From assembly GCF_000427445.1 (NCBI RefSeq), contig NZ_KE386496.1:2150506-2214505 (forward strand): a DNA stretch of 64,000 bases. The letters run 5' to 3'. Of this stretch, positions 1 to 64,000 are shown piece by piece. This stretch comes from Methylocapsa acidiphila B2. GTDB taxonomy: Bacteria > Pseudomonadota > Alphaproteobacteria > Rhizobiales > Beijerinckiaceae. How positions within the stretch are numbered: the stretch's first letter is position 1; each line of letters starts with the position of its first letter. Both the position numbers and the translations under genes were made by a program. A model generated the notes under the pieces. That model saw only the letters and a program-made list of their open reading frames with translations. It had not been told where the DNA came from and ran no database searches.

Positions 1-1214
1 CCGAGCACGCCTCTTTGCGCCATGCGCTCCACGACCCCCGCGGCGTCGGCCGGGATGCGGATCGTGAATTCGTTGAAGAATGTCTTGGTCAGCACCTCGA
101 CGCCGTTCACCGCGGCGAGACGATCAGCGAGATCGACCGCGTTAGCGTGATTGATCCGCGCGAGCCGGCGCAGCCCGGTCTCGCCGAGCAGAGAGAGGTG
201 AATCGTAAAGGCGAGCGCGCAGAGCCCCGAATTGGTGCAAATGTTGGAGGTCGCCCGGTCGCGCCTGATGTGCTGCTCGCGCGTCGACAGCGTCAGGACG
301 AAGCTGCGGCGTCCCTCCGCGTCCACCGTTTGGCCGCAGAGTCTGCCGGGCATTTGGCGGAGATATTTCTCCTTGGCGGCGAAAAGCCCGACATAGGGCC
401 CGCCGAAATTCAGCGCATTGCCGATCGACTGGCCCTCGCCGACGACAATGTCCGCGCCCATGGCGCCCGGCGGCTCGACAAGGCCGAGCGAAACCGCCTC
501 GGTGAAAACCGCGACGAGCAGCGCGCCTTTTTCCTTGCAGATGGCGGCGAGCTGCGAGAGATCCCGCAGGTTGCCGAACACATCTGGATTTTGCACGAGG
601 ACGCAGGAGGTCTCGGAGTCGATCGTCGCGGCGAGATCCTCGCGCGCGAAAACATCGGGCGGAAGCGAGACGACGGCCTCGCCGCCAGCCAAGGAAGCGG
701 CGCGGACGACCTCGGCGTAATGCGGGTGGAGGCCGCCAGACAGGACCGCCTTGCTCCGGCCCGTGACGCGATGGGCCATCAGCGCAGCCTCCGCCGCCGC
801 GGTGGAGCCGTCATACATGGAGGCGTTGGCTGCATCCATCGCGGTCAGGGCGGCGACCTGGGTCTGGAACTCGAAAATATATTGCAGAGTGCCTTGCGCG
901 ATCTCGGCTTGATAGGGCGTGTAGCTCGTCAGGAATTCGGAGCGCTGGATCAAATGATCGACGCTCGCCGGAACATGATGCTTGTAGGCTCCCGCGCCCA
1001 CGAAAAAAGGAACCGACCCGGCCGCGACATTTTTCGCCGCGAGATTGGAAAGCAAGCGCCCGACTTCCATCTCGCTCTTGCGCCGCGGCAGATCGAGATC
1101 GCCGGCGAGGCGCTTGTCTGCGGGAATGTCGGCAAAGAGCGCCTCGACGTCAGCGACGCCGACCCGCGCCAGCATGTCGACGCGATCCTCGCGGGTCAAA
1201 GGAAGATAGCGCAT
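1..1214 (-). CDS. gcvPA: Glycine dehydrogenase (decarboxylating) subunit 1, partial
   Basis: This is the N-terminal subunit of the two-subunit glycine decarboxylase (P-protein), which decarboxylates glycine with PLP and passes the aminomethyl group to lipoyl-GcvH. Translation from the ATG at 1214 begins [20 protein letters not shown] and shows family stretches such as [20 protein letters not shown] and [20 protein letters not shown]. About 404 codons are present and the gene runs off the left edge, so the last few dozen residues are missing. Subunit 1 carries the first half of the fold; the PLP lysine lies in subunit 2, which should follow outside the window. It begins 12 bases after gcvH ends, in the same operon, and so should share the glycine riboswitch. 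Confidence 0.95.
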
Positions 1215-1226
1215 AGCGGCTCACTC

Positions 1227-1604
1227 CTATTCGAGAGATTTCACGTAGTCCTGGTAGGCATCTTCATCCATCAAGCTGTCGAGCTCGGTCGCATCGCGGA
1301 GCCTGATCTTGAAGAACCAGCCCTTGTCGAGAGGGTCTTCATTGACTATGGCCGGCGTCTCCTCGAGGGCGTTGTTGACTTCGATCACCTCGCCCGAAGC
1401 CGGGGCGTTGATCCCGCTCGCCGCCTTGACGCTTTCGACCACCGCCGCCTCGGCGCCTTGAGTCACGACTCTGCCGATGAGAGGCAGCTCAACGAAGACC
1501 ACGTCGCCCAATTGGCCCTGGGCGTAGTCCGTGATCCCGACCATGCCGGACCCGTCCTCGACGCGGATAAATTCATGCTCTTTGGTGTAGAACGTGGTCG
1601 GCAT
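1227..1604 (-). CDS. gcvH: Glycine cleavage system H protein
   Basis: This small shuttle protein carries the aminomethyl group on a lipoyl arm between the P, T and L proteins. The ATG at 1604 gives MPTTFYTKEHEFIRVEDGSG (125 residues, the usual length). The lipoylation motif ESVKAASGINAPASGEV is intact, with its lysine about residue 62. The start overlaps the gcvT stop (TGATG), implying translational coupling. An in-frame TTG lies just upstream but the ATG fits the family better. Confidence 0.97.
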   Translation of the reverse strand: MPTTFYTKEHEFIRVEDGSGMVGITDYAQGQLGDVVFVELPLIGRVVTQGAEAAVVESVKAASGINAPASGEVIEVNNALEETPAIVNEDPLDKGWFFKIRLRDATELDSLMDEDAYQDYVKSLE

Positions 1605-2770
1605 CAATTCCCCCTGTAATAGGCGTGCGGCGTGAAAGGCATTGAGACGATCCGCGCCGCAAGCGGCTTGCCCCGCGTCATAAGACTGACCGGCGCGCCG
1701 ATCGTCGCGTGGATCGCGTCGACGTAGCCCATGCCGATGGGACGCCCGAGGCTCGGCGCAAACCCGCCCGAGGTCAGGCGACCGATAGCCCGGCCGCTGG
1801 ATTCAAGGACCTCGGAGCCCTCCCGCGCCGGCGCCTTGCCCTCGAGGAGAAAGCCGACGCGGCGGCGCGCGGGACCCTTCGCGAGGGCGCGCGCGATCGC
1901 CTCCGCGCCCGGAAATCCGCCTTGCTCGCGGCGGCGGCGTGGGATCGACCAGGAGAGCCCGGCCTCGACCGGATCGGTCGTCCGATCGATGTCATGGCCA
2001 TAGAGGCAGAGCCCGGCTTCGAGACGCAGCGAATCCCTCGCGCCGAGGCCGATGGGAAGAACCTCCGGCTCGGCCAAAAGCTCTCGCGCGAAATCGGCCG
2101 CGGCGGCGGCCGGAAGCGAGATCTCAAAGCCATCCTCGCCGGTGTAGCCCGAACGCGAGATCCAAAGAGGAAGGCCGCGAAACGCGATCTCCTGGGCCGA
2201 CATGAAGGGCGTCGCCATCACTGCGCGAACCAAAGGCTCGGGCACCGAGGCGTCCAGCAAGCGACGGCGTAAGATCTCGGCCGCCTTTGGACCCTGCAAG
2301 GCGAGCAAGGCCCGCTCGTCGAGAATGACGAGGTCGAGATCCGGCAGCGCGGCCGCGATATGAGCGAAATCGGCGGCCTTGGTCCCCGCATTGACGACGA
2401 GAAACAGGCGCTCCTGTCCCTTTTCGTCCGCAAGGCGCGTCGCCATCAGATCGTCGAGAATATGGCCGTCTGGATCGAGGAGTTGGGTATAGCGAATCTG
2501 GCCAGCAAGCAGGCCGGCGATGTCTCCGGGGACAAGGGTTTCGAGGCGCCGCGCTGCGTCAGGTCCGGAGAGAATGGCTTGCCCCATATGCGCGACGTCG
2601 AAAAGACCGGCCTTGGCGCGGGTATGAAGATGCTCCGCGATGATGCCCGCCCGATAGTGCACCGGCATGATATAGCCGGCGAAAGGGCGCATTTGCGCAC
2701 CGAGCGCGCGATGCAGATCATATAGTGGGGTCTGCGCGAGGATAGGCTCGACGACTGAACTGTCAGACAT
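1604..2770 (-). CDS. gcvT: Glycine cleavage system aminomethyltransferase (T protein)
   Basis: GcvT moves the one-carbon unit from aminomethyl-GcvH to tetrahydrofolate and releases ammonia. The protein (388 residues) starts MSDSSVVEPILAQTPLYDLH at 2770 and is preceded by a near-perfect ribosome-binding site, GAGGAGGT. It shows the folate-binding family stretches GLFDVAHMGQ, GYTGEDGFEIS and RLEAGLCLYGHDID. The frame stays open a further 35 codons upstream, but those codons lie in the glycine riboswitch aptamer and are untranslated leader. It is the first gene of the operon gcvT-gcvH-gcvPA. Confidence 0.96.
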   Translation of the reverse strand: MSDSSVVEPILAQTPLYDLHRALGAQMRPFAGYIMPVHYRAGIIAEHLHTRAKAGLFDVAHMGQAILSGPDAARRLETLVPGDIAGLLAGQIRYTQLLDPDGHILDDLMATRLADEKGQERLFLVVNAGTKAADFAHIAAALPDLDLVILDERALLALQGPKAAEILRRRLLDASVPEPLVRAVMATPFMSAQEIAFRGLPLWISRSGYTGEDGFEISLPAAAAADFARELLAEPEVLPIGLGARDSLRLEAGLCLYGHDIDRTTDPVEAGLSWSIPRRRREQGGFPGAEAIARALAKGPARRRVGFLLEGKAPAREGSEVLESSGRAIGRLTSGGFAPSLGRPIGMGYVDAIHATIGAPVSLMTRGKPLAARIVSMPFTPHAYYRGN

Positions 2771-2837
2771 GCGACCTCCTCGGCAGGACATAGAGCAAAG
2801 CCCACCCGTCCTCGCAAACAAGCGACGACCGGCGCTT

Positions 2838-3058
2838 TGCCCCCTCTGTCCTGTGACCTGAGAGATTTCCCTCACCCGAAGCCAATAGGCTCGGCGCGAA
2901 GTTACCTCCGTCGGTGGATTTTTCGCGACGATATGCGAAAAATCGCTTTCCAGAGCGTCATCCCTCGAGCGGTCCCTGAGCCTGAGCGTTTCCGGGGCGG
3001 TTGCGTCTTCGGCGCCGATTCCTAGCCTTTCAGCTCGAATCGGTCTCTTCCGCAGAGG
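2838..3058 (-). promoter_or_regulatory. Tandem glycine riboswitch
   Basis: Read on the minus strand, the gcvT leader holds two glycine aptamers in series. Aptamer 1 has GGAAGAGACC near 3050, GGCGCCGAAGACGCAACC near 3010, and ACGCTCAGGCTCAGGGACCG near 2975. A short linker follows, then aptamer 2 with CTCTGGAAAGC near 2950, CACCGACGGAGGTAAC near 2905, and CTCTCAGGTCACAGGACAGA ending near 2838. These are the conserved blocks of the glycine class. The element ends about 65 bases before the gcvT ribosome-binding site. Glycine binding normally turns on gcv expression. The exact 5' end is approximate. Confidence 0.93.
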
Positions 3059-3142
3059 GTTTTTAGTCTGACTTCTCGAATCTCGGCGCGCCTGCCCAAA
3101 TTGTCAATGGCGGCGGCCATCGTTTCGACAATTCGACGGATG

Positions 3143-3781
3143 TTATCTTTTGTCGCGCTTGCCGGCCGGCTTTTCGCCGCCGCCGCCCTCATCGATGCCG
3201 ACTTTGATGCTGTAGTCGTCTTCCGCATGGTCCTGAACGAAAGGCACGAACAGCGGCTCCGTGACGATGGTGAAAGCCGCGTAAGTCTCGCCGGCGGGCA
3301 CGCTCGCTGAGGCGCGATAAAGCTTGCTCACGAGCGGTTGATTGTCCTTCTCGCGGACGACGGCCACGCGGACCGGCACATTGAAGGCGCCCGGCGCGCC
3401 GGCCGGGCCGAGCAGAACCTTGCCGGCCACGCCGATTTTGAGCGAAATCCGATCGCCATCGAGCGCGCATTCCCGCGCGACGTCATCGACCGAGGACTGA
3501 TAGCGAAGATTGTCGTTGGAGGGCGGAGCGCCGGCGTAAACCCGCGACGCGGCTGTTCCTTCCAGGACGAAAATTTCGGGGCAAAAAATGCGTCTCGTTT
3601 CGGTTCCCGCCGCCGGGGCGTTGGAACTCGCTCCGCCTAAGCCGAGGAGATTGCTGAGCTTCGATCCCGCCGGCTCGGGCTGATCGAAATTGCCGAGCCG
3701 CCCGCCGCAGGCGCTCAGCCCCAAAGAGACCGCTGCGACAAGACCAAGTCGCCCGATGCGCGCCAAAATGCGCCGCTGCAT
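3143..3781 (-). CDS. Putative secreted lipoprotein of unknown function
   Basis: The protein (212 residues) opens with a basic N-terminus and a hydrophobic signal ending in the lipobox LSAC, near residue 25 from the ATG at 3781, so it is probably lipidated and envelope-anchored. The mature part has a Pro/Gly/Asn-rich linker, then a region with IFCPEIFVLEGTAASRVYAG and LRYQSSVDDVARECALDG, and ends in a Gly/Lys-rich tail. I recognise it only as a widespread alphaproteobacterial lipoprotein and assign no function. The start at 3781 is preceded by GGAGAGG; a longer frame begins at 3865 without a clear ribosome-binding site. It faces the same way as the gcv operon but lies upstream of the riboswitch leader. 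Confidence 0.8.
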   Translation of the reverse strand: MQRRILARIGRLGLVAAVSLGLSACGGRLGNFDQPEPAGSKLSNLLGLGGASSNAPAAGTETRRIFCPEIFVLEGTAASRVYAGAPPSNDNLRYQSSVDDVARECALDGDRISLKIGVAGKVLLGPAGAPGAFNVPVRVAVVREKDNQPLVSKLYRASASVPAGETYAAFTIVTEPLFVPFVQDHAEDDYSIKVGIDEGGGGEKPAGKRDKR

Positions 3782-3962
3782 TCTCAAAAACCTCTCCAGA
3801 GCAAACCGCCGAGCCTGTAGGATCGGTCGCGATCCCGATTGTGGATCGGCTCCGCTAAAATTCATCGCGATCGAGTGGGGATGCTCTACAATAAACGGGG
3901 CGAAATCTCCAGTTCGCGCTTGCGTTGAAAAACGCCTTCGGCGGCAAACTTCTCCCTCGGCG

Positions 3963-5279
3963 TTAGGAGCGGCCGATCTGATCCCTGGGAGCGACGGGAA
4001 GCGGGCGGGTCTTCGGGGTGCGCTTCCAGGTTTCGGTCGCGCCGAACACGGTCTTCAGGATCGAAGGCGCATTGGACAGGCTGACGAAAATCATCAAGGG
4101 CGTCAGAGACGCGAGCGTGGCGAGATAAGTCAGGACCGATCCGCGACGCAGGAGGACATAGGGAGCGAGCGTCATGCCGACGCCCACGATCGCGATCAAG
4201 GCGGCGATGACGCTGATGACCGGGCGATAGGCTGTCAGGTCGCCGCCGCGCAAAAGGGCGCAGCCGAGAAGGGCGGCGCTGGCGATCGCGACGCAAGGAT
4301 AAAAGGTTTGAACCAGGATCAAAAGGGTCGCCGACAATTTCCGCTGGAGCGCCCAATCGGTCAGCCAGACCTGCTTCAAAAGCTTGCGAGCGACTTGGAC
4401 GAAGCCGTTCGACCAGCGTCTCTGCTGGACCCGCCAATGCGCGACCTTGTCCGGGACAAGGCCCGGCACCGGCGGCTCCATCGCGAAAAGACCCCGCCAT
4501 CCGGCGATTTCCGCACGCACTGTGAGATCGAGATCCTCGCAAAGCGAATCCGCCGACCAGCCTCCGGCCGCGTCGATCGCGGCGCGACGCCAAACAGCGC
4601 CCGTGCCATTGAACTGAAACAGCCAGCCGGCGCGGAACCGCGTCGCCTGCTCCATCACGAAATGCGCGTCGAGCATCAAGCCCTGCGCGCGGGTCAAAAG
4701 ATTCGTCCGGTAATTTGAAAATTCGCAACGCGATTGCACGAAGCTCGCTTCTGGATCGGCGATCAGCGCCGGAACCACGCTGCGCAGCCAATTCGCCGGC
4801 GGCCGGAAATCGACGTCGAGAATGGCGATGTAAGGCGCATTGGAATGAAGCATGCCGGCGGCGAGCGCCCCCGCCTTATAGCCGGTGCGGTCGCCGCGAC
4901 GCAGGTGTAGGACGTCATAGCCCTGCGCGCGCAGGCCCCCAATGATCCCCGATGCGATGGCGCTGGTCTCGTCGCAGCTGTCGTCGAGAAGCTGGATGTG
5001 CAGACGGTCGCGCGGCCAATCGAGCTCAGCTACTGAGCGCAGGGCGTCGGCCACCATTTCGGCTTCATTAAAGACGGGAATTTGAACGAGGACATGCGGT
5101 AAATCGGCCTCGGCGATCGCCAAGGCGCGCAACGGCCGCCCCAAGGTCTTGCCGGTGGCGCGCTCAAAGAGGTTGACGCCGAGAAGGCTCAGAAATCCGC
5201 CGCCGACGAAAAGAAGGCCGAGCACGGAAACTGTGAGGCTCGTCTCGCAAGCCAATTGGAGGAAATCAAAATAAAACAA
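3963..5279 (-). CDS. Membrane glycosyltransferase, family 2 (cellulose-synthase-like)
   Basis: This processive-type GT2 enzyme (438 residues) should build a beta-linked polysaccharide from a nucleotide sugar at the inner membrane. It has an N-terminal membrane helix (about 12-35) and a catalytic domain with VQIPVFNEAEMV, LLDDSCDET, the metal-binding DVD in AILDVDFRPPANW, the base motif LCEDLDLTVRAEIAG, and the product-binding QQRRW. Several C-terminal membrane helices follow. This is the D,DxD,D,QxxRW signature. The start appears to be TTG at 5279, directly after an in-frame stop and preceded by GGGGGAC. No PilZ partner or bcs genes sit nearby, so the polymer cannot be named. Confidence 0.85.
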   Translation of the reverse strand: MFYFDFLQLACETSLTVSVLGLLFVGGGFLSLLGVNLFERATGKTLGRPLRALAIAEADLPHVLVQIPVFNEAEMVADALRSVAELDWPRDRLHIQLLDDSCDETSAIASGIIGGLRAQGYDVLHLRRGDRTGYKAGALAAGMLHSNAPYIAILDVDFRPPANWLRSVVPALIADPEASFVQSRCEFSNYRTNLLTRAQGLMLDAHFVMEQATRFRAGWLFQFNGTGAVWRRAAIDAAGGWSADSLCEDLDLTVRAEIAGWRGLFAMEPPVPGLVPDKVAHWRVQQRRWSNGFVQVARKLLKQVWLTDWALQRKLSATLLILVQTFYPCVAIASAALLGCALLRGGDLTAYRPVISVIAALIAIVGVGMTLAPYVLLRRGSVLTYLATLASLTPLMIFVSLSNAPSILKTVFGATETWKRTPKTRPLPVAPRDQIGRS

Positions 5280-5619
5280 TTACGGAGTCCCCCGATTGCC
5301 GCCCTCTTCCACTGGCCCACCGATCGGCCTTCGCGCCGGCCCTCCGCCAAGGACAAATCGGCTCGTGACGCCGGCTTGCGCCAAACCGCGGCTATCGCTG
5401 CAGGCAGAATGGCTTAGGTTCTTGAAAGCATGAAAGGTGCGACATCCACAATAAACAAATTGCAACAGATTGTTTCAGCCATTGAGAAACTTTCGACCCC
5501 TTATCTCCTAGTTTGGCGAAAGTCTTAATGAAGTCTTACCGAGCTTGCCTGGACGCATTGCGCTTGTTGCAACTTGCGCCGCCGCCGCCTGTGGATAAAT
5601 CGGGCTTGATCAAAAGAGA
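5280..5619. other. Intergenic region, no gene seen
   Basis: These 340 bases separate the start of the glycosyltransferase gene from the end of the short-chain dehydrogenase gene, both on the minus strand. The middle (about 5430-5540) is richer in A and T than its surroundings and probably holds the glycosyltransferase promoter. Short open frames here lack a credible ribosome-binding site or protein-like composition. Confidence 0.5.
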
Positions 5620-6411
5620 TTACGGGACGCGCTCTTGCGTTTCAGGCACGTTTACTTCGATGCGCGCCATAATTTTGTCTATAAGTCGCGCTGGCAAAGC
5701 TCTGGCGAGTCGGGTCGCCAGATAGAGCTGCCACGGAAAGGCGACGACAGCCTGGCCGCGATCGAGGCCGCGGCGAATGATGCGAGCGGCCTCGGCGTCG
5801 CTCAATTCGAAGGGCTTCATCGCCTCTATGCGCGCGTTCAGCGGCGTCTTCACGAAGCCGGCTATGATCAGGCTCACCCGAACCCCACGGGGCTCGAGCC
5901 GTCCCCGCAAGGATTCGGCATAGGTGTGAACGGCGGCTTTCGCCGCGCTATAGGCTGGCGCATAAGGCAATCCGCGCAAGCCCGCCATCGAGCCGACGAA
6001 GGCGAGCTGACCCCGCCCACGCGCGCACATGGGGCCGATCAGAGGCTCGACCGTATTCAGGACGCCGATCAAATTGGCACCGAGCACGGCGCGCACCGCC
6101 TGCGGATCCTCGCGAATCTCGCTCGGCGCGAGCCCGGTCGTGATGCCGGCGTTGGCGACGGCGAGATCGAGTGGCCGGCGCTGGTCCAATTCGGCGATCC
6201 ATTGCGCGACGGCCGCCTGATCCCTCACGTCCAAGACCCCGGTCTCGACTTCGGCGCCCTGGCCGCGCGCCGCCGCCGCGACCGCCGCCAGCCGATCGTC
6301 GTCGCGGCCAGTCAAGGCCAAGGCGACGCCCGGGCGAGCATAGGCGAGCGCGAGGGCGCGGCCGATTCCGCTCGAGGCGCCGGTGATGAGGATCGATCGC
6401 GCCGGTTTCAC
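5620..6411 (-). CDS. Short-chain dehydrogenase/reductase
   Basis: This NAD(P)-dependent oxidoreductase (263 residues) has the full SDR set: TGASSGIGRALALAYA (nucleotide loop), the NAG stretch AVANAGITTG, catalytic Ser in VGSMAGLRG, and YSAAKA with Tyr and Lys. The start must be GTG at 6411, because the Rossmann loop follows within about ten residues. It is the last gene of the five-gene operon with ACP, ketosynthase, a hotdog protein and a MaoC hydratase, so a beta-ketoacyl reductase role is likely. The C-terminal extension ALPARLIDKIMARIEVNVP resembles membrane-associating SDRs. The spacer to the upstream gene is 1 base. Confidence 0.9.
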   Translation of the reverse strand: MKPARSILITGASSGIGRALALAYARPGVALALTGRDDDRLAAVAAAARGQGAEVETGVLDVRDQAAVAQWIAELDQRRPLDLAVANAGITTGLAPSEIREDPQAVRAVLGANLIGVLNTVEPLIGPMCARGRGQLAFVGSMAGLRGLPYAPAYSAAKAAVHTYAESLRGRLEPRGVRVSLIIAGFVKTPLNARIEAMKPFELSDAEAARIIRRGLDRGQAVVAFPWQLYLATRLARALPARLIDKIMARIEVNVPETQERVP

Positions 6412-6412
6412 G

Positions 6413-6862
6413 TCAGGGCAAGGCCTCGGTCGCTATATGCAGGGCCGTCGCCTCGGCGATCACCGCAATGTCCTGGTTCGGACCGCGCGCAAGAAGCCGC
6501 AGGACGAGCTCGGGGCGTGGGACCCGCCGCGCGCGCACGACCCGGCCCGAAATAACGACTTCCTCGCCGACCAGGATGGGCGCAAGAAACTTCGCCGAAA
6601 GACCCATGAGGGCGATGTCGCGCCGCCAGGCCAAAAGCGCCGGCTCGAAACAGCCAAGAATGAGCATGCCATGGACCGGAGGGGCCGCAAGGCCCACGGC
6701 CTTTGCGACGCTCGCATCGAGATGGAGCGGATTATCGTCGCCGGAGACCGCCGCATAGTGCGCGAGGCGGCCGCTGTCGAACGGCCCGAATGCGCGCAGG
6801 CCGATGTCCGCGCCCACCTCGGGCCAGTCTTGTGGAGTCGAGGTTTCTGGCGGCGCATTCAT
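6413..6862 (-). CDS. MaoC-like acyl dehydratase/hydratase
   Basis: This hotdog-fold protein (149 residues) has the MaoC/(R)-hydratase signature: Asp and His in YAAVSGDDNPLHLDASVAKA and the following helix AAPPVHGMLILG. It would catalyse dehydration of a (3R)-hydroxyacyl thioester, or the reverse hydration. It overlaps the upstream hotdog-like gene by 4 bases (ATGA) and is followed at once by the SDR gene. Position in the operon supports the dehydration step of an acyl-chain elongation cycle. Confidence 0.88.
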   Translation of the reverse strand: MNAPPETSTPQDWPEVGADIGLRAFGPFDSGRLAHYAAVSGDDNPLHLDASVAKAVGLAAPPVHGMLILGCFEPALLAWRRDIALMGLSAKFLAPILVGEEVVISGRVVRARRVPRPELVLRLLARGPNQDIAVIAEATALHIATEALP

Positions 6863-7293
6863 GACGAGCTTCGCATCGCGATCGGCGCGAGGCGCAAGAC
6901 GGCTTCGAGGCGCCCGCAGGCCTCGCCTTCCGGCGTCAAAACGACCGCATGCAGATGGACGCCGGGAGGATCGTCCTTGCGCAGAAGCTCGGCCTCGATC
7001 ACATAATCGGCGTCGATCTCGAGGCGCCGCTCGAACGCGAAACTCTGAGCCTCGTGGACTGGCAAGACTCCTTCGCCAATCGCGCGGCTTAAAGCCAACC
7101 GAATTTCGGGCGACGCCAGCCAGCAGACGGGAAAGGCGAGCGGGACGAGTCCCTCGATCGCCGCAGCGTCCGTCTCCTGGCGGAACCGCGCGACGCGCTC
7201 GGCCTCCGTTCTGACCGCGATTGGCGGCAAGCGCAGGCGCAGATCCGGGCCGGCGGCGCGCTCCGATTGGGCTTGGTCCGCCGCGCGCGCCAT
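6859..7293 (-). CDS. Probable hotdog-fold protein, FAS1-like dehydratase half
   Basis: The product (144 residues, from MARAADQAQSERAAGPDLRL) has no motif I can name with certainty. Its middle (FRQETDAAAIEGLVPLAFPV and HEAQSFAFERRLEIDADYVI) resembles the N-terminal, non-catalytic dehydratase domain that pairs with MaoC proteins in two-part hydratases. The ATG at 7293 overlaps the ketosynthase stop (TGATG) and its own stop overlaps the MaoC start, so all three are translationally coupled. I infer that it forms a heteromeric dehydratase with the MaoC protein. Confidence 0.65.
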   Translation of the reverse strand: MARAADQAQSERAAGPDLRLRLPPIAVRTEAERVARFRQETDAAAIEGLVPLAFPVCWLASPEIRLALSRAIGEGVLPVHEAQSFAFERRLEIDADYVIEAELLRKDDPPGVHLHAVVLTPEGEACGRLEAVLRLAPIAMRSSS

Positions 7294-8516
7294 CACGCCG
7301 ACCCGGCGCGCCGGACGACGAGGCTGGCGTTGATGCCGCCGAAGGCGAAGGAATTGGTCAGCACGGTGCGGATCGGCATGGGCCGCGCGACATTCGGCAC
7401 GGCGTCGAGGGGGCATTTCTCATCCGGCTCGCGCCAGTTGATGGTGGGCGGCGCGATATTCTCGCGAATCGCGCCGATTGTCACGACAAGCTCCAGTGCG
7501 CCTCCGGCGCCGAGGCCGTGGCCGTGAACGGGCTTAGTCGAGGAAATAGGAAGGTTCGCGAGCCGATCGCCGAAGACCATCGCGAGGGCCAGCGATTCCG
7601 TTGCGTCATTAACCGTCGTGCCTGTGCCGTGCGCATTGACGTAATCGATCTCGTCGATCTCGACGCCGGCGTCGGCCAAGGCGTTGCGCATGCAGGCGGC
7701 GGCGCCTGCAGCGTCCGGCCGAACCGGGTCCTTGGCGTCGCTCGAGGTTCCATAGCCGATGATTTCGGCGAGCGCTTCCGCTCCTCGCGCGCGCGCCGCC
7801 TCAGCCTCCTCAAGGATAAAAGCGCCGGCGCCCGCGCCGAGCACCATCCCGTTGCGGCCCTTGGAAAAGGGCCTGCAGGCGTCGGGCGTGAGAACGCGCA
7901 GGGATTCCCAGGCAAGCGACGAGCTATTGGTGATGCAATCCTCCGTCCCGCCGACGATGGCGCGATCGACGAGGCCGGCGCGAATGAAATGCGCGCCCAT
8001 CCCGATCGCCTGCGTCGCCGAGGCGCAGGCGCTCGCAACCGCGAAGCAAGGGCCCGACGCGCCGAAGCGGATGCTGACATGGGATGGGCTGGAGCTCGGA
8101 ATGAGGCGCGGCACAGTGAGCGGGTCCGGCCGTCCCAGCTGAACCAGGGTAAGATGGAGGCCGTCCTCCAAGCTGTGCATGCCGCCGACGCCAGTGCCGA
8201 TGATCACGGCAGCGCGCCGCCCCATCGGCTCCGCGCGCGAAAGGCCGGCCTGAGCCGCCGCCTCGTCCGCCGCGACAAGAACATATTGTGTGACCGGATC
8301 GCAATAGGGCAAAAGGCTCGCGCCGAGAAGCTCCACGGCGTTGAAGCCCTGCACTTGCGCGGAAAATTTGATGCGTCCGCGATAGGGTCTCGGAAATCGC
8401 GTTTCCGCCACACAGGAGAGCCCGTCGCGCGCAGCGCGCCACAGGGCCGGCGCGCCGATCCCCGCGGCGGAGACAGCCCCCATGCCGGTGACGACCACGC
8501 GCCTCGACGAAGCCAT
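7293..8516 (-). CDS. Beta-ketoacyl-ACP synthase (FabF-like)
   Basis: This condensing enzyme (407 residues) elongates an acyl chain by decarboxylative Claisen condensation. The Cys-His-His set is visible: Cys in VASACASATQAIGMG, His in VNAHGTGTTVNDATE, and His in STKPVHGHGLGAGG, with the gatekeeper-region block LTNSFAFGGINASL near the end. Length matches FabF. It lies 1 base after the dedicated ACP gene and heads the enzyme part of the operon. It could be an ordinary second FabF, but its private ACP and dehydratases suggest a specialised acyl chain. Confidence 0.93.
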   Translation of the reverse strand: MASSRRVVVTGMGAVSAAGIGAPALWRAARDGLSCVAETRFPRPYRGRIKFSAQVQGFNAVELLGASLLPYCDPVTQYVLVAADEAAAQAGLSRAEPMGRRAAVIIGTGVGGMHSLEDGLHLTLVQLGRPDPLTVPRLIPSSSPSHVSIRFGASGPCFAVASACASATQAIGMGAHFIRAGLVDRAIVGGTEDCITNSSSLAWESLRVLTPDACRPFSKGRNGMVLGAGAGAFILEEAEAARARGAEALAEIIGYGTSSDAKDPVRPDAAGAAACMRNALADAGVEIDEIDYVNAHGTGTTVNDATESLALAMVFGDRLANLPISSTKPVHGHGLGAGGALELVVTIGAIRENIAPPTINWREPDEKCPLDAVPNVARPMPIRTVLTNSFAFGGINASLVVRRAGSA

Positions 8517-8517
8517 C

Positions 8518-8811
8518 TCAGCTTTTTTCTTTGACGATATAGGCCCAGATGGCTTCGCTCAGGCCCTTCACGTCCTGCGCCTCGTGGAAAGGTCCGTCCA
8601 TTGGGATATAGACGTCGAGCTTTTCCTCGAGCGCCGTCAAGATCATGACGATGTCGATCGACTTCAGGTCGAGGCTTTCAATCGTCGCGTCCAATGTCAC
8701 CTTCTCGCGTGGGACCATGCCGACATCCACGATGACGTCGATAATCTGGTTGGCCAGCGCGGCTTGGTCTGCAATTTTTGTTTCCAACAATGACTCCGTG
8801 CCGCCGAACAT
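8518..8811 (-). CDS. Acyl carrier protein
   Basis: This 97-residue protein is a four-helix carrier that should hold acyl intermediates on phosphopantetheine. The attachment Ser lies in SLDLKSIDIVMILTALEEK. The residue before it is Lys, where housekeeping ACPs have Asp (DSL), so it is probably not the general fatty-acid ACP. The ATG at 8811 is preceded by GCAGGAG. It is the first gene of the operon that continues with the ketosynthase, two hotdog proteins and the SDR. The frame stays open upstream but that stretch is Arg-rich and unlike protein. Confidence 0.85.
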   Translation of the reverse strand: MFGGTESLLETKIADQAALANQIIDVIVDVGMVPREKVTLDATIESLDLKSIDIVMILTALEEKLDVYIPMDGPFHEAQDVKGLSEAIWAYIVKEKS

Positions 8812-9259
8812 CGTCGCCGGCTCCTGCGATCCCTCGACTCTCGCCGGGCGCCGCCCAACTGCGAATGCGCACTTTAGGCCATCGCCGCCGGGCTGGCCAG
8901 CGGCGCGACAGGAAGCAAAAGCACGAAAAGGAAAATAGGCGCGGCGGAAAGAGCCGCGCCGCTTGCCGGCGCAAGCCGACGACCGCCTCCCTAGCCGAAA
9001 GGACGCATGATGGAAAGCCCCGGTCGTCCGGCAGGGCGCGCGCCCGAGCCGTCCCGCAACGGGATGGGAAAAGCGACCGGCTTTATCCGCATCCTGCGCC
9101 GAATGAGGAGCCTCAAGTCCCATTTGGGACTTGATCGGTTCTACCCGAAGCCGCTTCGGTCCGGGGCCTGTTCCGAAAGCCGGTCGAGTTTTTCGACATT
9201 GAGGCATCGGATCCGACGCCTCATCAGAACAGGCTCCAGCTCATTAATCTGGAGCGAGT
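8812..9259. other. Intergenic region with nested inverted repeats
   Basis: No gene is supported in these 448 bases between the L,D-transpeptidase stop and the ACP start. The right half is rich in stem-forming sequence: a near-continuous 10-bp palindrome at 9113-9134, an outer pair CCTGTTC/GAACAGG at about 9169 and 9229, TGAGGC/GCCTCA around 9200-9225, and GCTCCAG/CTGGAGC at about 9234-9256. The last could help terminate the transpeptidase transcript although no T-run follows. Confidence 0.6.
9113..9134. repeat. Perfect inverted repeat (10-bp arms)
   Basis: TCAAGTCCCA and its reverse complement are separated by only two bases. It may be an operator or part of a small dispersed palindromic element; the window holds no second copy that I noticed. 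Confidence 0.6.
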
Positions 9260-9814
9260 CTAGGGCACAGCCAACACACGCGTGCCAACCTGGACGCGGT
9301 GGTAGAGATCGACGACATCCTCATTATACATGCGGATGCAACCGTAGGACGCCGCCGTGCCGACGGATCTCCGCATGCTCTGAGTCGTGCCATGGATCGC
9401 GACCTCGGACACGCTCAAGGTCAGCGCCGCGGCCCCCATAGGGTTGCGCGGCGAGCCTCCGGGAATGACCGCCGGGAAGTTCGGGTGATCCTGGCGGACG
9501 ACAGCCGGAGCGGACCACGCGGGCTCGACGAACTTGCCCCGGATATAGGCCTCGCCCTGCCACGCCATGCCGGTTTTGCCGATGGCGATAGGATAGCGAA
9601 TCGCCGTCCCTCCGCCGGTTGTAAAATAAAGCCTCCGCTCGCTCTGCTTGATGATGATCATGCCGGGCGGATAGGACTGCGCCAAAGTAACCGTCTCGCG
9701 CGCCGCGGCGCCTGTAGGCGCCACAGCAAAGCCTGCCCCGACGCCAGCCAAAAAAATCACGCCAAAACGAAACGCTTGATGAAAAAGAAAACCGCCCGCG
9801 CGCAACTTGCTCAT
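9260..9814 (-). CDS. L,D-transpeptidase (YkuD family)
   Basis: This is a periplasmic peptidoglycan cross-linking or lipoprotein-attaching enzyme of 184 residues. It has a signal peptide (about 1-38, ending near GAAARE), then a YkuD domain with the motif HGTTQSMRRSVGTAASYGCI, holding the catalytic His and the Cys of SYGCIRM. Substrate-side motifs GMIIIKQSERRLY and NPMGAAAL are typical of the short alphaproteobacterial forms. It is a single gene flanked by non-coding stretches. Confidence 0.93.
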   Translation of the reverse strand: MSKLRAGGFLFHQAFRFGVIFLAGVGAGFAVAPTGAAARETVTLAQSYPPGMIIIKQSERRLYFTTGGGTAIRYPIAIGKTGMAWQGEAYIRGKFVEPAWSAPAVVRQDHPNFPAVIPGGSPRNPMGAAALTLSVSEVAIHGTTQSMRRSVGTAASYGCIRMYNEDVVDLYHRVQVGTRVLAVP

Positions 9815-9952
9815 GGTCGCCCCCGAAAACGATCTGACGAATCAACACGATTCGTAGAGTACCAAGGGTCGTGATCGCCTGCGGCAGAAACCTCGCGCTT
9901 CGGTTAAATTAGGGTGAAAGTGTGGCGTTCCTACCTCATTTGGAAACGCGGA

Positions 9953-11890
9953 TCACAGCGTTCGGTTGCGTATGATTTCTTCGACGACGGCAGGATCGGC
10001 GAGCGTCGAAATATCGCCCAATGTGGAAAACTCCTGCTCGGCGATCTTGCGAAGGATGCGCCGCATGATCTTGCCCGACCGTGTCTTCGGTAGGCCTGGC
10101 GCGAAATGTATGACGTCCGGCGAGGCGATCGCGCCAATATCCCGGCGCACCCAGGCGATCAGTTCGCTGCGTAGAGATTCGCTCGGCTCGACCCCGATCA
10201 TGAGCGTGACATAAGCGTAGATGCCTTGCCCTTTGATGTCATGCGGGTAACCGACCACGGCGGCCTCCGAAACTTTCTCGTGCGCGACGAGCGAGCTCTC
10301 GACTTCCGCCGTGCCAAGGCGATGGCCCGACACGTTGATCACGTCGTCGACGCGGCCAGTGATCCAGTAAAATCCGTCGGCGTCGCGGCGGCAGCCGTCG
10401 CCGGTGAAATATTTGCCGGGATAGGCGGAAAAATAAGTTTGCTCGAACCGCGCGTGATCGCCATAGACCGTGCGCATCTGCCCGGGCCAGGAATCGGCGA
10501 GGACGAGATTGCCCGAACAGGCGCCTTCGAGAACGGCGCCATTCGGATCGACGATTTCCGGCTTGACCCCGAAGAACGGCAGCGTCGCAGATCCGGGCTT
10601 GAGCTCGATCGCGCCCGGAAGCGGCGTGATGAGAATGCCGCCGGTCTCTGTTTGCCACCAGGTGTCGACGATGGGGCAGCGATCGTCGCCGACGACGCGA
10701 TGATACCACTCCCAAGCTTCCGGATTGATCGGCTCGCCGACCGAACCGAGAAGCCGTAGGGACGCTCGGCTCGTCGCCTTGACCGGAGCGTCGCCCGCAC
10801 CCATGAGCGCGCGGAGCGCGGTTGGCGCGGTGTAGAAAATATTGACCTTATGCTTGTCCACGACTTCCCAGAAACGTGAATTCGTCGGGTAGGTCGGGAC
10901 GCCTTCGAACATCAACGTGGTCGCGCCATTGGCGAGCGGGCCGTAGACGATGTAGCTGTGGCCGGTCACCCAGCCGACGTCGGCGGTGCACCAATAAATG
11001 TCGCCTTCGTGGTAGTCGAACACATATTGATGCGTCATCGACGCGTAGACGAGATAGCCTCCGGTGGTGTGCAGGACGCCTTTGGGCGCGCCGGTGGAGC
11101 CCGAGGTGAACAGGATGAAGAGGGGATCTTCCGCGTTCATCTCCGCGCAGGGGCAATCCGGCGCGGCTTTTGCGACGGTTTCATCATACCAGACGTCGCG
11201 CCCTTCGACCCAGTCCACGGCGCCGCCGGTTCGCCGCACGACCAGGACGGTTTTGACGAGATCGCCGCATTTCTTGGCCGCCGCGTCGGCGTTCGCCTTG
11301 AGCGGAATTTTGCGTCCGCCGCGCAGGCCTTCGTCGGCGGTGATGAGAAACTTCGATTTGCAGCCTTCGATCCGTCCGGCGAGCGAATCGGGCGAAAACC
11401 CTCCAAACACCACCGAATGAACCGCCCCGATCCGCGCGCAGGCGAGCATGGCGTAAGCCGCCTCGGGAATCATCGGCAAATAGATCGTGACCGTGTCACC
11501 CTTGGCCACGCCCTGCTCTTTCAGGACATTGGCGAGGCGGCAGACCTGCTCATGCAGCTCCTTGTAGGAAATATGTTTCGATTGGGCCGGGTCGTCGCCC
11601 TCCCATATGATCGCGGTGCGATCCCCCGCCGCGGCCAGATGCCGGTCGATGCAGTTCAGCGCCGCATTGATCGTCCCGTCCTCGAACCATTTGATCGAGA
11701 CGTGTCCAGGCGCGAAAGACGTGTTCTTCACTTTTGTGAAAGGCTTGATCCAGTCGATGCGGCGGCCGTGCTCCGCCCAGAACCCGTCGGGGTCTGATAT
11801 TGATCGCGCATACATGTCCTTGTATTTCGCCGCGTCGACGTAAGCCCGCTTCGCCCAATCCGCGGCCACAGGATAGATCTTGTCGGACAT
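9953..11890 (-). CDS. acs: Acetyl-CoA synthetase (acetate-CoA ligase)
   Basis: This cytosolic enzyme makes acetyl-CoA from acetate, ATP and CoA through acetyl-AMP. The protein (645 residues from [20 protein letters not shown]) has the family's N-terminal domain, the P-loop [19 protein letters not shown], the [12 protein letters not shown] stretch, [10 protein letters not shown], and the acetylation-regulated lysine in [16 protein letters not shown]. The ATG at 11890 is preceded by GGGAGGG; an earlier in-frame ATG at 11908 is less likely. It is a stand-alone gene. Confidence 0.97.
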
Positions 11891-12071
11891 GCTCGAAATC
11901 CCTCCCATGGGGTCGCGCGTTCGCCGCGTCTTCCCGATCTGAAAGAAACATTATGCGCCGAGCCGCGCCAGCGGAACAAGCCGAAGTTGATCGCTGCGTC
12001 GCCCGGCGCCCGGCTTGCGCAGGCGGCGCGATCCCGAACGATCGGCGCGCGATTGGGTTTCGCCGCCCCCC

Positions 12072-12764
12072 TTATGGACATTCCTTCTGAACGCGGTCGA
12101 GCGCTTGTTTCAGGCCAGAGAGCGAATAAGCATCGGTTGTGACATTGCCCTTCGCCGACGGCGCCTTGACGACGAGCTTCGAGCCGCCCTTCAGGGCTTC
12201 GACGAATTGCGCCTGCTTCGCGAGATTCTTGACCCAGGCGCTATTGCCCTTGGCCACGAGCTCCACGCTCGAGCCGCCGACCTCGGCCCGCGCGTCGCCG
12301 TCCTCCTTGACCGCGAAGCCCATGATGATCGAGACCTCGCCGCGCACATCGGCGCCGGGTCCGTTCGAGATGAACACATAAGCGTCGTCGCGCTTCAGCG
12401 ACTTGGGCGTGCGCTCCTTGGGAGAGGCCAGAGCATAGCAGGTCTTTTCCTTGCCGCTTTGGGCGACGAACACGCCCCAATCGTCGAATTTCGCGACCTG
12501 TTGAGGCTTGCCGGGCTTTTTTGCGTCTTTCGCGTCGCTGCTCTTCGCGTCGGTCTTCGATTCGTCCTTGTGGTGTCTCGCCCTGGCCTCCAGCCAACGG
12601 CCAGCCGCGTCGTCTTTCGACGGGCTCGGCAATGAGGGAGCAAGCGCCTCGCTCGGAGAAGCGAGCGTCGTCCCACACGCCCAAAAGGATGTGAAGGCGA
12701 CCGAGGATGATGCGAGGGCGAACACGAGGCCGCCGGTCCGGCAAATGGAAAAACGGAAATTCAT
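12072..12764 (-). CDS. IalB-family secreted protein
   Basis: The product (about 230 residues) has a signal peptide ending near CGTTLASPSE, a low-complexity Lys/Asp/Ser-rich linker (about 60-85), and an IalB-like domain with FDDWGVFVAQSGKEKTCYAL and VSIIMGFAVKEDGDA. IalB (invasion-associated locus B) proteins are periplasmic or outer-membrane-associated; their biochemical role is not settled and most carriers are not pathogens. The start at 12764 is chosen because the signal peptide follows directly; an alternative start lies 39 bases upstream. A second family member is at 19751-20284. Confidence 0.85.
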   Translation of the reverse strand: MNFRFSICRTGGLVFALASSSVAFTSFWACGTTLASPSEALAPSLPSPSKDDAAGRWLEARARHHKDESKTDAKSSDAKDAKKPGKPQQVAKFDDWGVFVAQSGKEKTCYALASPKERTPKSLKRDDAYVFISNGPGADVRGEVSIIMGFAVKEDGDARAEVGGSSVELVAKGNSAWVKNLAKQAQFVEALKGGSKLVVKAPSAKGNVTTDAYSLSGLKQALDRVQKECP

Positions 12765-12982
12765 GATGGTCGACCTGCTCCTTCCCTGCCGCCCTGTCGT
12801 CACGGCGACTCGACCGAAAAAACAAATCGACCGTTCCCACGGATTTGGTCGATGCGGTCGGGAGGCGCGCGCGAGGCAGATTCGTCACGCCCTGTATAGG
12901 CCGTGAGCGGAGCCTGCGCAAAGGGCGGAAGCGGCGAAGCCGGCTTCAACGGCGCCGAGCAAACCTCGGAGCGCAAGGAAGT

Positions 12983-13732
12983 TCAAAGTCCGGCGGTCTT
13001 CGCGGCGGCGAGAATGGCACCCGGCTGCTCCAGAGTGCCCCGCTGCACCAGGACGACATAGCCTTCATCGTCGCTGCGGGCGTCTGGCATATCGAATGTC
13101 GCGTTCGAGCCGGTCCATTCGCCGAGCTTGTCGATGGCCCGCACGACATTGACATATGTGACGTTGCGCCCGGCGTTTTCGCCACGTCCGATCCGCACGG
13201 TTCGCGCGCGTAGGACGCGCAGCGCGAAGACCCCGGCGGGACCGCCGCCGCCTTCCGACACCTCGACCTGGACGCGCCCATCCGCGTGAGAGAGGCGCAT
13301 GGGCAAGGACATCGCGCCATCGCGGTCCCGCGCCGCCTCGATCGCCCGCTCGATCTCGTCACGGTCGCTTCCGACCGCGCCGACAAGCCCGTCCACCACG
13401 ACCTGCGGCGTATAGACATGGCCGTCGCCATGCGCCGCGGCATAGGCCTTTTGGCGGATCGAGGACGCGGGCAGCGCCAATGTGTCCTTCCAACCGATGT
13501 AGTCCCAATAATCCACAGGAAAGGACACTGCGACCACTTGCGGCTGGCGTGCGATCGCGGCGAGGAGGCGATCGGCCGGCGGGCAGGACGAGCAGCCCTG
13601 GCTCGTGAACAGCTCGATGACATAGCTCGGCGTCGGCGAGCCCGGCGGATCGGCGGCGAGGCTGCAACAGGCCATGACAACCGACGCCGCTTGCGCGCAA
13701 AGCACGAGATAGGTGCGATTGAAAAACGCCAT
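12983..13732 (-). CDS. DUF1223 thioredoxin-fold secreted protein
   Basis: The protein (249 residues) has a signal peptide (about 1-26) followed by the DUF1223 hallmark IELFTSQGCSSCPPADRLLA with a CSSC pair, and VDYWDYIGWKDTLALP. The fold is thioredoxin-like and the protein is probably periplasmic, but its substrate is unknown. It is monocistronic and divergent from the lemA operon. Confidence 0.88.
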   Translation of the reverse strand: MAFFNRTYLVLCAQAASVVMACCSLAADPPGSPTPSYVIELFTSQGCSSCPPADRLLAAIARQPQVVAVSFPVDYWDYIGWKDTLALPASSIRQKAYAAAHGDGHVYTPQVVVDGLVGAVGSDRDEIERAIEAARDRDGAMSLPMRLSHADGRVQVEVSEGGGGPAGVFALRVLRARTVRIGRGENAGRNVTYVNVVRAIDKLGEWTGSNATFDMPDARSDDEGYVVLVQRGTLEQPGAILAAAKTAGL

Positions 13733-13962
13733 GACCGCCGCCGATAAGAGTGAGCCGATTGAGAGGATAGCGCCGACCTGTTTTCTTGACGCGGCCGGAT
13801 GTTAGACAAACGTCGTGGCCGCGCCAGTCAATTCCAGTTTACCCTTTTGCGCCGCGGCATAGCCGCGGCGGATCCGTCGATCAACGAGAAAGCTATCGCG
13901 CCGACAGGCCCATATCGCTATGCTTCTGGCGTCGAAGCGCCGAGAGCCGGAGGCCCGTCCCG

Positions 13963-14598
13963 ATGACCTTTTCGATTCATCCATCCCAGCCCAAGATCAT
14001 GGCGAACCCGTGGCCGCGCCTGCGCGCCTTCATCCTTGTCGCCCTGCTCGGGGTCGGGCTCGGCGGCTGCGGCTACAATACGATTCCGACCTTGGAGGAA
14101 GAGGCCAAGGCCAAATGGTCCGACGTACAGAATCAATATCAACGACGCGCGGACCTCATCCCCAACTTGGTCGCGACCGTTCAGGGCTACGCCAAGCAGG
14201 AGAAGGACGTGCTGACGTCTGTGGTCGAGGCGCGCGCCAAGGCGACGTCGGTCAGGATCGACGCGTCGCAGCTGACCGATCCGGAAAAGATCAAGCAATT
14301 CCAGGACGCCCAAGCGCAATTGTCGGGGGCTCTCGGCCGGCTCCTCGCGGTCAGCGAGAATTATCCGGATCTGAAGTCGAATCAGAACTTCCTCGCCCTG
14401 CAATCGCAGCTCGAAGGCACTGAAAATCGGATCGCCGTCGCGCGGCGCGACTATATCGAGGCAGTTCGCGTCTTCAACACGACGCTCAGGACGTTCCCGA
14501 CGCTCCTTTGGGCCAAGACCGTCTTCGCCGGAACCAAACCGCTCGCCGAATTCGCGGCCAGCGACGCCGCGCAGACGCCGCCGCAAGTGAAATTTTGA
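13963..14598 (+). CDS. LemA family protein
   Basis: LemA-like proteins are membrane-anchored helical bundles of poorly known function that are usually paired with TPM-domain proteins, as here. The product (211 residues) has an N-terminal lipoprotein-like signal (ALLGVGLGGC at about 27-36) and the LemA core NQYQRRADLIPNLVATVQGY followed by YPDLKSNQNFLALQSQLEGT. The ATG at 13963 has GGAGG nine bases upstream. The stop overlaps the next gene's probable TTG start. Confidence 0.9.
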   Translation: MTFSIHPSQPKIMANPWPRLRAFILVALLGVGLGGCGYNTIPTLEEEAKAKWSDVQNQYQRRADLIPNLVATVQGYAKQEKDVLTSVVEARAKATSVRIDASQLTDPEKIKQFQDAQAQLSGALGRLLAVSENYPDLKSNQNFLALQSQLEGTENRIAVARRDYIEAVRVFNTTLRTFPTLLWAKTVFAGTKPLAEFAASDAAQTPPQVKF

Positions 14599-15551
14599 CG
14601 CCGACGCCCCGAATTCAGCCGGCCGCGCGAGCCGGCTTGCGGCCGGTCCGGCGCGCACTCGCCTTATGCGCCGCCGCAGTCGCGTTCCTCGCCGCCGTCG
14701 GCCTGGCTTTCGCCTATGATTTCCCGCCCCTCAGCGGCCGCGTCGTCGATCAGGCCGGGGTCATTCCGGCGGCGACGCGGAGCGCCCTCGACGGCAAGCT
14801 CGCCGAGCTGGAGGCGAAGTCCGGCATTCAGCTCGTCGTCGCAACGGTGAATTCCCTCGAGGGCGACGAGATCGAGCCTTACGCCAACGCATTGTTTCGC
14901 GCCTGGAAGCTCGGCGAGGCCAAGAAAAACAACGGCGCGCTGATCCTCGTCGCGCCGAAAGAGCATCGCGTCCGCATCGAGGTCGGCTACGGTCTCGAAG
15001 GAACTTTGACCGACGCCTTGTCGAAGATCATTATCTCCAACGCGATGGCGCCGCGCTTCAAAGCCGGCAATTATGGCGGCGGGATCGCGCGCGGCGTCGA
15101 CGACGTCATCACCGTCCTCACGACCGATTCGTCCGAATGGCAAAAGCGGCCCGAGCTTCGCGTGGATCGGCAAGACGCCCAATTGGACAGAATAGCTCCC
15201 TGGATCGCGCTCGCTCTCTTCGCGTTGATCGTCTTTCTCTTGTTTCGCTCTCCTAATCTCGGCGCCTATCGAGCGCGCGGCCCACGCTGGGACGGGCGCC
15301 AAGGGGATTTTGGCGCGCCCAGCCGATCGCGCTGGGGAACGCCGCCTAGAGATGCGAGGAGCGATGCTTGGAGCGAGCCGCCTCCGCAGCAGCAGCGCTC
15401 CACGATCGGCGACTTTCTCTCCTTCCTGCTTTGGATTCTCATGAATTCGGGCGGACGCGGCGGCGGCGATTGGGGCGGCGGCTCCTCGGGCGGCGGCTTT
15501 TCCGGCGGCGGCGGTTCGTCCGGCGGCGGCGGCGCATCAGGGAGCTGGTGA
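14595..15551 (+). CDS. TPM-domain protein with Gly-rich tail
   Basis: The protein (about 318 residues) has an N-terminal signal segment (ALALCAAAVAFLAAVGLAFA), a TPM domain (FPPLSGRVVDQAGVIPAATR through GYGLEGTLTDALSKIIISNA), a transmembrane helix (IALALFALIVFLLFRSP), a basic linker, a second hydrophobic stretch, and a C-terminal run of Gly and Ser. This is the YgcG-like layout; some TPM proteins are linked to membrane and photosystem maintenance. The start appears to be TTG at 14595, overlapping the lemA stop (TTGA); another TTG at 14637 is possible. Confidence 0.85.
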   Translation: MTPTPRIQPAARAGLRPVRRALALCAAAVAFLAAVGLAFAYDFPPLSGRVVDQAGVIPAATRSALDGKLAELEAKSGIQLVVATVNSLEGDEIEPYANALFRAWKLGEAKKNNGALILVAPKEHRVRIEVGYGLEGTLTDALSKIIISNAMAPRFKAGNYGGGIARGVDDVITVLTTDSSEWQKRPELRVDRQDAQLDRIAPWIALALFALIVFLLFRSPNLGAYRARGPRWDGRQGDFGAPSRSRWGTPPRDARSDAWSEPPPQQQRSTIGDFLSFLLWILMNSGGRGGGDWGGGSSGGGFSGGGGSSGGGGASGSW

Positions 15552-16159
15552 TGATTTTATCAATCGAAGACCAACGCCGCGTGGGCGGCGCGATCCAGAC
15601 GGCGGAGGAAAAGACCTCCGGCGAAATCGTCTGCGTTTTGGCGCGCTCTTCGTCGGATTATCTTGCTTACGCCACCGCATGGTCCGCGCTCGCGGCGCTG
15701 ATCGCGCCCTGGGCCCTCGTCGCCTTCACCCAATTTTCCGTCGAGCGAATCCTGGTGGCGCAGGCGCTCCTATTCACCGCGCTTTTTGTCGTCGCCTCGG
15801 CGTCGCGGCTCCGCCATTTCCTCGTCCCTCGCCGCGTGCGCCGCGCCCAGGCGCATCGCGCCGCGATGGAGCAATTCATGATCCGCGGCATGGCCCGTAA
15901 GGCGAATCGCGCCGGAGTCCTGATCTTCGTCTCGCTCGCCGAACGTTATGTGCGCATCGTCGCCGACGATGGAATCGCGGACAAGGTCGATCCCTCGGTT
16001 TGGCAGGAGGCGGTGGACGCTTTGCTCGATCGCGCGAGCGAAGGTCGGATCGGCGACGGTTTCATGATCGCCGTCGAGAAATGCGGCGCCGTCCTCGCCG
16101 CCCATTTTCCGCCCGGCGAAAGAAGGGACGATTTGCCGGACCGGCTCTTTGTGATCTGA
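15551..16159 (+). CDS. TPM-domain membrane protein
   Basis: This second TPM protein (202 residues) starts at an ATG overlapping the previous stop (TGATG). It opens with a short TPM-like segment (AEEKTSGEIVCVLARSSSDY), has two membrane helices (about 43-63 and 69-88), and ends with the other part of the TPM fold (LIFVSLAERYVRIVADDGIA and GFMIAVEKCGAVLAAHFPPG). It is the last gene of the lemA-TPM-TPM operon, converging on the lytic transglycosylase gene. Confidence 0.85.
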   Translation: MILSIEDQRRVGGAIQTAEEKTSGEIVCVLARSSSDYLAYATAWSALAALIAPWALVAFTQFSVERILVAQALLFTALFVVASASRLRHFLVPRRVRRAQAHRAAMEQFMIRGMARKANRAGVLIFVSLAERYVRIVADDGIADKVDPSVWQEAVDALLDRASEGRIGDGFMIAVEKCGAVLAAHFPPGERRDDLPDRLFVI

Positions 16160-16178
16160 GCCGCAGCCGAATCATGCT

Positions 16179-17375
16179 TCAACGGCCCCGCAAGGCGGCG
16201 AGGACCGAGGCGCTGGCGCGGCCGTTCGGCGTCAGGCCGGATTTGGCTTGAAAATCAGAGATCGCCTGCTTCGTTTTGGTTCCGATCACGCCGTCGGCCT
16301 TGCCGTCGAGGTCATAGCCGCGCCGCATGAGAAGCGTCTGCACCTCCCGCCGCTCGGCGCGGGACAAGCCGGGATCATTGGTCGGCCAGGCGGCCACGAG
16401 ACCCCGCCCGCCGCGCAGCCGATCCGACAGAAGCGCGATCGCAAGCGCGTAGGATTCGGCCGCATTATAGGAATAGATGGCGTCGAAGTTCCGCGTCACC
16501 AGAAAGGCTGGGCCGCCGACGCCGGCCGGGATGAGCAAACCGGCATTGGGGCCCGAGCCGATCGGCGATCCGTCAATTCTGGTCAGGCCCCGCGCGGCCC
16601 AGGCCGCCATCGGCTCCTTGCGGGTGCGCCCCGAGGGACCCGCATAATTGCTCGGCAGCTTGACCTCGAAGCCCCAGCCGACGCCCGGGGTCCAGCCGCC
16701 TTTGCGCAAATAAGCGGCGGTCGAGCCGAGCGCGTCGGGCACCGAGTTGATCAAATCCTTGCGGCCGTCGCCGTCGAGATCGACGGCCGTGCGCAAAAAC
16801 GTCGAGGGCATGAACTGGGTATGCCCGAAGGCCCCGGCCCAGGAGCCGTTGAACTGCGCCGGATCGATGTCGCCGTGCTGAATGATCTTCAAGGCCGCGA
16901 TCAGCTCGGAGCGGAAATAGGCCTGCCGCGTTCCGTCGCAGGAGAGCGTTGCGAGAGATTGCACGACCGGCCGCGTTCCAAAGCTGCGCCCAAAATCGGA
17001 TTCGACGCCCCAAACTGCCGTTATCGTGGCTTTGTCGACGCCGAATCTGCTTTCCGCGGCGGCGAGCGCCTGATCCCAGCGCCGCATCATGGCGCGGCCG
17101 TCATTCACCCGCTCCTCGTCGACAAGACCTGCGAGATAATCCCAGATCGGCGTCTTGAACTCGGGCTGCGCCTTGGCGAAGTCGAGAATTTCCGGATTGG
17201 GCTCGATTCCGCGCGTCGCTTTGTCGAAAGTGGCCTCGTCGACGCCAGCCGCTCGCGCCGTCGCATGGATGCTGGCGAGGCAAGCCTGGAAATCACCTGC
17301 CGAGGCGGCCGCCGACGGCGCCAGGAAAGCGACCGCCAGAAGCGCGCGCAGGCGCATTGCGCAAGATTGTGTCAT
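16179..17375 (-). CDS. Lytic murein transglycosylase, MltB-like with PG-binding domain
   Basis: This enzyme cleaves glycan strands of peptidoglycan, leaving 1,6-anhydro ends. After a signal peptide (AMRLRALLAVAFLAPSAAAS) comes an SLT-type catalytic domain with the general-acid Glu in AVWGVESDFGRSFGTRPVVQ and the block GAFGHTQFMPSTFLRTAVDL. A C-terminal peptidoglycan-binding repeat (RGYDLDGKADGVIGTKTKQA) follows. No clear ribosome-binding site separates the candidate starts at 17375 and 17357. Confidence 0.92.
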   Translation of the reverse strand: MTQSCAMRLRALLAVAFLAPSAAASAGDFQACLASIHATARAAGVDEATFDKATRGIEPNPEILDFAKAQPEFKTPIWDYLAGLVDEERVNDGRAMMRRWDQALAAAESRFGVDKATITAVWGVESDFGRSFGTRPVVQSLATLSCDGTRQAYFRSELIAALKIIQHGDIDPAQFNGSWAGAFGHTQFMPSTFLRTAVDLDGDGRKDLINSVPDALGSTAAYLRKGGWTPGVGWGFEVKLPSNYAGPSGRTRKEPMAAWAARGLTRIDGSPIGSGPNAGLLIPAGVGGPAFLVTRNFDAIYSYNAAESYALAIALLSDRLRGGRGLVAAWPTNDPGLSRAERREVQTLLMRRGYDLDGKADGVIGTKTKQAISDFQAKSGLTPNGRASASVLAALRGR

Positions 17376-17506
17376 GAGGCAAGGGCCAGACGGCTTGAGC
17401 AAGAGCCGAGGACCGGCTCTTTCCGATCGTGCGTTTTTAATGGCTTTGGAATAAATGTCGAATTAACGAATATCAGTGCGCGCCGATGCGAATGGAGGCG
17501 ATCGCC

Positions 17507-17887
17507 ATGCGGCCTGCCGAAATCGACCCAGCTCTCGCCTCGAAAGGCGATTTCGACAGAGTCACCAATGGCGCCGCCCGACAAATCGATCAGATGCGGG
17601 AAGCGGCGATATTTTCCGACGGCGCCCTGCCAGCGCGGCAAAAGGCCTTGGCCGCGACTCTTTGGGCGATTTCGGCCCGCTGCGAGCCTTGCGTTAAATA
17701 TTACGTGGATCGGTCGGTGCGCTTGGGCGCGACCGAGGCGGAAATCGGCGAAATTCTCGCCGTCGCCTGCGTTATGGGCGGATGCGTCGGCGAGATGTGG
17801 GCGATGAAGGCCTATCACGCCTATAAGGGGCGGGCGGAAGGCCCGCCACAAGACGCGGACGCGCCAAGCTGCTGCTCGGCGCATTGA
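17507..17887 (+). CDS. Carboxymuconolactone decarboxylase/AhpD-like protein
   Basis: This small helical protein (126 residues) carries the AhpD-type redox motif in ISARCEPCVKYYVDRSVRLG (CxxC), with the conserved GATEAEIGEILAVACVMGG. Such proteins act as alkylhydroperoxidase-like thiol reductases or gamma-carboxymuconolactone decarboxylases; the CxxC favours the former. The tail ends in a Cys pair (SCCSAH). The ATG at 17507 has GGAGG eight bases upstream, better than the in-frame ATG at 17486. Confidence 0.85.
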   Translation: MRPAEIDPALASKGDFDRVTNGAARQIDQMREAAIFSDGALPARQKALAATLWAISARCEPCVKYYVDRSVRLGATEAEIGEILAVACVMGGCVGEMWAMKAYHAYKGRAEGPPQDADAPSCCSAH

Positions 17888-17929
17888 CGCGCCGCCGCGA
17901 AACGCAAGCCCCGCCGAACGCCTACAACT

Positions 17930-18328
17930 CTAGGCGTTGAGCAGCCGCTGCACCTCATTGACGAGATCTTTGAGGTGGAAAGGCTTCGACAGGATCTTGG
18001 CCTGAGGCGGAGCATTATTGTCAGGGTTGAGGGCGACCGCCGCGAAACCGGTGATGAACATCACCTTGATGTCCGGGTCGAGCTCGGTGGCGCGCCGCGC
18101 CAGCTCGATTCCGTCCATTTCCGGCATGACGATGTCGGTCAGCAGCAGTTCGAAGGGCTCCTCGCGCAGCCGGTGATAGGCGGAGAGTCCGTTATCGAAG
18201 GACGCGACGTCGAACCCCGCGTTCTGCAGCGCCTTGCCGAGAAAGCGGCGCATGTCGTTATCATCCTCGGCAAGAAGGATCTTGCCGAACTGAGCCTTGG
18301 AATGAGTAGGGATGTTTATGTTGGTCAT
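17930..18328 (-). CDS. cpdR: Single-domain response regulator CpdR
   Basis: CpdR is a stand-alone receiver that, when unphosphorylated, acts as an adaptor for ClpXP proteolysis in the alphaproteobacterial CckA-ChpT pathway. The 132 residues form one receiver domain: acidic pair in LLAEDDNDMRRFLGKALQNA, phospho-Asp in LLLTDIVMPEMDGIELARRA, and the conserved Lys in ILSKPFHLKDL. No output domain is present. The ATG at 18328 has GAGG upstream. It is divergent from the N-formylglutamate amidohydrolase gene. Confidence 0.93.
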   Translation of the reverse strand: MTNINIPTHSKAQFGKILLAEDDNDMRRFLGKALQNAGFDVASFDNGLSAYHRLREEPFELLLTDIVMPEMDGIELARRATELDPDIKVMFITGFAAVALNPDNNAPPQAKILSKPFHLKDLVNEVQRLLNA

Positions 18329-18560
18329 GGGCGCCTCGCGATCGCGTTCATGAAAGAGTGACGCCGGTAAAAATCCAGTGAAAATCCGACGCCGCCGCGC
18401 GGGCGCGACATGTTTGACCCCAAGCGTTGCATTTTTGCCGCGCTGAACGATCCGAGCCCCAAGGAAAAGACGCGATAGGGATGGACAGCGCGCCTCGTCC
18501 TTGCCACATTAAAAACTTGTGACAGCGTTCGCGATTTCAAGCTGGCGTCTGGGAGAGGAC

Positions 18561-19553
18561 ATGGTCGATCGCGCGCCGGCAAATCGGTTGGAGGCAAGCT
18601 GGCCCCGGAACCCGGGCGAACCGCACGAGCCGGAACTCGATCCGCCGTTCGACGTGCTCGAGCCCGCCGCGCTCACGAGCCCGCTGGTTTTTTCGTCCCC
18701 ACATTCCGGCGACGTCTATCCGCGCCGCTTCCTCGACTGCGCTCGGCTCGCACACGAGACGCTTCGGCGCACTGAAGACGCTTTCGTCGACGCCTTATTC
18801 TCCGGCGCGCTCGCGCTCGGAGCTCCGCTGATCCGAGCGCGCTTTCCGCGCGCCTATCTCGACCTCAACCGCGAGCCTTACGAACTCGATCCGCGCATGT
18901 TCGACGGACGGCTTCCCTTCGCCGCGAACACACGGTCCCTTCGCGTCGCCGGCGGCCTCGGCACAATCCCCCGCGTCGCCAGCCAAGCGCAGGAAATTTA
19001 CGCGGCCCGATTGCCCGTCGCTGAGGCGATCGGGCGGATCGAGAAGCTCTACAAGCCCTATCATGCCCGCCTGGGCGAGCTTCTCGCTCGGGCGCAACGC
19101 CATTTCGGCGTCGCCCTGCTCGTCGATTGCCATTCCATGCCCTCCGGCGCGAGCCATGCCGGCGCCGCCACGGCCTCCGGGGCGCCGTCGGCTCCAGGCT
19201 TCGCTACGGCCGACGGCAGGCGGAGGGTTGATTTCGTTGTCGGAGACCGGCACGGAACGAGCTGCGCTTCGGCCCTCGTCGAGGCGGTCGAAGCCGAACT
19301 CACCGGCCTCGGCTTCTGCGTCCAGCGCAACAAGCCCTATGCCGGGGGCTTCATCACCGAACATTACGGCGCGCCCTTCTCGCATTGCCACGCCTTGCAG
19401 ATCGAGGTCAGCCGCGCCCTTTACATGGACGAGCAAACCGTGACGAAAGCGGCGCGCTTTGACGAGATTAGCGCCGCGCTGACCGAGGTTGCGGCGAAAC
19501 TCAAGGCGATCACCTTGGCTCTCCCGACTCTGCACCGGGCGGCGGCGGAATAG
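18561..19553 (+). CDS. N-formylglutamate amidohydrolase
   Basis: This metal-dependent hydrolase (330 residues) releases formate from N-formyl-L-glutamate, the last step of one histidine degradation route. It shows LVFSSPHSGDVYPRRFLD, ARFPRAYLDLNREPYELDPR, ALLVDCHSMPS and ALQIEVSRALYMDE, all family landmarks. The ATG at 18561 follows GGGAGAGGAC. No hut genes adjoin it, so a general deformylation role is equally possible. Confidence 0.88.
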   Translation: MVDRAPANRLEASWPRNPGEPHEPELDPPFDVLEPAALTSPLVFSSPHSGDVYPRRFLDCARLAHETLRRTEDAFVDALFSGALALGAPLIRARFPRAYLDLNREPYELDPRMFDGRLPFAANTRSLRVAGGLGTIPRVASQAQEIYAARLPVAEAIGRIEKLYKPYHARLGELLARAQRHFGVALLVDCHSMPSGASHAGAATASGAPSAPGFATADGRRRVDFVVGDRHGTSCASALVEAVEAELTGLGFCVQRNKPYAGGFITEHYGAPFSHCHALQIEVSRALYMDEQTVTKAARFDEISAALTEVAAKLKAITLALPTLHRAAAE

Positions 19554-19750
19554 AAATTTATTTATCTTGGTCGTCTGTGCCCTGACGCCACAACGGCGCG
19601 CGCCAAAACGCGTGGCCGGGCGCGGCCGCGGCCCCAAAAGCGCATCTTGCGATCTGATGGATTGGATCTGACCCGGATCGGTTTATGCCATGCGCGTTAA
19701 GCGAGTCCGGCGCGGACCAGTCCATCCGGCAAGATCATGCTCCAGGCCGA

Positions 19751-20284
19751 TCAAGGCAAAGTCTCGAATCCTTCCTTGAACCCGGCGAGGGCGAGAGGTA
19801 TGCCGATTCCTTCCTCGGGCGTCTGGAAGATAATGAAAGTGGCGTTCTGGCCCTTTTTCATCTGCTCGATCAGCTTTTCTTCCATCACGACCTCCGCAAC
19901 GCAACCGGTCGGCAAGCAGCGCACGAAGCCGGCGCGGCCGACGTCGGCGTTGTCGATCTTGAGGCCGAGACCGGATGGCAAGAGCACCCCGAGCGGCGCG
20001 ATAACGCGCAGCAGCCGGCTCTTGCCGTCCGCGGTCTTGAGAACGATCACGACGAGATTGATGTTCGGCTTGTCCTCGGCGGCGACGCTTTGCAGCAGAG
20101 CGCATTGCTCACGAGCCGCGCCGGGCGGCGTTTCGCAACGCACCTCCCAGTCGCCGTGCTTTTCCTTCACCACGCCCTGCGCGGAGGCCCCAGCGCCCGC
20201 CGCCAAAAGCAAACTCGCCCCCGCGATGAGGCCCAGCGCCGGCCGCCGGCTCCTCTCGCAACTAGAACCGACTGCCTGCGTCAC
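19751..20284 (-). CDS. IalB-family secreted protein
   Basis: This shorter IalB relative (about 177 residues) has an N-terminal signal (LGLIAGASLLLAAGAGASAQ) and then the conserved core KEKHGDWEVRCETPPGAARE, with paired cysteines at CETPPGAAREQC and CLPTGC, and a C-terminal GQNATFIIFQTPEEGIGIPL. The core matches the compact alphaproteobacterial IalB form more closely than the member at 12072. The likely start is GTG at 20284, four bases after GGAGGG; a TTG 18 bases upstream is the alternative. Confidence 0.85.
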   Translation of the reverse strand: MTQAVGSSCERSRRPALGLIAGASLLLAAGAGASAQGVVKEKHGDWEVRCETPPGAAREQCALLQSVAAEDKPNINLVVIVLKTADGKSRLLRVIAPLGVLLPSGLGLKIDNADVGRAGFVRCLPTGCVAEVVMEEKLIEQMKKGQNATFIIFQTPEEGIGIPLALAGFKEGFETLP

Positions 20285-21051
20285 GCGCCCTCCGTACGTC
20301 AAATCTGCGAGTTCGACCGAACCGTTCCGAATTTGCTCGGGATTTTTGATCCTGAGCGATTTTTCTTCGGCGAACCGCTAAGGCGGCGCCCAACGCCCGG
20401 CATATAGCAGCGAATCGTCCCCGAGCTTACCGCAAGTTTCAACCTCGAGCGCGGCTCAAGGAAATTCGACGCCGAACGCATAGCAAACGGCTCCCTCACT
20501 CGGCAAGCGAGGCCGAGCGGCCTGTTTTCTCAAAACCTGCCGTCGTCGGCGAAGCGAACCGCAAGCGTCTGTCGATTCCGTTCTGGGCCGGCTAGAAACC
20601 GATCGAAATCCTCCGCTCATCCGGTCCGAGGCGCCATTGGCTTATGCGATGGCGTCTCAAAAGAGGCGCGGAGCACATAGGCTATCGCCTTCCTGGTCCG
20701 AGACGGCTCTGCGAATCTCCTTGCCATAAGGGCTTTTGAAAGCTCGAACATTCTCAAACAGTTTCTTGGGCCTCGGCCGATCTCCAGCTATTCGGCTCGA
20801 AAGATCAAGCAATTCCAAGTCTTCCGTCGGGCCGAAAGTGCTGGCGGCGCGTAAAGTCGCATTGTCTGCGTTGAAATAAGGCGCCATGACTGCGCTTTAA
20901 TCGCGCCTTTATGCCGCAAGGTTTTGCCGGCCCTCCCGCATTGCACTTCAACCGGGTTTGTGATTTGGAACGGGCGGCTCGGCCTCTAGACGAGGGTCGA
21001 GGGAAATGGTAGGCGCGGCGCGTCAGCCGTGCAGGCGGAGCACCGAGTTTC
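20285..21051. other. Intergenic region upstream of ctaC, no convincing gene
   Basis: About 770 bases lie between two divergent genes. The part near 21052 must contain the oxidase operon promoter. One 76-codon frame on the minus strand (20657-20887, starting MAPYFNADNATLRAASTFGP) has a passable composition but no ribosome-binding site and no family I recognise; I rate it unlikely to be a gene. No tRNA-like sequence or repeat was seen. Confidence 0.4.
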
Positions 21052-21942
21052 ATGAAATTTTTAAGCTTAACCGCGCGACGCGCCCGAGATCTTCGCGCGG
21101 GCATCCTCCCGACTTGTTTTTGGCTCGCGGCGCTCGGCGCCGGCGCGGCCTTGGCCGACGGCATTCCCCAGCCCGGCCAGATCGGCCTTCAGGAAGCGGT
21201 GACGCCGATCGCCGAAGAGATGCATTTTTTCCATAATTGGGTCCTGCTGCCTATCATCATCGGGATTAGCGTCTTCGTCCTGGGCCTGCTCGCCTATGTC
21301 ATCGTCAGGTTCAACGAACGAGCCAATCCGACGCCGTCACGGACGACGCATAATTCCACTCTCGAGGTCATCTGGACAGTGGTTCCGGTCATGATCCTCG
21401 TGGTCATCGCCATTCCGTCGTTCCGCCTTCTCACCCATCAGGTCGTCATGCCGCAGGCGGACGTGACCGTGAAGGTCACGGCCAAGCAATGGTACTGGAC
21501 CTATAATTATCCGGCGGATCAAGGCGGCGGCTTCGAGTTCGATTCCTACATGGTGCCCGAGGACTCCCTGAAGCCCGGCGATATTCGCCTCCTGTCCGTC
21601 GACAACGAAGCCGTCGTGCCGGTCGGCAAGGTCGTGCGCATTCAGGTGACCGCCGCAGACGTCATTCATTCCTTCACGGTTCCCGCCTTCGGCATCCGCA
21701 TCGACGCGATTCCGGGCCGGCTGAACGAGACCTGGTTCAAGGCCGAGCGCGAGGGCATTTATTACGGCCAATGCTCCAAGCTGTGCGGCCAGGATCACGC
21801 CTATATGCCGATCGCCGTGAGGGTCGTGAGCGAGGAAAATTACGCGACATGGCTCGCCGAGGCGGCCAAGAAATTCGCATCGTCGGGCGCGGCTCCGGTC
21901 AATCTCGCGGCGAACGCCAGTCAAGATCTCGAGCGCCGATAA
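21052..21942 (+). CDS. ctaC: Cytochrome c oxidase subunit II
   Basis: This subunit (296 residues) accepts electrons from cytochrome c at the CuA centre. It has a signal-like N-terminus, two transmembrane helices (about 65-85 and 107-127) around the linker, the aromatic path VTAKQWYWTYNYPADQGGGF, and the CuA ligand loop YYGQCSKLCGQDHAYMPI with both Cys. It is the first gene of the operon ctaC-ctaD-ctaB-coxF-ctaG-ctaE. Confidence 0.97.
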   Translation: MKFLSLTARRARDLRAGILPTCFWLAALGAGAALADGIPQPGQIGLQEAVTPIAEEMHFFHNWVLLPIIIGISVFVLGLLAYVIVRFNERANPTPSRTTHNSTLEVIWTVVPVMILVVIAIPSFRLLTHQVVMPQADVTVKVTAKQWYWTYNYPADQGGGFEFDSYMVPEDSLKPGDIRLLSVDNEAVVPVGKVVRIQVTAADVIHSFTVPAFGIRIDAIPGRLNETWFKAEREGIYYGQCSKLCGQDHAYMPIAVRVVSEENYATWLAEAAKKFASSGAAPVNLAANASQDLERR

Positions 21943-23646
<1,704 letters not shown>

Positions 23647-23666
23647 GCGACGCCGCGTTCGGAAGG

Positions 23667-23702
23667 GGCTGTCTTCGGCGAAGACGGCCCGCCTCTTTTT
23701 TT
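23667..23702 (+). terminator. Rho-independent terminator after ctaD
   Basis: A stem of GGCTGTCTTC paired with GAAGACGGCC around the loop GGC is followed by a T-run of seven within ten bases. It sits 20 bases after the ctaD stop and may reduce transcription into ctaB, setting a ratio between structural subunits and assembly factors. Confidence 0.8.
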
Positions 23703-23988
23703 AGCGCTGGTCGTTTGGCGCGCTCAATTCCGATCGATGCGCGCCGTCCCGGTCCGCATCGATCGCCTCAAGTCGGCGCTTCGCTCGACGCATATCCCGA
23801 TCGGCCAAACGGTTCGATTCGGATAGTCGCCGCCACGGCTCCCGATCTCTCGGCCCCGCGATCCAGGACCGACGGAGGCTGCGGAGCGGGCACATTCGCA
23901 TGGGCGCGACTGAAATGACCCGAAAGCGGGATGAGGAAAATCGGCGGCGCGCCTCGACGCGCCCCCTTAACACCAAAGCAGCGCGAAC
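23703..23988. other. Spacer between ctaD terminator and ctaB
   Basis: Nothing gene-like was seen. Its length and the terminator before it suggest that ctaB has its own promoter here. Confidence 0.4.
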
Positions 23989-24945
23989 ATGAGCCTAGTC
24001 AGCAATCACGGCGAAGAGATCGGAACCGGCCTTTCGGTCTCGAGCGCGAGTCCCTCCGACTACCTCGCCCTGCTCAAGCCGCGCGTGATGTCGCTTGTCG
24101 TTTTCACGGCCCTGGCCGGCGTGCTGATCGCGCCTCGGCACGTCCATCCCGTCATCGGATTCGCTTCGCTTCTTGCGATCGCCGTCGGCGCGGGAGCCTC
24201 CGGCGCCCTGAACATGTGGTATGACGCTGATATCGACGCGCTGATGCGGCGCACCCGCAACCGGCCCATTCCAGCCGGCAAGATCAGCAAGGGGGACGCG
24301 CTCGGCTTCGGCTTGACCCTCGCCCTTTTTTCAGTGCTCACCTTGGGCATCGCCGCCAATTGGCTTGCCGCCGGCCTCCTCGCCTTCACCATTTTCTTTT
24401 ACGCCGTCGTCTATACCATCTGGCTCAAGCGCTCGACGCCGCAGAATATCGTGATCGGCGGCGCGGCGGGGGCTCTGCCGCCCATCGTCGGCTATGCAGC
24501 CGCGACTGGCGAGATCAGCCTCGCCAGCCTCGCCCTCTTCGCCATTATTTTCGTTTGGACGCCGCCGCATTTCTGGGCGCTCGCCCTGATCAAGGCGGAT
24601 GAATATGGCCGCGCCGGCATCCCCATGATGCCGAATGTGAAAGGCGCTGACCGCACCCGCCTCGAAATCCTTCTCTATTCGATCCTTCTTGCGCCGCTCG
24701 GCCTGTCGCCCTGGCTGCTCGGCTTCGCATCTCTGACCTATGGCGTCTTGGCGATCAGCCTCGGCGCGCTGATGCTTTTTCTCGCGGCCCGGGTTTTTCT
24801 CGTCCGCACCGGCGCCGAGGCGGACCGCAGCGCCAAACAGCTTTTCCTGTTCTCGATCCTCTATCTTTTTCTTCTCTTCGCCGAAATCGTCGGCGAGCGC
24901 CTTGTCGCGGTCGCGCAGGCCGCGTTGTTGAACCTCCCATGGTGA
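23989..24945 (+). CDS. ctaB: Protohaem IX farnesyltransferase (haem O synthase)
   Basis: CtaB adds a farnesyl group to protohaem, giving haem O for the oxidase. The 318-residue membrane protein has the UbiA-type acidic motif [20 protein letters not shown] and the second motif in [20 protein letters not shown]. About eight or nine hydrophobic helices are evident. It starts [20 protein letters not shown] and is followed after 7 bases by coxF. Confidence 0.97.
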
Positions 24946-24952
24946 CGGTGCG

Positions 24953-25120
24953 ATGACGACAAACCAAGATTCGGACGGCGTCGTTTTGACCCCGGCTCAG
25001 CTCAAGAGCCGGCGGCAGCGCAATGTGGCGATCGGCCTCGCGGTCGGATTTTTCGTTCTCCTGTTCTATGTCGTGACGATCGCCAAGCTGGGTCCCGGCG
25101 TTCTGAAGCCCCCGGTCTGA
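24953..25120 (+). CDS. coxF: CoxF-like small cytochrome oxidase assembly protein
   Basis: This 55-residue single-helix protein lies between ctaB and ctaG. It reads MTTNQDSDGVVLTPAQLKSR, then a basic RRQRN segment, a membrane helix (about 27-44) and a short tail ending GVLKPPV. The position and pattern (Thr-Pro-Ala-Gln followed by a basic helix and one membrane span) match the small CoxF proteins of alphaproteobacterial oxidase operons. The gene lies 7 bases after ctaB and 10 bases before ctaG. Confidence 0.85.
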   Translation: MTTNQDSDGVVLTPAQLKSRRQRNVAIGLAVGFFVLLFYVVTIAKLGPGVLKPPV

Positions 25121-25130
25121 GGCGCGTTGC

Positions 25131-25757
25131 ATGAACGAGAGCCGGAACCGCGACAGCGCGTCGAGCCTGCGAGGAAAGCGCCTGATCGCTCTTAGCGTGG
25201 GCGCGGCGAGCCTCGCTATGCTCGCGCTGTCCTTCGCGGCGGTCCCGATCTATCGCGCCTTTTGCGCCGCGACCGGCTATGGCGGAACGCCGCAAGTCGC
25301 CAAGGCCGCGCCGGCAATCCATGGCCAACGCGCGCTCACAGTCCGTTTCGACGCCAATGTCGCGCCGGGCCTCGCCTGGAAATTCATGGCCGAGACCCAG
25401 GAAATCAGGCTCTTGACCGGGCAGACCGCGACCATTTTCTACAAGGCGGTGAATCTGTCGGATCAGGCCGTCTCGGCCCGCGCCGCCTATAATGTGAGCC
25501 CGGAATCGGCCGGCGCCTATTTCGACAAGATCTCCTGCTTCTGTTTCGACGAACAAAAGCTTGGCCCGCACGAGGCGGCCGAATTGCCCGTCGTCTTCTT
25601 CCTCGATCCCGCGCTCGAGCAGGATCCGAACATGGCGGGAGTCGAATCGATCACCCTATCCTACACGTTCTTTGGCGTTAAACCCGCCGCTCTCCTCGGC
25701 GCGAGGGACGGCGCGGCCGCTCCCGCGACCGGCAAGCGGGACGATCGGTCGCCTTGA
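25131..25757 (+). CDS. ctaG: Cytochrome c oxidase assembly protein, copper chaperone
   Basis: CtaG (Cox11) delivers copper to the CuB site of subunit I. The protein (208 residues) has a single N-terminal membrane helix (about 18-38) and a periplasmic immunoglobulin-like domain with the copper-binding motif FDKISCFCFDEQKLGPHEAA (CFCF). The segment YRAFCAATGYGGTPQ after the helix is also conserved. The terminal 20 residues are disordered. Confidence 0.96.
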   Translation: MNESRNRDSASSLRGKRLIALSVGAASLAMLALSFAAVPIYRAFCAATGYGGTPQVAKAAPAIHGQRALTVRFDANVAPGLAWKFMAETQEIRLLTGQTATIFYKAVNLSDQAVSARAAYNVSPESAGAYFDKISCFCFDEQKLGPHEAAELPVVFFLDPALEQDPNMAGVESITLSYTFFGVKPAALLGARDGAAAPATGKRDDRSP

Positions 25758-25890
25758 CCGCCGATTTTAACCGAGGCAAAGGCTTCGGGTGGATTTGCGG
25801 CGCGGTCCGCCGCCATATTTTGTCGCGCCGTTTTCGGCGGCTATGATGGGACGGGCTCGACGAGCCATTTAGTGAAGAAGGTCAAATTTT

Positions 25891-26754
25891 ATGGCGGACG
25901 CCCACGTGAAACCGAACCATGATTATCACCTTGTCGATCCGAGCCCCTGGCCGATCGCCGGCGCCGCCGCCGCTCTGGTGCTGGCGATCGGAGCCATCCT
26001 TTGGATGAAGCACATCACCATCGGGGGCGCGGCTCCCGGAAGCTTGGTTTTCGGGCTTGGCGTCACCGCCCTCCTCGCCGTCGCCGCCTCCTGGTGGCGC
26101 GACGTGATCAAGGAATCGACCACCGGCGGCTATCATACCCCGGTGGTCCAGATCGGCCTTCGCTACGGCATGATCCTTTTCATCATGTCGGAAGTCATGT
26201 TCTTCGTCGCCTGGTTCTGGGCCTTTTTCGACGCAAGCCTTTTTCCGGGCGAAGCGATCGAATATTCACGCGCCGAATTCACTGGCGGGATGTGGCCGCC
26301 GAAGGGCACCGAGGTTCTCGACCCGTGGCATTTCCCGCTCATCAACACGATTATTCTGTTGACCTCGGGCGTCACCGTCACTTGGGCTCATCATGCGCTG
26401 CTCAAGGGCGATCGCTTCGGCCTCAAGGCGGGCCTGGCCCTGACCATCCTTCTCGGCGGTATTTTCACCTGCGTCCAGGCCTATGAATACGCCCATGCGC
26501 CTTTCGCGTTCAAAGGCTCCATCTTCGGCGCGACCTTCTTCATGGCCACCGGCTTTCACGGCTTCCATGTGATCGTCGGGACGATTTTCCTTGCCGTGAA
26601 CTTGGGCCGCGCCTTGGTCGGCCAATTGACGAAGGCGCATCATCTCGGCTTCGAATTCGCCGCCTGGTACTGGCATTTCGTCGACGTCGTCTGGCTGTTC
26701 CTCTTCACCTGCATTTACGTGTGGGGCTCCTGGGGGGCCGCGATCGAGCATTGA
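25891..26754 (+). CDS. ctaE: Cytochrome c oxidase subunit III
   Basis: This is the third core membrane subunit of the aa3 oxidase (287 residues, seven helices). Landmarks are HDYHLVDPSPWPIAGAAAAL, the helix with RYGMILFIMSEVMFFVAWFW, MATGFHGFHVIVGTIFLAVN, and the C-terminal AAWYWHFVDVVWLFLFTCIY. It is the last gene of the operon and is followed by a strong terminator. DUF983 and SURF1 genes, which often follow ctaE in this group, are instead 18 kb away. Confidence 0.97.
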   Translation: MADAHVKPNHDYHLVDPSPWPIAGAAAALVLAIGAILWMKHITIGGAAPGSLVFGLGVTALLAVAASWWRDVIKESTTGGYHTPVVQIGLRYGMILFIMSEVMFFVAWFWAFFDASLFPGEAIEYSRAEFTGGMWPPKGTEVLDPWHFPLINTIILLTSGVTVTWAHHALLKGDRFGLKAGLALTILLGGIFTCVQAYEYAHAPFAFKGSIFGATFFMATGFHGFHVIVGTIFLAVNLGRALVGQLTKAHHLGFEFAAWYWHFVDVVWLFLFTCIYVWGSWGAAIEH

Positions 26755-26791
26755 TCCGCTGAATCAGTCGGAGCATGTTCCGAGCTTTTGG

Positions 26792-26816
26792 GGCGGCGCT
26801 ATGCGCCGCCTTTTTT
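26792..26816 (+). terminator. Rho-independent terminator after ctaE
   Basis: A perfect stem GGCGGCGC/GCGCCGCC around the loop TAT is followed directly by six T residues. It ends the oxidase operon 38 bases after the ctaE stop and also lies beyond the end of the convergent cupin gene. Confidence 0.92.
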
Positions 26817-26841
26817 GCTGCGTCGACTTGCCGGCTCCGCC

Positions 26842-27327
26842 TCAACCTTCTTCGGCGCTCCCTGCCCGTCCGTCCAGAAACGCCGCCACCGAAGCGTTCG
26901 ATCGCAGCGCCGCAATATCCTCTTCGTTCGGCAATTGCGGTCGGTCCCGCATGGCGTTGACCAGGCAAAGAAAGCCGAGGGGCGCCTCGCCCGCGCGAAA
27001 CTGATGCCAGGTCCAGGGCTCGATCGTCACCAGATCATGTGGCTGCAACGCATGGATCTCGGAGCCGACGAGACAATGTCCTCGTCCGCTCAGCACCATG
27101 ACCGCGTGCATATGTTCATGCCGCTCCAGGGTTGAGAATCCGCCGGGCGCAATCTCGAAATAGCGCAATTCGCCGAGAAGGCGAGGATCGGAAAACAAGG
27201 TCTGACGCGAGATCGCCTTGAATGGCGCGCTGTCGGCGTCCTTATAGGGACGATGCTCAACTCCCTGCCAACGGAAAGCTTCGCCCGCCTTGCGCAAACT
27301 CGTCATCTCAGCGTCGGACTCTGTCAT
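26842..27327 (-). CDS. Cupin protein, possible methylthio-sugar methylsulfurylase
   Basis: This single-domain cupin (161 residues) has the metal-binding block TLERHEHMHAVMVLSGRGHC (His-x-His and a third His) and the second block LQPHDLVTIEPWTWHQF with a fourth His ligand. It lies 65 bases downstream of a RuBisCO-like protein gene on the same strand. In Rhodospirillum rubrum a cupin of this kind acts with a RuBisCO-like protein in the methylthioadenosine-isoprenoid shunt, converting methylthioxylulose 5-phosphate to deoxyxylulose 5-phosphate and methanethiol. Assigning that activity here rests on gene context and is inference. Confidence 0.7.
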   Translation of the reverse strand: MTESDAEMTSLRKAGEAFRWQGVEHRPYKDADSAPFKAISRQTLFSDPRLLGELRYFEIAPGGFSTLERHEHMHAVMVLSGRGHCLVGSEIHALQPHDLVTIEPWTWHQFRAGEAPLGFLCLVNAMRDRPQLPNEEDIAALRSNASVAAFLDGRAGSAEEG

Positions 27328-27392
27328 GATGTCGCCTGTCTTGCGCGAGAGGCCGCCTCGCTTGCTCTAAACGGCGCCCGGTCGCGGGCGCG

Positions 27393-28490
27393 TCAGTATC
27401 TATGCTCGACGACGGCCTGGACGAAAGCTTCGGTTTCCCGCGCAATGTCTCCGTGCGCCGCCGCCAGGATCGCGCCGCCGATCAGCAGCATCGACTCTCT
27501 GCCGAAAAAATCGAGCATTTCCGGCGTGCGTTGGACCGTCATACCGCCGGCCGGCGTCGGCAGGCTCGGCGCCAAACCGGCGACGGGGTCGAGAAGCGCT
27601 CGTGAGATCGCCGTGCAGGTCGCCGGCGAATAGCCGAAACGGCCGCCATAATTGGGAAAAATCGAAGCGTCGGCCCCAATGAGCCGAAACAGCTTCGCGA
27701 AAACCGCGGGGGAAATCGCCGCGCCGCTCAGGGTCGGATGAGCGATAAAAGCGAAATCCGGATTTTCACGGCGCAACGCCTGGAAATTGGAAAATCCGGC
27801 GACGACGGGCGCGATGAGGACGGCGGCGAGCCCTTCGTCTCGAGCAATGCCGATCTCTCGCTCCATATCGGCGAGGCTGCCGGAAAGGCTCGGCGCGTAA
27901 ATCGTATGCTTGCCGGTGACGGCCGCCGCCGCGCGGATTGCCGCAGCGCAGGCCTTCACCCGATCCGCGAAGGGGCAATAGGCCTGGTCAGCGAGCCCGT
28001 GATCGTCCTTGACGAGATCAAGCCCCCCGAGCGCGAGCTCATGAGCGAGCTTTGCGAGTTCGGCGGCCGACAGCCCCTGCGGCTTGAGCGCCGAGGCCGT
28101 AAGCGCGCGGCCTTCCGCCTTCGCCCGCAGGCGAAGCCCGTCGACGCCGAGGCTCGGACCCTTGAAGGCCGCAAGCAATTCGTCGGGGAGGACGACATCG
28201 TGAACCCGGACGTCCTCATGAAGCGAGCTATTGCCGAAAAGCATATTGACGAGCTGGCCTGCGTCGCCCCCAACCGTCGCCGCAGCGAGTTCAATAAGGA
28301 CGTCGAACCATCCATCGCCGAGATCCGAGATTGCGAGGACCCTTCCGACGATCTCCGACAGGATTTTCGGGTCGCGAATGACGGTGAGAGGCGTCTCCAC
28401 GCTCTGTTCCAAGGCAATCGCCTCGGCGCGCGCTTCGATCGAACTCGCGTCGCCGCGAACGCGATAGGAGACTTTCAATCTCGCGCCCAT
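27393..28490 (-). CDS. RuBisCO-like protein (form IV)
   Basis: The protein (365 residues) has the RuBisCO large-subunit barrel but not the carboxylase signature. A catalytic Lys equivalent is present in ALKPQGLSAAELA (Lys136). The metal-site block is GGLDLVKDDHGLADQ, so the carbamylated Lys (161) and the Asp are kept but the usual Glu is His164. Phosphate-binding blocks appear as HPTLSGAA and LPTPAGGMTVQ. I see no loop-6 lysine in the usual place. It is therefore an enolase or isomerase type enzyme. With the neighbouring cupin, the likely substrate is methylthioribulose 1-phosphate. It starts 140 bases after the PKS-NRPS gene ends. Confidence 0.85.
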   Translation of the reverse strand: MGARLKVSYRVRGDASSIEARAEAIALEQSVETPLTVIRDPKILSEIVGRVLAISDLGDGWFDVLIELAAATVGGDAGQLVNMLFGNSSLHEDVRVHDVVLPDELLAAFKGPSLGVDGLRLRAKAEGRALTASALKPQGLSAAELAKLAHELALGGLDLVKDDHGLADQAYCPFADRVKACAAAIRAAAAVTGKHTIYAPSLSGSLADMEREIGIARDEGLAAVLIAPVVAGFSNFQALRRENPDFAFIAHPTLSGAAISPAVFAKLFRLIGADASIFPNYGGRFGYSPATCTAISRALLDPVAGLAPSLPTPAGGMTVQRTPEMLDFFGRESMLLIGGAILAAAHGDIARETEAFVQAVVEHRY

Positions 28491-28630
28491 TGGCCCAGCC
28501 CCGTTCGCGCTGTCTCCGAAATTCGAAGGCGTTTCCGATGCCTAGACGCCGAATATTTAGCGCCAATTTCTTGGGGGGCAGAAGATCGAGCCTTGTCGGA
28601 CAAAATTCAAACCCCGCCCGCAGCCCAGGT

Positions 28631-31600
28631 TCACACGCTTGCGATGACCGAACGCATCGCGTCGTCCTTGGCCGAAAAGGTCCTGGCGATCGCCGGCGAG
28701 GCTTCGCGCGGGGCGCTCGGATCCGAAGGTTGGATCGGGCCAGCCGGCTTTGCGCGCGCGACGCTGCCGGACGGACCACGCCCCGCATCGACTCCTTCGA
28801 GCAAGGGTCGCAGAACCGCTGCAATCTGTGCGATGCCCTGCTCGTTTTGGAAGATTTCTTCATGCCATCCGGAGATCCGGTAAGAGCAAAGCCGCCCCTT
28901 CGCCAAATCCTTCCAGCCTAGATCAATGTCGAGAAGGTCATCGAGAATTTCATCGCTCCGCAAGAGGACGATATCGTCGGACGACGGCACCGGCCGAAAT
29001 CCGCTTTGCGCCGCGTCGAGCAGAGTTAACAAACGCCAGGTCTCCCAATCGTCGTTCCCTATTTGGGACGGATGGATCACGCCGAACTTCGCCAAAAGAT
29101 CAAGAATTCGGCTCTTGCGCACGAGCGTATAGAAAGAGAGGACTTTGGCGAGGCTCGCCCTCCCGCTCGCGACGAGCCCGACGCGATGCCGAAAAACGTG
29201 AAGATGCTCGGCGACGCCAAGCAAAAGTTTCCGACCTAGTGGAAGGTTGCGCTCATAGTCGGGCCGCACCGTGTCGGCCATGACGACCAGGGGAACCAAT
29301 TCGCCTTGCTCTCTCAACTGGCGCGCCGCCTCATAGGCGATGACGCCGGCGACGCAGAGCCCGATGAGGATATAAGGGCCCCGCGGTTGCGCGGCGCGAA
29401 TGACACGGACATATTCTGCCGCGACTTCCGTCATGCCTCCAGAGGGCAAACGCGCCTCGCCTTCGTCGAACAATTTGATGCCGAAAAACGGCCGATCCCC
29501 GAGCATTTTCGCGAGCTTGTAATACATTAGCGTATTGTGAATCGCGATGATCGGGGTTTTCGATCCCTCGGGCTGAATGGAAACGACGCTAGACGGCGCG
29601 ACTCGCTTTTCGAAGCGCGAAACGAGCTTAGCGAATTCAGCCAGCGTCGGCGCTTCGAAAAGCGCGCCGATACGCAGCTTGACTCCAAATGCGGCGGCGA
29701 CCCGCGCGACCATGCGGACGGCGAGAAGCGAATGGCCGCCGAGTTCGAAAAAATTCGAATTTCGATCGATCTCGTCGACCTCCAGCGCGTCGCGCCAGAT
29801 CTCGGCTAGCTTCAGCTCGATCTCCGAGGCGGCCGGAGACGTCGCCAGCCCGAGCGAAATGGCGCGCCCGTCGGGCCGCGGCAGCCGATCTCGGTCGACC
29901 TTGCCATTCGGCGTCAAAGGCAAAGCGTCCAGCGTCACCGCCAGCGAAGGGACCATGTGTTCGGGCAGCTTCACCCGTAAAGCGGCGAGCGCCGACTTGG
30001 CGATGGCGTCGGCATCGATCTTCAAGCCCTGGTCGGCTAATTTCAGATAGGCGACCATTCGTCTCGTCCCGCCATCCTCGCGAACGACGACGGCGTCGGC
30101 GAGACGGGAATCTGCGCGCAGGACGTTTTCGATCTCCTCGAGTTCGACCCGCTTTCCGTTGATCTTGACCTGGCGGTCCTTGCGGCCGAAAAACTCAAGC
30201 GCGCCATCGCGCCTTCGCCGCGCCATGTCGCCCGTGAGATAAAGCCGCTCCCCGCCGCCGAGCGGGCTCGGAATGAATTTCTCTCGCGTGAGTTCGTCTC
30301 GGTTCAAATAGCCGAGCGCAAGTCCATCTCCTCCGGCGCAGATTTGCCCAACAGACCCCGGCGGGGCGAGCTCCAACTCCGGCCCGAGAATATAGACGTC
30401 CGTATGCGCGATCGGCGTTCCGATCGGAACCGCGCCGCCGCCCAACCCTTCGCCAGGTATGCGATAGCAGCAGGTGAAAGTGGTGTTCTCGGTCGGCCCA
30501 TAGCCATTGATCAATTGAACGCCCGGCAAGCCCGCCAGGGCCTTCTCGATATGCGCGGGCGACAACACGTCGCCGCCCGCCAGAATTTGGCGAAGCGGCC
30601 TAAGCGCCCCTAAATTATGGTCGACGAGTTCATGAAAAAGGCCGGCGGTGAACCAAGCCGTCGTCGCGCCATGCCGCGCGATCGCTTCGCCAATCTCGTC
30701 GAGCGAGGGGCGCGGCTCGGGCACGATCGCCAGGCGCGCGCCATTGAGCAAGGCGCCCCAAATCTCGAAGGTGGTTGCGTCGAAAGCCAACGGCGCGAGG
30801 TGCAGAAAGGTTTCGTCCGCCCCGAAGCTCGCGTAATTTTGCCCACGCGTCAGCCGCACGACGCCCCGGTGCGGAACCATCACGCCTTTGGGCCGACCGG
30901 TCGAGCCCGAGGTGTACATGATATAAGCAAGATCGTCGCTGCTGCGTGCGACGTCGAGCGGGGCGTCCGTTTCGTCGGCGGACTCTTGCAGGGCCGTTTC
31001 AAGATCGACAAAGGCGAGTTCGCCGCCATCGAGCGCATGGGCCAAATCGCCTTGCGCCAGAGTGAGCGCCGGCGCGCAATCCTTCAGCATGAAGGCGAGA
31101 AGATCCGTAGGATAGCTCGGATCCAGCGGAACATAGGCGCCGCCTGCCTTCAAAATGGCGAGCAGCGCCGTGATCGCCTCGATCGAACGCTGAGACAAAA
31201 GACCGACCCGATCGCCGGGCCGCACGCCCAGCGCCTGAAGCCTGCGGGCAAGTCGGTTCGCCCGCCGATCAAGCTCGCCGTAAGTCACGCGCGCATCGTC
31301 GCAAAGCGCGGCGACGGCCTCAGGCGCGCGCGCCGCCTCGGCCGCAAAAATCTCATGAATCGGCCTTGCGTCGAGAGGCCCGACGGACGGTCCGCGCGAG
31401 GCGGCGATGAGTTCCGCGCGCTCGGACTCTGTCATGAGCTGCAGCTTCGACAGCGTCAAAGCGCCTTGCGTTTCATGAATGTCGCGGGTGATGGAGTCGA
31501 GGAGAACGCCGTAATAGCCGATCCAGCGCTCGATCGTCTCGGCGTCGAACAGATCCGTGTTGTAATCGCAATCGAGCCGGATCCCGTTTTCCTGCTCCGT

Positions 31601-34600
31601 CAAATTGAAAAAAATATCGAAATTGACGAAATGCTTCGGGTTCGGGTCGACCTCGACCTTCAAGCCCTCCATGCGAATCCCGTCGCCGAGACGTTCAAGA
31701 TTGAAGGCGGCCTCGACAAGAGGACGATGGCCAGCCCCGCGCGGCAGCGCCAACTTGCGCACCAGCGTCCCTAAGGTGAAGCTCTGATTTTCAAAGGCCT
31801 CCAGCATGAGCCGGCGAGTCGCCGAGAAATGATCCGCCAGGGTCGTCGCGCCGCTCCACTGGCCGCGCAAAGGCAGAAAACTCACGCAATGGCCGATGAG
31901 ATTGCCGTCTTCCACCAGCGCCTGTCCAGCGGCCGGGATGCCGACGACAACTTCCTCCTGCCCCGCAAGACGGCCGAGAAGCAATTCATATCCGGCGAGC
32001 AGCGCCGCAAACAGGGTGCAGCCTTGACGCGCCGCCGCCTTGCGAAAGGCCAGAGTCCGCTCGCCGTCGAGCCTCCGGCTGAGCGTGGCGCCGCGAAAAG
32101 TCTGCAACGCCCGCCGCGGCCGGTCTGTCGGCAGATCAAGGGGCGGCGGCGGGGCGGAGAATTGCCTGAGCCAGAAGGATTCGACCGCCGTTCCGCCTGC
32201 TTCCGACTGCTGCGCCCGTTCCTCCGCCCCATAACGAACGAAGCCAACCGGCGCAGGCAGGTCTGCGGCCGCTCCACTGCGCGCGGCATTGTAAAGCGCC
32301 GCCAGCTCGCTGATGATGACATTTGTCGACCAGCCGTCGCAGACGATGTGATGCGCCGTGACGACAAGGGCATGCTCCTGCGGTCCCCACCGCACGAGCG
32401 CGGCCCGGATCAGCGGCCCGTTGACGAGATCGAAAGGCGTTTCCGCCTCCGCCGCGAGCAACTCCCGCCAGGCGCGCTCGCGCGCCTCGACCGGCTTCAG
32501 CTCGAAATCGCATTCCCGGACAGCGATCTCGAGCGAAGGCGCGATGCGAATCGCCTCGCCGGTCGGCGCGAATGTGGCGCGCAAGGCCTGGTGGCGGGCG
32601 ACGACTTGATTGAGGGCCCGCGCCAGGGCGACGCGGTCAAGCGCGCCGCGCAGGCGCAAGGTCACCGATTCGTTAAAGGCGCAGGACGCCTCATCGGAAA
32701 GCTGAGCTGCGAGCCAGACCTCGGATTGGGCCTCGGTCAAAGGCGCTTCGAGAGCCGACTCATCCAGAACGGGCGCAGGAAGGACGCCGCCGCCTGGCCC
32801 CCCGCTCGGAGAACCGCCCGGCAAGAAGCCCGCATTCTGCATCGCGATAAGGCTGCTTTCGAAGGCCTCCGCGATCGCCTCGATGTCGGCGTCGCTATGC
32901 GCGGTCGTGAGGAAGCAGGGATAATGATCCTGAATATAGACCCCGCGCTCGAGCATGTGCGGATAGAACAGGCCTGAGAACCGGCTGACCGTCGCCAGGT
33001 TGAAGAAGAACAAGCTGCCGCAAGTCTCGATATGAACGTCGACGCCGCGCCGCTGAAACAGATCGTTGAGCCGCCGCACAAGGGCCGCCGTTCTGGCGTT
33101 CAGACCCTCCTGCAGCGCCGGACCTTTTTCCTTGAGATGGTTCAGCACCGCCCACATCGCCGCCAGAACAAGCGGATGGCGCACGAATGTTCCCGCAAAG
33201 AAGGTCACGCCGGCTTCGGGATAGGATTCGTCGCCATAGCGCCACATGCCGCCGTCGAGCGCGTCCATGAACTGCGCCTTGCCGGCGAGGACCCCGATCG
33301 GCAGCCCGCCGCCGATGATCTTGCCGTAGGTCGCAAGATCGGCGCGCACGCCGAAAAGGGCCTGCATGCCGCCCGGGTGCATCCGAAAGCCGGTGATGAC
33401 CTCGTCGATGATGAGCGCCGCGCCCGCCGCTTCGGTGATCGCGCGGATTTCCCTGACGAAAGCGGCCGGCTGCAAGTCGGGATGACGGCTCTGCACGGGC
33501 TCGACCAAGACCGCCGCCAGCTCGTCCGCATGCGACCTAATCCAGTCGAGCGATTCCGGCGCGCCATAAGGCAGCACGACCATGTTCTCGACGGATTCTT
33601 GCGGAATGCCGGCGGCGGCGGCGAGCGGCCGCGCGACTCCGTCCCGCAAGCTCCCCTTCACCAGAACTTCGTCGAATTGGCCGTGATAATCCCCAATGAA
33701 CGTCACGATGCGGGAGCGCCCGGTGACCGTGCGCGCCACCCGCATCGCCGCCATCACGGCTTCCGACCCGGTGTTGCAGAACGTGACCCGCTCGTCGCCG
33801 GTGAATTCGCTGAAAAGCTCCGCGACGCGGCCGGCCAACTCGGCCTGCGGCCCGATCGGGAAGCCCTTTTGCATTTGCGCCTCGACCGCCTCGATCACAA
33901 AAGGCGGGCTATGGCCGAACATGGTTTGTCCGTAGCCGTTCACAAGGTCGATGTAGACATTCCCGTCAACGTCCCAAAGGCGGGAGCCGGACGCGCGCTC
34001 GCCCACGATCGGATAGACGAGATCTTTCCATTCCTGCCGAAAGCCGGCGGCGGCGCGCGGATCGGCGAGAGTCGGCCGATGCCGGGCCGCCATCACCTTG
34101 GATTTCGGCGTGCGCGCGTTGAAGCGCTCGGTCAGCGCCTCAAGAGTCCGGTTTTGAGCCTCGGTCATCGCGGCGGCGGGGGCGTTGCGGGCCTCCGCGA
34201 CCATTTCGAAACGGGATTTGCCCTGTCCCGAGACCGTAGCTGCGCTCGACGGCTCTAGGCGCGCCGGCCCAGGCGCTGCGGGAACAGGCGCTGCGCGAGG
34301 CGTCCCGGAAACTGGCGCGTGAGGAACCGGCGCGGCGAGCGCGGCGGCGTCCGATCCGCGCAGCGCTTCGAGCTGTTGCGCCATCAACCGGCTCATGACG
34401 TCGAGCTGCTCGCGGATCACCTGCTCGACGGTTCCGACGGCGGCGCTCGCGCGCTCCGCCCGAGGCGCGGGAGCGAATGCAGAGAGCGAGGACGCCGGGA
34501 CAGAAACCGTGGAAGCAGGGACGGAAGAAACCGCCGGAAGCTGCGCGACGGCGGGCGCAGGCGTGGGCGGGAGCGTCTCCGCCAAAAAAGCAGCCAGAGC

Positions 34601-37600
34601 TGGAATCGTCGTCAATTCGCCGAGAAGTTGGCGAAATGTCAGCTTGACCTTGAATTCGCGCGCCAATTGCTGCGCGGCTTGGCTCAGAAATAGCGAATCG
34701 AAGCCCATCTCAAGAAAATTGGCGTCCGGGGCGATCCCCGCGAGCGAGTCTCCGGAGAGTTTCTCGAGGAGCGCGACGACGCGGCTTTGCGCCTCGGCAA
34801 TGCGGAGGTCTTCAGCCGGTGCGGCGTCGGATCGAACCGGGGCGACGGGCGCTGCTTGCATTACGGACACAATCTCGACAGAGGTTGATTCGAAGTTCGG
34901 CTCGGGCTCGACCGGATCCGGCTGCGCCGGCGCGCTGGCGTCTTTGCGCGAGGCGGGCGGCGCATCGATCCAATGCCGCGAACGTTCAAACGGATAGGTC
35001 GGCAGCGAAACCCTTCGCCGCCGCTCGCCCGCATGCGCATTCGCCCAATCAATCGCGACGCCGGCGCACCAAAGCCGCGACGCCGAGCGCGCCATCACGT
35101 CGCAATCGTCGGCCGGCTGTGAAGCGTCCGGAAGCGAGGCGAGTACGGCGCCGGCCTCCCCACCCGCGCCAGCTTGGCGCGCGAAAGTGGAAAGAACGAT
35201 CCCTGGGCCGGCCTCGACGAGGACCGGCGCCTGGCCCTCGGTCGCGCCGTCCCGCAAAAGGGTCGCAAGCCCATCGCCGAACCGCACCGGCTCGCGGCAA
35301 TGCCCGGCCCAATAGGCGGGAGAAACGGCCTGCGCCTCGGTCAGCCAGTCGCCGGTCACGCTCGAAACGCACCTGATCCGCGGCGCGCCGAGCCGGACGC
35401 CGGCGACGCGCTCCTCCAGGGCTTTGGCCGCCGTTTCCATCATCGGCGTGTGGAAGGCGTGCGACGTGTGCAGGCGGCGGGACATCACGTCCCGCCCGGC
35501 GAGAACGGCCTCGAGCTCGGCGACCGCCTCGTGCGGACCGGCGGCGACGCAAAGCGAGGGGCCGTTGACGGCGGCGAGCGCGAGCGACTCGCCGAGCAGG
35601 GGCGCGAGTTCGGCTTCAGGCAAGCGCACGGCGAGCATGGAGCCCGGCGGCGTGTCCTGCATCAGCCGGCCGCGCGCCGCGATCAGCGCGAGCGCGTCCT
35701 CCTGCGAGAAGACGCCGGCCAAACAGGCCGCGACGAATTCTCCGACGCTATGCCCAATCATCATTCGGGGTTCGACGCCCCAGCTGCGCCAAAGCGCAGC
35801 AAGCGCATGCCCCACGGCGAAAAGCGCCGGCTGGGCGAATTGCGTCTCTAGCAGGGTCTCCGCGTCGAGACGCTCCTCAGGCCCACCGTAAAGCAGAGCG
35901 CAAAGGTCGCGCCCGAGCAAAGGCCGCAGGATCTCGGCGCTTCGCCGCATGTCGGCGCGAAACGCCGGCTCGGTTTCAAAGAGACCCGACCCCATGCCGG
36001 GATATTGCGCGCCTTGGCCGGGAAACATGAAGGCGACGGCCGGCGCTCGCTCGCCCGCGCGACCCGAAATCAGGCCCTGCCCGGAAGCAAGTGAAGCGAT
36101 CAATTCGGATCGATCCCGCCCGACGCAGGCGGCGCGATGCGCGAAAGCTCGTCGCCCAACCTGCAGCGTGTAGGCCACATCCGCCAGCGGCTGCTCCGGA
36201 TGGGTCTCGAGATGTTGCGCCAGGCCCTTGCGCGCCGCCTCGAGCGCCGCTTCGCTGCGGGCCGAGACGACGAGTGTCTGGCTCGGGCGCAGCGAAGGCT
36301 CCGGCGCGGCGACCGGCGCCTCCTCGAGCACGACATGCGCATTGGTCCCGCCGAGCCCAAAGGAGCTGACCCCGGCCCGGCGCGGCCAAGCCTCGCGCGG
36401 CCAGTCGCGCCATTCCTTGTTCACGTAGAAAGGGCCGCCCTCGAAGGCGATATGCGGATTCGGGGTCTCGAAAAAGAGAGTCGGCGGCAGTTTCGCCTCG
36501 CGAAGGGCGAGCGCCGTCTTGATCAGGCCGGCGACGCCCGAGGCCGCGTCGAGATGGCCGATATTCGGCTTGATCGAGCCGAGGGCGCAAAATCCGATAT
36601 CGTCCGTGCCGGAGCGAAAAGCTTTCGTGAGCCCGGCGACTTCGATCGGATCGCCGAGCGGCGTCGCGGTGCCATGACATTCGACATAGCCGATGGTGCG
36701 CGGATCGACGTCGGCGTCGGCCAAGGCCGCAGCGACCGCCTGGGCCTGGCCGTTCGCGCTCGGCGCCGTGAAGCCCGCCTTCGCGGCGCCGTCATTATTG
36801 ACGGCCGAGCCGCGAATGACCGCGTAAATATGGTCGCCGTCGGCGAGAGCGTCCTCCAGTCGCTTCAGAAGCACGGCTCCCGCGCCGCCGCCGAACACCG
36901 TCCCGTCCGCCTTCGCGTCGAAGGTGCGGCATCGTCCTTGGGGCGAACCCATGGCGCCGTCTTGGGCGAGATAGCCGCGTCGCTGCGGCAAGGACACGGA
37001 CACGCCGCCGGCGAGCGCCATGTCCGATTGATACATGAGAAGGCTTTGGCAGGCTTGGGACACCGCGACCAAGGCCGTGGAGCAAGCCGATTGGACCGTG
37101 ACGCTCGGCCCGCGCAGATCGAGCTTGTAGGAGACCCGCGTGGCGAGGAAGTCCTGCAGGCTTCCGATCAGCTCCTGATAGCCGCCGATCTGGTATTCGC
37201 TGGCGAAGAGCTCGGCCGCGGCGTGATCCTGGCACACATGGCGCAGAAAATAGGTGCTGATGCTCGCGCCGGCGAAGACGCCGATGGCGCCGGAATAGGC
37301 GGCTGGGTCATAGCCCGCATCCTCGAGAGCCTGCCAGGCGCATTCCAGGAACAGACGATGTTGGGGATCGGTGAGCGCCGCCTCACGAGGGCGCATGCCG
37401 AAGAAGCCGGCGTCGAAAAGCTCCACGCCGTCGAGGATCGCGCGGGCGCGGACGAAATTCGGGTCATCGCGGATCGAGCGGTCGAACGAGTCCTCGAGTT
37501 CGGCGTCGGTGAAACGAGAGATGGATTCCACGCCGTCGCGCAGATTTCGCCACAGCGCCTCGACGTCGGCGGCGCCGGGAAACCTGCCGGCCATGCCAAC

Positions 37601-37654
37601 GATCGCGACGCCCGTGGACGCAAGGGACGATTGGGCGAAAGCATCCTGCTTCAT
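28631..37654 (-). CDS. Hybrid PKS-NRPS with aminotransferase domain and terminal thioesterase
   Basis: This 3007-residue megasynthase has eight domains: KS (about 14-440; Cys191, His327, His367), AT (540-850; GHSVG Ser636, HAFH at 732-735 typical of malonyl-CoA), ACP (950-1030; Ser987), an Ala/Pro linker, class III PLP aminotransferase (1180-1600; Lys1445 in [10 protein letters not shown]), condensation (1630-2080; HHIVCDG at 1768-1774), adenylation (2095-2590; [11 protein letters not shown]), PCP (2605-2675; Ser2642) and thioesterase (2700-2950; nucleophile position Cys2767, His2931). There is no ketoreductase: the beta-keto group is expected to be aminated, as in the McyE and MycA/ItuA synthases. 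The specificity residues I read (D,A,F,F,L,G,G,T,F) look aliphatic, valine-like. It overlaps the upstream NRPS gene by 4 bases. Confidence 0.93.
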
Positions 37655-40600
37655 GACGCGGACTGCGCCCGCTTGCGCCAGATGCGCCGCAGCGCTTCAT
37701 TCTGCCGCTGCTTGCGATCTTGAAAGTCTGCGATCGGCAAATTATCCGAGTCGCGCGTCCGAAGCAGAGCCGCCTGGCTCCGAACCGTGGTCTGCTCGAA
37801 GAGGGCGGTCATGGGGACCTCGTCGAATTGCGCACGAATTTCTTCATGCAAGGCGATCAAATCTAGCGACGCGCCGCCGAGGTCGAAGAAATTGGCGTCG
37901 AGCCCGACATAGGGCAGCTTCAGGATCTTGCGCCAGATCGCGGCGAGCTTCTCTTCGAGTTCGCTGGCGGCGAGCTCCAGCCGCGGCTTGTCGGCGAGAG
38001 CCGCCGCTTCCGGCGTCGGCAGCGCGTTGCGGTCGATCTTGCCGCTCAGCGTCATCGGCATGCGTTCGATGACGATGAGCCGAGCCGGCGTCATGTAATC
38101 CGGCAGCGCGGCGCGAAGATGCTGCTTCAGCCGTTCGACCAAGGGCGCCTCCGGGGCTCGGCTATCCAGCGCCTCAACCCGTCCGGGCGAAGCCGCCACA
38201 ATATAGCCGATCAGTTGCTTGCCCGAAACTCCCTCCCTCGTGACGACCGCCGCCTCGCTCACTTCGGCATGGGAGAGAAGCTGCGCCTCGATCTCGCCGA
38301 GCTCGATTCGATAGCCGCGGATCTTCACCTGATTGTCCGCCCGCCCGACATATTCGATCTGACCGTCGCCGCGCCAGCGCGCCATGTCGCCGGTGCGGTA
38401 GAGACGCTCGCCGGCGCCGCGCGCGAACGCGCTCGCGACGAACCGTTCCGCCGTCAGCTCTGGCCGCCCGACATAGCCCCGCGCCAAGCCGGCGCCGCCA
38501 ATATACAGCTCGCCGACGACGCCGGCCGGAACCGGATTGAGCGCGGGGTCGAGAATATAGAGCTGCGTGTTCCAGATCGGCCGGCCGATCGGCGGAAGCG
38601 AGACGTCGGCGCTTTCCCTCGCGACGAAATTGCTGACCACATGCGCCTCGGTGGGCCCATATTGATTGATCAAGGCGCATTGCGGCTCCGCGCGCAACCA
38701 GGCCGACAGATCCGGCGTCAGTCGAAGCTGCTCCCCCGCGGTGATGATCTGACGCAACTCCGGCAGTCGCGCGCCGCTGGCCGCCTTCACCGTCGCCAGC
38801 GGCTGCAAGACCGCCGCCGGCATGTAGATCCGCTCGACAGCCTCCCGGCGCAGCAGCGCCAGAAGCCGGCGAAAATCCCGGCGCTCGTCCTCGCTCGGCA
38901 CGATCACCCCGCCGCCCTCGTTCCAGGCGCTGAACATCTCCTGGAAGCTGACGTCGAAAGAGAAGGAGGCGAATTGCAGGGTCCGCGCGCAGCCGGGCAG
39001 CGCCGATTTCTGCCATTGCAGAAGATTGACCAAGCCCGCATGCTCGAGCGCAGCGCCCTTCGGCCGGCCAGTCGATCCCGAAGTGTATATGCAATAAGCG
39101 AGATTTTGCGGCGTCGAGACGGGTTCGAGATCGTCGTCGGGTAACGCCTCGGCTTCGGCCCAATCGGCGTCGATGCGCCATAGGCGCGCCGTGGTCGCCG
39201 GAAGCCCGGCGACGAGCCGGTCCTGCGTCAGCACGATGCTGAGTCCGGCATTTTCGATCATATAGGCGAGCCGCTCCTTCGGATAGCTCGGATCGAGCGG
39301 AACATAGGCCCCGCCGGCCTTGAATACGCCGAGCACGCCGACCGCCATGTCGAATGAGCGCTCGACGGCGAGGCCGACAAACGCATCGGGGCCGACGCCG
39401 AGGCGGCGCAGGCGCCTTGCAAGCTTATTGGCTTTGGCGTTCAGGGCGCCGTACGTCAGCGTGGAGCCGCCGAAGACAACCGCCGGCGCGTCGGGCCGGC
39501 GCGCGGCCTGCGCCTCGAAAAGCTGATGCAGGCTGCACGGCTCGACCGACGCGCTTTCGCCCCGGCTCCATTTTTCGAGAATTTCGATTCGCTCATCCTC
39601 CGACAAGAAATCCACCGCCGTGAGCCTCCGCGTCGGATCAGCTGTGATTTGGCCGAGGAGACGAATGTAGCGTCCATGAATGGCCGCCGCCTGGCCCGCA
39701 TCGAATTGACCAAGCGAATAAGCATGGTCAAGTTCCAGCTCATCTGTCGCCCGCAGCGTCAGAGTCCAGGAAGGCTCGACCGATCGGCCGCTTGTCGCGC
39801 GCGCCGCCGCCGAACCAGACTGCCCGAGCCCGGCTTGATCCGCGGCCCCCTGATCAAACGCCCCCCGGTCGATCAAACCTTCGCCGAGGATGACGATCGA
39901 ATCGAACAAATCTCCCTCGACGCTCGCCCAACGGCGGATCTCGTCGGCGCGCGCGCCCGAAAAATCCTGCGCGATCAGCAACTCGTCCCGCACGGACCGA
40001 AGCCAGGCCCCGACCGACTGGTCGGGCCTCGGGCTCAGAATCGTCGGCGGGATCTCGTCGAGCGGGCGCGATCCGTCCGACGATCGCGTAGCGGGAGCCG
40101 TCTGGACCCCGAAGGCGATCGTCCGACGCCCGCAAGAGCGCTGCAGCAGCAATGCCCAAGCGCTCAAGAGGACAGTTTCCAACGAAACTCTTTCGCAACG
40201 GGCGAAACGCCGCAATCGATCCGTCTCCGCCGCGTCGAGCAGCATACGGAGCCGGCCCCGCTCGGAGAGGCCCGGCTCATTCGCGCGAATATCGCGAAGC
40301 GCGCCCTCCGAGGCGGCGGCGAGCAGACTCGGCTCGCGTAAGGCTCCAAGCTTTTCCTTCCAAAACCGCTCCATCCGCTCGCGCGCGAACTCAGCCGCGC
40401 GCTCGGCGCGACCGACGAATTCGAGCTGGCCGTCGGTCCGCTCTCGAACGAGATCTCCAGTGCGATAAAGCCAGCCGCGCGATGGCCCGCCGAAGCTATC
40501 CGGAACAAATCGGGCGGCCGTCAATTCAGGCCGGTTCAAATAGCCAAGCGCGACGCCCTGGCCTCCGACGCAGAACTCGCCGGCCTCGCCTAGAGCGAGT

Positions 40601-41655
40601 CGCTGAAGCTTGGCGTCGACGATCCGGGCCGCGTCATGCGCGGCAGGCCGACCAATCGGAAGCTCGGCCTTGTCGTCGAAATCGGGCGGGATGTTATAAA
40701 GGCAGGCGAAGCCGCCGAGTTCCGTCGCGCCATAGCTGGTCGCGAGACGGCAGCCAGGAAGTAAATCGAGAGCTCGGCGCAGATGCGTCGGCGAGGGAGC
40801 GCCATGGATGACGAGCTGGCGCAGCGACCGGAGCCCGCCTCGAACCCGATCCGTCATCGCTTCGAACGCCGAGGCGCTCATCACCGCCGCGCTTGCGCCC
40901 GCGCGTTCGATCGCATCCTCGACCGAGCCGCCGTCGGACGCGACGGCCAGCGCGGCGCCATTGAGCAAAGCCGCCCAGATTTCGAACGACGCCTCGACCG
41001 AGCCGAAGGCGGCCTTATGGAGCACGATGTCGCTCGGGCCAAAAGGTGAGAATTCAGGGGCGGCGAAACGGGCGACCGCGCGATGCGGAACCAGGACCCC
41101 GACCGGACGCCGGTAGGACTCGTCGCCATAATCGACAAAGGCAAGATCGTCGGCCGAAGCGCCGCAACCGAGCGCCGCCGCGCTCTCCCGGCCGATGGAT
41201 TCAATTTCGGCGTCGAGCAGAATCGTCGGCGCCGTCCACGCGCGGTCTTGGGGCTGCGTGGGGACAAGGCGCGAATCGGCGATCACCGCTGCAAGTTCCG
41301 CCTCCTCGGCGACAAACGCCAATCGATCTAGCGACCAAGCGCGCAGGAGGGGGACGAAAGCGCCTCCGCTCTTCAGCACGGCGAGCATCGCCAGCACGAA
41401 CTCTGCGGTTCGATCGAGATAGACTCCGACGCGGCGCCCCCGGCCGACGCCTTTCGCCGTCAAATAGCGGGCCAGGCGATTGGATTGGAGATCGAGTTCG
41501 GCATAGGAAACGAGCCTGGGGCCGCAAATGATGGCGGGACGCCGCGCTCGATCGTGATCCGCCCCGACGGCGTCAAAAAAAGCGCCGACGATCGTCCCGC
41601 GGTCGGACGCCGCGATTTTCCAATCGAGCCCGTCTTGCATTAAACGGTGCGACAT
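37651..41655 (-). CDS. NRPS with degenerate N-terminal A domain, half C domain, and A-PCP loading unit
   Basis: This 1334-residue protein has three parts. Residues 1-420 are an adenylation-like domain whose A3 loop reads [18 protein letters not shown] instead of [11 protein letters not shown], and which stops at [20 protein letters not shown] without the C-terminal A-subdomain. Residues 430-690 resemble only the second half of a condensation domain (FWKEKLG onward, no HHxxxDG). Residues 705-1215 are an intact adenylation domain ([15 protein letters not shown], terminal Lys in [11 protein letters not shown]), followed by a PCP (Ser1263 in [11 protein letters not shown]). The residues D,V,Q,Y,I,A,Q,V,V in the pocket resemble proline codes. 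It precedes the hybrid gene with a 4-base overlap and probably loads the starter amino acid. Confidence 0.9.
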
Positions 41656-42743
41656 GCCGATGGCGCCTTATCGCTTAGCGGAGGTCCAACCCTCGCCAAG
41701 CTATTTAGAATGTCAGGGCTGACCGAATGATATAGGTTCGCGCGCGCGCTTGGTCGACTAATTCCAAGCCGAATTTGCAGCGCAGCCGAGAAATGACGAT
41801 GCGATACATGCCAAAGTCGCGCAACTCACATTGCGTATCAATTTGCGAACTCCGCCAAAAAATAGAGGCCATGAAATACAGCTGATATCTCGCAAATTAT
41901 TTGCCGTACAACCGAACATTCTCCACAATATTTATATATCCGGCGCTTAAATATGAATGACATCAAAATCTAATTATAGCTGCGATATAGCCATCGAAGC
42001 AAGAGACAAAAATGCGCAGCTGCCCGTCCGCCGCCGCGCGGAAACAGTAAACGGACCGAGCAAGGGATTCAGTGGCGGAGCGCGAACTTACGCGAAGCTC
42101 TGGGCCGTCGAATTTCACGTTAGTTTCCTCGACCGAACAGAGCCGTTCCGGCTGAAAATTGAGACAGGCGCCCATAGACGATAGACGATATAGCTCACCT
42201 GCGTAAGTCTCGTCGGCGACATTTCGCACATCGCTGCAAACACCCTCGATGCAAATTTCCAGGCCGCTCTCGGCCCCGCCGCCGTAGATTTATATCGCAT
42301 AGTTTATATCATCGCAGTATATTTTAGATCGACATGCGAATTATGCCGCTCCTGATCGAATAACTAGCGGGACGCCATTTATTAAATTGGTCTTACTATT
42401 TATAAGCAACCGTAAATTGCAAATTTATAAAAAGCATATTTTTGTAAATCAGTGGCCACTATATGATTAATTTTTATATATAATACGACGAATATCTTAT
42501 TTATATAAGTATTTCAAAATAAGCTTATTTTGACCGCGCCACTTAAGCTATTCAGGACGGCGATTTTCCACGCATCCTCCGCATCTTGAAGGAGAGGAAA
42601 TAACGCCGCGCTGGATGGCCGCCGGGTCAAGCACCCCGCTTCGGAGCGGCGTTCGCCGACGTGATCTCGCCGTGCAAAATCTCGCTCAAGATAAAGCTGT
42701 TCATATGCTATAATGTGAAAAGCCTCAGCAAAGGGTCCCTCGC
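41656..42743. other. AT-rich divergent regulatory spacer
   Basis: This 1088-base region separates the NRPS operon (minus) from the JmjC-like genes (plus). From about 41,870 to 42,550 it is strikingly rich in A and T, with long runs such as AATTTTTATATATAATACGA near 42470, in contrast to the GC-rich window. Both promoters must lie here. One minus-strand frame (41963-42229, 88 codons) contains SSMGACLNFQ, faintly like a PilZ domain, but has no credible start; it could be a gene remnant. I see no gene I can support. Confidence 0.6.
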
Positions 42744-43616
42744 ATGCGAGACGAACTTTTTTTTAGAGACGAAGAACCCGCGGAGCAGTGCCGCGGGGCG
42801 TTGAACAGGCGGCCGTTTCGGATCGGCCATGCGCTCGCCGGCCATCCATTGCTTTCGCTGGACGCCCTCGCCGCTCAAGCCGAGGCGGGGAGCAAGCGCA
42901 AGGACGGGTTTTATTTCGACGCTGGCGATCTTGCCTTCACCGATAAATGGGGCGCAAAGCCGACGCCCAATTTGACCGTCGCGCAAATCTTCGACCAGAT
43001 CGAAACCGTCGGCGCGTGGATCGTCCTGCACCACCTCGAAGCCGATCCTCGTTACAAGGCTCTCCAAGACGAGTTCGGCGAGTTTTTTCGGAAATCCATC
43101 GCCGATCCGGACGACGCCAAACTGTTGAGCAATCCCGATTTCCAGGTCTTCATCTCCTCCCCGCGGCGCAAGACCCCCTACCATTTCGACGAGGAAACGA
43201 ACTTCCTCATGCAGATCCAGGGCTCCAAGACGATCTGGATTTGCGATCCGCTCGACCGCGACGCGACGACGGAAGACGAGATTGAGCGCTTCTACGCGGG
43301 GCAGGTCCTGACCGCCGGCAATTTCAAGCCTCATGCCGAAGCGACGGCGCGGCGATTCGATCTTTCGCCCGGCGAGGGCGTCCACATTCCCATGCACGCT
43401 GGGCATTGGGTGCAAAACCATGACGCCGTCTCGGTGTCGATCGCGCTCGACTTCGAATATCCGCGCTGGAAATACGCCAACGTCTATCAAGCGAATTACT
43501 ATCTGCGGAAGGCTGGTCTTTCGCCTCGGCCCCCGGGCCGCTCGCGCCTCTTCGACCGGCCAAAATCGGCGGCGATCAGCGGCCTGCGGGCGGTCAAAAA
43601 TCTAGTGCGCTGCTGA
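42744..43616 (+). CDS. JmjC/cupin_8 oxygenase-like protein
   Basis: The protein (290 residues) has a double-stranded beta-helix with a likely Fe(II)/2-oxoglutarate site: His and Asp in RKTPYHFDEETNFLMQIQGS and a distal His in GVHIPMHAGHWVQNHDAVSV. The Lys/Thr in QGSKTIWICDP resembles the cosubstrate-binding strand. Such enzymes hydroxylate amino acids, peptides or proteins. It begins the divergent transcript opposite the NRPS operon and is followed by a second protein of the same superfamily, so tailoring of the peptide product is a reasonable guess. The ATG at 42744 follows AAAGGG. Confidence 0.82.
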   Translation: MRDELFFRDEEPAEQCRGALNRRPFRIGHALAGHPLLSLDALAAQAEAGSKRKDGFYFDAGDLAFTDKWGAKPTPNLTVAQIFDQIETVGAWIVLHHLEADPRYKALQDEFGEFFRKSIADPDDAKLLSNPDFQVFISSPRRKTPYHFDEETNFLMQIQGSKTIWICDPLDRDATTEDEIERFYAGQVLTAGNFKPHAEATARRFDLSPGEGVHIPMHAGHWVQNHDAVSVSIALDFEYPRWKYANVYQANYYLRKAGLSPRPPGRSRLFDRPKSAAISGLRAVKNLVRC

Positions 43617-43829
43617 GCCGCACGCGGCATTTTGCCAGCGTGGAAGGGATGAACCGCGGCGCCTGAGACGTCAGCCCGGGCTTGGCGCGAATGTCACGAC
43701 TACGCTATGATCGGGCCGGACCAGCCGGGGTCCGTCCCCCAAGTCTTGAATTCAGCCATGGTCGTTTCGGCGCTTCAGCGCGCCGCCGACCAATTCGGGC
43801 GCAAATCTATTGCCAGCGAGGAGAATTTT

Positions 43830-44747
43830 ATGGAGACGACTGAAACCTTGGCGATAGCGCGGCGGCGCAACCTCCCCTACGCCGAATTCGAGCGCGACTA
43901 TCTAATACCCAACAGGCCGGTCATCCTGACCGGCTGCATGGAGAATTGGCCGGCGCTCTCCAAATGGTCGCCGGAATTTTTCAAACGGGAATATGGCGCG
44001 GCGTCGGTGACGGTCGAAGGCGAAGAGAGCACGCTCGGCGCGTTCATCGACCGCGTGCTCGACTCGAGCCCGGCGCATCCATCGCCTTATCTCAAGGATG
44101 TCGTCGTCAAAGATCTCGGCGGCCGCAAACTGATGAACGACATCGAGCCCTTCTGCGAATATTCCTTTCCGAATTGGCTGCCGGGCGACTATTTGGTCTC
44201 GAAGGTCAAGAATCTGTTCAATTCCGCGCAGATTGAGCTTTTCATCGGCGGCGAGGGGACGAAGCTCGGCGAGATCCATTACGACTATATCCACGCCCAC
44301 ACCGTGCTCTGCCAAATTTACGGGCGCAAGGCGTTCACGGTCTTTCCGCCCGAAGACGCGCCTTGGCTTTACGCGAAAGGCCCGATGGCCGCGATCAAGG
44401 ATCTCGATTCGGTCGATCGCGAGCGCTTCCCTCTGTTCGACCGCGCGACGCCGATTTCCTTTGTGCAGGAGCCCGGCGAGATCGTTTTCCTGCCGAGCGG
44501 CTGGTGGCACACGACTCGGCTGCTGTCGGCCTCGATCGCCGTCGGCGTCAATTTCGCCAACGCCTCGAATTGGGCGGCCGTGATCCAGGATCTTCGCGAG
44601 TCCTCGTCGCTGGCGCGCCTGCCGCTTGTGGGGACGGCGCTCGCCACCTATCTTTCCGCGCTCGGCCGCGCCAAGGAGGCCCGTGGTCCCTTCGCCGGCG
44701 CCGACGAGCTCGGCATTGTCCCCGCGCAAACCCGGCTGGAGGCGTAG
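43830..44747 (+). CDS. JmjC/cupin_8 oxygenase-like protein
   Basis: This 305-residue protein belongs to the cupin_8/JmjC group (asparagine- or arginine-hydroxylase-like). The N-terminal LPYAEFERDYLIPNRPVILT is typical. Metal ligands are His and Asp in GEIHYDYIHAHTVLCQIYGR and His in PGEIVFLPSGWWHTTRLLSA. The ATG at 43830 has GAGGAG seven bases upstream, which decides the start over an open frame reaching 43707. It lies 213 bases after the first JmjC-like gene on the same strand. The two proteins are clearly divergent in sequence, so this is not a recent duplication. Confidence 0.85.
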   Translation: METTETLAIARRRNLPYAEFERDYLIPNRPVILTGCMENWPALSKWSPEFFKREYGAASVTVEGEESTLGAFIDRVLDSSPAHPSPYLKDVVVKDLGGRKLMNDIEPFCEYSFPNWLPGDYLVSKVKNLFNSAQIELFIGGEGTKLGEIHYDYIHAHTVLCQIYGRKAFTVFPPEDAPWLYAKGPMAAIKDLDSVDRERFPLFDRATPISFVQEPGEIVFLPSGWWHTTRLLSASIAVGVNFANASNWAAVIQDLRESSSLARLPLVGTALATYLSALGRAKEARGPFAGADELGIVPAQTRLEA

Positions 44748-44816
44748 GCCAACGCCTGAGGCGCGCGAGAGCAGCGGGTGAAGCCTTATCGAGCGAATGG
44801 CCTCATCCGCTCGAGC

Positions 44817-44860
44817 CGAACGGGCTTTTGGACGCCGTTGACAGCCCATAAGCCCGTTCG
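44817..44860. repeat. Inverted repeat, 11-bp arms
   Basis: CGAACGGGCTT and its exact reverse complement are separated by about 22 bases, 70 bases after the second JmjC-like gene. No T-run follows, so it is a weak terminator candidate at most. It lies close to the junction between the biosynthetic block and the DUF983-SURF1 genes. Confidence 0.5.
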
Positions 44861-45038
44861 CTGGCGACGGGATTTCCGATCCGGCTCGGAACAGCCGCCG
44901 GCGGCGCCCGCGACAGGAGGCCGCTGCACGCATCAGGAATGCCGGTTGCCGCGCCGTCTCGTTCCGCTCTAAAAGCCGGAAGCAATGGATTTCCTCCGCG
45001 GGCCGCCTCCCGCGCCCTTCAACGGAATGCGAGCCCCC

Positions 45039-45416
45039 ATGGCCAACGACGAAGCTTCCTCCCTTTGGTCCGCCACGATCAAGGGCATGACCGGCTCCTG
45101 CCCGCGATGCGGCCGCGGCAAGCTGTTCAAAGGGTTGCTCGACGTTGCACCGGCTTGCAACAAATGCGGGCTTGATTTCAAATTTATCGACACCGGCGAC
45201 GGTCCGGCGGTCTTCGTCACGCTCATCGCCGGCTTGGCCGTGCTCGGCCTCGCGCTTTGGGCCGAGTTGCGCTATGAGCCGCCGATCTGGGTTCATCTCG
45301 TCATCTTCCTGCCTATGACGCTTATCGTTTGCATCGGCCTCCTGCGCCCGACAAAAGGGCTGCTCATCGCCATGCAATATCGCAATGAGGCGGAAGAAGG
45401 CCGGCTCGAAAACTGA
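45039..45416 (+). CDS. DUF983 membrane protein with zinc-ribbon-like motif
   Basis: The product (125 residues) has two CxxC pairs in GSCPRCGRGKLFKG and ACNKCGLDF, followed by two membrane helices (FVTLIAGLAVLGLALWAELR and WVHLVIFLPMTLIVCIGLLR). DUF983 genes lie beside SURF1 and ctaE in many alphaproteobacteria and are presumed to help oxidase assembly, but no biochemical function is fixed. In-frame ATGs at 44985 and 45027 are alternative starts; I chose the one closest to the conserved region. Confidence 0.85.
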   Translation: MANDEASSLWSATIKGMTGSCPRCGRGKLFKGLLDVAPACNKCGLDFKFIDTGDGPAVFVTLIAGLAVLGLALWAELRYEPPIWVHLVIFLPMTLIVCIGLLRPTKGLLIAMQYRNEAEEGRLEN

Positions 45417-45418
45417 AA

Positions 45419-46150
45419 ATGCGTCGTCCTCGCGCAGGCCTGTTCTGGCTCTTGGCGCTCGTCGTCGCGGCCGAGGCCATCCTTGCCGGCTTAGGCGTCT
45501 GGCAGCTTCAGAGGCTCGCCTGGAAAACCGGCGTGATCGCCCAGATCGAGGCGCGCGCCGAAGCGGCGCCAGAGCCGCTCCCGCCGCAAGCCGAATGGGG
45601 AGATCTTCGGCCCGACGATTATGAATATCGCCATGTCTGGCTCAGCGGCCGCTACGAAAATGACAAGGAGGCGCTGGTCTTCCGGGCCTCCGGCGGGCCG
45701 CGGCGGGAGCCTGGCTATCTCGTCCTCGCGCCGCTGCGGCTGCGGTCCGGGGCCTATGTTCTCGTCAATCGCGGCTTTGTCCCTCTCGACCGAAAGAATG
45801 CGGAGACGCGAAGCGCTGGAAACATCGAGGGCGAGACGCGCGTCACAGGCTTGATGCGCCGGCCCGAGCCGCGCAATTTCTTCACGCCCCGCGACGATCC
45901 GGCCAGCGGGAGTTATTTCACCCGCGATCCAGGCTTGATCGCCGCCCATTTCGCGCTCGCGCCAGCCGCGCCGTTCAGCATCGACGCCGACGACGCGCCG
46001 GTCCCCGGCGGCTGGCCGAAGGGCGGCGCGACCGAACTCGCCATCCCAAACAATCATCTGTCCTACGCCTTGACCTGGTTCGGCCTCGGATTAAGCCTTG
46101 CCGGGGTCTTCGGGGCCTATGCCTGGAGCGAATTCCGCTCCCGGGCATGA
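45419..46150 (+). CDS. SURF1 family cytochrome oxidase biogenesis protein
   Basis: SURF1 (Shy1) helps insert haem a into oxidase subunit I. The protein (243 residues) has an N-terminal helix (LFWLLALVVAAEAILAGLGV) running into the hallmark GVWQLQRLAWK, a periplasmic domain with PGYLVLAPLRLRSGAYVLVN and RGFVP, and a C-terminal helix preceded by NNHLSYALTWFGLGLSLAGV. It starts 2 bases after the DUF983 stop, so the two are co-transcribed. Confidence 0.95.
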   Translation: MRRPRAGLFWLLALVVAAEAILAGLGVWQLQRLAWKTGVIAQIEARAEAAPEPLPPQAEWGDLRPDDYEYRHVWLSGRYENDKEALVFRASGGPRREPGYLVLAPLRLRSGAYVLVNRGFVPLDRKNAETRSAGNIEGETRVTGLMRRPEPRNFFTPRDDPASGSYFTRDPGLIAAHFALAPAAPFSIDADDAPVPGGWPKGGATELAIPNNHLSYALTWFGLGLSLAGVFGAYAWSEFRSRA

Positions 46151-46270
46151 GATCGGGCGGGCTTCGCGCGCGAGCGGCGGGGCGGTCCGGCGCGCGTGGC
46201 GCTGTCAGACGACGCGCTTCGTGCTAAAGGGGACGAGGCTCTTGCTGACACCAGGTTCAAGATTCATCAC

Positions 46271-47689
46271 GTGAGATATATTTCGACGCGCGGCGAAGCG
46301 CCGCCCCTCTCCTTCACCGAAACGCTTCTGGCTGGCCTCGCGCAGGACGGCGGGCTCTATTTGCCCGAGACCTATCCGAGCCTCGGCGCGGATGAGATCG
46401 CCGGTTTCGCGGGCAAACCCTATGCGGACGTCGCCTTGGCGGTGATCTCGCCATTCGTCGCCGGCGAGATCGAGACCGGCGCGCTACGGAGAATGATCGA
46501 AGAGGCCTATGCGGGCTTTCGCCATCCCGCGGTCGCGCCGCTCGCCCAGATCGATAGCAATCTTTTCGCGCTCGAGCTGTTCCACGGTCCGACGCTCGCC
46601 TTCAAGGACGTCGCGATGCAGCTCCTCGCGCGCCTGATCGATCATGCGCTGAAGGCGCGCGGGCAGCGGGCGACGATCGTCGGCGCCACCTCCGGCGATA
46701 CGGGCGCCGCCGCCATCGAGGCCTTTCGCGGACTCGATCAGGTGGATGTGTTCATTCTCTATCCGCACGGACGGGTGTCCGACGTTCAGCGCCGGCAAAT
46801 GACGACCGTCGCGGCCGACAATGTCCATGCGATCGCGCTCGAAGGCAATTTCGACGACGCGCAAGCCCGCGTGAAGGCGATGTTCAATCACAGAGCTTTT
46901 CGCGACGAGTTCGGCCTCTGCGGCGTCAATTCGATCAATTGGGCGCGCATCGTCGCCCAGACGGTCTATTATTTCACGAGCGCCGCCGTGCTCGGCGGCC
47001 CCTTGCGCCCAGTGTCCTTCGCCACGCCGACCGGAAATTTCGGCGATATTTTCGCCGGCTGGATCGCCAAGCGGATGGGTCTTCCGATCGACCGGCTGAT
47101 CATCGCGGCCAACGCCAACGATATTCTGCCCCGCGCCCTGGCGAGCGCGAGCTATGCGCTGGGCGAAGTCCAAGCGACGCAATCGCCGTCGATGGACATC
47201 CAGGTGTCGTCGAATTTCGAGCGGCTTCTCTTCGAGGCCTATGGACGCGACCCGCGCGCGGTTCGCGGCAAGATGGCCTCTCTGCTTCAGTCGGGCGCCT
47301 TTTCGATCGACCGAGGCCCGCTCGCGGCCATCCGAAGCGAATTCGACGCCTTCAGCACGGGCGAAGCCGAGACGACTCAAGAGATCGGGAATACGTGGCG
47401 CGGGTCCGGCTATCTTGTCGATCCGCATACGGCCGTCGGCCTTCGCGCCGCGCGCCTTGCGCAGCCGCGCGACCCGTTGATCCCGCATATCGTTCTCGCT
47501 ACGGCGCATCCGGCCAAATTCCCCGACGCGATCGAGCGGGCGACCGGCGCAAGGCCCGGCCTGCCCGCCCATCTTTCCGATCTTCTCGAAAGGGACGAGC
47601 GCTTTTCGGTCGTTGCAAACGATCAGAGCGAGGTCGAGCGCTTCATTCGCGCCCGCGCCAGACGCGAATCGAGCCGGGCTGCGTCATGA
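46271..47689 (+). CDS. thrC: Threonine synthase
   Basis: ThrC converts O-phosphohomoserine to threonine with PLP. The protein (about 472 residues) begins RYISTRGEAPPLSFTETLLA. The PLP lysine is in FHGPTLAFKDVAMQLLARLI, and the phosphate loop is in GATSGDTGAAAIEAFRG, with GVNSINWARIVAQTVYYF further on. I place the start at GTG 46271 by homology; an in-frame GTG at 46196 would add 25 residues that look unlike the family. thrB, for the previous step, lies at 55774. Confidence 0.93.
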   Translation: MRYISTRGEAPPLSFTETLLAGLAQDGGLYLPETYPSLGADEIAGFAGKPYADVALAVISPFVAGEIETGALRRMIEEAYAGFRHPAVAPLAQIDSNLFALELFHGPTLAFKDVAMQLLARLIDHALKARGQRATIVGATSGDTGAAAIEAFRGLDQVDVFILYPHGRVSDVQRRQMTTVAADNVHAIALEGNFDDAQARVKAMFNHRAFRDEFGLCGVNSINWARIVAQTVYYFTSAAVLGGPLRPVSFATPTGNFGDIFAGWIAKRMGLPIDRLIIAANANDILPRALASASYALGEVQATQSPSMDIQVSSNFERLLFEAYGRDPRAVRGKMASLLQSGAFSIDRGPLAAIRSEFDAFSTGEAETTQEIGNTWRGSGYLVDPHTAVGLRAARLAQPRDPLIPHIVLATAHPAKFPDAIERATGARPGLPAHLSDLLERDERFSVVANDQSEVERFIRARARRESSRAAS

Positions 47690-48951
47690 GCGTCGAGATC
47701 ACCACCCTGCCCTCAGGCCTCAGAATCGTCACCGATCGCATGGCCCATCTCGAGACAGCCTCCTTGGGCGCCTGGGTCGGCGCCGGCTCGCGGCATGAAG
47801 GGCCGCACGAGCACGGCCTCTCCCATCTTCTCGAACATATGGCTTTCAAAGGCACGAAGCGACGCTCGGCGCGGGCGATCGCCGAGGAGATCGAGGCCGC
47901 AGGCGGCGACCTGAACGCGGCGACGAGCACGGAGCACACGGCCTATTACGCCCATGTCCTCGCCGAGGACGCGCCGCTCGCGCTCGACATTCTGGCCGAT
48001 ATCCTCACCGAGAGCACCTTCGATGCAGCCGAGCTCGAACGCGAGAAAAGCGTCATCCTGCAAGAGATCGGCGCGGTAGAGGACACGCCGGACGATCTCG
48101 TCTTCGATATTTTCAGCGCCTCGGCCTTTCCCGATCAGCCGATCGGCCGACCAATTCTCGGCACGCCGACGCAAGTGACTGGGTTCGGCCGAGAGGCGAT
48201 CGGCGCCTATCTCGGCTCCCACTATTTCAGCAGCGCGATCGTCGTCGGCGCGGCCGGCGCCGTCGAGCACAACCGCATCGTTGATGAAGCGGAAAAGCGC
48301 TTCGCGGGGCTTCCCGCCGAACCTCCTGCCTCGGAAAGCCCGCCGGCGCGTTATCGAGGCGGCGACATTCGGCTCAAGCGGCGGCTTGAGCAGGCCCATA
48401 TCGTCGTTGGATTCGAGGGCCTTCCCTATCATCACGAGGATTTCTACGCCCTGCAGATCTTCTCCAACGCGGTCGGCGGCGGCATGTCCTCGCGCCTGTT
48501 TCAGGAGGTGCGCGAAGCCCGCGGCCTCGCCTATTCGATCCATGCCTTTCATTGGGGCTATTCGGACGTAGGCCTATTCGGCTTTTACGCCGCGACCGGC
48601 CGAAAGGACGTCGGCGAACTCATGCCGGTCGCGCTCGATTGCCTTGGAGAGGCGGCGCAAAGCCTCGGCGAAGGCGAGATCCGGCGCGCCAAGGCGCAGA
48701 TGAAGCTCTCCCTTCTCGCCGCGCTCGAATCGCCGGCAGCCCGGGCGGAGCAGATCGCGCGGCAGCTGATGGCCTTCGATCGCATCCTCACCCGCGAGGA
48801 AATCATCTCCCGGATCGACGCGCTCGAACTGGCCCAGATCCGCGCCGCCGGCGCGCGCACCCTCAGTTCCGCGCCGACCGTCGCCGCGGTCGGGCCCGTC
48901 GCCAAGGTCTTCGGTCCCGACCGCATCGCCGAGCGGCTGCGAGGTCTGTGA
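47686..48951 (+). CDS. M16 family zinc peptidase (mitochondrial processing peptidase-like)
   Basis: This 421-residue protease has the inverted zinc motif HxxEH in GLSHLLEHMAFKGTKRRSAR and the distal Glu region (LEREKSVILQEIGAVEDTPD). The R/Y pair region EVREARGLAYSIHAFHWGYS completes the active site. Proteins of this type are close to the ancestor of the mitochondrial processing peptidase beta subunit; the bacterial substrates are not well known. Its start overlaps the thrC stop (ATGA). Confidence 0.93.
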   Translation: MSVEITTLPSGLRIVTDRMAHLETASLGAWVGAGSRHEGPHEHGLSHLLEHMAFKGTKRRSARAIAEEIEAAGGDLNAATSTEHTAYYAHVLAEDAPLALDILADILTESTFDAAELEREKSVILQEIGAVEDTPDDLVFDIFSASAFPDQPIGRPILGTPTQVTGFGREAIGAYLGSHYFSSAIVVGAAGAVEHNRIVDEAEKRFAGLPAEPPASESPPARYRGGDIRLKRRLEQAHIVVGFEGLPYHHEDFYALQIFSNAVGGGMSSRLFQEVREARGLAYSIHAFHWGYSDVGLFGFYAATGRKDVGELMPVALDCLGEAAQSLGEGEIRRAKAQMKLSLLAALESPAARAEQIARQLMAFDRILTREEIISRIDALELAQIRAAGARTLSSAPTVAAVGPVAKVFGPDRIAERLRGL

Positions 48952-48963
48952 AGGAGCGGCTCA

Positions 48964-49569
48964 ATGGCACTTTTCCGACTGAGCCCCCCGAGCGAAAGCG
49001 CGACCTTCGTCCGCGGCGAGGGCGTTTTTCTGCGCCCGCCGGAGATGCGGGACTTCGACGCCTGGGCCGGCTTGCGCGAGCGAAGCCGCGCTTTTCTGAC
49101 GCCTTGGGAGCCGACCTGGCCGGGCGACGACCTGACGCGCGCCTCGTTTCGGCGCAGGCTGCGCCGCCACCAGCAGGAAATCGAAAACGACGAAGCCTAT
49201 CCCTTCCTAGTCTTTCGGGACGATGAAAGCCTGTTGGGCGGCCTGACGCTCGGCCAGGTCAAGCGCGGCGTGGTTCAAGCGGCGACGCTCGGCTATTGGA
49301 TCGGCGCGCCCCATGCCGGCAAGGGTTACATGTCTCGCGCGGTTCGGGCGGTGATCGGCTTCGCCTTCGGCGCGCTCCGGCTACACCGGATCGAAGCGTC
49401 ATGCCTGCCGCATAATGTAGCGTCCACCCGGCTCCTGGAGCGAGCCGGTTTCCAGCGGGAGGGTTATGCGCGCGCCTATTTGCGGATCAACGGCGCCTGG
49501 CAGGACCATCTGCTCTACGCCCTGCTCGAAACCGATCCGCCGCCGCCACCCCTGGTCCGGCGCGAGTAG
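48964..49569 (+). CDS. GNAT acetyltransferase, RimJ/RimL-like
   Basis: The protein (201 residues) has the RimJ/RimL pattern: VFLRPPEMRDFDAWAGLRER, a central TLGYWIGAPHAGKGYMSRAV with the acetyl-CoA pyrophosphate loop, and LHRIEASCLPHNVASTRLLE. This subfamily acetylates N-termini of ribosomal proteins or small amines. It starts 12 bases after the M16 peptidase gene, a neighbour pair common in this group. Confidence 0.9.
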   Translation: MALFRLSPPSESATFVRGEGVFLRPPEMRDFDAWAGLRERSRAFLTPWEPTWPGDDLTRASFRRRLRRHQQEIENDEAYPFLVFRDDESLLGGLTLGQVKRGVVQAATLGYWIGAPHAGKGYMSRAVRAVIGFAFGALRLHRIEASCLPHNVASTRLLERAGFQREGYARAYLRINGAWQDHLLYALLETDPPPPPLVRRE

Positions 49570-49744
49570 GCCCCTTCGCGGCGCGGTTCGGCTGCGCAGG
49601 GCGACGCCGAACCGACAGGCGGCGCATGAATTGATCGGACCCGCCCCCCGTTCTATTTATTAGGCTGCGATCTTTCTTGCATGGACGACCGGCGCTCGTC
49701 GCGCCGCAGGAAGGGCCGGCGAAAACTGCGAAGTGGAGACGGCA

Positions 49745-49969
49745 ATGTCCGACCTGAAACCGGTTGAAGAAAAGATCGACGAACTGATTGCGGTTTGCGC
49801 GGCGATCAGCGCTTTTGTCTGTGAAATTCCTGAAGCGAAGCTCGTCGAGATGCCGAAGCTCAAGGCTCTGCTCTCAGCGCATTCAGGCTTGACCGAGCAT
49901 CAAAAGAAACTCGCGATCGACGCCGCACGAGAGATGAAGCATGCGGTCCAGGCCAAATTCGGGCACTAA
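49745..49969 (+). CDS. Small helical hypothetical protein
   Basis: This 74-residue protein (MSDLKPVEEKIDELIAVCAA...) is predicted largely alpha-helical, with no signal peptide or membrane segment. I do not recognise it. The ATG at 49745 follows GGAGACGG; an in-frame ATG at 49733 is also possible. The codon and base composition are normal for the window, and it stands alone between the GNAT gene and the EAL gene. Confidence 0.65.
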   Translation: MSDLKPVEEKIDELIAVCAAISAFVCEIPEAKLVEMPKLKALLSAHSGLTEHQKKLAIDAAREMKHAVQAKFGH

Positions 49970-50098
49970 GCGGCGCACGGCTCCGTTCCAGGCGCCTCGC
50001 AAATGACAAGAATACCTTGTTTTCAGGGGTATTGCCGGTCAGCATCTGGCGCGACGCCGGCGTGCGGGCGTTCCGCCCCTGAGACAGACAGGTCGTTA

Positions 50099-52981
50099 TT
50101 GTCGGGCATACTGCATCACATCCGCATTCTGACCGCGCTCGCGGTTCTAGTCGCCGGTCTCATCCCGGCGCAGGCGGTCGAATCGGTGCGGGTGCCCCTC
50201 GACGCGCAAGCGATCGACCTAACCAAGATGATCGACGGCTATCACTCTGAAGGCGACCGGCTTCTGGTCTCGACTGCGCCCGGCTCGGACGGCATCGTCC
50301 GGCGCATCGAGGTCCGCGCGCGCGAAGAGGGAACACGGCCGAGCTGGATCGTTTTCGCGCTCACCAACGACACCAGCGAGCAGATCGAGAGATTGATCGT
50401 CGCGCCGCATTTCCGGCTCGTCGGCTCGGGCGTCATCTGGCCCGACCTCGGCGCCTCGCGCATTTCGGCGATCACCGCGAGCCAGGGCTTTCCTCCCGAG
50501 CGCGAGGAAAGCGCGGACGCCGACGTCTTCCGCCTTACGCTCGATCCCGGCACGACCGTCACCTATGTCGGCGAATTGCGAACGCCGAACCTGCCGCAGC
50601 TCTATCTCTGGGAGCCCGACGCCTACAAGGACAAGATCACGAGCCTCGCCCTCTACAAGGGCATCGTCATCGGCGTCGCCGGACTTCTCGCCCTCTTTCT
50701 CACCATCGTCTTCGTGGTCAGGGGCGCGGTGATCTTCCCCGCCGCCGCGGCGCTCGCCTGGACCGTGCTCGCCTATGTCTGCATCGACTTCGGCTTTTGG
50801 GGAAAGCTCTTCGGCATCGAGGGGCAATCGGATCGGATCTGGCGCGCTGGCGCCGAGGCCATTCTCGCCGCCACGCTCGTCGTCTTCCTGTTCGCTTACC
50901 TGAATCTCAGCCGCTGGCATGTGCGGGCCTCGCATGTCGCGGCGGCATGGCTGATCTTCCTCGCCGCGCTCGTCGGCCTCGCCGTCTATGACGCTCCGGT
51001 CGCCGCCGGCGTCGCGCGCATCTCATTGGCGACCATCGCCGCGGTCGGTTTCGTCCTGATCCTCTATCTCGCCATTCACGGCTATGACCGCGCGGTCATG
51101 CTGATCCCGGCTTGGTTCCTGCTCCTCGTCTGGATCATCGGCGCGGCTTTCGCCGTCACCGGCGCGCTCACAAATGACCTCGTCTCGCCGGCGCTGATCG
51201 GCGGCCTCGTGTTGATCGTCATGCTCATCGGCTTCACGATCATGCAGAACGCCTTCGTGGGCGGCGGACTCGGTCAGGCCGTCGTCTCCGACACGGACCG
51301 CAAGGCGCTCGCCTTGACCGGAAGCGGCGACATCATCTTCGATTGGGACGTCGCGGCCGACCGCGTCTTCGTCAGCCCGGAAGTCGAGACCCAGCTTGGC
51401 CTCCCGGCGGGCGCGCTGGAAGGTCCGGCCGCCGCCTGGCTCGACGTGCTGCACCCGCTCGAGCGCGAGCGCTTCCGCGCCTGCCTCGACACGATGCTCG
51501 AGCAGAGGCGCGGACGCATCAATCAGGATTTTCGCCTCCGCGCGGCGGACGGACAACATGTCTGGTTTCGATTGAAGGCGCGGCCCGTCGTGAGCACGGA
51601 CAATGAGGTGATCCGCATCGTCGGCTCCCTGAGCGACGTGACCGAAGCCAAGACGTCGGAGGAGCGACTTCTACACGACGCCGTCCACGACAATCTGACC
51701 GGACTGCCGAACCGCGAGCTGTTCCTCGACAGGCTCGAGGCGGCTTTGACCTTGGCGCAGACCGACGCCGGCATTCGCCCGACAGTGGTCAGCATCGACG
51801 TCGACCGTTTCAAGCAGGTCAATGAAGCCGTCGGGCTTTCCGCCGGCGACTCGATCCTTCTGACCCTCGCCCGCCGCCTCAGCCGCATCCTGAAGCCGCA
51901 GGACACGCTGGCGCGACTCTCCGCTGATGAATTCGCGGCCGTGATCATCTCGGAATCCGAGACCGAACAGATTACTGCGCTCGCGAATGTCGTGCGGCGG
52001 GTCGCCTCGACCCCGGTGACCTTTGGCGACCGCGAAATTCCCATGACGGCCTCGATCGGCCTCTCGCTCTACGATCCGCAACTGCACGCCAAAAACGAGG
52101 ACATGCTCAAGGACGCCGAGATCGCGATGCGTCACGGCAAGCGCTTGGGCGGAAACCGCATCGAAGTCTTTCGGGCGTCGATGCGGACGCTGCGCACCGA
52201 TCGCTTCGGCCTCGCGGCCGACCTGCGCCGGGCGCTCGACCGCAACGAGATCAAGATGTTCTTCCAGCCGATCGTGCGGCTCGAAGATCGCACCGTCGCC
52301 GGTTTCGAGGCGCTGCCGCGCTGGGACCATCCGCGCCTCGGGCGGCTCGCATCGAACGAATTCCGCCAGATCGCCGAGGAATCGGGTGCGATCGTCGATC
52401 TCGGCGTCTTCGCGCTGGAGCGCGCCGCGCGTGAGCTTTCTGCTTGGCAACGGGCGCTCGACGTCGATCCGCCGATTTTCGCCAGCGTCAATATTTCTTC
52501 GCGGCATTTGCTGCGCCACGATCTCTTGCATGACGTCAAGGCGGCGCTATCGCGCGCCGGCGTCGCCCATGCGAGCCTCAAGCTCGAGTTCACCGAAAGC
52601 CTGGTGATGGAAAACCCGGAATTCGCGGCGCAGATTCTGACTCGCCTGCGCGAGCTCGGCGCCGGACTCTGGCTCGATGATTTTGGGGCGGGATATTCGT
52701 CCCTGGCCTATCTACAGCGATTTCCGTTCGATGCGATCAAGATCGACCGGTCCTTCGTGCGCCATAGCCGAACCGGCGCCCGGCCTGTGATTTTGCGCTC
52801 GCTGGTCGCCTTGGCGCATGATCTCGGCATGGAGGTCGTCGCGAAGGGCGCCGAGTCCGAGTCCGACGCAATCGAACTCTATCAGCTCGGCTGCGAATAC
52901 GCGGAGGGCTTCGCCTTCGGTCAGCCGCTCAGCGCGATCGACGCGCGAAAGCTGGTCGGCGCAGCGACGATCGCCGCCTGA
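50099..52981 (+). CDS. Membrane PAS-GGDEF-EAL protein, probable c-di-GMP phosphodiesterase
   Basis: The protein (about 960 residues) has a signal peptide, a periplasmic sensor domain (to about residue 190), seven or so membrane helices (about 200-390), a PAS domain (DIIFDWDVAADRVFVSPEVE), a GGDEF domain and an EAL domain. The GGDEF site is degenerate: LARLSADEFAAVI has SADEF. The EAL domain looks active: EALPRW, SVNISSRHL, KLEFTESLVMEN, LDDFGAGYSSLAYLQRF and a Lys in AIKIDRSF. Net activity is therefore probably hydrolysis of cyclic di-GMP. The start is uncertain: I favour TTG at 50099 because the signal peptide follows, but the frame opens with an ATG at 50003. Confidence 0.85.
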   Translation: MSGILHHIRILTALAVLVAGLIPAQAVESVRVPLDAQAIDLTKMIDGYHSEGDRLLVSTAPGSDGIVRRIEVRAREEGTRPSWIVFALTNDTSEQIERLIVAPHFRLVGSGVIWPDLGASRISAITASQGFPPEREESADADVFRLTLDPGTTVTYVGELRTPNLPQLYLWEPDAYKDKITSLALYKGIVIGVAGLLALFLTIVFVVRGAVIFPAAAALAWTVLAYVCIDFGFWGKLFGIEGQSDRIWRAGAEAILAATLVVFLFAYLNLSRWHVRASHVAAAWLIFLAALVGLAVYDAPVAAGVARISLATIAAVGFVLILYLAIHGYDRAVMLIPAWFLLLVWIIGAAFAVTGALTNDLVSPALIGGLVLIVMLIGFTIMQNAFVGGGLGQAVVSDTDRKALALTGSGDIIFDWDVAADRVFVSPEVETQLGLPAGALEGPAAAWLDVLHPLERERFRACLDTMLEQRRGRINQDFRLRAADGQHVWFRLKARPVVSTDNEVIRIVGSLSDVTEAKTSEERLLHDAVHDNLTGLPNRELFLDRLEAALTLAQTDAGIRPTVVSIDVDRFKQVNEAVGLSAGDSILLTLARRLSRILKPQDTLARLSADEFAAVIISESETEQITALANVVRRVASTPVTFGDREIPMTASIGLSLYDPQLHAKNEDMLKDAEIAMRHGKRLGGNRIEVFRASMRTLRTDRFGLAADLRRALDRNEIKMFFQPIVRLEDRTVAGFEALPRWDHPRLGRLASNEFRQIAEESGAIVDLGVFALERAARELSAWQRALDVDPPIFASVNISSRHLLRHDLLHDVKAALSRAGVAHASLKLEFTESLVMENPEFAAQILTRLRELGAGLWLDDFGAGYSSLAYLQRFPFDAIKIDRSFVRHSRTGARPVILRSLVALAHDLGMEVVAKGAESESDAIELYQLGCEYAEGFAFGQPLSAIDARKLVGAATIAA

Positions 52982-53005
52982 CGACGAACCACCGCAAACG
53001 CGCGT

Positions 53006-53626
53006 TCAGGCGCGTCCGAAATCAGACGCAAGCCGGCCGAGGTCGATCCCGACTTTTTGCAGCGCCCGTTCATATTTCGAACCGACCGCCTGATCGAAGA
53101 TCAACGCCGGATCAGCGGGGCAATTGAGCCAGCCGTTATCCTGCAATTCCGCCTCGAGCTGGCCCGCCGACCAGCCAGCGTAGCCCAAGGCGAGGATGGC
53201 TTGGTCGGGGCCGGCGCCGCGGGCGATCGCGCGCAAAATATCGATGGTCGCGGTCAGGGAGACCCCGCTGTCGATCGACAAGGTCGAATTATCGATGAAA
53301 AAATCATTGGAATGAAGGACGAAGCCGCGGCCGGTTTCGACCGGCCCGCCATTCAAAACCTGGACGGTGCCGGCTTGCGCCGGCAAGCGAATGGCCTCCT
53401 CCGGGCGGATCACCTCGAGTTGAACCAAAAGCTCGGGAAAATTCACCTTTCGGGCCGGGCGATTGACGATAATGCCCATCGCCCCTTCCTCGGAATGCGC
53501 GCAGAGATAAATCACCGAGCGGGCGAAGCGATTGTCTTGCATGCCGGGCATGGCGACGAGCAATTGCCCGTCGAGAAAGCCGCCGCCGTCACGCCTTGCG
53601 CCTTCAGGAGGCTTGAATGATCCCAT
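53006..53626 (-). CDS. YqgE/AlgH family protein (UPF0301)
   Basis: The protein (206 residues) has the family landmarks [33 protein letters not shown] and the block [16 protein letters not shown]. The later [20 protein letters not shown] is also typical. The function is unsettled; AlgH was named in Pseudomonas alginate regulation. It is divergent from the DsbD-like gene. Confidence 0.93.
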
Positions 53627-53807
53627 TTCTTCGTCTCACTCTTTGGAAACCCGATCGCCCGGACTATGTTCTCGCAATGCCCTGTCGCCGCGCAAGATGA
53701 GGATGCCCTGGCCCATGCACAATAATTTGACTTGGCGGCCTCGAAGGCTTCAGCGGTATCGGCCTTTTTTCATGCAAATAATCTTCCATTTCAGCCCTAG
53801 ACCGAAA

Positions 53808-54689
53808 ATGAGAGGCGGGAGCCTCAGCCTCGCGGTTTTGGCCTTGGCGAGCCTGCCGCTCGGGGCGCATGCCGCGCCCTATGCAACCAATTGGGTATCG
53901 TCTCAGAAATCCGCCGTGCGGCTGATCGCCGCCGTCAATGGCCCGGCCGAAGCCTATTACGAAACCGGCGTCGAGATCCGGCTCGATCCCGGGGCGCTCA
54001 CCTATTGGCGCTTCCCCGGCGGCGCCGGCGTTCCCCCGGTTTTTTCCTTCGAGGGCTCGGAGAATGTCGACGAGGTCAAGGTTCTCTATCCCGCGCCGAC
54101 GCGCATCGACGAATCTGGAACGGACGTTTTCGGCTATCGCGGCGAGGTCGCCTTTCCCATTCATGTCACGCCGAAGGACTCCTCCCGCCCCACGGTCTTG
54201 GCCTTGAGCTTGCGCTACGCCGTCTGCGACCGGCTTTGCTTGCCCGCGAAAGCCGAGACCAACCTCGCTTTGCCGCCGCTCCTAGCCGCGGCGCCGCCGC
54301 CGATCCGCGCAACGCTCGACACCGGGAAAGCGATGGGAGAGCCCGCGATCGAATCCATTCTCGCTGCGGCCGAGGCCCGTGCGCCGATCTCCCTCGCCGC
54401 CGGCGATCAAGACAAGAAGGTTTCGATTGAAAAAATCGCCGGCGCGACCCCGCCGAGCTGGCGCGTCACTGCGTCGGACGCGGACCCGCAAGATCTCTTC
54501 GTCGAAGCGCCCGAGGGATGGTATTTCGAGTCCAAAAAAGGCGATAGGCCGGGCGAATTCACGATCGTCGAAATCGAGCGGCCGAAGATCGACGGCGCCG
54601 CTGCGGCCCCGGTGGTGCTCACCTTGACCGAGCCGCGACAAAGCTACGAATTTCAGATCGAGCTCGCCGCCGACGCAGCCATGCCTTGA
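53808..54689 (+). CDS. Stand-alone DsbD N-terminal-domain periplasmic protein
   Basis: The product (about 293 residues) has a signal peptide (LSLAVLALASLPLGAHAAPY) and an immunoglobulin-like DsbD-alpha domain with the redox pair in LRYAVCDRLCLPAKAETNLA. The usual eight-helix DsbD membrane domain and C-terminal thioredoxin domain are absent and no partner gene lies next to it. It may receive electrons from a separate CcdA/ScsB-type protein. Start candidates are 53808, 53772 and 53715, none with a strong ribosome-binding site; 53808 gives the cleanest signal peptide. Confidence 0.82.
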   Translation: MRGGSLSLAVLALASLPLGAHAAPYATNWVSSQKSAVRLIAAVNGPAEAYYETGVEIRLDPGALTYWRFPGGAGVPPVFSFEGSENVDEVKVLYPAPTRIDESGTDVFGYRGEVAFPIHVTPKDSSRPTVLALSLRYAVCDRLCLPAKAETNLALPPLLAAAPPPIRATLDTGKAMGEPAIESILAAAEARAPISLAAGDQDKKVSIEKIAGATPPSWRVTASDADPQDLFVEAPEGWYFESKKGDRPGEFTIVEIERPKIDGAAAAPVVLTLTEPRQSYEFQIELAADAAMP

Positions 54690-54776
54690 GGCCTTTATCA
54701 AGGTGACGACGGCGACGAGCCGCGTCCGTCCCAGATTTCGGCGCGCCGACGGCCGGCGCGAAAAGGAGCTTGACCA

Positions 54777-55262
54777 ATGTCGATTAAACCCGGCGAAGCC
54801 CTGCCCAAGGCCGCCTTTACAGTCATGACGCCCCAAGGCCCAGGTCTCCGCACGAGCGACGAGATTTTCAAGGGGCGCAAAGTCGCGCTCTTCGGCGTGC
54901 CCGGCGCGTTCACGCCGACATGCAGTGCGGCGCATCTGCCAGGATTTGTCGAGCGAGCCGAGGCCTTTAAGGCCCGCGGGATCGACGAGATCGCCGTCGT
55001 CAGCGTCAACGACGTCTTCGTCATGGACGCATGGTCGAAAAACGCGCAAGCGGGCGACAAGATCAGCTTCCTGGCCGACGGCAATGGCGATTTCGCGAGC
55101 GCGCTCGGTCTTGCGCTCGACCTTACGGAGCACGGCCTGGGGGTGCGGTCCCAGCGCTACGCCATGCTCGTGGAGGATGGGATCGTCACGAAGCTCAATG
55201 TCGAGCCAAAGGCCTCGGAGGCGAAGGTCTCGAGCGCCGAGGCTTTGCTCGCCCAGTTATGA
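54777..55262 (+). CDS. Peroxiredoxin, Prx5 type
   Basis: This thiol peroxidase (161 residues) has the peroxidatic Cys in FGVPGAFTPTCSAAHLPGFV and the Prx5 pattern VVSVNDVFVMDAWSK. It lacks the resolving C-terminal Cys that some relatives carry, so reduction by glutaredoxin or glutathione is probable. The ribosome-binding site AAAGGAG precedes the ATG. Confidence 0.93.
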   Translation: MSIKPGEALPKAAFTVMTPQGPGLRTSDEIFKGRKVALFGVPGAFTPTCSAAHLPGFVERAEAFKARGIDEIAVVSVNDVFVMDAWSKNAQAGDKISFLADGNGDFASALGLALDLTEHGLGVRSQRYAMLVEDGIVTKLNVEPKASEAKVSSAEALLAQL

Positions 55263-55309
55263 GACTTCGGCGGCGCCGTCGGCCCTGACGGCCGCCATCA
55301 TCCTGTAGC

Positions 55310-55777
55310 TTAGCCGAGCCGAGCCGAGCCGCGCTTGGCCGCAAGAAAGGGCGCCATCCCTTTGCGCGCGAGCGCGTCGGCGCGCTCGTTCATCACGTCC
55401 CCCGCGTGCCCCTTGACCCAACGCCAATCGATTTTGTGCAGCGTCGCCGCAGCGTCGAGCCTTTGCCATAGCTCCACATTCTTGACCGGCTTTCGATCCG
55501 CCGTGCGCCAGCCATTGCGCTTCCAGGATTGGATCCAGCCGCCGATGCCGCTCTTGAGATAGTTCGAATCCGTATAAAGATGCACGGCGCAGGGACGGGT
55601 CAACGCCTGGAGCGCCTCGATGGCGGCGGTCAGCTCCATGCGATTATTCGTCGTCGCGGCCTCGCCGCCGAAAAGCTCTTTCTCATGCGCGCCGAAGGCG
55701 AGGATCGCGCCCCACCCTCCCGGACCGGGATTGCCCGAGCAGGCGCCGTCGGTCCAAATCGTCACTTCCGCGCTCAT
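55310..55777 (-). CDS. rnhA: Ribonuclease HI
   Basis: RNase HI cuts RNA in RNA-DNA hybrids. The 155 residues show the DEDD metal site: Asp in [20 protein letters not shown], Glu in [14 protein letters not shown], Asp in [14 protein letters not shown], and Asp in [13 protein letters not shown]. It overlaps the stop of the upstream thrB gene by 4 bases, a classic alphaproteobacterial thrB-rnhA pair. Confidence 0.97.
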
Positions 55778-56739
55778 TGCGCGAGCCCGAGCTCGCGACC
55801 GCAGCGGATCGTCTGATGAAACTCCAATTTTCGAATATATTCACCGGGATCCTTGGGATGGACCAAGGCGCCCGCCGGGACGTTCAGCCAATCCACGAGA
55901 CGCGTGAGCGCGAAGCGCAAAGCCGCCCCGCGCGCGAGAATGGGCAGAGCCTCGGCTTCATCCGACCGCAGCGCGCGAATGCGCTCATAGGCGCCGATGA
56001 GGCTCCGCGCCTTGACGATCTCGAAGGCGCCATCTGGCTCAAAACACCAAGCATTGAGGCAAATGGCGATGTCATAGGCGAAAGCGTCGACGCAAGCGAA
56101 ATAGAAGTCGATCAGGCCAGAGATCTTATCTCCAATGAACAGGACATTGTCGGGAAAAAGATCGGCGTGGATGAGTCCAGAAGGCAGGTCTCTCGGCCAA
56201 TTGCGTTCGAGAAAAGCAAGCTCCCCATCAATAAGCGAAACGAGGCCCGGCCGCCCCTCGTCCGCGCGCGCGCGGACCGGCTCAAAGAGCGCCGGCCAGG
56301 CGCTCAAGCCCAGCGCGTTCGCCCGAAAACCGGAGAAATCGGCGCCGGCCAGATGCAGCCTGGCGAGCGACTCTCCGAGTGCGGCGCAGTCTTTCGCATC
56401 GGGCCGGCTCCGCGAGAGCCCCTCGAGAAAGGTCACGATCGCGGCTGGGCGCCCGGCGAGCCGCCCAAGCGCAACGCCCGATCTGCTGCGAACCGGTTGC
56501 GGACAGGTCAGCCCCCGCGCCGCGAGATGCTCCATCAATCCGAGAAAGAAAGGCAAATTGCGTTCATCGACCCGCTTTTCATAAAGCGTGAGAATGAAAT
56601 AGCCGGCCTCGACGTGAAGAAGGAAATTGGAGTTTTCGACGCCCTCGGCGATTCCCTTGAGGGCGAGGACGCGGCCGAGCTCATAATCCGCGAGGAAAGC
56701 CGCCAGATCCGCGTCGACGACTTCAGTGTAGACGGCCAT
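55774..56739 (-). CDS. thrB: Homoserine kinase (ThrB type II)
   Basis: This enzyme phosphorylates homoserine with ATP on the way to threonine. It is of the choline-kinase-like type (321 residues, [20 protein letters not shown]). The catalytic loop is [20 protein letters not shown] and the metal-binding Asp is in [20 protein letters not shown]. The ATG at 56739 is chosen by homology; the frame stays open 78 codons upstream without protein-like character. Confidence 0.96.
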
Positions 56740-57059
56740 GGCGCTCCGACGGTCAAAGACGAGACCGACGAGGTCTCCGCTGCTGATTCGGCCTCTTGCT
56801 ATCGCATTTTTTGGCGAGAGGGAAACGTCTGAGAATGCGCCTCGACGATCCACCCGGCGACGGGTCCCCGACCGAGTCCGCGGAACGATCACCCCCTTCC
56901 CGATCCCGATGATCTTCGGTCTTATCGACCCAAGTCTGGAATGGGAGTCGGCGCGATCGGAAATTGGCCTCAACCGGTGCGTCTTCCGACGTTAGTCGCG
57001 CCGAAGCACACCCGACGAAATTCGTACTAAAACTCCCGATCTATGAGGAGAACTTGACC

Positions 57060-57290
57060 AATAACGCGTGACAACGCGCTAGCCTTGAGCTAAAGCTAGT
57101 CGTGCGAAGCACAGATGCAAGGCGTCGGCTTAGATCCGACGCCGCCGGCCAAGTCTTGGGAGGGACGCCTATTTCGAGCTTGAGCGCCTGACGTAAGGCG
57201 TCGCCTCCAAACCGGATGGCCGTGGCGAAAAATAGGTCAAGGGCGAAAGCTGAGCGAAAGCGAGGATGCGGAAGCGTCCTCGCTTTTTCG
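57060..57290 (+). ncRNA. Candidate structured non-coding RNA
   Basis: Three successive stem-loops end in an intrinsic terminator, and no open reading frame accompanies them. The pair CCTATTTCG at about 57168 and CGAAAAATAGG at about 57227 could close a longer stem around the middle. The 5' end is a guess. It does not show the conserved blocks I know for RNase P RNA, SRP RNA, tmRNA or common riboswitches; 6S RNA cannot be excluded. Confidence 0.35.
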
Positions 57291-57292
57291 TT
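57258..57292 (+). terminator. Rho-independent terminator
   Basis: A stem of GCGAGGA with TCCTCGC, extended by internal pairing, is followed by five T residues and then CGTTT. No protein gene precedes it on the plus strand, which supports a non-coding transcript here. Confidence 0.65.
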
Positions 57293-57434
57293 TATTGGGC
57301 CAATTGCGCAGAGCGGAGTTGTGCGAACCGCCGCCCGATCTCGAATCGATGCGAACCCTTCCGCTCCGCCCTGAGGCTTGCGCTATTCAAGCACGACGGC
57401 GGCGAGACGAATTGATCCAAGACAAATCGATGAT

Positions 57435-57887
57435 TTATAGCTTCGCCCCCCCGGCGTCAGGCAATGGCGCAGGGTCGGGCCCGGGGGGCGCTGAAGCCGG
57501 CGGCGAGCCGGAAGATGGAGAGGCGGAAGGTGGCGCAACGGGCTGAGGCGGCCTGTTGAACGTGCTCGCGCTGTCATACATTTCCAGGCAGGTCAAAATC
57601 TCCACATAGCTCGGCAAGGGCGCAGCGCCCTGCTCGATGCAATTCCGTCGATCCTCCGGCTTGAAATGCGACCACTTTTGCGCGAGCTGATCCTGCGCGT
57701 CCTTCTCGTCCTGCATGCAGCCCTTATAGGCGAGATTCTTATCGTCGCCGCCGATCGCCTGGGCTTCCCGGCAGGATTGGGCGACGTTGAATTTCGGCAT
57801 GCCGCCGCCACGGTCGGAACGCGCCGCGCCGGACCCGCTCAGGCCGATCAGCGCCATTGAAACCAGAGACGCCGTTAGGGCTCGCAT
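57435..57887 (-). CDS. Secreted cysteine-containing hypothetical protein
   Basis: The protein (150 residues) has a signal peptide (MRALTASLVSMALIGLSGSG), a helical core with four regularly placed Cys (SCREAQ, GCMQDE, NCIEQG, TCLEMY), and a Pro/Ser-rich disordered tail. The Cys pattern suggests two disulfides in the periplasm. I recognise it only as a recurrent hypothetical protein of Hyphomicrobiales. The ATG at 57887 has GGGAG seven bases upstream, which decides the start. Confidence 0.75.
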   Translation of the reverse strand: MRALTASLVSMALIGLSGSGAARSDRGGGMPKFNVAQSCREAQAIGGDDKNLAYKGCMQDEKDAQDQLAQKWSHFKPEDRRNCIEQGAAPLPSYVEILTCLEMYDSASTFNRPPQPVAPPSASPSSGSPPASAPPGPDPAPLPDAGGAKL

Positions 57888-58157
57888 ATCAAACTCCCAT
57901 GACTGCAATTCTGGCCGAGGACAGAAGGTTCCGAAGGCTTTTCGGCCGGGGCGAGGCCGCGATGCCGTTTGAAAATGCTCCGAGCCTCGAATCAGGAGGA
58001 CCTCAGCTTGAGCGCTCTCCTCGTCCTTCGAGACGCCATTTCATGCGAGATGGTTCCTCAAAATAAGGCGCGCAGGACCTTCAGATGATCTCCGAGGCCA
58101 TCCTTTATGGGCGCGCATCGCCGAGATCAACGTCTTGTCGCGCCCGAGCCGCAGATT

Positions 58158-58907
58158 CTAAAGCGCGCGTCCCTCCGCGCGGCCAAACAAAGCGCGCCAG
58201 TGACGGCGCCCGACATCGGCCGTTGCGGCAATATCCTCGATTGAGAGCGGGGTCAGGCCCTGCCTCCTCGCCTCGGCAAAAATCGACGGCGGCAAAGGCC
58301 AGGGCGGACCTTCGCTCGCGGCATCTTCGTCTCGCGCGCGGGCGATGAGAAGCAGCTTGCCATTCGGAGTCAGCAGAGACGCCAGGGCGGCGAGCGCCTG
58401 CGGCAGGAGCGGAGCGGAGAGCGCCTGCAAAGTGTAGCATTCGTGAACGAGGTCGAACGCGCCGCGCCACGCATTGGGGAGCGCGAATAGATCGGCTCCC
58501 TGGTATTCGACCTCGGTGCGCGGAAACCGCGTCCTCGCCCACTCGACAGCCGCCGGCACGAGATCGAAGGCCGTCACCTTGGCCCCGGCCGCCGCGAGAC
58601 ATTCGGCATTGTCGCCGAGCCCACAGCCAACGTCGAGCGCGCGGAGGCCGGAAACGCCTTTCGCCTGGGCGCCAACCCATGCCTTGGTCAAAGGATGCGG
58701 CGCGAGATTGGCCCAGGGGACGCGCGCCGGATCGTTTTGCGCCAAGCGGTATACAGCCTCGAACCAATCCCGGCGCAGAGGATCCGCCGGCGCAGCGTTG
58801 AGCAATTCTGGATTTTTGGCGGGATCGATTGCGTCGAGCTCCTCGCGCGCCTTCGCGCGGCGCGCCGCAAATTGGGGAGACGCAGGATCAGAGGAGATTT
58901 CATCCAC
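58158..58907 (-). CDS. Class I SAM-dependent methyltransferase
   Basis: The protein (about 249 residues) has the SAM-binding motif I in LRALDVGCGLGDNAECLAAA, the acidic residue ending strand 2 in VTAFDLVPAAVEWARTRFP, and the motif IV region FDLVHECYTLQALSAP. The target is unknown; the layout resembles small-molecule (thiopurine/tellurite-type) methyltransferases. GTG at 58907 is preceded by AAAGGA; a TTG at 58937 is the alternative. It is 57 bases downstream of holC on the same strand. Confidence 0.87.
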   Translation of the reverse strand: MDEISSDPASPQFAARRAKAREELDAIDPAKNPELLNAAPADPLRRDWFEAVYRLAQNDPARVPWANLAPHPLTKAWVGAQAKGVSGLRALDVGCGLGDNAECLAAAGAKVTAFDLVPAAVEWARTRFPRTEVEYQGADLFALPNAWRGAFDLVHECYTLQALSAPLLPQALAALASLLTPNGKLLLIARARDEDAASEGPPWPLPPSIFAEARRQGLTPLSIEDIAATADVGRRHWRALFGRAEGRAL

Positions 58908-58964
58908 GATTGCGCGGTCCTTTCGGCCGTCGAGCAAGAGGAAGGCGAGGGCGCGAGGGCGGGA

Positions 58965-59432
58965 TCAGGCTTTCTTCTCCCAGCGGCCGGCCTCGTCCTC
59001 CCGCCAATAAGTCACCGAGCATTCTTGGTCCTTCAGCGCCTTCCACTGCGCGCGGGCAGATTTGAGCTCGTCCTCGTCATTGCCGTCGAACAGAAGGATG
59101 ACGCGGGCGTAGGGCGCGCCCAAGGACTCGGCCAAAGCCGGCGCGACGTCCGCGCTCTCGATGAAGAGCCTGACCTCGGCGCCGTTCGGATTTTCGAGCC
59201 CAGTCGATAGATAGATCGGCTGGAGCTCAGCGTCGCCGTCGCGGGCGCGGCCATGAGCAAGAAAGCTCGCGTCCGCATAGGTCCAAAGCCACTGGTCCAG
59301 CGCGTCGAGCCTCTCCTCGCTCCGGGCCTGAACGACCACCCGCCAACCTTTCTCGAGGGACTTCTCGATAAGGCTCGGGAGGACGCTTTCTAGCGGCCGC
59401 CTTTGCAGATGATAGAACCAGATCTCGGTCAT
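58965..59432 (-). CDS. holC: DNA polymerase III subunit chi
   Basis: Chi links the clamp loader to single-strand-binding protein. The 155-residue protein begins MTEIWFYHLQRRPLESVLPS, with ALDQWLWTYADASFLAHGRA and a run IYLSTGLENPNGAEV, all typical. It lies 44 bases after pepA in the same direction, a conserved neighbour pair. Confidence 0.95.
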   Translation of the reverse strand: MTEIWFYHLQRRPLESVLPSLIEKSLEKGWRVVVQARSEERLDALDQWLWTYADASFLAHGRARDGDAELQPIYLSTGLENPNGAEVRLFIESADVAPALAESLGAPYARVILLFDGNDEDELKSARAQWKALKDQECSVTYWREDEAGRWEKKA

Positions 59433-59476
59433 AGACGCCGTGGTCCCAGGATCGACGATGCGAGCCTAGCCCCTTC

Positions 59477-61129
59477 TCATCCTTCGTAATTGTCCGCGAC
59501 GAGCCGGTCGAGAAGCCGGACGCCGAAGCCCGACGCCCAGCCTTGATTGATGTCGTTCGCAGGCGAATTCATCCCGGTTCCAGCAATGTCGAGATGGGCC
59601 CAGGGCGTCCCGTTGACGAATCTCTGGAGGAATTGCGCCGCCGTGATCGAGCCGGCGTGGCGGCCGCCGGTGTTTTTCATGTCGGCGAATTTGGAGTCGA
59701 TCATCTTGTCATAGGCAGGACCGAGCGGCAGGCGCCAGAGCTTTTCCCCGGTCGCCTTGCCGGCGGCCAGCAGTTTTTCTGCAAGGGCGTCGTCATTGGT
59801 GAAAAGGCCCGCATGCTCCTGCCCAAGGGCGACGAGAATGGCGCCGGTGAGGGTCGCGAGATCGACGATGAATTTCGGCTTGAACTTGTCCTGCACATGC
59901 CAAAGCACGTCGGCGAGCACGAGCCGGCCTTCGGCGTCGGTGTTGATGACCTCGATCGTCTGGCCGGACATGGATTTCACGATGTCGCCGGGGCGCTGCG
60001 CCTCGGGGCCCGGCATATTTTCGACGAGGCCAATCGCGCCCACGACGTCGACCTTCGCCTTGCGCGCGGCGAGCGCATGGATGAGCCCGACCACACAGGC
60101 GGCGCCGGCCATATCGCCCTTCATATCCTCCATGCCGGCCGCCGGCTTGATCGAAATGCCGCCCGTGTCGAAGCAGACCCCTTTGCCGACAAAAGCGATC
60201 GGTTGCGACTTTGCCTTGGCGCTTTCCCGCGCCGGCTTTCCGCCGCGCCAGCGCATGATCACGACCCGGCTTTCCCGCGCCGAGCCTTGGCCGACGCCGA
60301 GCAAGGCCCCCATGCCGAGCTCGCGCAACTTGGCTTCGTCGAAAATCTCGACCTCGACTCCGAGCTTCTCGAGAGTTTTCGCACGATTGGCGAATTCCAC
60401 CGGATAGAGCACATTGGCGGGCTCGTTGACGAGCCCGCGCGCGATCAACGCCCCTTCCGCCACGGCCTCCCGCGCCTTGGCCTCGCGCCGCGCGGCTGCC
60501 GGCTCCTCCACGGCGACAAAAATCTCGCCGGGCCCATAGTCCTCGGATTCGTCCTTCTTCTTGGTTTTATATGTATCGAACCGATAGTCGCGGAGCTGCA
60601 TGCCAAGGAGAAACTCGGCCGCGGCCGCGGCAGGATCCGCGGGCCGACGGGGCGGATCGAAGGCGATGACGGCGTTCGCACCGCGGCCGAGCCGGCCGAG
60701 GACGAAGCCGCCGAGGCCCGCATAATCAGGACCGTTTGAAGCCGCTGGTTCCTCGTCGCCTTTGTTCTGACCAATGTCCTCTTTCGCTTCCTTCGAGTTC
60801 GCCGCCCCGCTCTTCTCGGCCGGGCCAGCGCTGATTCCAATCACGAGCAGCCGGTCGGCCGCGAATCCGGAGGGCGCGAGGATGTCGAGCGCCGTAGAAG
60901 CCTTGCCCTTGAACTTCACGGCAGCCGCCGCCTTTTTGATCAACGCTGCGCCTTCGGGGCCGATCAGGCGAAGGGTCTCCGGGCCGAAGGTGAAATCAGG
61001 TCCCATGAAGACGACGAGCGTTTGCGCCCCCTTGGCTTTTCCCGCCGCTCGCTTGTTGGTGGGCTGAAGGGGCGTTTGGGCGTTCAATGGCGCAAGCGCG
61101 ACGAATTCGATCTTGATGGAGTCCGGCAT
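59477..61129 (-). CDS. pepA: Leucyl aminopeptidase (M17)
   Basis: PepA removes N-terminal residues from peptides using two metal ions. Landmarks are the Lys and Asp of [20 protein letters not shown] and the signature [14 protein letters not shown]. The product has 550 residues against about 500 for the family; the extra length is partly a hydrophilic insert at about 120-150 ([20 protein letters not shown]) in the N-terminal domain. The ATG at 61129 follows GAGGAAGAA. Confidence 0.96.
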
Positions 61130-61568
61130 TTCTTCCTCTACGCCCAATTCTCGAAGCGCGCGCTCGGCTCAGCCGCGCAAGCGCCCCGCATTTCCAGTCC
61201 TAAATTCTTGCGTCGGCCGCGCTAAAAAAAGCCGCTTTTCCGCGCCCAACGACTTGTTCATATCATGTTCCCCCGACGGACGCTCGGCAAGGGAGAGCCG
61301 CCTTGTGCTCCATGATGAAACGTTTATTTGCCGAAAATTCGCCGTGAGTTTCAAGTTTAAGTCACCATACCGACGCAGCCCAAGACTTATTGCGCCGGCG
61401 CCGCTTCTGCGCGGAGGATAAGCGAGGCAAGAAAGAAGCCGCCAGCGCGCCCGAGGGACGACGGCCGGCATTAGGAAAGGTCGAAAGGGCCGAGATGAGG
61501 AATTGGGCGAAAAATCCGATCCAGGCGAAGCCGCGAGGACGACGCCGGCCCGCTAGCGGACGCCGTCG
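61130..61568. other. Divergent promoter region between pepA and lptG
   Basis: These 439 bases hold the start regions of both divergent genes. In relatives lptF usually stands here before lptG; no LptF-like reading frame is present. Short open frames (such as 61390-61572) are Arg-rich and unlike protein. Confidence 0.5.
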
Positions 61569-62654
61569 ATGATCGGTCCCATTCTCTGCCGCTATTTTTC
61601 CTTCCGTTTCCTGCGGATGATCATCGCCGTCTTCTTGATGATTTTCGGCATGATCTATGTCGTTGATTTCGTCGAATTGCTGCGCCGGTCCGACGGCGCG
61701 CCAGGGACCTCGCCCGCTTATATCGCTTTTCTCGCCTTGCTTCGCGTCCCCTCCGCGTCGGAGCAACTCATGCCGCTTTGCGTTCTCGGCGGCGCGATGG
61801 CGGCCTTTCTCGACTTGACCCGCAAGCTCGAGCTGCTCGTCGCACGGGCGATCGGGGTTTCGGTCTGGGGATTTCTCGTTCCTCCGGTCCTGATCGCCGC
61901 CGTGATCGGGACCGCATCAACGGCCCTGTTCAATCCGATCTCGGCGACGATGAAGCATCGCGCCGATGGAATCGAGGCGCAGCTTTTCGGCCGTCCCGGC
62001 GCCAAGACCAAGGACGATGAATTTTGGATCCGGCAAAACAGCGTCGACGGCCAGACTGTCATCAGGGCCGCCGCGGTCAAGCCCGACGGATCGGCCCTGA
62101 GCGGGGTCACGGCCTATGTCTATGATCAGGCAGGCCGGTTCCAGGAGGAAGTGTTGGCGCCCTCCGCCGTCCTTTCGCCGGGGGTCTGGCAGCTCGATCA
62201 TGCGCGGATCCTCGCGCCGGGGCAGGAGGCCGTCGATGTCGGCGTTTACCTTCTTGCGACAAAACTGTCGCCTGAACAGGTCGCGCAAGGTGTCATAGCG
62301 CCGGAATCCGTTCCCTTTTGGGATCTGCCCTTCATGCGCGAGCAGGCGGACGCCGTCGGGTTCGACGCGACTGGCTATCGCCTCCAATTCCAAACACTTT
62401 TGGCGCGTCCTCTCCTTTTTATCGCCATGGTTTTGATCGCTGCGACATTTTCCTTAAGGTTTTTTCGATTTGGTGGCGTAGCGAAAATGGTTGGCGGTGG
62501 CGTCATTGCCGGGTTCGTGCTTTATGTTGCGACGAAACTAACTGGCGATCTCGGTGGGGCCGGGCTGCTTAGCCCCGTCGCAGCGGCATGGTCTCCGGCC
62601 GTCGTCGCCAGCATGCTCGGCGCGTTTGCACTGCTGCAGCAGGAGGATGGTTGA
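61569..62654 (+). CDS. lptG: LPS export ABC transporter permease LptG
   Basis: LptG pairs with LptF to form the membrane part of the LPS transporter that feeds lipopolysaccharide to the LptA-LptD bridge. The protein (361 residues) has an N-terminal helix pair (FRFLRMIIAVFLMIFGMIYV), two more helices to about residue 110, a periplasmic beta-jellyroll domain, and a C-terminal trio of helices. The choice of LptG over LptF rests on its place directly before lptD, whose start overlaps its stop (TGATG). Confidence 0.88.
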   Translation: MIGPILCRYFSFRFLRMIIAVFLMIFGMIYVVDFVELLRRSDGAPGTSPAYIAFLALLRVPSASEQLMPLCVLGGAMAAFLDLTRKLELLVARAIGVSVWGFLVPPVLIAAVIGTASTALFNPISATMKHRADGIEAQLFGRPGAKTKDDEFWIRQNSVDGQTVIRAAAVKPDGSALSGVTAYVYDQAGRFQEEVLAPSAVLSPGVWQLDHARILAPGQEAVDVGVYLLATKLSPEQVAQGVIAPESVPFWDLPFMREQADAVGFDATGYRLQFQTLLARPLLFIAMVLIAATFSLRFFRFGGVAKMVGGGVIAGFVLYVATKLTGDLGGAGLLSPVAAAWSPAVVASMLGAFALLQQEDG

Positions 62655-64000
62655 TGGGGCGGCGTATTTGCCCCGCGCAAAGGATCGTTGCGGCCCGTGG
62701 AGACGAGGCTCCGGGCCGCGCGAACGATTCTCCCATCTCCCCATCGGGGCCGTCGCGCATCGCCCGCTTGATGCTCCTCGCGCTTTCTATCTTGCTCGCC
62801 GCAACGCTCGCCCTTGGCTTCGCCATCGAGGGCTCCGCCGCGGAAACGCTCGGCGACAAACTCTCGAAAAAGAAGGCTGGCCAAAGCGACAAGATGTTCG
62901 TCGAGGCGACAGAGCTTCGTTACGATTCCGACAAGAATACCGTTTCGGCGGAGGGCAACGCCAGGGTCTATTATCAAGGCCGCGTGCTCGAAGCCGACCG
63001 GGTGATCTACGATCGCAAATCTGGCCGCGTCTATGCGGAGGGCAACGCCAAGCTGACCGAGGCGAACGGCACGATCCTGCGGGCGGATCGCTTCGACCTC
63101 ACAGACGATTTTCGCGACGGCTTTATCGAAAGCCTACAGGCGGACACGACCCAGAAAACCCAATTTAGCGCAGCGCGCGCCGAACGAATCGAAGGCGACA
63201 CCACCGTCTACGAAAAAGGCTCCTATACCGCCTGCGCCGCCTGCTCCGCCTGCGAGGACAACCCAGATAAGCCGCCGCTCTGGCGGGTGCGGGCCAAACG
63301 GATCATCCATAAGAACGACGAGCAGATGATCTATTACGAGGACGCCTCGCTCGAGTTCCTCGGCGTTCCAATCGCCTATGTGCCCTTTTTCTCGACGCCA
63401 GATCCGACCGTCACGCGCAAATCCGGCATTCTCTCGCCGCATCTCCTCATGAACTCCAATCTCGGCTATGGCGTCGGGATTCCGATCTTCTGGGCTCTCG
63501 CACCCGATTACGACCTGACCTTCACGCCGACGGCCCTGAGCAAGCAGGGCTTTCTCGCCAGCGCTGAATGGCGCCAAAGGCTGGAAAACGGCGAATATTA
63601 CATCCGCGCCAACGGCATCTCCCAGCTCAACCGGACGGTGTTCTCGCAACCGCCTTACGGCGCCGGCGACCTGACTTATCGCGGCTCGTTCGAGAGCAAG
63701 GGAAAGATTTATATCTCCGACCAATGGAAATTCGGCTGGGAGTTCACCCTGCTCTCGGACAAGTTTTTCCTCAACGACTACCACATCCCAAATCAGACCG
63801 TTTCGACCAATTATCTCAGCGAGACGACCTCGACCATCTATCTCACCGGCCAAGGGGATCGCGGCTATTTCGATCTCCGCGGCTATTATTTCGAGGGGCT
63901 TTCGACCCACGACTTTCAGCCGCAGCAGCCTACAGCCCATCCGGTCTGGGACTATAACAAGACCTTCGACATCGACCCTGAGAAGACGTTCGGCATTGGC
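62654..64000 (+). CDS. lptD: LPS assembly outer-membrane protein LptD, partial
   Basis: LptD inserts lipopolysaccharide into the outer leaflet. The 449 codons present include a signal segment (RLMLLALSILLAATLALGFA), the periplasmic OstA/LptA-like domain (VEATELRYDSDKNTVSAEGN, ADRVIYDRKSGRVYAEGNAK), the Cys-rich CAACSAC stretch near residue 195 that takes part in disulfides, and the first strands of the beta-barrel (LGVPIAYVPFFSTPDPTVTR). The gene runs off the right edge. Confidence 0.96.
   Translation, partial: MGRRICPAQRIVAARGDEAPGRANDSPISPSGPSRIARLMLLALSILLAATLALGFAIEGSAAETLGDKLSKKKAGQSDKMFVEATELRYDSDKNTVSAEGNARVYYQGRVLEADRVIYDRKSGRVYAEGNAKLTEANGTILRADRFDLTDDFRDGFIESLQADTTQKTQFSAARAERIEGDTTVYEKGSYTACAACSACEDNPDKPPLWRVRAKRIIHKNDEQMIYYEDASLEFLGVPIAYVPFFSTPDPTVTRKSGILSPHLLMNSNLGYGVGIPIFWALAPDYDLTFTPTALSKQGFLASAEWRQRLENGEYYIRANGISQLNRTVFSQPPYGAGDLTYRGSFESKGKIYISDQWKFGWEFTLLSDKFFLNDYHIPNQTVSTNYLSETTSTIYLTGQGDRGYFDLRGYYFEGLSTHDFQPQQPTAHPVWDYNKTFDIDPEKTFGIG

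Follow-up and report, generated by a model that had tools for sequence, protein, structure and literature searches.

A two-gene NRPS/PKS line of Methylocapsa acidiphila B2, apparently contracted from a conserved three-protein line and predicted to make a beta-aminated proline-malonate chain

The window, i.e., the whole stretch of 64,000 nucleotides that was analysed (C2:2150506-2214505 of a searched genome of 4,103,433 bases in two contigs), contains an NRPS/PKS line between coxC (25891-26754) and DUF983/SURF1 (44985 and 45419, respectively). The line is made of two open reading frames on the minus strand which overlap by 4 bases. The genes and their parts are as follows, the evidence being given in brackets.

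28631..37654, minus strand: gene 2, 3007 aa, KS-AT-ACP-AMT-C-A-PCP-TE (open reading frame, Pfam, motifs, own HMMs)
28850..29557, minus strand: thioesterase (TE) with a Cys nucleophile, GLCVAG (PF00975)
29600..29842, minus strand: PCP apparently derived from the third gene of the relatives (block identity, alignment)
29870..31357, minus strand: second A, DAFFLGGTFK, Val/Ile-like (signature; tree partner, the internal A of locus L039)
31400..32767, minus strand: condensation domain (C), HHIVCDG (PF00668)
32825..34162, minus strand: class III aminotransferase (AMT), Lys1445 (PF00202; YGKIIGGG)
34535..34807, minus strand: ACP (PF00550; EMGFDSL)
35165..36037, minus strand: acyltransferase (AT), malonyl-type HAFH (PF00698; GHSVGEF and HAFH)
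36320..37615, minus strand: ketosynthase (KS) (PF00109/PF02801; ACSTAL; 82% identity to locus L036)
37651..41655, minus strand: gene 1, 1334 aa, dead A - half C - A - PCP (open reading frame, Pfam, own HMMs)
37738..37983, minus strand: ancestral loading PCP, residues 1225-1306, DLGGASL (block identity, alignment)
38008..39558, minus strand: intact loading A, residues 700-1216, proline-type pocket DVQ(M/Y)IAQVVK (signature, PDB match)
39559..40365, minus strand: half C, i.e., the C-terminal half of a condensation domain, residues about 431-699 (Pfam Condensation 184-455, alignment)
40366..41610, minus strand: relic ancestral loading A core, residues 16-430, without ATP loop and with the A-sub missing (identity, tree, motif loss)

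The original prediction read the two genes as A-PCP / KS-AT-ACP-AMT-C-A-PCP-TE, and for gene 2 this order is confirmed by Pfam and by the motifs. Aminotran_3 is fused behind the ACP of the KS-AT-ACP module (Pfam, own HMMs), Lys1445 sitting within [37 protein letters not shown] (YGKIIGGG). The Schiff-base lysine K281 of the AMT is invariant across the 16 rows of alignment A1, and the AMT is 53-81% identical to the 15 other rows. The predicted resemblance to MycA is borne out by 6kfm, the structure of the MycA aminotransferase, which the AMT matches with 441 bits. As predicted too, no ketoreductase is found by Pfam in gene 2 (E<=0.001). An inactive KS or aminotransferase had been named as the point on which the prediction could fail; at the motif level both are intact (ACSTAL and Lys1445, respectively). 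The HAFH motif of the AT is the one which we take to be malonyl-type. The TE has a Cys at the nucleophile position, Ser being usual, and the same is met elsewhere, the best PDB sequence match, AB3403 (4zxh), aligning a Cys at that position. In MycA (mycosubtilin) and McyE (microcystin), Aminotran_3 lies directly after the ACP and before the C domain, as in the window. The aminotransferases of MycA and McyE act on fatty-acyl or Adda chains, whereas the chain predicted here would be one amino acid plus malonate.

Gene 1 had been read as a simple A-PCP, and this part of the prediction has to be corrected. Pfam matches AMP-binding in two stretches of gene 1 and, ahead of the last A-PCP, Condensation over half of its profile (184-455 of 456). 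The first A (AMP-binding stretch, residues 16-451) has [11 protein letters not shown] as ATP loop in place of the Y/FTSG.TG.PKG of relatives, and its likeness to their loading A stops near residue 429, i.e., at the A8 hinge, ahead of the A-sub half. Its identity to the loading A of five Methylocella relatives is 44-49%, as against 56-71% among those five, and it falls inside the Methylocella loading-A clade (support 99/98) with an end branch of 1.2 vs. a median of 0.53. The alignment shows no HHxxxDG in the half C. The intact loading A groups with the loading A of loci L045 and L047 (support 100/100), and the core block of the PCP (1240-1279) is 88% identical to gene 1 of L036. For the half C plus A insert, 298 genomes of the taxonomic family were searched; the best matches are ordinary NRPS modules (41-52%), with no donor found among them. 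From its motifs and alignments gene 1 is evidently a chimera (dead ancestral A, half C, intact A, ancestral PCP), thus «A-PCP» covers just its working end.

The relatives of the line were collected with the AMT. A search of the 298 genomes of the window's taxonomic family gave 27 matches at E<=1e-60, own genome included. The 26 other loci minus three distant ones, together with 76 non-duplicates from the best 80 of 490 confirmed relatives, make up the 99 loci counted here. The three distant loci, left out before counting, are L059, L060 and L061 (AMT about 53, 53 and 35% identical, other layout; the TEs of L059 and L060 are of the Ser type); the duplicates of genomes already fetched are L073, L077, L117 and L144. 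The motif counts for C and TE were made with HMMs built from the analysed sequences themselves.

The typical line among these 99 loci is A-PCP / KS-AT-ACP-AMT-C-A-PCP / C-(A)-(PCP)-TE. The sampled loci are spread over several orders of Proteobacteria, Acidobacteria and Eremiobacterota, the carriers including other Methylocella, Methylobacterium, Bosea, Labrys, Ancylobacter, Nitratireductor, Reyranella, Paraburkholderia and Acidobacteria. A third module is present in 87 of the 99 loci: separate in 86 (C-TE, C-PCP-TE, C-A-PCP-TE and near variants) and fused in one, L039, where AMT-C-A-PCP-C-PCP-TE is read in a single frame. In the 12 others no C-TE gene was found. Seven of these are short, with 4.6 to 16.6 kb; the five full-length ones (L049, L079, L083, L085 and L114; 20 to 21 kb) are relatives in which the line apparently ends in some other way, which counts against the contraction proposed below. 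The C behind the AMT has HH in 99 of 100 rows, window included, the remaining row being gapped. In the terminal C, the HH and Asp of HHxxxDG are retained in 34/87 relatives, 29 have HQ, and the rest have other residues; judging from this motif, many lineages thus seem to carry a vestigial or non-condensing third module, whose loss in the window is then easier to understand. The TE nucleophile is Cys in 78/87 relatives and Ser in 9/87. The internal A begins with DIL... (Gly-like) in 75/93, and 54/85 of the starter-or-other A domains have an aliphatic pattern.

The comparison of the window with this three-gene family leads to the following: (i) the AMT gene keeps the same order through AMT-C-A, with an AMT that is 53-81% identical, and the Cys TE is shared; (ii) the third module is absent; (iii) the second A is Val/Ile-like, whereas that of relatives is mostly Gly-like; (iv) the starter A is Pro-type, whereas none of the 85 other starter-or-other A domains of relatives begins with DVQ. 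The loading A-PCP of the window is the end of the chimeric gene 1, of which the PCP and the relic A are homologous to those of the family. Since the third module is absent, the window is regarded as a derivative and not as a full member. On this homology the line evidently descends from the three-protein family, as a contracted and rearranged branch.

Several observations bear on the course of this contraction. A TE directly behind AMT-C-A-PCP occurs in none of the 99 sampled loci. The PCP ahead of the TE has a block identity of 0.65 to the third-gene PCP of L036, vs. 0.25-0.30 to the internal and the loading PCP of that locus, and it lines up with the third PCP of L039. The second A pairs with the internal A of L039 (support 98/91) in a starter-type clade. 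L039 looks intermediate: its second A is swapped in the same way, the fusion is present, and its third C scores weakly (30 bits, HHLAVDM). All 11 Condensation hits of the genome lie in the window or in a second cluster (C2:2768603-2794746), so that no stray third-module gene was found elsewhere in it. At the level of the order (397 genomes, 14 matches including the own genome), 12 other matches stop close to the end of the PCP (query positions 1489-1547 of 1771), which counts as supporting evidence only, given that a local alignment can end early; the remaining one, G607, covers query 454-1640 and lacks the AMT. In the proposed course of events, a half C-A cassette would have entered the loading A at the A8 hinge, the old A core being left dead in frame; the vestigial third module would have been deleted and its PCP-TE joined behind the starter-type A of gene 2.

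The genomic site speaks for the age of the line. SURF1 and thrC flank it in L036, L037, L038, L039, L041 and L042, and in L038, L039, L041 and L042 the fetched stretch also includes coxC, on the opposite side. A recent island in the cox operon is thus rejected, and these shared neighbours indicate that part of the genus has long had the line here. In the same-genus loci L050-L053, none of coxC, SURF1 and thrC occurs in the fetched stretches.

From the working domains, the line is probably a functional two-protein NRPS/PKS line, contracted from the three-protein one, in which proline would be extended with malonate, beta-aminated, joined to Val or Ile and released. The last A-PCP of gene 1 would load the starter amino acid, predicted to be proline, and KS-AT-ACP would add one malonate unit. 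The AMT would then convert the beta-ketone to an amine, giving the predicted 3-amino-3-(pyrrolidin-2-yl)propanoyl-ACP. The amine donor would be glutamine if the AMT behaves like MycA, for which Gln is given in the available text of PMC3870968. The C domain would couple the aminated chain to the amino acid carried by the next A-PCP, predicted to be Val or Ile, and the Cys thioesterase would free the product, a beta,gamma-diamino («aminostatine»-like) peptide, as an acid or by ring closure. In relatives the same steps are expected with an aliphatic starter and Gly. The product logic of the original prediction (amino acid, malonate, beta-amination, second amino acid, TE) thus fits the intact domains, while its reading of gene 1 does not stand. 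The [M+H]+ expected by formula is 258.1812 (Val) or 272.1969 (Ile) for the linear product, and 240.1707 or 254.1863, respectively, for the ring-closed one.

The two amino acids are predicted from the A domains. In the loading A signature, the script reads M at position 278 and the reading by hand gives Y. The Pro consensus presumably has His at position 322, where this A has Gln. The best single-stretch PDB match of the loading A is tyrocidine synthase 2 (403 bits), whose module we take to be Pro-specific. Whole-chain scores are higher for linear gramicidin synthase A (up to 624 bits from two A domains together, the best single stretch having 314.5) and for 8xjz_C (442 bits, none of its single stretches passing). 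Val236 with Gln239 is the commonest Pro pattern (59/71 Pro domains) in the available parts of PMC12283262. In the same parts, the second A code DAFFLGGTFK agrees at 7/10 positions with the Val code DALWIGGTFK, and the DILALGMIWK of relatives at 9/10 with the Gly code DILQLGMIWK; the exact DAFFLGGTFK is not among the codes of its sections 9-11. We infer proline as starter and Val or Ile as second amino acid. The same scaffold with other residues (pipecolate or another cyclic starter; Ile, Abu or norvaline) has a substantial though lesser-than-even probability: ten-residue signatures predict weakly and both pockets are one to three residues off printed codes, while the Val236/Gln239 pattern and the tyrocidine synthase 2 match argue for proline.

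It is unlikely that the line is a decaying relic, i.e., that the rearrangement of gene 1 was damaging and the pathway no longer yields a product. A dead A, a half C and a lost third module at one locus would suit such a decay; against it, no stop or frameshift is found across the 4341 codons of both genes, and the motifs of KS, AT, ACP, AMT, C, both remaining A and the PCPs are intact. Moreover, identity to L036 is 82% for KS, 75% for AT, 69% for ACP, 81% for AMT and 67% for C, and the drop to 48% is limited to the relic A; the working parts have thus been held and the relic has not.

That the first A and the half C of gene 1 retain a structural role, or contact a substrate or partner, which would make loading more complex than A-PCP, appears quite improbable. 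About 700 codons are open in frame and the first A retains several core motifs in the alignment (e.g., LYRTGD), but it has neither ATP loop, nor A-sub half with the A10 lysine, nor a PCP of its own, and it diverges fast; an open frame is required anyway for translation of the downstream A-PCP. A release of 1-aminopyrrolizidin-3-one without any dipeptide, by attack of the proline N on the ACP thioester before C acts, is suggested by the chemistry alone (the gamma-amine is free and lies five atoms away from the thioester) and is most improbable, as an intact C directly follows, of HH type in 98/99 relatives' rows (one gapped).

Returning to the proline-malonate-Val/Ile line, it resembles the detoxin, rimosamide and miramide lines, in which proline plus malonate has a Val/Ile partner (available text of PMC9503745). 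In these lines, however, a KR makes a beta-hydroxyl (MirE, KR-T-TE) and that text describes no aminotransferase, whereas the window has an AMT and no KR. A table published in 2013 lists A-CP-KS-AT-CP-PLP1(-C-A-CP) lines, with products then unknown (table 2 of PMC3870968). The orphan lines of Salinisphaera (F7QBN5), Thiocapsa (F9UAS6) and Pedobacter (C6XWU5) listed there have the same core order, with predicted Nrp-Mal-Gly types; the available part of that paper does not describe a Cys-TE or a contraction as in the window. The original prediction that no described pathway has this set holds for the exact set, which was found neither by searches of the open-licence literature nor among the sampled loci; the core does not stand alone, as it belongs to a stereotyped family and lines of this type had been tabulated before. 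For the three-gene family, these searches found no product. In the available text of the methanotroph gene-cluster survey PMC11964084, Beijerinckiaceae strains are richer in type I polyketide clusters and this line is not mentioned; PMC5563371, in its available part, is unrelated to this line.

Natural NRPS exchanges lie mostly inside A cores, the A-sub/T interface being kept (available text of PMC8097286). In the window the splice has one joint at the A8 hinge, one within a C domain and one bordering a PCP, which would make this splice an informative exception for NRPS engineers. The wider reading is that the line and the whole orphan family make beta,gamma-diamino (aminostatine-type) peptides, and that in the window's genus the product was changed by the half C-A splice at the A8 hinge of the loading A, with the old core left dead in frame, the vestigial third module deleted and PCP-TE fused behind the starter-type A; it is plausible, at slightly less than an even balance. 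If it is true, a bacterial line for aminostatine-type units would offer new chemistry. Amine-for-hydroxyl isosteres of statine are known mainly as synthetic protease-inhibitor motifs. The family being widespread and stereotyped, one compound would annotate dozens of genomes.

Some neighbouring genes were considered as partners of the line. A RuBisCO-like protein (27393-28490) adjoins it in the window and in L036, L037, L038, L040, L041 and L042. A role as tailoring enzyme was rejected: the gene adjoins coxC in G126, a genome without AMT match; G172 and G185 carry it at a distance from the line, and in the line-bearing G198 no copy was found. It is treated as a mere neighbour. A Dlt-like transfer of the product to a polysaccharide, considered from two conserved flanking gene groups, was rejected too: in one group, Pfam identifies all four members sampled as phosphopantetheinyl transferases; in the second group, PAF acetylhydrolase is matched by three out of four sampled members (by two of them weakly), and the fourth has no match. 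The transferase group occurs near the line in 57/99 sampled loci, i.e., about half, a count that is approximate as open frames were grouped by similarity linking. In the window no phosphopantetheinyl transferase adjoins the line, which counts against its being functional; two hits elsewhere in the genome count for it.

The third gene of the relatives' lines (i.e., the C-containing module that bears the TE) has a terminal C domain with Gln, Ser or Ala in place of the second catalytic His in 53 of 87 loci, and these altered domains adjoin the Cys thioesterase. The C-TE gene was not found in the 20-21 kb stretches of the family lines L079, L083, L085 (Solimonas), L049 and L114.

A group of PAF-acetylhydrolase-like alpha/beta hydrolases is present in 47 of the 99 family loci, for example:

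L037:16936-18390, PAF-acetylhydrolase-like alpha/beta hydrolase
L105:17013-18158, PAF-acetylhydrolase-like alpha/beta hydrolase

Pfam was run on a sample of four members of this group: one had no match, and the other three gave PAF-AH hits, weak ones in two cases. In the window, no gene of this type was seen behind the TE of the line.

Two genes are divergent from the line, from which ~1.1 kb of intergenic DNA separates them:

42744-43616, plus strand, first Cupin_8/JmjC-type oxygenase-like gene
43707-44747, plus strand, second Cupin_8/JmjC-type oxygenase-like gene

A homologue of the first (39%) lies near the line of one Methylocella relative (L036), and a shorter match (37% over 75 aa) near that of another (L037). 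Both genes possibly encode tailoring hydroxylases.

The line is also adjoined by:

27393-28490, minus strand, RuBisCO-like protein gene

The top PDB match of this protein is 3qfw (384 bits), and it is under the cut-off for all NCBIfam equivalogs among the matches listed. Linkage of this gene to coxC persists where the line is absent.

Outside the window, the genome contains another NRPS cluster, larger than the line (contig C2, 2768603-2796075), in which 9 of the genome's 11 Condensation matches fall.
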